DNA from: Rhodospirillales bacterium
GTDB lineage: Bacteria; Pseudomonadota; Alphaproteobacteria; Acetobacterales; Acetobacteraceae
Length of the DNA stretch: 32,418 bases
Assembly (NCBI GenBank): GCA_028866445.1
Contig: JAGWIE010000002.1
Location: forward strand, 1 to 32,418
Direction: 5' to 3'
Below the pieces are notes generated by a model. That model was given only the letters and a program-made list of their open reading frames with translations. It made no database searches and had not been told where the DNA came from. Below are positions 1-32,418 of the stretch, piece by piece. The stretch's first letter is position 1. The number at the start of each line of letters is the position of its first letter. A program made the position numbers and the translations under genes.

Positions 1-134
1 GGAATTTGGCCGCCGAGCAGGATCTCCCGCTTCGCCGGATCAGCCTCAACCACCGCCACCGATACGCCGAATTCCGCGAAACAAGCGCCAGAGACGAGCC
101 CGACATAGCCACCGCCGATAATCGCGATCCTCAC
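1..134 (-). CDS. UDP-glucose 6-dehydrogenase, N-terminal fragment (truncated by window edge)
   Basis: Reverse strand from GTG at 134 reads VRIAIIGGGYVGLVSGACFAEFGVSVAVVEADPAKREILLGGQI; Rossmann GGGYVGL...F motif typical of UDP-glucose/GDP-mannose dehydrogenases. Confidence 0.85.
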   Translation of the reverse strand, partial: MRIAIIGGGYVGLVSGACFAEFGVSVAVVEADPAKREILLGGQI

Positions 135-263
135 CTCAGACACTCCGCTCCGCTTGTAACCGTGCCTTGCTTCTGACCCGCGCGCGAAGCCAGGGCAAGC
201 CCCACCCAGCCCAATTCCCGCGCATCTTCTATTTTCCGCGCGTTTCCGTCATGGTCCGGCTGC

Positions 264-1337
264 ATGAGTCTCTCCAGCGTTTCCGTTTTGTCATTGCCCC
301 GCCATCTGGCCCTCATGGCGGGGCTCGCCATTTTTTCCGGCATCATCGTGCGCGTGATGATCACACTTGGCGTGCCGGACAAGCCAGACGCCCGCAAAGC
401 CCATACCCGAACCACGCCCAAATCCGGCGGGGTTGGCATTGTTTGCGCCTTTCTTCTGGGGGTGCTGCTGCTTTACCGCTACGGCCAGGTCTCCCGCATC
501 GCGGAGCCCTATTTCATCGGCGTTATCGCCGCCTCGCTGCTCATCGCGCTGGTTTCCATGCTGGACGATCTGCTGGACATGTCCTTCACCGTGAAGCTCG
601 GCACACAGCTCATCGCGGCGCTGGCCGTCATTCTCTCCGGCCTGTGGGTGCACAACGTGGCGCTGCCTTTTTGGGGCTACGTAAACCTGGGCTGGGCCGG
701 CGTGCCGCTCACGGTGTTTTTTCTGCTTTTTGTTACCAATGCGATGAATTTCATCGATGGATTAAACGGCCTGTCCGCCGGGGTAACGCTCATCGCCTGC
801 CTGTTCCTGGCGGGCATTTCCGGCGTGCTGGGCGGGTTTTTCATTTACACCGCCTCGCTGCTGCTGGCTGGTGGGGTGCTGGGGTTTCTGCCCTTCAACT
901 TCCCCCGGGGCCGGATTTTCATGGGCGATGTCGGCAGCCAGTTCTGCGGGTTTATGCTGGCATTGTTCGGCGTCGCCGCCGCGCGGTTCGAGCAAGTGCA
1001 GATGTCCTTCCTGCTGGTGCCGTTCCTGCTCTCAGGCGTGCTTTACGATGTCACCTTCACCCTGTTCCGGCGTTTTTTCGCCGGCGAGAATATCGCGCGC
1101 GCGCATAATGGCCATCTCTATCAGGTGGCGCGCCGCGCCGGGATGGATGCGAGGCTGGTAGCGATCCTCCATTGGCTGTTCGCGGTGCTGGGCGGGCTCA
1201 CCGCCATCGCTTTCATCAGCACCCCCTCGGTCCCGCGCCTCTGGATCGGGCTGGTACCGCTGGCGGTGCAGATTGTCTGGACATTTTACGTCAGCGCCCG
1301 CGCCAGGAAAGCAGGCATCGGGCGCTGGTCCAGCTAG
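264..1337 (+). CDS. Glycosyltransferase family 4 / WecA-MraY-like undecaprenyl-phosphate sugar-1-phosphate transferase
   Basis: Polytopic 357 aa protein with DDLLDM, NAMNFIDGLNGLSAG and MGDVGSQFCGF motifs of the MraY/WecA superfamily. Confidence 0.88.
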   Translation: MSLSSVSVLSLPRHLALMAGLAIFSGIIVRVMITLGVPDKPDARKAHTRTTPKSGGVGIVCAFLLGVLLLYRYGQVSRIAEPYFIGVIAASLLIALVSMLDDLLDMSFTVKLGTQLIAALAVILSGLWVHNVALPFWGYVNLGWAGVPLTVFFLLFVTNAMNFIDGLNGLSAGVTLIACLFLAGISGVLGGFFIYTASLLLAGGVLGFLPFNFPRGRIFMGDVGSQFCGFMLALFGVAAARFEQVQMSFLLVPFLLSGVLYDVTFTLFRRFFAGENIARAHNGHLYQVARRAGMDARLVAILHWLFAVLGGLTAIAFISTPSVPRLWIGLVPLAVQIVWTFYVSARARKAGIGRWSS

Positions 1338-1456
1338 AAGCCGTTCTGGCGGCCGCCAAAACGCGATTTTCTGCGCTCCGGTGCTCACGTACTTCATGTA
1401 CGCTCCGCTCCGATGCTCGAAAATCCCGCCCTGGACGACTCACCATAACGGCTTCT
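1336..1456. repeat. Intergenic inverted-repeat element (AGAAGCCGTT ... AACGGCTTCT) with internal direct repeats, between two convergent genes
   Basis: Perfect 10-bp terminal inverted repeats at 1336-1345 and 1447-1456; internal GCTCCGGTGCTC / GCTCCGATGCTC and GATTTTC/GAAAATC; fills the gap between convergent stop codons. Confidence 0.7.
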
Positions 1457-1459
1457 GAA

Positions 1460-2644
1460 TCAGACTCTTTCCAAAGCCCTGGTCAGGTCGTCAGTCAAAT
1501 CCTGCACATCCTCAAGCCCCACGGAAAGCCGGATGGTGCCATCGGTAATGCCGAGCTTCGCCCGCTCCTCCGCGCCGATTTTCATATGGGTCGTGGTGGC
1601 CGGATGGGTGGCGAGAGATTTCGTGTCGCCCAGATTATTCGAAATCGTGATCACCCGAAACGCGTTCATCAGCCTGAACGCCTCTTCCTTGCCGCCCTCA
1701 AGCTCGAACGTCACCAACGTGCCGCCGCCGCTCATCTGGCGCATCGCCAACTCTCGCTGGGGGAAGGAGGCCAGAGTGGGGTAGAGGGCACGCTTGATCT
1801 TCGGTTGACCATCCAGGAATTGCGCGATCGCCTCCGCTGAGTCGCTCTGCGCTTTCACCCGCAGATGCAGCGTCTCCAGCCCTTTCAGAATCACCCAGGC
1901 GTTGAAAGCTGAGAGTGAGGGGCCGGTATTGCGGAAGAATGGCTGGAACACCTCCTCGATCCATTTTTTGCTTGAAAGCACAGCACCGCCCAGCACACGG
2001 CCCTGGCCGTCCATATGCTTGGTGGTGGAATACACCACCACATCGGCACCCAGTTCCAGCGGCTTTTGCAAAAGCGGGGTGGCGAACACATTATCCACCA
2101 CCACAATCGCCCCGGCCGCATGGGCAAGCTCGGAAACCGCGCGTAAATCCACAATGTCCAGCATCGGGTTGGAAGGGCTTTCCAGCAGCACCAAAGCGGT
2201 GGGTTGGCTCAGCGCCGCTTTCCAGGCGTCCATATCCGCCCCATCCACAAACACGCTTTCCATGCCGTATTGCGGCAGCAGGGTGGAGATAATCCAGTGG
2301 CAGGAACCGAACAAAGCGCGCGAGGCAACAACGCGGCTGCCCGCCTTCAACCCGCACATAATGGCGCTGTGCACCGCCGCCATGCCGGTGGCCGTGGCGC
2401 GGCAGGCTTCCGCCCCTTCAATCTTTGCCAGCCTTGCCTCCAGCATGGAAACGGTGGGGTTGGCGAAACGGGAATACTGAAAATGCTCAACCTGATTGGC
2501 AAACACAGCCTCCGCCATGTCAGCACTCTCATAAGTGAAGCCGGAGGTGAGGAACAATGCCTCGCCATTCTCATCCAGATTGGTGCGGATGCGCCCGGCA
2601 TGGATCAGGTCGGTCGCAAGGCGGGTTTTCAGCGTGTCGGACAT
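1460..2644 (-). CDS. metZ: O-succinylhomoserine sulfhydrylase (Cys/Met metabolism PLP-dependent enzyme)
   Basis: 394 aa; LATDLIHAGRIRTNLDENGEALFLTSGFTYESADMAEAVF, PLP-lysine region VVYSTTKHMDGQGRVLGG, C-terminal IRLSVGLED. Confidence 0.9.
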   Translation of the reverse strand: MSDTLKTRLATDLIHAGRIRTNLDENGEALFLTSGFTYESADMAEAVFANQVEHFQYSRFANPTVSMLEARLAKIEGAEACRATATGMAAVHSAIMCGLKAGSRVVASRALFGSCHWIISTLLPQYGMESVFVDGADMDAWKAALSQPTALVLLESPSNPMLDIVDLRAVSELAHAAGAIVVVDNVFATPLLQKPLELGADVVVYSTTKHMDGQGRVLGGAVLSSKKWIEEVFQPFFRNTGPSLSAFNAWVILKGLETLHLRVKAQSDSAEAIAQFLDGQPKIKRALYPTLASFPQRELAMRQMSGGGTLVTFELEGGKEEAFRLMNAFRVITISNNLGDTKSLATHPATTTHMKIGAEERAKLGITDGTIRLSVGLEDVQDLTDDLTRALERV

Positions 2645-2863
2645 ATGCGTGGCCTATCTTTGCAAACAGCATCGTCCGGCCACGGGAAACCAGGGCACTT
2701 GCGCGCCCAAAGCCTCTTTAGCGCGTTTATTTTGCACCTTCCCTTCAAGAAAACCCTAAAGGGAAGCCTCGCCGCAATCCGGCCGGACAAATCACGAGGT
2801 AAAACGCACCTACGCCCGGTGGCTTGCGTGGTCAATCCTGCCGGACTATGTACGCCGCACGGT

Positions 2864-2937
2864 GCGGGTATGATGTAATGGTAGCCTGCTAGCTTCCCAA
2901 GCTCGATGCGCGGGTTCGATTCCCGCTACCCGCTCCA
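2864..2937 (+). tRNA. tRNA-Gly (anticodon CCC)
   Basis: GCGGGTA acceptor arm pairs with TACCCGC; anticodon loop TTCCCAA; T-arm GCGGGTTCGATTCCCGC; encoded CCA at 2935-2937. Confidence 0.93.
2915..2930 (+). repeat. Putative left att core, within tRNA-Gly T-arm/acceptor
   Basis: TTCGATTCCCGCTACC identical to 18205-18220. Confidence 0.8.
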
Positions 2938-3064
2938 GTTTCCCATCCGGCGGTGCCCGCCGATGATTGAAAAAACCGTAGAAATCCGCTATTTTTGAGC
3001 AGTTATCGGTTGTCGATGACTGCCCTTGTTCGCCTGCAACCGTAGAAGATGGGGGCCTAATTTT

Positions 3065-3082
3065 GGGGCCTTGAAAGGCCCC
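3065..3082. repeat. Palindrome GGGGCCTTGAAAGGCCCC immediately upstream of int
   Basis: Perfect 8-bp arms with 2-nt centre; AATTTTGGGGC and GGGGCCTTGA portions recur near the right end (18125-18135, 18143-18152). Confidence 0.65.
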
Positions 3083-3103
3083 CACCTAATACGAGGCCCC
3101 CAG

Positions 3104-4300
3104 ATGCCACTGACTGATACAGCGATTCGTAATGCCAAGCCCAAGGATAAAGCATACAAGGTGGCCGACTCTCAGGGACTGTACCTTTTGGTCAATCCTG
3201 GTGGCAGTAAGCTTTGGCGGGTCAAATACCGCATTAACGGCACTGAGCGTAAGCTCTCGCTGGGGGCATACCCTGAAATCACCCTTGCCGAAGCCCGCAC
3301 CGCGCGCGATGCGGCGCGCAAACAGCTTGCCCACGCTATCGACCCCAACACCGCCAAACGCCAAGCCAGGATTGAGGCGAGCATTCGGGCAGGCAATACC
3401 TTTGCTAACGTGGCTGACGAGCTGATCGAGAAAAAGGGCCGTGAGGGGAGGGCCACTGCGACACTGGAGAAGCAACGCTGGCTATTGAAATTGCTTGGGC
3501 AGGATTTTGGAAAGAGGCCGGTGGCCGACATCACGCCCCAGGAACTGCTTCACGAGCTTAAAAAACACGAACGCCGGGGGCGGTTAGAAACAGCCAAGCA
3601 GCTCCGTGCCTTTGCCGGGCAGGTTTTCCGCTACGCGGCAGCGACGGCCCGGGCGGAGCGCGATCCAGCACAGCTTCTACAAGGGGCGCTGATTTCCCCG
3701 ACCGTCAAACATTTCGCCGCGATTACCGACACAGCACAGTTTGGCGCGCTCTTGCGGGCGCTAGACGATTACCAGGGCGACCCCGCCGTGATGTATGCCT
3801 TGAAGCTTACGCCGCATGTCTTTCAGCGCCCTGGCGAGATACGCCAGATGGAATGGGCTGAGGTCGACTTCGACAAGGCTGTCTGGACGATACCCGAGAT
3901 CAAGATGAAGATGCGCCAGCCTCATGTGGTTCCACTATCAAAGCAAGCCCTGGAGATTCTCCGTGAGGTGCGAGGCTTGTCCGGGGCGGGGCGTTTTGTG
4001 TTCCCGTCCGTGCGCACAAGAGTCAGACCAATAAGTGACAATACGGTCAACGCGGCACTGCGGCGCATGGGCTATTCCAAGGATCAGATGACGGCCCACG
4101 GCTTTCGCACCTCAGCGTCATCCCTACTCAACGAATCAGGAAAATGGAATCCTGACGCGATTGAACGCGCCCTGGCCCATATGGTGCCGGGCATTATCCG
4201 GCGTATTTACAACCAATCCGCCTATTGGGCTGAGCGGGTAGAGATGGCGCAGTGGTGGAGCAATTACTTGGACGAGTTGCGAAAGGGAGGAAATATCTGA
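3104..4300 (+). CDS. Tyrosine-type site-specific integrase (P4-like, DUF4102 arm-binding N-terminus)
   Basis: MPLTDTAIRNAKPKDKAYKVADSQGLYLLVNPGGSKLWRVKYR N-terminus; catalytic-domain segments FQRPGEIRQMEWAEVD, TAHGFRTSASSLLNE, terminal tyrosine IRRIYNQSAYWAER. Start moved from ORF-track 3026 to ATG 3104. Confidence 0.93.
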   Translation: MPLTDTAIRNAKPKDKAYKVADSQGLYLLVNPGGSKLWRVKYRINGTERKLSLGAYPEITLAEARTARDAARKQLAHAIDPNTAKRQARIEASIRAGNTFANVADELIEKKGREGRATATLEKQRWLLKLLGQDFGKRPVADITPQELLHELKKHERRGRLETAKQLRAFAGQVFRYAAATARAERDPAQLLQGALISPTVKHFAAITDTAQFGALLRALDDYQGDPAVMYALKLTPHVFQRPGEIRQMEWAEVDFDKAVWTIPEIKMKMRQPHVVPLSKQALEILREVRGLSGAGRFVFPSVRTRVRPISDNTVNAALRRMGYSKDQMTAHGFRTSASSLLNESGKWNPDAIERALAHMVPGIIRRIYNQSAYWAERVEMAQWWSNYLDELRKGGNI

Positions 4301-5289
4301 TGGCACCAAGGCAATTAACCCAGAAAAAAGCGGCTCAGGAACCAAAAGCAAGCAGAGCACAATATCTAAAAATAGAAGAAAAATCTAAAAAATCAACAAG
4401 CTTAACGCCAGAGCAAGCTGAGGAAAAAGAGTTTCCTTTAAGGCAGATTGCAGCGAACTTCATTTCCGAAGACGAAGATGATGGATTGAAGCGGCTGGAC
4501 GCCTTTACCGAGAAAATTTACAATCAACATTCAAATAAATACAATTCATTAATGGCTAGAGCCGCTTGGCTTTGCGGACTTTTTGTTGTTTTAATTGTTG
4601 TGGCAACAATTATTGACCGATTAAGCACAAAGTATGGCGACCCTCTTTATCTCGTTGCCATTTTTTCGTTTTTTGGGATGCTCTTCTGCTTTTGGTCATG
4701 GCAGACTTTTCAATATGGGCGTCTTTCCGCAAAAAAATCGCAGGAAGCCTTTTATACTGAAGGTGATAAAGATATCGCCCTCAAATTAGACAGCCTTTTT
4801 AAGCACTTACAAAGCGGAAAAACACCAAAGGCTTACTTCAAGAAAAATGGATCAGACAGGTATCTTGACCAGAAGTATTTCTACGGGGGCTTGCGTTTCT
4901 TACTCTTGTCACCAGAAAGAACATATAGAGAACTGGTGTTTCAGCCGGTAAGACCATGGCCATATTCTCGTGAAATTTTCATGAGGGTGAACATAAAAAC
5001 CCTAATCCAAAGGACAAATGCTAGGCCCGACAAGCGGCGAAAATCAGACCAATACGATTACAAGCGGCTGCTGCTCCTTATAATCGAACATCCGGCCCTT
5101 AAACAGATAATTCGGGGCGAACCTCGTGACGCGGGCAGACTCATAAAACTGATAACCAGCTTGAGCGATGCCGACGCTGATGAGCAAGATACGGATTTTG
5201 ACGGTTTCACACCTGAACAGTCGCAGATGTATAAGTTTGTTGGAGAAGTTTTGGCTGCTATAGAAAAAAATCGGTCGCTTCCCGGTTGA
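4300..5289 (+). CDS. Two-TM membrane protein of unknown function, translationally coupled to integrase
   Basis: ATG overlaps integrase stop (TGATG at 4298-4302); charged N-terminus, two adjacent hydrophobic segments (WLCGLFVVLIVVATII, LYLVAIFSFFGMLFCFWSW), long charged C-terminal domain. Confidence 0.75.
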   Translation: MAPRQLTQKKAAQEPKASRAQYLKIEEKSKKSTSLTPEQAEEKEFPLRQIAANFISEDEDDGLKRLDAFTEKIYNQHSNKYNSLMARAAWLCGLFVVLIVVATIIDRLSTKYGDPLYLVAIFSFFGMLFCFWSWQTFQYGRLSAKKSQEAFYTEGDKDIALKLDSLFKHLQSGKTPKAYFKKNGSDRYLDQKYFYGGLRFLLLSPERTYRELVFQPVRPWPYSREIFMRVNIKTLIQRTNARPDKRRKSDQYDYKRLLLLIIEHPALKQIIRGEPRDAGRLIKLITSLSDADADEQDTDFDGFTPEQSQMYKFVGEVLAAIEKNRSLPG

Positions 5290-5466
5290 TTATTCAACTG
5301 CGCCTTCACCGGAATTTGTTTTAAATCAAAGCATTGCTTCCGGGCAACTCTACCGGAATTTGCATAGCGTCTGGATTGGAGTGGTCCTTTTAATATCGGA
5401 CGACGTGCTGCCATCCGTGTGCAATTTGAGAGGCCTTCCAACGAACATTAGGAGGCACTCTCAAAC

Positions 5467-5640
5467 ATGGAACCGATTGCTATCTCCGTTAACGCCGCCG
5501 CCAAAGCTCTCGGGGTTGGACGTAGCTCCATTTACGTCTTGCTTAAATCTGGCAGGCTTGAGGCCATTAAGATAGGCCGCCGGACGCTGCTGACGACAGC
5601 CTCAATCAAACGGTTGACGCAAGCTCGCCCCCCATCATGA
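5467..5640 (+). CDS. Excisionase-family small HTH DNA-binding protein (57 aa)
   Basis: ATG 5467 with upstream AGGAGG (5450-5455) reads MEPIAISVNAAAKALGVGRSSIYVLLKSGRLEAIKIGRRTLLTTASIKRLTQARPPS*; HTH_17/Xis-like pattern. Below the ORF-track size limit. Confidence 0.83.
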   Translation: MEPIAISVNAAAKALGVGRSSIYVLLKSGRLEAIKIGRRTLLTTASIKRLTQARPPS

Positions 5641-5744
5641 AGCGCAGGCTTGTGGCCCAGCCTTTAAAATAGGCGGGCCGCTGCGCCTTTTTCCTTCTCG
5701 TGCCCCCCTGCATTCGCGCCCCCGTGCGCGGAAAGGATACCTCT

Positions 5745-6203
5745 ATGCCCATTTCCCAGAGCATTATCTCCCGTTTACACGCCCGGTTCCTCCCCGAGGA
5801 TGTTGCCAGTTTCACCGTGCGGATGACGCCACGCATCGCCCGTTTCGTCATGCCGATCATCAAGAAGCTGATCCGCGATGACAAGGTCGGCGAGACCTAC
5901 CGGTTTGCCGTGGCGTTCTGGCATCGCTGGGAGGTGCCGCCCCTCAATGTTTACCTGGGAACGGCCTCCCTCTGCCGCATCGACGGTCCTTCAACCTCTG
6001 ATGAAAGAGGTTACCGCCCAGCGGGTGGCTTGGTTGAGACACTAGGCCTGACTGCACACCTCTTACCCGACGAGGCTCACAACCTTGATAACCGCATCAA
6101 GGCGGCCATCGAAACGGCCATCCGAAACTGGGCAGACGAGACGAACCGCGGTCATTGGAAAACCCTCCCCCAACATCAGTACCGGGGGGCAGAAGATGCG
6201 TAA
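5745..6203 (+). CDS. Hypothetical IME protein
   Basis: ORF in frame from ATG 5745 (MPISQSIISRLHARFLPEDVASFTVRMTPRIARFVMP...); no family recognised. Confidence 0.55.
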   Translation: MPISQSIISRLHARFLPEDVASFTVRMTPRIARFVMPIIKKLIRDDKVGETYRFAVAFWHRWEVPPLNVYLGTASLCRIDGPSTSDERGYRPAGGLVETLGLTAHLLPDEAHNLDNRIKAAIETAIRNWADETNRGHWKTLPQHQYRGAEDA

Positions 6204-6407
6204 GCCCCGGAAGTTTTGTCTCTACGAGAGCCCCGATGCTGCGCATCGGGGCAAGGAAAGAAGAACACACCACACGCACTGGCCTGCGGCTGAGCTTTGC
6301 GGTTTTTCGCGGGTGCGATCCGGGTGCGTTTGTGGCGCTTGTTCCAAACCCGGCACCATTCCAGGCATGGCCGAGGATACGCGCCGGATGCGGGGGGAAG
6401 ACGGACC
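6204..6407. other. Candidate oriT / regulatory region upstream of the mobilization operon
   Basis: Perfect 9-bp hairpin GCCCCGATG-CTGCG-CATCGGGGC (6230-6252) and direct repeats CGGGTGCG (6310-6317, 6321-6328) in the non-coding gap directly before the mob genes. Confidence 0.4.
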
Positions 6408-6770
6408 ATGAAGTTCGTTCAGCACTCCGTGCGCATCCCCTTGGCGCTCGATAAAGCCCTGCGGCATGCTGCCCAAAGCCGCCAGATGACCCCCTATGCT
6501 CTGCTGCAACAATGTGTGCGGGCCGGGCTGGCTTCCCTTTCCGGCGAGCAGGCGGTGCCGCAATTCGCCGCCGAAATCGCCCAGGAGGTTGGAACATTGG
6601 CTGCCCGCTTGGCCCATGTCGAGCGCCTGACTGAGCGCGCGCTCTTCGTCGCCTGCGCGGCCTACGTGTACGCCCGCGCCGCCGCCGGTCCCCACGCCAA
6701 CGAAACCTCCCTCACCGCTGAAATCAATGCTGCCTTTGCGCGGCAGCTCAACCTTGCCGGAGATGTGTAA
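6408..6770 (+). CDS. Small putative mobilization accessory protein (ribbon-helix-helix/TraJ-like)
   Basis: MKFVQHSVRIPLALDKALRHAAQSRQMTPYALLQQCVRAGL resembles RHH N-terminus; first gene of mob operon, stop overlaps coupling protein start (TAATG). Confidence 0.6.
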   Translation: MKFVQHSVRIPLALDKALRHAAQSRQMTPYALLQQCVRAGLASLSGEQAVPQFAAEIAQEVGTLAARLAHVERLTERALFVACAAYVYARAAAGPHANETSLTAEINAAFARQLNLAGDV

Positions 6771-8620
6771 TGGCCAATGTGCAAAACCGCCGCGCCCACG
6801 CCGACGCTCTGCGCGCGCGAGAGCGCGCCAACGGCCAGGCCCAGTTCCGCTTCGCCGCCAGGGCGCTCGCCGTTTGCGCGGCAGGTGGCGCATTGCTTTT
6901 TGGCTGGGCAACATCCAGCGCCGGACAGGTCAAGGAGGTGGGCGAATACACGCTTGCCAGTTTCATGGCCTACATGCTGAAAGTCACGCCCGCCGACCCG
7001 GTGATGAATTTCACCTACCAAGGCCAAGTCTATCGAATTGGCGTCAAGGAGTTGGCCTGCATCCGGGGCTTCGGCGGTGACGCCATCGCTTTCGCCGAAC
7101 AGCTCGCCTTGGGTGGCATAATGGGGCTTGGGGTCGGCGGTGTCTGTTTATGGATGACCGCCGATCACCGCCGCCGAAAGCAAGAAGAACTGCTGGCCGA
7201 CCGCGTCATTACCGGCACACAGGTTGTCGGCGAAGACAATCTTGCACGCCTGACCGCGCCGGAAAGCCATGCCTACCCCCTACGGTTCGGCAGCGTCCCT
7301 GTCCCGTATGCCCTGGAGCCAAGGCACATTGCCATCCTGGGGACCACAGGCACGGGAAAAACCACGGCTTTGCGCCAGAACCTGGACGCTATTGAAGCAC
7401 GGGGCGACACCGCCTTGATCTATGACACATCGGGGGAGTTCATCGCTCATTATTATAACCCCGAACGCGGAGACATCATCCTCAATCCCTTCGACCAGCG
7501 TGGGGCGTTCTGGAATCCATTTGATGAAATTTCTCATCCCGCCGATGCCGACCGCATCGCCCGTTATCTCATCGCCGAGACGGGCGAGGAGGACCGAGAC
7601 ATCTGGTTGGACACTTCCCGGATGCTTGTCGCCAACATGCTGCGTACCCTCTGGCAGGAGGGGCGGCGGTCGCCACGGGATTTACTGGACGCCTTGCAGT
7701 CCATGCCCCGTGAAAAGCTGGAACGCTGGCTGGCTCATACATCCTCGGCCCGCATCTTCGCTCAAGGGGCCGACCGTGCCACCGGCAGCGTGCTGTTCAT
7801 GCTGTCGATGGCCGTCAATCTGCTTATGTTTTTGCGCGCCGCGCCACGGGAGGGCGAGACGGGCTTTTCGTTTGCCCGCTTCTTCAAGACGGTTGACGAG
7901 CGGCCAGGCCCAAAGCCCTGGATATTTGTGCCACGGAAGGAGGATTATTTTGAGGCCATGAAGCCTCTCATGGCGCTCTGGCTGGAATGCGCCGCCAGTG
8001 GCGTCTTGGGGCTTGCGCCCGCTGCCGCGCGGCGCGTGTGGTTCATTCTCGATGAGTTGGCCGACATGCCGCGCGTCGATAACCTTGCGCGGCTTCTGCC
8101 CGAAGGCCGGAAATTTGGCGCATCCGTCATCCTCACCTTCCAGACCATCGACCTGATGCGGGAGCGTTATGGCCGTGAGGGGGCGGAGGCATTGCTCGGG
8201 TGCTGCAACACCAAGCTATTCCTGCAACTGGTTGACCAGGCCAGCCGGGAGTGGGCATCCGCAACCATCGGCATAGCCGATGTGGAAATTTCCACCATCG
8301 CCGACACGCTCGACCCGAAAACAGGTAAACCCCAACAGACATTGAGTACCGCGCGTGAGACGCGCCCCGCCATATTGGAAAGTGAGCTGCGCCTGCCCAA
8401 GCATACGGCTTACCTATTATTACCGGACGGCTTGCCCGTTGCCAGAGTCAAGCTGACGGATGACCATATCCATGCCCGAGGCCCGGCCCGCCATCTGGGC
8501 TTTGTACCGGCGGATATTGCCGAAACGCTCTGGGGTGGATTGCAAGCAGTCAAGGCGGATAAGAACAAGGAAAGCGTGGCCCCTGGCCCGAGCCAGCCTC
8601 TTGGACCGGGGCCGGTGTGA
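6770..8620 (+). CDS. Type IV coupling protein (TraD/VirD4/TrwB-like)
   Basis: N-terminal TM segments; Walker A ILGTTGTGKTTALRQNLDAI; Walker B-like RRVWFILDELADMPRVDNLARLLPEGRKFGASVILTFQ. Confidence 0.9.
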   Translation: MANVQNRRAHADALRARERANGQAQFRFAARALAVCAAGGALLFGWATSSAGQVKEVGEYTLASFMAYMLKVTPADPVMNFTYQGQVYRIGVKELACIRGFGGDAIAFAEQLALGGIMGLGVGGVCLWMTADHRRRKQEELLADRVITGTQVVGEDNLARLTAPESHAYPLRFGSVPVPYALEPRHIAILGTTGTGKTTALRQNLDAIEARGDTALIYDTSGEFIAHYYNPERGDIILNPFDQRGAFWNPFDEISHPADADRIARYLIAETGEEDRDIWLDTSRMLVANMLRTLWQEGRRSPRDLLDALQSMPREKLERWLAHTSSARIFAQGADRATGSVLFMLSMAVNLLMFLRAAPREGETGFSFARFFKTVDERPGPKPWIFVPRKEDYFEAMKPLMALWLECAASGVLGLAPAAARRVWFILDELADMPRVDNLARLLPEGRKFGASVILTFQTIDLMRERYGREGAEALLGCCNTKLFLQLVDQASREWASATIGIADVEISTIADTLDPKTGKPQQTLSTARETRPAILESELRLPKHTAYLLLPDGLPVARVKLTDDHIHARGPARHLGFVPADIAETLWGGLQAVKADKNKESVAPGPSQPLGPGPV

Positions 8621-11388
8621 TGGTTGCCACCATATCGGCGCTGACCAGCGCCGCCCAAGCCGCCAGCTATTATGAGGCCGACGATTACTATGCCGAAGGA
8701 GGTTTGGCCCCATCGGAATGGCTAGGCAAAGGTGCCCAGGCGCTGAAACTGGCCGGGGCAGTGGATCGTCAGCAATTCGCCGCGCTGCTGGCGGGGCATG
8801 TCGCCGGTCAGGAGTTGGGTACGATGCGTGACGGCGAATGGGAGCACCGGCCAGGCTGGGACATCACGTTCAGCGCGCCAAAATCCGTATCGGTCATGGC
8901 GGAGGTGGCAGGCGACCGCCGCCTTATCGCGGCACATGAACGGGCGGCGCGAACCGCTCTGGACCTAGCGGAAATACATTTGTCAGCCACGCGCATCCGC
9001 GAGGATGGTGCTGTCCGGCGTGCGGCGACCGGCAATCTGGTTATCGCTTCCTTCCGGCACGGCACCAGCCGGGCGCTCGATCCGCAGCTTCACACGCATA
9101 ATGTCATCCTGAACATGAGCAGGGGCGAAGCCGGGCAATGGCGCAGCCTGGAGCCTCGGGCCTTCTATCAGATGCAAAAGCAGATGGGTGCCATCTACCG
9201 CCAAGAGCTGGCTGCCGGGGTGCAGAGCCTGGGCTACGCGATTGAGCGTGGCAAGGATTCGACCTTTGAGATTGCCGGTATCGGCGACACCACGCTGGAG
9301 GCCTTTAGCCAGCGTAGCGCCGCCATCGAGGCGCGCCTTGCCGAGCGAGGCAAAAGCCGTGAACAGGCCAGCGCCGCCGAGAAACAGATCGCGGCGTTGG
9401 ATACGCGGCTGGCCAAGGAGGCGGTGCCCCATGCCGAGCTGATCGGCGATTGGCGGGAAACCGCTGATACAGCCGGATGGGATGAACAGGCGCGGCGCGG
9501 GTTGATCGCCAAAGCCGAGGCACGGGCGGAATCGGCTGCCCATGGCACCGGCCATGAATTTGCCCGTGAACTGGCGGCTGACTGCGCCGTGGCGCAAGGC
9601 GCGGCCATGCTGGGCGAGCGGCAGTCTGTGTTCTCCACCACGGCCCTGCATGAGGCGGCGGGCAGGTTTGGCATGGGCCGCGTTGGGCATGAAGACATTG
9701 CCGCCGCTATTGCCCGCGCGGAAAAGACCGGCGCGCTGGAAACGCGCAAGTGCCTTGACCGGCGCGGCGTGGTGTTCGAGGGCTTCACCACCGCCGCCAA
9801 TATCGCCAACGAGACGGCACTGCTGCGGCTGGAGGAACAAGGCCGCCAGCAGGTGGAACCGATCTTGTCCCCCATCGCCGCCGCCCGAGCGGTTGCCGAG
9901 GCCGAGCGGCGCAGCGCCCAGCAGGGCCATGGCTGGACCGATGAGCAGTGCGCGGCCACGGCGCAAATTCTTGGCAGCCGTAATCGCGTCATCGGGTTGC
10001 AGGGCACGGCGGGCACCGCCAAGACCTCCACCGTGCTGGCGACCATCGCGCGTGAGGCCGAGGCGCGGGGCATTCAGGTGGTAGCACTCGCCCCCACGGC
10101 ATCGGCGGCGCAGGTGTTGGGTGAGGCGCTGGATAGCTGCGCCGACACGCTGGCCCGGCATTTATTGGCGTCAGGCCGCCCCTCACCCAAGGAGCGGCTT
10201 TGGATTGTCGATGAAGCCTCGCTGATCTCAGCGGCGGATGCCGCCAAGCTGTTGCGTCTGGCCGAATCCCACCGGGCGCGGGTGCTGTTGGTGGGTGACA
10301 CGGCGCAGCTTGGGTCCGTTCAAGCGGGTGCCGCCTTTGCCCAGCTTCAGGGGGCGGGCATGGAAACCGCGCGCCTCACTCACATCCTGCGCCAGACCAA
10401 CGAACACGCCAAGGCGGCGGTGGAGGCCAGCTTAGCAGGCGATGCCAGGAAAGCCCTGGCTGCCCTGGATGGTGGCGGTGGCCACGTCATCGAATGCGGC
10501 ACCCGCGAGGCCCGCTTCGCCCGGATCGCCCAGGACTACGCCAAGTTGGACTCCAAAGAGAGGCGCAAGGCTTTGGTGGTTGAGCCATCCCGAGAGGGGC
10601 GTGACGCGCTGACTAAGGAAATCCGCCAACGTCTGGCGGAAACCGGCGCACTGCATGGTCCGGTCATTGAGGCCACGAGGCTTGTGCCGCGCGACCTGAC
10701 GCGCGCCGAGGCCAAGGACGCACACAGCTACGCCATCGGAGATACCATCCGCTTTGCCAAGGATTATGCTGACAAGGGTATGTCAAAAGCGCAGGCCTAT
10801 CGCGTGGTGGGCATCGACACCAAAAAGGCCGCCGTGACGCTGGCCGATCAGAAAGGTCGGGCCATCGACTGGCGGTTGCGGCAATGGGGCGCGTCGCACG
10901 CCCAGGCTTTCACCACTGAGGCGATTGAGCTGCGGGCTGGGGACCAGGTGCAGTTTACCCGCAATGACCGTGCTTTGGGCCGGATCAACGGGCAGCAGGG
11001 GGAGATCATCGCCGTTGAGCCTACCACGCGGGAGGCCAAAGTCCGGGTTGCCCGGGGCAAGATCGAGACGCTGGCGCTGGATAGCCCCCGCGACCAGCAT
11101 ATCGCCCATTCTTATGTCGCCACCGCCTTTGCCGCCCAGGGGCGCACGGCCGAGCGGACCTTAATCCACGCCGACAGCGCCGCCACCAACTTGTTGGACC
11201 AGAAGAGCTTCTACGTGGGGCTTTCCCGCGCCAAGGAGGCCACCGTCATTTACACCAATGACCGGGCCAAGCTGGTTGCCGCTATCGCCGAGCGCACAGG
11301 CGAGAAGCAGACTGCGCTTGGAGCGGCGAACATCGCCATTAAGGAGGTGGAAAGAACGGCTGCCCGGCCTGGGAGCATGGTACTTTAA
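8620..11388 (+). CDS. MobF-family conjugative relaxase with RecD-like helicase domain (TrwC/TraA type)
   Basis: TISALTSAAQAASYYEADDYYAEGG N-terminus; HUH-type three-histidine motif HTHNVILN; helicase segments LQGTAGTAKTSTVLATIA, LWIVDEASLIS, HSYVATAFAAQGRTAERTLIH, FYVGLSRAKE. Confidence 0.93.
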   Translation: MVATISALTSAAQAASYYEADDYYAEGGLAPSEWLGKGAQALKLAGAVDRQQFAALLAGHVAGQELGTMRDGEWEHRPGWDITFSAPKSVSVMAEVAGDRRLIAAHERAARTALDLAEIHLSATRIREDGAVRRAATGNLVIASFRHGTSRALDPQLHTHNVILNMSRGEAGQWRSLEPRAFYQMQKQMGAIYRQELAAGVQSLGYAIERGKDSTFEIAGIGDTTLEAFSQRSAAIEARLAERGKSREQASAAEKQIAALDTRLAKEAVPHAELIGDWRETADTAGWDEQARRGLIAKAEARAESAAHGTGHEFARELAADCAVAQGAAMLGERQSVFSTTALHEAAGRFGMGRVGHEDIAAAIARAEKTGALETRKCLDRRGVVFEGFTTAANIANETALLRLEEQGRQQVEPILSPIAAARAVAEAERRSAQQGHGWTDEQCAATAQILGSRNRVIGLQGTAGTAKTSTVLATIAREAEARGIQVVALAPTASAAQVLGEALDSCADTLARHLLASGRPSPKERLWIVDEASLISAADAAKLLRLAESHRARVLLVGDTAQLGSVQAGAAFAQLQGAGMETARLTHILRQTNEHAKAAVEASLAGDARKALAALDGGGGHVIECGTREARFARIAQDYAKLDSKERRKALVVEPSREGRDALTKEIRQRLAETGALHGPVIEATRLVPRDLTRAEAKDAHSYAIGDTIRFAKDYADKGMSKAQAYRVVGIDTKKAAVTLADQKGRAIDWRLRQWGASHAQAFTTEAIELRAGDQVQFTRNDRALGRINGQQGEIIAVEPTTREAKVRVARGKIETLALDSPRDQHIAHSYVATAFAAQGRTAERTLIHADSAATNLLDQKSFYVGLSRAKEATVIYTNDRAKLVAAIAERTGEKQTALGAANIAIKEVERTAARPGSMVL

Positions 11389-11517
11389 CTCTCAAACCCC
11401 TTGGTTTCGACGCCCCAATCACGCTTGCGCGAGTGACGGCAATCCCCATTGACCAGAATCCCTGACCTGGCTAACGGAATGTAACCACATATGTAACTAG
11501 CTGGTAGGCGCACAAGC

Positions 11518-13059
11518 ATGGCAAATGGTTCCGGGGCATCCGTAATATGCATTGGTGCCGGACCAGCCGGGTTAACTGCTGCCTACCTACTAAGCCGTAG
11601 TGGTGTTCGCGTTACGGTCCTGGAGCAAGACCCAACCTATGTTGGCGGCATATCCCGTACCGAGACCTATAAGGGGTTTGCCTTCGACATTGGCGGGCAT
11701 CGTTTTTTCTCAAAGTCACAAGAAGTTGAACGGCTCTGGGACGAGATTCTCGACGAAGGTTTTTTGACCCGCCCGCGCAAATCCAGAATCTATTACCGGG
11801 ACAAGTTGTTTGATTATCCCCTGCGGGCTTTCGACGCGTTGTCCAAGCTCGGCGTGGCCGAGGCGACACGATGCATTTTTTCCTATGCCAAGGCCCGCCT
11901 ACATCCTGTCGCCCAGCCGCGGAATTTCGAGGAATGGGTGACAAACCAATTCGGCAGGCGCCTGTTCCAGATATTCTTCCGTACTTATACCGAGAAAGTC
12001 TGGGGTATGGCCTGCACGGAAATCTCTGCTGACTGGGCTGCTCAGAGAATCAAGGGCCTGTCTCTCTTCAAGGCCATCTGGCATGCTTTGATGCCACAAA
12101 AACGGAACACATCCCGTAAGGCAGTCATCAAGACCCTAATTAACAGTTTCCGCTATCCCAGGCGCGGGCCGGGAATGTTGTGGGAAGCCGCTGCCGTGAA
12201 GATTGAACGGCAAGGCGGCAGCATCATCAAAGGTATGAAGGTTATCGAAATCACCCGCGAGGATAACGAGAATTGGAAGGTGACGGCGCAGGATCAGAGC
12301 GGCACCAATCATGAGTTCCACGCACGGCATGTGATCTCCACCATGCCCATGCGGGAATTGTCGCATGCTTTGCGGCCCGGTCTGCCCATTGCCGCGCAGC
12401 AAGCCGCAGATGCGCTGAAATACCGTGACTTCCTCACTGTTGCGCTGATTCTCAAAGACAGGAATGTTTTTGATGACAACTGGATTTACATCCACGACCC
12501 AGGTGTGAAGGTGGGACGAATCCAGAATTTTAAATCCTGGTCACCTGAAATGACGCCCGATCAGGCATTGAACTGCTACGGGTTGGAGTATTTTTGCTTC
12601 GAGGGTGACGGAATCTGGTCCGCGCCAGATGAGGAACTCGTGGCCCTAGGCACCAGGGAGCTGGTCAAGCTCGGTCTTGCTTCGGCGGAGGATATTGTGG
12701 AAGGTGTCGTGGTTCGCCAGCCCAAGGCGTATCCCGTCTATGATGACCATTACCTGGACAACGTGGATAAGGTCCGGCGTGCCATGGAACTTGATTATCC
12801 CAATTTGTGCCTCATAGGCCGCAATGGCATGCACAAATATAATAACCAAGACCATGCCATGATGACGGCGATGCTTGCCGTGGAGAATATCCTCGCAGGC
12901 CGTCAGATATATGATTTGTGGAAGGTCAACCAGGACGCAGAGTATCACGAAGAGCAGGACGGCGCGAAGCAGGCGAATTATCGCCGGGTCTATCAGCAAG
13001 TGAGTCAAGCATCTCCGCCTGTTCCACTGCCTGCAAGGCCGGTGCTTGGCGATAGTTAG
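11518..13059 (+). CDS. NAD(P)/FAD-dependent oxidoreductase, UDP-galactopyranose mutase-like / amine oxidase family
   Basis: VICIGAGPAGLTAAYLLSRSGVRVTVLEQDPTYVGGISRTETYKGFAFDIGGHRFFSKS: FAD-binding GxGxxG motif and GGHRFFSK typical of polysaccharide-cluster flavoproteins. Confidence 0.82.
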   Translation: MANGSGASVICIGAGPAGLTAAYLLSRSGVRVTVLEQDPTYVGGISRTETYKGFAFDIGGHRFFSKSQEVERLWDEILDEGFLTRPRKSRIYYRDKLFDYPLRAFDALSKLGVAEATRCIFSYAKARLHPVAQPRNFEEWVTNQFGRRLFQIFFRTYTEKVWGMACTEISADWAAQRIKGLSLFKAIWHALMPQKRNTSRKAVIKTLINSFRYPRRGPGMLWEAAAVKIERQGGSIIKGMKVIEITREDNENWKVTAQDQSGTNHEFHARHVISTMPMRELSHALRPGLPIAAQQAADALKYRDFLTVALILKDRNVFDDNWIYIHDPGVKVGRIQNFKSWSPEMTPDQALNCYGLEYFCFEGDGIWSAPDEELVALGTRELVKLGLASAEDIVEGVVVRQPKAYPVYDDHYLDNVDKVRRAMELDYPNLCLIGRNGMHKYNNQDHAMMTAMLAVENILAGRQIYDLWKVNQDAEYHEEQDGAKQANYRRVYQQVSQASPPVPLPARPVLGDS

Positions 13060-13071
13060 GGGTAAGGCTGA

Positions 13072-14109
13072 ATGACGACATGCCTGATTACTGGTGGAGC
13101 AGGCTTTTTCGGAAAAATCCTGAAGCAACGTGCTCTAGCGCGGGGTTTTCAATGCGTCAGCGTGGACCTTGAGGCGGATGAGGACACACACCCTCGGTTA
13201 ATTTCCATACAGGGCGATATTCGTGATTCAGCCCTCATGGAAAAACTTTTTGCGGAACACCGCTTCGAGACAGTCTATCACTGCGCAGCAATTCTCGCGC
13301 ACACAAAGGTTCAGCGGGATTACCTATGGTCGTGCAATGTTGATGGAACAAGGGTTATTGCCGGCCTAGCCGAGAAATATCAGGTTCGCCATGCGGTCTT
13401 TCTGTCATCAAATTGCCTTTGGGCAAAGAATTTCGGCAGGCCAGTTCGGGAGAATGACGCCCCGGAACCTGTGGAGATTTATGGTAGGTCGAAATGGGAG
13501 GGAGAAAAGATATTTCAAAGCTACGGCAATAGCTTCCCAACGGCAATCATACGCTGCCCAACTATCATGGATGAGGGGCGTCTCGGATTATTGTCCATTT
13601 TATTTGAATTCATCGATGAAGGCCGAAAGCTGTGGCTGGTGGGGGACGGCTCTAACAGATACCAGTTTATCTATGCGCAAGACCTTGCATCGGCGTGCAT
13701 AATGGCAACGGAAAAGAAGGCTGAGGGCGTTTTTAACATTGGGTCTGATGACGTTAAGTCGTTCCGTAAAGTCTATCAATACGTACTCGATCACGTGAAG
13801 ACGGGCGCAAGGTTAGCCCATTTGCCGAAGGGCCCTGCTCTATGGGGTATGCGCCTTGGACACGGGTTAGGGCTTTCGCCGCTCGGGCCATATCAATACA
13901 AGATGATCGCCGAGGATTTTCTGTTCGATACGTCAAAAATAAAAGATAAACTAGGTTGGCGTCCGACCCTGAATAATGAAGAGATGCTCTTGAAAGCTTA
14001 TGAATATTACCGCCGCAACAAACGAGACATTTTTTCAAGAAAGAATGTCTCTGCTCACAGGCAGGCGGCAAAAATGGGCATCATCCGGCTGTTGAAATGG
14101 GCTAGTTAG
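13072..14109 (+). CDS. NAD-dependent epimerase/dehydratase (extended SDR)
   Basis: CLITGGAGFFGKILKQRA nucleotide-binding motif, YHCAAILAHTKV, YGRSKWEGEK catalytic YxxxK. Confidence 0.9.
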   Translation: MTTCLITGGAGFFGKILKQRALARGFQCVSVDLEADEDTHPRLISIQGDIRDSALMEKLFAEHRFETVYHCAAILAHTKVQRDYLWSCNVDGTRVIAGLAEKYQVRHAVFLSSNCLWAKNFGRPVRENDAPEPVEIYGRSKWEGEKIFQSYGNSFPTAIIRCPTIMDEGRLGLLSILFEFIDEGRKLWLVGDGSNRYQFIYAQDLASACIMATEKKAEGVFNIGSDDVKSFRKVYQYVLDHVKTGARLAHLPKGPALWGMRLGHGLGLSPLGPYQYKMIAEDFLFDTSKIKDKLGWRPTLNNEEMLLKAYEYYRRNKRDIFSRKNVSAHRQAAKMGIIRLLKWAS

Positions 14110-14110
14110 G

Positions 14111-16075
14111 ATGGGAGTGTTTGCACTTATTAATAGATTACGGTTTCGTGAAATAAACGAGCGTACTTCCGGACAAGCAAAGGATACAGACCGGGCATTT
14201 CTTGTCGTTGGCCTCATGCTGATCGCAGCACTTTGGCTTGCGACACGCCAATATTTTGGAATAATAGCGGATTCACGCTTTTATACTGTTCAGGCTCTTA
14301 GCGCGCTTTTACCGAGCAGGTTCGCAAACGATCTCTATTTTCAATACGGTTCACAAGATCAGTTCACGATATTCACCAAGATTTATACCCCCTTCATTTC
14401 GGTTTTTGGCTTAGCATACGGCAATCTAATACCAACTCTTTTGGCCGAGTTCTTGTGGCTTTGCGGGGCAGCATTCCTTTTCCATTCCCTAACATGGAAC
14501 TTGAGAACCTCTTTTTCGGCCTTTGCATCTCTCATTATCCTGCCCGGCAGCTTCGTTTTTCTTTCCTATGGAGAACCATTTCTGACGCCGCGTCTGGTAA
14601 CAGAGGCGCTTATATTCGGGGCGCTTGGTTGTATGCTGCGCGGTTGGGTGCTGAATGCCTGCGCCATTTTTTTGGTTTCTGTTTTTGTTCATCCGCTGAT
14701 GACTCTTCCTGGCCTTTCGGTTTTTTTTCTTTACGAAACACTGAAGCGCCCATGGTTATTATCGGTGGCTTTAATTGGCATTTGTCTTGGGATTGGGCTG
14801 GCTATCCTGAATATCCAACCGTTTTCAAGACTCCTGGTCAGTTTCGATCCTATATGGCTTCATATAACTGAAGTGCGAGATGGTTTTGCATTCGTTTTAA
14901 AATGGACTTTTATATCCAAGATTCAGGCGTTGAACATTTTTTCCTTGGCGGGCCTGACGTTACTCTTCTTGAAAGGTCAAGAGCGGCTATTTTTGGCCCT
15001 GGCCATGATCGTGGCTTTTCTGGGCATTTTGGTTACATTCATTGGCGGCGATCTTCTGCACAATATTTTGATCGTCAACATTCAGGCTTGCCGCGCGCTG
15101 ATACTTCTAGCCGCAGTCACGAACCTATTTCTCGGAAAAATTTTAATATCTCCCGATGAAGATACACCTCGCGGTCAATCCCGTTTTGTTTTGTTGCTGA
15201 GCATCGCAGCACTCGCCTTATCTCGCTTTTTTGTGGATTATATTTTATTTGTCTTACCCCTCTGTAGTTTAGGCTTTGTATTGCTTGCTATCGAACGCAC
15301 GGCCTGCAAACCCGCATCGAAAATCGGGTACCTTTTAATTATCGTTTATCTGTCGGTTATCCTAGCTCTTACCCCAATTGCGCTAAGGGCTTCATTTGCA
15401 AATACACTGGCGATATCTTCTGGGATATGGCCCTGGCTGGCCTCTCTGTTCGTGAGCGCCTCTGCTTTGGCGGCGCTTTATATCCTGGGCCGATATCCCA
15501 CCAGGACGGTTCCCCGCTTTTTGGTTTATGGCAGCACCCTACTGCTGATAATTTCTATAACCAACTGGGACCAGCGCTCGCCATGGATAAAATTTGTCGA
15601 CAATGCCTCCCCTCCAGCGGATTTGGTCGCTGCTCTTCCTGCAAATGCGCCCATTTACTGGGAAGGGGATGTTACTGTCCCGTGGTTCCTTCTCAAACGA
15701 ACCAGTCAGCTTTCTTGCGGCCAGGGGACCGGTGTTATGTTTTTTCGTAATACGGCCATTGCCTATCAGGCGCGGTATCAAATTTTTGCCCGGCTTGGGG
15801 CGTTGGATTTTGGAAGGGATCAATTCTGCCCCGCGCCTAAGCTGTCCTCCCCGCCCGCCGTGGATTTAAAGAACCTAGCCTATGTCTGCCGTAATCAAAC
15901 AGGGCTTGGCGCCTTGGTCCTGACAACCCTAGCCCCGGATGCGCCGCACCATGTCTGGACCGCACCCGTACCCTTCCAATACACAAGGCAGGTCGATGGA
16001 AAGCCGGTGCAAGTTAAAACAAACAAATTCTACATCTACCGATGCAATGAGTTGCTGCATCTTCCTGCCTCATAG
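14111..16075 (+). CDS. Large polytopic membrane protein (paralogue 1), possible GT-C-like envelope enzyme
   Basis: 654 aa, many hydrophobic segments, C-terminal soluble domain with four Cys; strongly similar to adjacent ORF 16136-18064. Confidence 0.8.
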   Translation: MGVFALINRLRFREINERTSGQAKDTDRAFLVVGLMLIAALWLATRQYFGIIADSRFYTVQALSALLPSRFANDLYFQYGSQDQFTIFTKIYTPFISVFGLAYGNLIPTLLAEFLWLCGAAFLFHSLTWNLRTSFSAFASLIILPGSFVFLSYGEPFLTPRLVTEALIFGALGCMLRGWVLNACAIFLVSVFVHPLMTLPGLSVFFLYETLKRPWLLSVALIGICLGIGLAILNIQPFSRLLVSFDPIWLHITEVRDGFAFVLKWTFISKIQALNIFSLAGLTLLFLKGQERLFLALAMIVAFLGILVTFIGGDLLHNILIVNIQACRALILLAAVTNLFLGKILISPDEDTPRGQSRFVLLLSIAALALSRFFVDYILFVLPLCSLGFVLLAIERTACKPASKIGYLLIIVYLSVILALTPIALRASFANTLAISSGIWPWLASLFVSASALAALYILGRYPTRTVPRFLVYGSTLLLIISITNWDQRSPWIKFVDNASPPADLVAALPANAPIYWEGDVTVPWFLLKRTSQLSCGQGTGVMFFRNTAIAYQARYQIFARLGALDFGRDQFCPAPKLSSPPAVDLKNLAYVCRNQTGLGALVLTTLAPDAPHHVWTAPVPFQYTRQVDGKPVQVKTNKFYIYRCNELLHLPAS

Positions 16076-16135
16076 TGAGAGGCTTCTTCTCCCTCCGCTT
16101 ATGCAGAAAAAACCCCGATAAATGGGATCGACTCC

Positions 16136-18064
16136 ATGAATTCGTCTAACGTTCCAGCTTCCACGCAAAGTACCAACCGAACATTCCTTATCGTCAGCAC
16201 GATACTGATCGCGGTGCTCTGGTTGTCAACACGTCCCTATCAAGGGATCATTGACGATTCACGTTTCTATACTGTGCAGGCGTTGAACGCTCTCCTGCCC
16301 GGGAGATTTTCGAACGATCTTTATTTTCAATATGGTTCGCAAGATCAGTTTACGATCTTTACCAAGATCTATGCACCGTTCATTTCAGCTTTTGGTTTGT
16401 CATCGGGCAATCTTATTCTTACCCTATTATCCCAAGTTTTTGCTGCCAGTGGGGCAATTTTTTTTTCGTATACCCTGATTAGGGACTGGAGAATTTTATT
16501 TATTTCTCTAGCAGCACTTATTCTTCTGCCGAATTCTACCTTTTTTATGTCCTATGGCGAGCCATTTCTAACCCCCCGTTTAATGGCTGAGGCTCTTACG
16601 TTTTGGGGGCTGGGTTGCATGCTGAATAGGTGGATATTCAGTGCAGTAGCTATTTTTATTGTCTCCACTTTAATTCATCCTTTGATGACAATACCGGGTA
16701 TTGCGGTTTTTTTCTTTTACGAAGCCATCAAAAAGCCATTCCTTTGGATAGGAGCAATTCTTGGGGCTGTCATTTTCCTGGGCTTAGCTTTCTTGGGCAT
16801 GCAACCATTTGCCAAATTGTTAATGTGTTTTGATCCAGCTTGGCTTCACACCACAAAAATACGTAGCTTTTATTGCTTTGTTACAGGGTGGAATCTGCAA
16901 CTATGGACGCTTGCGCTCAATAGCGCTTCCACAAGCCTATTCGCCATGCTTTTTTTTAAGGGTCGTGAGCGCCAAATTCTCATCCTTGCTTTAACCGTCA
17001 TGATTTTTGGTACGCTTGTTACTTATATTGGCGGCGATCTGTTCCGTAATGTTCTTATTGTAGATATTCAGCTTTGGCGTTCGATGTGGCTTTTAAACGC
17101 CTTGACGAGCCTGTTTTTAGGTAAAATTCTAATGTCTTCTGGAAACGACGGGTCTAAAGGGACAACCTATTTTATCCTATGTGTGCTTGTTATCATCCTC
17201 GCGCTGTCGGCTTTCTTCGAAGCGTTCATTTTGTTTGTAACTCCCCTCTGTCTTTTGGGAATTTGGGTTTATATAGTCGAAAATCGAACCAAAGGCCAAA
17301 TTTCTCGAATAGGAAAGCGCCTGATTACAGTATATCTATCTGTAATTTTCGCCTTTGCCATTATCGCGTTGAAGGTCTCTCTAGACAATTTGTCTACAAC
17401 TCATTTCGCGCTTCTGCATCACTTGATCGGTTTATTGGCCATCATCACTGCGGGGGGACTTCTTTTTGCGTTGTGCCGTCGATCTTCAGTTACGGTGCCC
17501 AGGTTTGTGGTTTATGCAAGCGCATTTTTGCTTCTGACCTCCGTAGCTAATTGGGATCAGAGAACGCCTTGGACAAAGTTTGTCGATACAACAAGTACTC
17601 CACCGGCAGATTTGGTTGCTGTGCTTCCCCAAAATGGCGCCATTTATTGGGATGGCGACGTTACAGCCCCATGGTTCCTTCTCAAACGAGCCAGCCAGTT
17701 TTCCTGTGATCAGGGAACAGGCGTTCTGTTCTCCCACGGAACGGCTATTGCCTATCAGACGCGGTATCAAATTTTTGCACGACTTGGGACGCTGGATTTC
17801 GAAGAAAATCAATTTTGTCCGATGCCGAAATTCTCTTCCGAGCCCGCAGTAACCCTTAAGAATTTGACCTATGTATGCAAAAGCCAGCCTGGCCTTGGCG
17901 CGTTGGTGCTGACAACCCCCGCGTCAGATGCTCCAGCCCGCATCTGGACTTCCCCTGTAGCTTTTCAGGCTATCCGTCAGATCAACGGGAGACAGACGCG
18001 ACTTAAGACAGACAAATTTTATATTTACCGATGCGATGAATTGTCTCATCTTCCCGCATCATGA
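16136..18064 (+). CDS. Large polytopic membrane protein (paralogue 2)
   Basis: 642 aa; shares DSRFYTVQAL.ALLP.RF.NDLYFQYGSQDQFTIFTKIY and near-identical C-terminal domain with 14111-16075. Confidence 0.8.
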   Translation: MNSSNVPASTQSTNRTFLIVSTILIAVLWLSTRPYQGIIDDSRFYTVQALNALLPGRFSNDLYFQYGSQDQFTIFTKIYAPFISAFGLSSGNLILTLLSQVFAASGAIFFSYTLIRDWRILFISLAALILLPNSTFFMSYGEPFLTPRLMAEALTFWGLGCMLNRWIFSAVAIFIVSTLIHPLMTIPGIAVFFFYEAIKKPFLWIGAILGAVIFLGLAFLGMQPFAKLLMCFDPAWLHTTKIRSFYCFVTGWNLQLWTLALNSASTSLFAMLFFKGRERQILILALTVMIFGTLVTYIGGDLFRNVLIVDIQLWRSMWLLNALTSLFLGKILMSSGNDGSKGTTYFILCVLVIILALSAFFEAFILFVTPLCLLGIWVYIVENRTKGQISRIGKRLITVYLSVIFAFAIIALKVSLDNLSTTHFALLHHLIGLLAIITAGGLLFALCRRSSVTVPRFVVYASAFLLLTSVANWDQRTPWTKFVDTTSTPPADLVAVLPQNGAIYWDGDVTAPWFLLKRASQFSCDQGTGVLFSHGTAIAYQTRYQIFARLGTLDFEENQFCPMPKFSSEPAVTLKNLTYVCKSQPGLGALVLTTPASDAPARIWTSPVAFQAIRQINGRQTRLKTDKFYIYRCDELSHLPAS

Positions 18065-18204
18065 CTATGTTTCCCTGCCCGCATGAAAGGCCGGTCAAAG
18101 TCAAACAAAATATGTAGTAAATTGAATTTTGGGGCTTTCTTGGGGGCCTTGATAGAAACCGAATTTTAAAAAACAATGATTTTCCAAACGGCTATGGATT
18201 ATGA

Positions 18205-18220
18205 TTCGATTCCCGCTACC
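18205..18220 (+). repeat. Putative right att core
   Basis: TTCGATTCCCGCTACC identical to tRNA-Gly 2915-2930. Confidence 0.78.
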
Positions 18221-18222
18221 TT

Positions 18223-20643
18223 TTATTTCCAAGGGTCCTCCGGCCAGTCATGCTTCGGGTAGCGCCCGCGCATGTCGCGCCTGGCATCGGCCCAGCCGCC
18301 GCGCCAGAACCCCGCCAGGTCAGCCGTGATCGCGATGGGCCTTTGCGCCGGGGAGAGCAGCGCCAATTGCAGCGGAATTTTGCCCCCCGCGAGCATTGGC
18401 GTGGCGTCTGTTCCGTAAAAAACCCGCGCGCGGGCGGAGGCCACCGGCACGGGGCCAGAATAATCCACCCGCACCCGCCCGCCTTTCAGGTTCAGCTCGG
18501 CGGGCAAATCCCTGTCCAGCCGCGCGGCTTGCTCATGCGTTAGCTGGGCGCGGAGAAGCTGGTACATGTCCAGGCTTTTCGCCTCGCGCAAATTTGTCAT
18601 GCCGGCCAGATACGGTGCCAGCCAGGCTTGCACACTGGCCGCCAAAGCGGCGCGGGAGAGATCAGGGTAGGTTTCGTCCACACCGCGCATCACCGCCACC
18701 CGGGCGGAAAAATTTTCCGCCGCTTCGGTCCAGTCCAGTTGCTCCAGCCTGGTGGAAAGCGCCTGCGCCAACGTCGCCTGAATTTCCTCCGGTGCTGGCG
18801 GGGCGGAACGGTCGCTAAGAACAAGATTCCCCAGCCGCACACGCTCGCGGACCGAAACCGCACCGCTCACCGGGTCAAACCCTGTCTCACGCGTGGTTTT
18901 GCAGCGGGCTTGCAGAAAATCCGGCAGAGCTTCCGCATCCAACGCAGCCCCCAGGCGGATTTTGGAGCCTTTGCCATCCAACGCCGCCACGGCGATGAGC
19001 CGTGCGCGGGCCAGAGGGTCTGACGCTGGAAGATTGCCGGAGCCACCGCCGGCCAGCCGGTAAGACCCCGCCTCGCCGCGCGCCTGGCCAATCCGGTCCG
19101 GGAATCCCGCCGCCACAATCGGGCCGGGCGCCCCGAACCCAGGCATGGCCTCAACCCCCAGCCGGTTGCGGTAGAGTTTGGCGGCATGGCGCACGCGGGA
19201 GAGAATGGCCCTGTCCCCTTCCCCGCGCCCAGCCAATGCTTCCAGCCGCAGAGTTAAATCCGCCGAGGCGGTTTGAGGCAGAAAATCCCGCTCTTCCAGA
19301 ATCGCGGCGATGTCGGCGGCCAAGGCGCGGGTGGGCTTGTCGGGCGCCGCCAGCATCATCGCGGCCAAACGCGGCTCGGCCCGCAGCCGCGCCATCTCCC
19401 GACCTAAAGGCGTGATTCTGCCCGCATCATCCAGCGCGCCAAGGCTGACAAGCAAGGCAGCGGCGGCTTTCACAGCGCCCTCCGGCGGTGAGTCCGCAAA
19501 AGGCAGATCACCAGGCGCTTCGCCCCAGGCGGCACAGGCCAAAGCGAGACCGGAAAGTTCCGCGGCGAAAATCTCCGGCCGGTCGAAGGGCGGCAGCCCA
19601 CGGTTCAGCGCCTCGGACCATAGCCTTATCGCCACACCAGGCCCCAACCGCCCGGCGCGCCCGGCGCGCTGCGTGGCGGCGGCGCGAGAAATGCGCTGGG
19701 TGGTCAGGCGGGTGAGACCGGAGGACGTGTCCAGCACCGGGGCGCGGCGATACCCGCCATCAATCACAATCCGCACCCCCGGCACGGTGAGCGAGGTTTC
19801 CGCAATGGAGGTGGAAAGCACCACCCGCCGCTCCTGATGTTCCCGCAGCGCCTTGTCCTGCGCCTCGCGGGAAAGGTCGCCATGCAATGGCAGCACCAAA
19901 GCCGGGCAGCGGTCCAGTGCTTGCTCGGTACGCCGAATTTCCGCCATGCCGGGGAGAAAGACGAGAATATCGCCAGGATGCTCCACCAGCGCCTCCCGCA
20001 CAGCCTTCGCCGCCGCCTCCGGCAAATCACGCGGGGACATAAGGTCGCGTTTCGCCTGCTTCACCTCCACCGGAAACATCTTGCCCTCGCTGGCGATGAT
20101 GGGCGCTGCCAGCAAGCCAGCGAATTTCTCCGCCTCGGCGGTGGCGGACATGGCGAGGATCCGCAACTCCGGCCGCAGGCTGCGCTGCAAATCCCGCACC
20201 AGAGCCAAAGCGAGGTCCGCTTCCAGGCTGCGCTCATGGATTTCATCGAAAATCACCAAAGACACGTCAGAGAGTCCGGGGTCGGAGAGCAAACGAGAAG
20301 TGAGCAGCCCCTCGGTGATCACCTCGATCTGGGTTTTTGGTCCCACCGCCGTTTCCAGCCGGGTACGGTAGCCCACACGCTCGCCCGCCACCTCGCCCAG
20401 CAGCTCGGCCATGCGCATGGCGGCGGCACGGGCGGCCAGGCGGCGGGGCTCCAGCAGCAGAATTTTGCCCAAGCCCGCCTCAAGGGCTGCCAGCGGCACC
20501 AAAGTGGTTTTGCCAGCACCCGGCGGGGCCACCAACACGGCATTGCCGCCATCGGGTTTCAGGGCGCGCAGCAATTCCGGCAGGGCTTCGGTAACAGGAA
20601 GATCAATCATGCCGCGCCCTGGTATCAGAGCCGCCGCTTTCAT
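18223..20643 (-). CDS. hrpB: ATP-dependent RNA helicase HrpB
   Basis: VLVAPPGAGKTTLVPLAALEAGLGKILLLEPRRLAARAAA, FDEIHERSLEADLALAL, ATQRAGRAGRLGPG, C-terminal RYPKHDWPEDPW. Start could instead be ATG at 20610 (MIDLPVTEALPELL). Confidence 0.93.
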   Translation of the reverse strand: MKAAALIPGRGMIDLPVTEALPELLRALKPDGGNAVLVAPPGAGKTTLVPLAALEAGLGKILLLEPRRLAARAAAMRMAELLGEVAGERVGYRTRLETAVGPKTQIEVITEGLLTSRLLSDPGLSDVSLVIFDEIHERSLEADLALALVRDLQRSLRPELRILAMSATAEAEKFAGLLAAPIIASEGKMFPVEVKQAKRDLMSPRDLPEAAAKAVREALVEHPGDILVFLPGMAEIRRTEQALDRCPALVLPLHGDLSREAQDKALREHQERRVVLSTSIAETSLTVPGVRIVIDGGYRRAPVLDTSSGLTRLTTQRISRAAATQRAGRAGRLGPGVAIRLWSEALNRGLPPFDRPEIFAAELSGLALACAAWGEAPGDLPFADSPPEGAVKAAAALLVSLGALDDAGRITPLGREMARLRAEPRLAAMMLAAPDKPTRALAADIAAILEERDFLPQTASADLTLRLEALAGRGEGDRAILSRVRHAAKLYRNRLGVEAMPGFGAPGPIVAAGFPDRIGQARGEAGSYRLAGGGSGNLPASDPLARARLIAVAALDGKGSKIRLGAALDAEALPDFLQARCKTTRETGFDPVSGAVSVRERVRLGNLVLSDRSAPPAPEEIQATLAQALSTRLEQLDWTEAAENFSARVAVMRGVDETYPDLSRAALAASVQAWLAPYLAGMTNLREAKSLDMYQLLRAQLTHEQAARLDRDLPAELNLKGGRVRVDYSGPVPVASARARVFYGTDATPMLAGGKIPLQLALLSPAQRPIAITADLAGFWRGGWADARRDMRGRYPKHDWPEDPWK

Positions 20644-20658
20644 GCGATATTTCAGCCA

Positions 20659-22545
20659 ATGCGGTTTCTGTTCCTGTGCTTTCTGCTGCTCCTCCCCCGG
20701 CTGGCATTGGCCGCCGCCAGCGCGCCCTTCACCTCACCGCAGGATGAGGTGCGGCTGATCTCGGCCACAAACCAAGCGCAGAATGGCATTGTGAAGCTGG
20801 CCATGGAATTCAACCTCAAGCCCGGCTGGCATATTTACTGGAAAAACCCCGGCGATGCCGGGCTGCCACCGCAGGTTATAGCGGCGGCACCAATTACGCT
20901 TGGGCCCATCTCCTTCCCGCCGCCGGTGTTTTTCTCCCAAGGGGGCGTGGGGGCTTATGTGCTTTCGGGCCATGTCGTTCTGCCGTTCACCGCCAGAAAC
21001 ATGGGCAACAGCCTAACCCTGCAGGCGCGCTGGCTGGTCTGTTCGGATATCTGCATACCTGAACATGCGGCCTTCACCTTGAGCCTGAATGGTGGGGCCT
21101 CGGCCGAAGCCGGGCTGTTTCCTGTTGGTCCCGCCATTATGCCCTCCCCCTATGCGGCGCATCTGGCACCAGATGGCACGCTGAGCCTGACCGGGATCAC
21201 CGCCACGCAGGTGAAATCCGCCCGGTTCTTTCCGGATTCCGCCACAGTGCTGGTAAACAACGCGCCGCAACCCCTCTCCTTCAGCGCGGATGGCGTGCAA
21301 CTGCATCTGAAGCTGAGCGGGGCCGCACCCGCTGCGCTTTCCGGCGTGGTGGAACTCACCGACCCAAGCGGCCAGATGCAGGCGTTGAGCCTGACGGCAA
21401 CGCCTTTACCGCCCGCAACCCACGCGCCCTGGTGGCTGTTGGCGCTGGTGGGCGGACTGTTGCTGAACCTGATGCCCTGTGTGTTTCCGGTACTGGCGAT
21501 GAAGGCCGTGGCCTTTGCCCGGATGGGCGGCGCGGCGCATGGGCATATCCGGCGCGAGGCGCTGGGCTATACGGCGGGCGTGCTGGTTTCCATGGCCGCT
21601 CTGGGGGCCGTACTGCTGGGCTTGCGGGCGGCGGGCGTGGCCGCGTTCTGGGGCTTCCAGTTCCAGTCTCCCATTTTCGTAGCCCTTGCCGCCTGGGTGA
21701 TTCTGGCGGCGGGGTGGAGCCTGGCGGGGCTGTTTCATCTTTCCATGCCGGGATTTATCGGGCGGGTTCCGGCCCAACATAGTTTTTTCACCGGGCTGCT
21801 GGCGGTGCTGGTGGCCACACCCTGCACGGCACCGTTCATGGGCGCGGCCATCGCCGCCGCGCTAACCCTGCCCGCTATGGCCGCCATCGGGTTGTTTCTG
21901 GCGCTGGGGTTGGGGCTGGCCTTGCCGGTTCTGCTGCTGGCGGCGGCTCCACATCTGGCCGCTGCCCTGCCGCGCCCCGGCAAATGGATGGCGGTGGCAC
22001 AGAAAATTCTCAGCCTCCCGATGTTCGCAACCTTCCTCTGGCTGAGCTGGGTGCTGTTCCGGCAGGCTGGCGCGCCGGGGCTGGCGTTGCTGCTTCTGGG
22101 TGCGCTTGCGCTGAGCTTTGCCTTGCCGCGCCGGCCGGTTTTCGCGGTGATGGTTCTGCTGCTGCTGCCGTTTTTCCATGCCGCACCCGCTGGCGCTGCC
22201 CTCACCTTGCCCGGCGCGCAGCCCTATAGCGCGGCGGCACTGGCCAGTTTACGCGCCGCCGGGCGGCCTGTGTTCATCGACCTCACTGCCGCCTGGTGCA
22301 TCACCTGCCAGGTGAATGAGCGCGACACCCTGGCCACCGCCCCCGTGCAAGCCCTGTTCAAGGCCAAAAATGTGGCGGTTTTGGTGGGCGACTGGACAAA
22401 CCGCAACCCCGCCATCACAGCATTTCTGGCTGCCAACCACCGCGCCGGGGTGCCGCTTTATCTCTATTACCCGCCCAATTCCGCGCCTGAGAGTCTGCCA
22501 CAGCTGCTCACCCCTGATATCATCAAAAACGCGCTCTCTGGTTAA
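20659..22545 (+). CDS. dsbD: DsbD-family protein-disulfide reductase (cytochrome c biogenesis-like)
   Basis: Signal peptide, N-terminal domain with WHIYWKNPGDAGLPP, TM core with LNLMPCVFPVLAMK and VATPCTAPFMG, C-terminal thioredoxin motif DLTAAWCITCQVNE. Start placed at ATG 20659, not ORF-track 19837. Confidence 0.87.
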   Translation: MRFLFLCFLLLLPRLALAAASAPFTSPQDEVRLISATNQAQNGIVKLAMEFNLKPGWHIYWKNPGDAGLPPQVIAAAPITLGPISFPPPVFFSQGGVGAYVLSGHVVLPFTARNMGNSLTLQARWLVCSDICIPEHAAFTLSLNGGASAEAGLFPVGPAIMPSPYAAHLAPDGTLSLTGITATQVKSARFFPDSATVLVNNAPQPLSFSADGVQLHLKLSGAAPAALSGVVELTDPSGQMQALSLTATPLPPATHAPWWLLALVGGLLLNLMPCVFPVLAMKAVAFARMGGAAHGHIRREALGYTAGVLVSMAALGAVLLGLRAAGVAAFWGFQFQSPIFVALAAWVILAAGWSLAGLFHLSMPGFIGRVPAQHSFFTGLLAVLVATPCTAPFMGAAIAAALTLPAMAAIGLFLALGLGLALPVLLLAAAPHLAAALPRPGKWMAVAQKILSLPMFATFLWLSWVLFRQAGAPGLALLLLGALALSFALPRRPVFAVMVLLLLPFFHAAPAGAALTLPGAQPYSAAALASLRAAGRPVFIDLTAAWCITCQVNERDTLATAPVQALFKAKNVAVLVGDWTNRNPAITAFLAANHRAGVPLYLYYPPNSAPESLPQLLTPDIIKNALSG

Positions 22546-22603
22546 AACTTCGCAAAGCCCATTGCAGCGGAGCCCCATTACGCGCAAAAGTCTTTAAGTT
22601 TTT

Positions 22604-23287
22604 TTGACGGACGCCAAGGACTACAGGATGCAAGATGTCTCCAGCGCGACTCTAGCCGGCCCGCGCGCGAAACTGGATGCGGATACCATTCGCGCCACTT
22701 ATTCGCGCTATGCGAAATCCTACGATAGCTGGTTCGGCGTGATCTCTCGCGCCGCCCGCCATGCCGCCGTGGCCGCGGTTAATGCAGCGCCGGGCACCAA
22801 AGTGCTGGAGGTGGGGGTGGGCACCGGCCTTGCTTTGCCACATTACGACGCCACGAAGCGCATTACCGGCATCGACCTTTCCCGCGAAATGCTCTCCCTC
22901 GCCCGGGACCGGGTGGCCGAAATGGGGCTGCGCCATGTGGAGGCGCTGGAAGAGATGGACGCCCAGGCCACAAGCTTTGAAACCGGCAGCTTCGATGTGG
23001 CCGTGGCGATGTTCGTGGCCTCCGTGGTGCCAGATCCACATGCCTTGGTGAAAGAGCTGCGCCGGGTGGTGAGGCCGGGCGGTAAAATTCTGTTCGTGAA
23101 CCATTTCGCGCGGGAAAGCGGGCCCATCTGGTGGGTTGAACGCGCCATGGCCGGTGCCTCCGGCCCGCTGGGCTGGCACCCGGATTTCCGGCTTGGCCAC
23201 ATGTTCAGCCGCGCGGATTTAGCCGTTGCCAAGGTGCAGAACATGAAGCCGCTGGGGCTGTTCCGGCTAGTGGATCTGCCTAATTAA
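22604..23287 (+). CDS. Class I SAM methyltransferase, PmtA-like phosphatidylethanolamine N-methyltransferase
   Basis: LDADTIRATYSRYAKSYDSWFG, VLEVGVGTGLALPHYD, ITGIDLSREML; ATG at 22628 is an alternative start. Confidence 0.78.
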   Translation: MTDAKDYRMQDVSSATLAGPRAKLDADTIRATYSRYAKSYDSWFGVISRAARHAAVAAVNAAPGTKVLEVGVGTGLALPHYDATKRITGIDLSREMLSLARDRVAEMGLRHVEALEEMDAQATSFETGSFDVAVAMFVASVVPDPHALVKELRRVVRPGGKILFVNHFARESGPIWWVERAMAGASGPLGWHPDFRLGHMFSRADLAVAKVQNMKPLGLFRLVDLPN

Positions 23288-23348
23288 ACGACCGATATGG
23301 GCCGGGTGGCGGCGGCGCGCAGGCTAATTTACATCAAATCCCAATAGC

Positions 23349-23375
23349 CTGGCAGTCGTAAGCCGGGAGTGCCAG
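23349..23375 (+). promoter_or_regulatory. CIRCE-like element 1 (degenerate)
   Basis: CTGGCAGTC-N9-GAGTGCCAG; one internal mismatch between arms. Confidence 0.6.
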
Positions 23376-23381
23376 GATTTC

Positions 23382-23410
23382 TTGACTTACCCGCATTGAC
23401 CGGGCTAAAC
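23382..23410 (+). promoter_or_regulatory. Putative groESL promoter
   Basis: TTGACT (23382-23387), 17-bp spacer, CTAAAC (23405-23410), lying between the two CIRCE-like inverted repeats. Confidence 0.5.
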
Positions 23411-23412
23411 CG

Positions 23413-23439
23413 CTGGCACTCCTGAAATGGGAGTGCTAA
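23413..23439 (+). promoter_or_regulatory. CIRCE element (HrcA operator)
   Basis: CTGGCACTC-N9-GAGTGCTAA, close to consensus TTAGCACTC-N9-GAGTGCTAA, upstream of groES. Confidence 0.9.
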
Positions 23440-23510
23440 CAGCCGCGGTGCCGCAGATTGGGCCGGACAGGCTGGAAAGCTTTTAAGACATAATGTTTAG
23501 GAGCGATCAT

Positions 23511-23804
23511 ATGGCGAATTTCCGCCCCCTGCACGACCGTGTCGTCGTGCGCCGCATTACCGCCGAAGAAAAGACCGCGGGTGGCATCATCATCCCCGAC
23601 ACCGCCAAGGAAAAGCCGCAGGAAGGTGAAGTTGTGGCCGCTGGTTCCGGCGCGCGCAACGAGGCCGGCGCGATCGTGGCGCTGGATGTGAAGGCGGGTG
23701 ACCGCGTGCTGTTCGGCAAATGGTCCGGCACCGAGGTCAAGATCAACGGGGAAGACCTGCTGATCATGAAAGAATCCGACATTCTGGGCATCATCGCCGC
23801 TTAA
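23511..23804 (+). CDS. groES: Co-chaperonin GroES
   Basis: [47 protein letters not shown]; start at ATG 23511. Confidence 0.97.
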
Positions 23805-23868
23805 TTTAACGCGGCCTGATTCAGACTGCGCGGCGATGCCGCTCCGTCATCAGGACGCTCATTCATAA

Positions 23869-25527
<1,659 letters not shown>

Positions 25528-25550
25528 TCCAGCCTCTCAGGTTGAAACGG

Positions 25551-25580
25551 AAAACCCCGGTGGAAACACCGGGGTTTTTT
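25551..25580 (+). terminator. Rho-independent terminator of groESL
   Basis: CCCCGGTG-GAAA-CACCGGGG followed by TTTTTT. Confidence 0.9.
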
Positions 25581-25635
25581 GTTGGGCATTGAAATGCCGC
25601 CAGCCCTTCTCTAAACCCTACCTCATTTAACCGCG

Positions 25636-26640
25636 TTGAAAGCACCCTCCCGCTTGGAAAAACTCGCATTGAATGAGCGCCTGAACACGCTGGGTGCGGG
25701 CTTGCGCTTCGCGGGCAAGGCCATCTTCACGCGCTATACGCCGCTGCTGGCGCAAATGGTGGTGACGCGCCGCTGCAATCTGGCCTGCGGCTATTGCAAT
25801 GAATACGACGATTTCTCCGCACCGGTGCCGCTGGAAACGCTGCTGAAACAGGTGGACCATCTGGCAAAGCTGGGCACAGCTTCTCTCACCGTAACCGGAG
25901 GGGAGACGCTTCTGCATCCCGATTTGGACAAGGTGATTAAATATGCCCGCGATAAGGGCATGATCGTGACGATGATTACCAACGGCTTCAAGCTCTCCAA
26001 AAGCTGGATCGAGCGGCTGAACGCGGCGAAGCTGCAAGGGATGCAGATTTCCATCGATAATCTGGTGGCCGACGATATTTCGATGAAAAGCCTCTCCTCG
26101 GTGGAAGGGCGACTGAAGCTGCTGGCCGAGCACGCCAGGTTCAATGTGAACGTGAACTCAGTGCTGGGTGTGACCGGCGAGCGCACGCAGGATATAATCA
26201 CCATCGCCGAGACGGCGGCTAAGTATGGCTTTCAGCATTCAGTGGGTGTGCTGCACGACCATTCCGGCGCGCTAAAGGCCCTCTCCGATGCGCAGATGGC
26301 TGCTTATAAAAAGGTGACGGAAATCTCGCCCTCAATGGTGCATACGCTGAACTACAAGCTGTTTCAGCGGAACCTGATGCAAGGCAAGCCGAATGATTGG
26401 AAATGCCGGGCCGGGGCGCGCTATCTTTACATCACCGAGGACGGCAAGGTGCATTACTGCTCTCAGCAGCGCGGCTATCCGGCGATTCCATTGCTGGAAT
26501 ACGGGCTGGATGACATCAAGCGCGAATACCATACCAAGAAAGATTGTGCGCCCACCTGCACTTTAAGCTGCGTGCATCAGATGAGCTTGTTTGATGGTTA
26601 TCGCGGCAAGCAGCATCTGGCGGAACCCGCAATAGCCTGA
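25636..26640 (+). CDS. Radical SAM protein
   Basis: TRRCNLACGYCNEYDD (CxxxCxxC), TVTGGETLLHPDL, C-terminal Cys cluster KKDCAPTCTLSCVHQ; TTG start as in ORF track. Confidence 0.85.
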   Translation: MKAPSRLEKLALNERLNTLGAGLRFAGKAIFTRYTPLLAQMVVTRRCNLACGYCNEYDDFSAPVPLETLLKQVDHLAKLGTASLTVTGGETLLHPDLDKVIKYARDKGMIVTMITNGFKLSKSWIERLNAAKLQGMQISIDNLVADDISMKSLSSVEGRLKLLAEHARFNVNVNSVLGVTGERTQDIITIAETAAKYGFQHSVGVLHDHSGALKALSDAQMAAYKKVTEISPSMVHTLNYKLFQRNLMQGKPNDWKCRAGARYLYITEDGKVHYCSQQRGYPAIPLLEYGLDDIKREYHTKKDCAPTCTLSCVHQMSLFDGYRGKQHLAEPAIA

Positions 26641-26684
26641 ACGCCACCCGGCATGATGCGCGGGTGGCTGGGCAACCCTGAAAT

Positions 26685-27275
26685 TCAGAAACCGCCCTCG
26701 AAGGCAATCTCCGTAACCGGCTTGCGTGGGCTTGGTGTTTCGCGCGCCTGCAAGGCTTCCGGCAGCAAGGTTTTCGGCCCTAATTTACCTATCGCAATGG
26801 CGGCTTCCACTCTGTACCCGGCCGGTACTTTCAGTTCGGTGTAAACCTTCTCCATCTCTATGCCGACCATGCCATGCGCATGCCAGCCCATGAAAGCCGC
26901 TTGCAAGGCAAGATAACCCCAGGCCGCACCGGCATCGAATGAATGGCTATGGGAGGGAACCGGCGAATCTTTACCCGGCACGGCCATCGTTTCCGACGAG
27001 ACAACAAACACCAGGGCGGACGCGGTTTTGGCCCAACTCTGGTTGAACGGGTTCAGCAACCCCAAAAACTTGTCCCAATGGGTGTTATCGCGCCTGGCAT
27101 ACAAAAACCGCCAGGGCTGAGAATTATAGGAAGAAGGCGCCCAGCGCGCGGCTTCAAACATCGTGCGCAGGGTGTGCTCGGAAATTGCTTCCCCCGAAAA
27201 AGCGCGGGGCGACCAGCGTTCCAGAAAAATCGGGTCGATCGGGTGGTCAGCGGTACGGGAATTCGCCGTGGTCAT
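26685..27275 (-). CDS. Nitroreductase family protein
   Basis: MTTANSRTADHPIDPIFLERWSPRAFSGEAISEHTLRTMFEAARWAPSSYNSQPWRFLYARR; start at ATG 27275. Confidence 0.88.
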   Translation of the reverse strand: MTTANSRTADHPIDPIFLERWSPRAFSGEAISEHTLRTMFEAARWAPSSYNSQPWRFLYARRDNTHWDKFLGLLNPFNQSWAKTASALVFVVSSETMAVPGKDSPVPSHSHSFDAGAAWGYLALQAAFMGWHAHGMVGIEMEKVYTELKVPAGYRVEAAIAIGKLGPKTLLPEALQARETPSPRKPVTEIAFEGGF

Positions 27276-27356
27276 GCATCGCTCCTGAATGTTGGGCGAT
27301 GCAAGCTTAACCGCAGGCCTTGGCGCTGGCAAAACCCGCCAGCACAGAGCCGAAAA

Positions 27357-28223
27357 TTATTGCAGGTTACGATCCGGCGCTTCGCTGGCGACAGGGCTTG
27401 CAGCCGGCGCCTCAGCCACTTCGTTCCGCCCGCCATAGCCGGAGGCAATCACCGTGCCGGTATCCGCATGGTTATAGATGAAGCCGTAGGTGGGATAGGC
27501 CGACCCCATGGTGTCACCATCACCCAGTTCAACCTTAACATCCGTCCAGTCGTTATCTGCGGATACGTCCTGCACCGTTACGTCATTGGTGATCGAGCCT
27601 GGAACCCAATTGGCTTGCGTCACAAGAATTGTGCGTGGGCTGAGTACGGCCGTAACCACCGCGACATGCCCAAGCGGCATACGGCCGATGGAGCGGAAAT
27701 TAAGCACCGCGCCCACAGCCGGCGTGCTGCCACGCCCATAACGCCCCGCCGCTTCAGCCCACCAGAGGAAGGCGTTGCCGGAAAGATCGATATGTGAGAC
27801 CTCTCGTGCATAAGGCACGCATTGCAGGCGGGAATACCGGTACTGCGCTGCAACCCGCTCATAATGAGTGTAGTGGCTTGTGTGGGTTTCGCGTGCCAGA
27901 TGAATATAGTGGTTGTGGGTATAATGCGCCACACGGGTGTAGCGGTGGGTTACCTCGTGATGGGTATTCCAGGCCAGATGCGTCTCCCGGGTATGGGTAA
28001 CACGGGCAAGCCGGTGCGCCGCCAACACATGGTGCACGTCGCTTTCATGCCGTTTGGCAACATGAAGAATGGCGCGATGCGAGGCCAGACGCGTGCTGGC
28101 GTGATGAAGGGAAGCCTTGGCTTGAACCGGGAGCAGAACCGCCCCCACCGCGATGGAAACACCTGCCAGCCACGCCCGTGCAGCGTTGCAAAACGAGAGG
28201 CAAGACGCCTTATTACCGGCCAT
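27357..28223 (-). CDS. Secreted CHAP-domain protein with histidine-rich linker
   Basis: Signal-like N-terminus from ATG 28223; His-rich tract; CVPYAREVSHIDLSGNAFLWW...GHVAVVTAVLSPRTILVTQANW typical CHAP. ORF-track start 28352 looks too far upstream. Confidence 0.82.
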   Translation of the reverse strand: MAGNKASCLSFCNAARAWLAGVSIAVGAVLLPVQAKASLHHASTRLASHRAILHVAKRHESDVHHVLAAHRLARVTHTRETHLAWNTHHEVTHRYTRVAHYTHNHYIHLARETHTSHYTHYERVAAQYRYSRLQCVPYAREVSHIDLSGNAFLWWAEAAGRYGRGSTPAVGAVLNFRSIGRMPLGHVAVVTAVLSPRTILVTQANWVPGSITNDVTVQDVSADNDWTDVKVELGDGDTMGSAYPTYGFIYNHADTGTVIASGYGGRNEVAEAPAASPVASEAPDRNLQ

Positions 28224-28440
28224 TTTTTGTCTCACCCAAGTTGGTTCAAACGCGAAATAAGCATGTGCTTTGGTTACGGGTGGATTGCATGAAACGCAAT
28301 GCGTCACTGCGACAAAATTACAACAGATACAGAATTTTGCTAATTTTACCACCTCTGGACGATGATTTTTGAGATAATTTTCCTAATCCACGGAACCGTA
28401 ATTGTCTCTGCTCCGGCACCTCGCGGCAACAGCGAGTCGC

Positions 28441-28465
28441 AAAAAAGGGAGCGGAAGCCGCTCCC
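28441..28465 (-). terminator. Rho-independent terminator for the RidA-like gene
   Basis: On minus strand GGGAGCGG-CTT-CCGCTCCC followed by TTTTTT. Confidence 0.85.
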
Positions 28466-28506
28466 TAAATATCTCATACTTAACAGAAACTAAATCCAGA
28501 CCGGAA

Positions 28507-28857
28507 TTACCGGCAGGCTGTAATCATTATTTCGACAAGGTATGCCGGGTCCGCCAGCTTGGCTTCCACGCAGGCGCGCACGGGGGCCAGCCCCTCCGGC
28601 AGCCAGGCGGTCCAAACTTTATTCATAGCCTCCCGGCATGAAATATCCTTAAGCCAGATTTGCGCTTGAAGCAGGCGGGTATTGTCCGTGCCATGCGTTT
28701 CCAGCAGGGCATCAATCTGGTCCAGTATGTCCTTGGTCTGAGCGGTGATGTCGCCGGAAGTATCCTGCGCCACCACACCCATGGTGTAGACAAACCCGTG
28801 ATACTCAACAGCCTTGGACAGAATGGGGCTGGTTTCAGTGCGAATGATACGGCTCAT
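28507..28857 (-). CDS. RidA/YjgF-like family protein
   Basis: MSRIIRTETSPILSKAVEYHGFVYTMGVVAQDTSGDITAQTKDILDQIDALLETHGTDNTRLLQAQIWLKD. Confidence 0.87.
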   Translation of the reverse strand: MSRIIRTETSPILSKAVEYHGFVYTMGVVAQDTSGDITAQTKDILDQIDALLETHGTDNTRLLQAQIWLKDISCREAMNKVWTAWLPEGLAPVRACVEAKLADPAYLVEIMITACR

Positions 28858-28869
28858 GAAAAACTCCGA

Positions 28870-29199
28870 TTAATTAACAATATGCGGAACCACGACCGGC
28901 ACGTTGTTCACGCTGGGCGTGCCATTCTGGTTGCCATATTCCTCACAATTTTGAATCGCCTGCTGGCGCTGGCTCATGGCACCCTGGCGTTCGGCATCAA
29001 AAACCTGGTTTGGGCCGCCATACATCAGGCCGTTTTGCAGGGTGCGAGCCTGCTGATCCAGCGTGCTATTGCTATAACCAGCATCGGCGGCATTGGTGCA
29101 GGCAGCCGCATCCGCCTGGTCGGCTTGGCTTTGCGGCTGGCTGGCGCAACCGGCGAGAAGCACGATGCTGGCCACGGCCAAAAGGCTGGATTTTTTCAT
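28870..29199 (-). CDS. Small putative lipoprotein
   Basis: MKKSSLLAVASIVLLAGCASQ: signal peptide with lipobox LLAGC. Confidence 0.78.
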   Translation of the reverse strand: MKKSSLLAVASIVLLAGCASQPQSQADQADAAACTNAADAGYSNSTLDQQARTLQNGLMYGGPNQVFDAERQGAMSQRQQAIQNCEEYGNQNGTPSVNNVPVVVPHIVN

Positions 29200-29249
29200 A
29201 TAGGTGTCCCGGTTGTCTTAAGGGAGCCATATCGGCTTTCGCGGAAAAC

Positions 29250-30248
29250 TCAACCGCTGACGCGTAGCAAAATCTTGCCGATATGCGTGCTGGTCTCCAT
29301 CAGCGCATGCGCTTCTGCCGCCTGTTCCAGGGGGAATACTGCCTCGATCACCGGTGCCACTTTGGCTTGTGCCAGCAGCGGCCAGATTTTCTGTTTCAAT
29401 GCGGCGGCAATCTCCGCCTTCTCTTGCGCCGTGCGTGGGCGCATGGTGGAGCCGGTAACGGTAAGGCGTTTCTGCATAATCGGCAGGAGGTCAATCTCGG
29501 CTTTGGAGCCCTGCATGAAGGCCACCTGAACCAGCCGCCCGCGCGGCGCAAGACTTTGAATATTGCGCTGGGCATAGTGGGCACCCACCATATCCAGCAC
29601 CACATCCACGCCCCGCTTGCCTGTGGCCTGCCCGATTACCTCTTCAAAAGCCTGGGTTTTGTAATTTATGGCGGTGGCTCCGTAGCGTTCGATAAAAGCG
29701 CATTTCTCATCCGTTCCGGCGGTGGCGAACACGGTTGAGCCTTGCGCGCGGGCAAGCTGCACTGCGGTAAGGCCAATCCCGGAGGTGCCGCCATGCACCA
29801 GCAGGCTTTCCGTGGGTTTAAGCTCCGCCATGTCGAATAAATTCGCCCAGACGGTGAAAAAATTCTCTGGCAGGGCAGCGGCTTTCAGCGCGTCATACCC
29901 CTCTGGCCAGGGCAAACATTGCCCGCAGGGTACAGCCACATATTCAGCATAGCCGCCGCCGTTGCAAAGGGCCGTTATTTTATGACCGGGGTAAAAACCG
30001 CTCGCCATCTGCCCAAGTGCCACCACCTCACCCGCCACTTCCAGGCCGAGAATGGAGCTGGCACCTGGCGGTGGCGGGTAAAGACCTTTGCGCTGCTGTA
30101 CATCCGGCCGGTTTACCCCCGCCGCCTGCACACGGATCAGCACCTCATCCTCCTTCAGTACAGGCAGGGGCCCGCTGGCCAGCACCATCGCCTCCGGCGC
30201 GCCAGGATGAGGAACATCGATATATCGCATGGTCTGAGGCAGCATCAT
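29250..30248 (-). CDS. NAD(P)H-quinone oxidoreductase (zinc-independent MDR family, PIG3-like)
   Basis: VNRPDVQQRKGLYPPPPGASSILGLEVAGEVVALG, LLVHGGTSGIGLTAVQLARAQGSTVFATAG. Confidence 0.9.
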   Translation of the reverse strand: MMLPQTMRYIDVPHPGAPEAMVLASGPLPVLKEDEVLIRVQAAGVNRPDVQQRKGLYPPPPGASSILGLEVAGEVVALGQMASGFYPGHKITALCNGGGYAEYVAVPCGQCLPWPEGYDALKAAALPENFFTVWANLFDMAELKPTESLLVHGGTSGIGLTAVQLARAQGSTVFATAGTDEKCAFIERYGATAINYKTQAFEEVIGQATGKRGVDVVLDMVGAHYAQRNIQSLAPRGRLVQVAFMQGSKAEIDLLPIMQKRLTVTGSTMRPRTAQEKAEIAAALKQKIWPLLAQAKVAPVIEAVFPLEQAAEAHALMETSTHIGKILLRVSG

Positions 30249-30311
30249 ACGGGCATATCACCGCTCTCATCCGCCTTGCGTCAACCCTGGCCGGGTGCGA
30301 GTGAAAGGGCG

Positions 30312-31475
30312 ATGATGCACGCATTTCCCCGCCGAAAACTGCTTGGCACCGCCCTGGCACTCAGCCTTGCAAGACAAGCCCGCGCTGCCGACCCCGGCGG
30401 CCAGGACAGCCCCGACCCGACCACATCGCCCACGCCGCAATTCGGCGCGGCATTGCCGCTCACCGGCACCTATGCCCTGGCGGGCGACGAAGCACTGCGC
30501 GGCATCCAGCTTGCCGTTGACGCGGTGAACGCCAATGGTGGCATCGCCGGCAAGCCGGTTTCGCTCGCCCAGGCGGATATGCAGTCTCAATCCAACGCGG
30601 CCACCGCTGTGAATGGGCTTATCACCGGCGAGCAAGCCAACATTCTGCTTGGCAGTGGCACTTCCGCTCTTTCCTACCCCGCCTCGGCGGCGGCAGAGCT
30701 GGCGCAACTGCCGTTTATTGAACTTACCGCCCCGGCGGATGGCATCATGACGCGCGGCTTTAAATTCCTGCTCCGCACCTGCCCCACCACCTCCATGGCC
30801 GGAACCCTCGCGGCCAATACCATCAAGGCTCGGTTCGCCGGGCGGAATTTAGGGCTGCTGTTCAACACCGGAGCCACGGGTGGGGCCATCGCCGCGGCGG
30901 TCATCTCCTCCCTGAACGCGGCCAAGCTGCCCATCACTCTGGCAGCGGGATACCCTGAAGATGCCGTTGACCTCTCTGACGAGGCCGGAAGGATGATGCG
31001 CGCCAAGGTGGATGTGCTGTTGCACGCTGCGGGGCCGGATGACAGCCTGGCCTTGTTCCAGGCCATGAGGAGCCTGAACTGGCGGCCCGCTTCGCTCATC
31101 GGCTGCGGCGATGGCTATGGGCTGCGCGACACACATATTGCGCTGGGAGGGGCATTGGATGGCACGCTGGTCATCGCTGCGCCGTTTTTCCCCGGCCCGG
31201 CCGGGCAAATCGCGGACGCCTATACGGCCCGCTACGCCGTGCCGCCGCGTTCAGCCGAATCCTGCACAGCTTATGTGGGGGCCAAGCTGGTATTCGACAC
31301 GCTGAATACCGTAGGCGCCGACCCCACCAAGCTGCTCCCCGCCATGCGGAAATTAAACCTGGCGCCGGGCGTGCTGCTGAACGGCTTTGGTGCCGCGTTC
31401 GATGCCACCGGCCAGAACACCGCCAGCTTCGTAACCTTGCAACGTTGGAAAAACGGCGCGCTAGTCCCGGCCTGA
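30312..31475 (+). CDS. Periplasmic ligand-binding protein (penicillin-binding-protein-activator / branched-chain amino acid ABC substrate-binding type)
   Basis: MMHAFPRRKLLGTALALSLARQARA signal; FGAALPLTGTYALAGDEALRGIQLAVDAVNANGGIAGKPVSL. Start at 30312 rather than ORF-track 29919. Confidence 0.85.
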   Translation: MMHAFPRRKLLGTALALSLARQARAADPGGQDSPDPTTSPTPQFGAALPLTGTYALAGDEALRGIQLAVDAVNANGGIAGKPVSLAQADMQSQSNAATAVNGLITGEQANILLGSGTSALSYPASAAAELAQLPFIELTAPADGIMTRGFKFLLRTCPTTSMAGTLAANTIKARFAGRNLGLLFNTGATGGAIAAAVISSLNAAKLPITLAAGYPEDAVDLSDEAGRMMRAKVDVLLHAAGPDDSLALFQAMRSLNWRPASLIGCGDGYGLRDTHIALGGALDGTLVIAAPFFPGPAGQIADAYTARYAVPPRSAESCTAYVGAKLVFDTLNTVGADPTKLLPAMRKLNLAPGVLLNGFGAAFDATGQNTASFVTLQRWKNGALVPA

Positions 31476-31497
31476 AATCTTTGTTTGAGCGGGCGAT

Positions 31498-32406
31498 TCA
31501 GACATCGCGCGCTAAGGCCGCCTGAAACTCCACCCATTCACGCTTGGAAAGCCCGGAGCCTTCCTGCGTTACCGCCTCACCCGCCAGCATCTTCTTCACG
31601 CAATCGAGCATCTTGGCCGAGAAGGTCACCGCCCCCAGCCGGTAATCGCAGAACGCCTTGTAAGAAAGCGGCACCCACGCCTCGGTGAGCTTCAGCATCG
31701 CCTCGGCATAAACTCGGATCTCGTATTGCGCATGGGCATCCGCCCGCAGCCGCAAGAAGTGGAAGAGGTTGTGCAAATCCGTCTTCCAGTACCATTGCGT
31801 ATAGGTGTTGAGCGTGAGGTTCATGCGCGCCAGCTCCCGCGCCAGCCCGGTCTCTTCGCTCAGCATGTCCTCGTAATGGCCATAAGTCTGTTCCGCGTCC
31901 TGGCGGAGCATCTCCATCACCCTTGTGGTGGTCTCCGCGTCCAGCACCTCGCCGCGGCCCTGGCGGTTATCCTTGGATTGCTTGGCCATCTGCTCGGGCG
32001 CGGGCAGGTAATAATCCTTATCCAGAATGGAATAGCGCGCGGAATATTCATTCACATTCGCGGTGCGGTGGCGGATCCATTGCCGCGCCACAAAAATCGG
32101 CAGCTTTACGTGAAACTTTATCTCGCACATCTCAAACGGTGTGGAATGGTAATGGCGCATGAGGTAGCGGATCAGCCCCTCATCCTCCAGCGCCCGGCGG
32201 GTGCCGCGCCCGTAGGAGACGCGGGCGGCCTGCACCACAGCGCCATCATCGCCCATGTAATCCACCACGCGCACAAAGCCGTGGTCCAGCACCGGAACAG
32301 CGGTGAAAAGCTGTTCCTCAAGGGCGGCCACTGTGGGGCGGCGCGTGGCGTGAGAGGCAGCGCGCGCGGCCTCGATCTCGGATTGCTGTTCAGGTGAGAG
32401 GCTCAT
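31498..32406 (-). CDS. thyX: FAD-dependent thymidylate synthase ThyX
   Basis: ThyX signature [39 protein letters not shown]. Confidence 0.96.
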
Positions 32407-32418
32407 GCCGCATCTCTT

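Follow-up and report, generated by a model that had tools for sequence, protein, structure and literature searches.

Tandem, diverged GT-C-like membrane proteins on a mobilizable island are putative glycosyltransferases of a lipid-linked, possibly furanose, sugar

We find that two adjacent genes in a 32,418-nt stretch of a Rhodospirillales genome (contig JAGWIE010000002.1, hereafter the window) encode paralogous membrane proteins, A and B, of an unannotated family that is carried here as cargo of a mobile island. The genomic context of the family, namely a flavoenzyme, GtrA, one GtrA fusion and an SDR, points to a role in glycan modification, and we consider it likely that A and B are GT-C-like membrane glycosyltransferases that use a polyprenyl-phosphate sugar donor, probably a furanose, and serve two acceptors. 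Tentatively, we also put forward a more specific version: the family would be new among glycosyltransferases and would attach a hexofuranose (e.g. galactofuranose) to surface glycans outside the cytoplasmic membrane. Its polyprenyl-phosphate-linked furanose donor would be supplied by a dedicated UGM-like mutase and flipped by a GtrA, which some bacteria would have within the same protein.

A and B (Table 1) are intact reading frames on a common strand, separated by 60 nt, and BLASTP aligns them with 361 of 640 positions identical (56%, 702 bits) and a single gap column. This bears out the original prediction of tandem, diverged paralogues, and the three motif blocks that it named are all found in both proteins; the predicted size range of 640–654 aa holds for A, whereas B has 642 aa and not 640. 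The divergence is old, as had also been proposed, since nucleotide identity is 60.5% and pS lies at a saturated 0.70–0.77 across all segments tested, with a dN of 0.36 and a nominal dN/dS of ~0.13. Recent gene conversion between the copies can thereby be ruled out. At the protein level identity is 77% in the N-terminal block, 70% in the C-terminal block and 40% in the region 346–480, and because pS is equally saturated throughout, this contrast reflects protein-level constraint.

Table 1. Features of the island and of its integration site (positions in the window)
Feature	Position	Strand	Remarks
tRNA-Gly(CCC)	2864..2937	+	integration site
attL	2915..2930	+	TTCGATTCCCGCTACC, 16 bp, 3' part of tRNA
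Tyrosine integrase of island	3026..4300	+	
TrwB/TraD-type coupling protein	6770..8620	+	
MobF/TrwC-type relaxase-helicase	8617..11388	+	
P0003	11518..13059	+	513 aa; UGM-like flavoenzyme, NCBIfam type PRK07208
P0004	13072..14109	+	345 aa; extended SDR epimerase/dehydratase, TGGAGFFG and YGRSK motifs
Protein A (P0001)	14111..16075	+	654 aa, intact ORF; putative GT-C-like membrane glycosyltransferase
Protein B (P0002)	16136..18064	+	642 aa, intact ORF; tandem paralogue of A
attR	18205..18220	+	exact 16-bp direct repeat of attL

Hydropathy averaged over ten family members, combined with the positive-inside rule, predicts 13 TM helices with the N-terminus inside, provided that 85–103 is a peripheral helix, in keeping with the earlier description of polytopic membrane proteins. 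In this predicted topology Lys and Arg make up 23.2% of the cytoplasmic and 7.7% of the extracytoplasmic loops, a bias matched by 4 of 1716 loop partitions, and the C-terminal domain of protein A (486–654) is predicted to be extracytoplasmic. Fourteen residues are invariant in 30 sequences (D54, Y58, D74, Q82, E155, R161, H194, P195, W265, Q325, R328, W517, W525 and C593), and 12 of these are predicted to lie in extracytoplasmic loops or in the C-terminal domain, with H194-P195 in a predicted helix. GT-C enzymes have 7–13 TM helices together with extracytoplasmic domains, and the loop that follows TM1, the first on the extracytoplasmic side, holds their acidic catalytic residue. The predicted 13 helices fall within this range. 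The Asp behind the first helix (D54 of A, D41 of B), which had been singled out for its GT-C-like position, is invariant in 30/30 family members and predicted to be extracytoplasmic, and is a putative catalytic residue. The residue layout is in this way as expected for GT-C enzymes, and the hint fits with the genomic context.

Several results weigh against this reading. No GT-C profile was matched when Pfam and NCBIfam were searched with 10 family members, and hhalign to the PMT_2 proteins of the genus scored no better than NuoL/M/N controls. AlphaFold2 models, one of the whole protein A and one of the C-terminal domain alone, reached a pLDDT of only 39.6 and 47.7, because the alignments had three rows, which is too poor to judge the fold. 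For these reasons we describe A and B as proteins that would work like GT-C enzymes rather than as proven members.

A and B are the last two genes of a four-gene, same-strand cluster, in which P0003 is followed after 12 nt by P0004 and after a further 1 nt by A. The closest solved relatives of P0003 are eukaryotic-type UDP-galactopyranose mutases (UGM) such as that of Aspergillus fumigatus (E = 3e-25). When residues were mapped with a published UGM contact table (PMC3624792), 11 of the 15 listed FAD, diphosphate and sugar contacts examined were retained (H63, Y104, F158, W167, R182, Y317, R327, R447, Y453, N457 and Q458), including the His loop, the phosphate-binding Arg pair (R182, R327) and the FAD contacts. 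Unlike UGM, P0003 has replacements at F106, Q107, N163 and N207, and it scores 34.3 bits against the NCBIfam UGM model TIGR00031, far under the cut-off of 303.75, which is why we term it UGM-like only and which also counts against our preferred reading. P0003 matches Amino_oxidase/NAD_binding_8, and no match to the DprE1-type FAD domain (FAD_binding_4) was found in it. Most simply, P0003 can be read as a mutase that contracts the ring of a sugar phosphate.

The same type of flavoenzyme recurs beside the family elsewhere. In a sample of 29 family loci, several of them from one genus and thus not fully independent, a flavoenzyme gene lies next to that of the family in 20. These are the window, L003 (whose flavoenzyme is 68% identical to P0003), L017, L019, L020, L021, L022 and 13 of the last 20 loci, in which flavoenzyme, GtrA and SDR were assigned with home-made profiles and which, counted by genus, have the flavoenzyme in seven genera and lack it in two. 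By comparison, just 6 out of 142 genomes from the class have a flavoenzyme of the P0003 type. The nine loci without an adjacent flavoenzyme argue against our reading, as does a Vitreoscilla relative found among cobalamin genes. GtrA adjoins the family gene in 9 of the 29 loci, the usual order being flavoenzyme, GtrA and family protein, and in L170 (7600–9954, +) GtrA (PF04138, 9.1e-18) is fused in frame to the family protein to give 784 aa. The closest relative of the pair is encoded at L159, beside a gene 62% identical to P0004; here the SDR is present and the flavoenzyme absent, the reverse of most loci, which have the flavoenzyme and no SDR.

Flavoenzymes of this type also sit among glycan genes away from the family: one on a Novosphingobium plasmid lies beside GtrA and a polytopic protein, and one in Methylomagnum lies beside a GT2 and a PMT_2 protein. 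The polytopic neighbour on the Novosphingobium plasmid (P0009) was rejected as a member of the A/B family, as were the polytopic neighbours in L061 and L065. In L061 (10491–14698, +) another flavoenzyme of this kind is followed by two adjacent, visibly similar polytopic proteins, both bearing a D-x-x-S-Y motif and belonging to a separate unnamed family; the two-transferase arrangement may have arisen there independently.

Relatives of A and B turned up in a further 56 genomes or plasmids, which range from Alphaproteobacteria to Planctomycetota. Of 298 genomes from a single alphaproteobacterial family, 51 carry relatives, and others occur in a Planctomycetota MAG (L003), several alphaproteobacterial families, another proteobacterial class (L020) and a single plasmid, Vitreoscilla pVF1; matches in G623 and G552 (E ~1e-3) were left out as too weak. 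The pVF1 relative (L007, 14950–16791, +) lies within a cobalamin-biosynthesis cluster, with no glycan genes adjacent. No family member matched Pfam, NCBIfam or PDB sequences, A and B had no match in PHROGs, and no relatives were found in viral contigs and phages or in the 36 other same-genus genomes searched. As to whether relatives always occur as pairs, they usually do not: no tandem pair was found in the 51 relative-bearing genomes of the one family or among the other relatives. Where a genome has two or three family copies these are on separate contigs or distant, and a close double match in G916 is a broken gene, its two hits being to different stretches of a single query. A 30-member tree joins A and B as sisters with a support of 1.0 and places L159 next to them.

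The pair is carried by a 15.3 kb integrative mobilizable element in tRNA-Gly(CCC) (window 2915–18220), with the order tRNA, integrase, TrwB-like coupling protein, MobF relaxase and right-hand cargo. It has an integrase, tRNA att repeats and a relaxase, and its attR sits two bases before the end of an hrpB-like helicase gene. The empty site is seen in four same-genus genomes, G008, G005, G001 and G007 (L025, L026, L027 and L043), in which the left flank continues through the tRNA into the helicase gene. No T4SS genes were recognised on the island. The original prediction had overlooked this element, the genes clustered with the pair, and the recurrent link of the family to a flavoenzyme and GtrA. 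GC3 is 0.49 in A and 0.45 in B, compared with 0.75 in the relaxase and 0.75–0.82 in hrpB and GroEL of the flanks, a difference suggestive of separate origins for the cargo and the element backbone. Promoter and terminator scans did no better than shuffles, and a search for anti-phage defence with PADLOC gave only a generic FAD match. Directly after the integrase (4252–5289, +) lies an unannotated protein with a hydrophobic mid-segment and weak, below-cut-off Pfam matches. In the sister genome G003, a stretch beside the same hrpB gene (L028, 3258–3350) is 80% identical to the start of the island integrase gene, so that the tRNA site may serve other islands too.

We suggest the following mechanism. 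The SDR (P0004) and the flavoenzyme (P0003) would work in the cytoplasm to give an activated sugar, probably a furanose, and would between them set which sugar it is and the form of its ring. Polyprenyl phosphate would be loaded with this sugar by a host GT2 enzyme, and a GtrA-type flippase of the host would move the lipid-linked sugar to the periplasm, where A and B would pass it to a surface glycan. The catalytic base would probably be D54 in A and D41 in B, and the two copies would act on different acceptor positions. The island itself has no GT2 or GtrA gene, which speaks against this scheme; the host genome encodes GtrA and GT2-GtrA genes, the latter on contig C245, and as it is a 78% complete MAG, absences from it mean little. 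The original prediction offered distinct substrates or a heterodimer as reasons for keeping both copies. We prefer two acceptor positions, since single-copy relatives are the rule; A and B may alternatively form a heterodimer.

The nearest characterised parallel is the pentofuranose three-component system of Citrobacter youngae O1/O2, with PPPRS, a MATE flippase, the GT-C enzyme GT136 (ORF12) and an SDR epimerase (PMC11127046). GT136, whose closest relative by sequence is ArnT, needs D31, E34, H106 and R349 for activity in cells, and the SDR decides between Ribf and Xylf (PMC11127046). This system and the A/B cluster both feature a membrane transferase, putative in the case of A and B, that has an extracytoplasmic C-terminal domain and, immediately behind helix 1, an Asp and a Tyr; they also share an SDR epimerase in the cluster, a predicted lipid-linked furanose donor and a serotype-changing logic. 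The A/B cluster differs in having a UGM-like flavoenzyme in place of the phosphoribosyl-polyprenyl synthase, and relatives of A and B have GtrA rather than a MATE flippase. A and B have no detectable similarity to PMT_2-type GT-C enzymes, and they are likened to GT136 by its description. The Gtr systems that modify Shigella and Salmonella O antigens consist of GtrA, GtrB and a serotype-specific Gtr enzyme of the GT-C type (PMC11127046), and they share with the relatives of A and B the GtrA partner, in one case fused, and with the island the mobile-element cargo and a polytopic protein at the putative last step. Unlike them, the island is without GtrA and GtrB, adds a flavoenzyme and an SDR, and has two tandem paralogues of the putative transferase.

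The same genes could be read as making a pyranose. A and B would still be GT-C-like transferases, but the flavoenzyme would be an oxidase that together with the SDR forms a two-step epimerase of a nucleotide- or lipid-linked sugar, following the logic of DprE1/DprE2 with other folds. The flavoenzyme and SDR genes do adjoin in the window, and P0003 has lost Q107 and N163, the uracil contacts of UGM, so that its substrate may be something other than a UDP-sugar bound in the usual orientation. However, P0003 retains the Arg pair, the His loop and the C-terminal motif of UGM, and at most loci the flavoenzyme occurs with no SDR, whereas L159 shows the opposite, an SDR with no flavoenzyme; we regard a pyranose as unlikely. 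It is also rather improbable that A and B are not transferases and instead act in a glycan pathway as carriers or as polymerase/ligase-type (Wzy/WaaL-like) membrane proteins. Such a role would agree with their polytopic nature, their glycan gene context and the lack of a profile link to GT-C, but GtrA, as neighbour or fusion partner, already provides the flippase function, and the invariant Asp after TM1, along with the acidic, Arg and Gln residues of the extracytoplasmic loops, suits a GT-C enzyme better.

That the duplication is meaningless, with one copy decaying, we find hardly credible. Homologues are indeed normally single copy, and at two near-invariant positions protein A has Q47 in place of P and I331 in place of W, but relaxed selection, the other sign named in the original prediction, is seen in neither copy. 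Both frames are intact, A and B retain every family-wide invariant residue as well as 36/45 and 38/45 of the columns conserved outside the pair, and nonsynonymous divergence is far under the saturated synonymous divergence. A Tajima relative-rate chi2 of at most 1.6 with eight outgroups likewise gives neither copy an excess of change, and both are under constraint.

In conclusion, our analysis offers a functional hypothesis, with testable residues, for a widespread membrane-protein family that is unnamed in the libraries searched, and proposes a conserved gene module of a flavoenzyme, GtrA, a membrane transferase and at times an SDR. It also suggests a role for PRK07208-type flavoenzymes, which are still hypothetical proteins in NCBIfam. 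If the furanose reading is true, the cluster would be a counterpart, placed on a mobile island, of the pentofuranose three-component systems described in 2024, and acquisition of the island could alter the cell surface, and perhaps phage binding, in one step.
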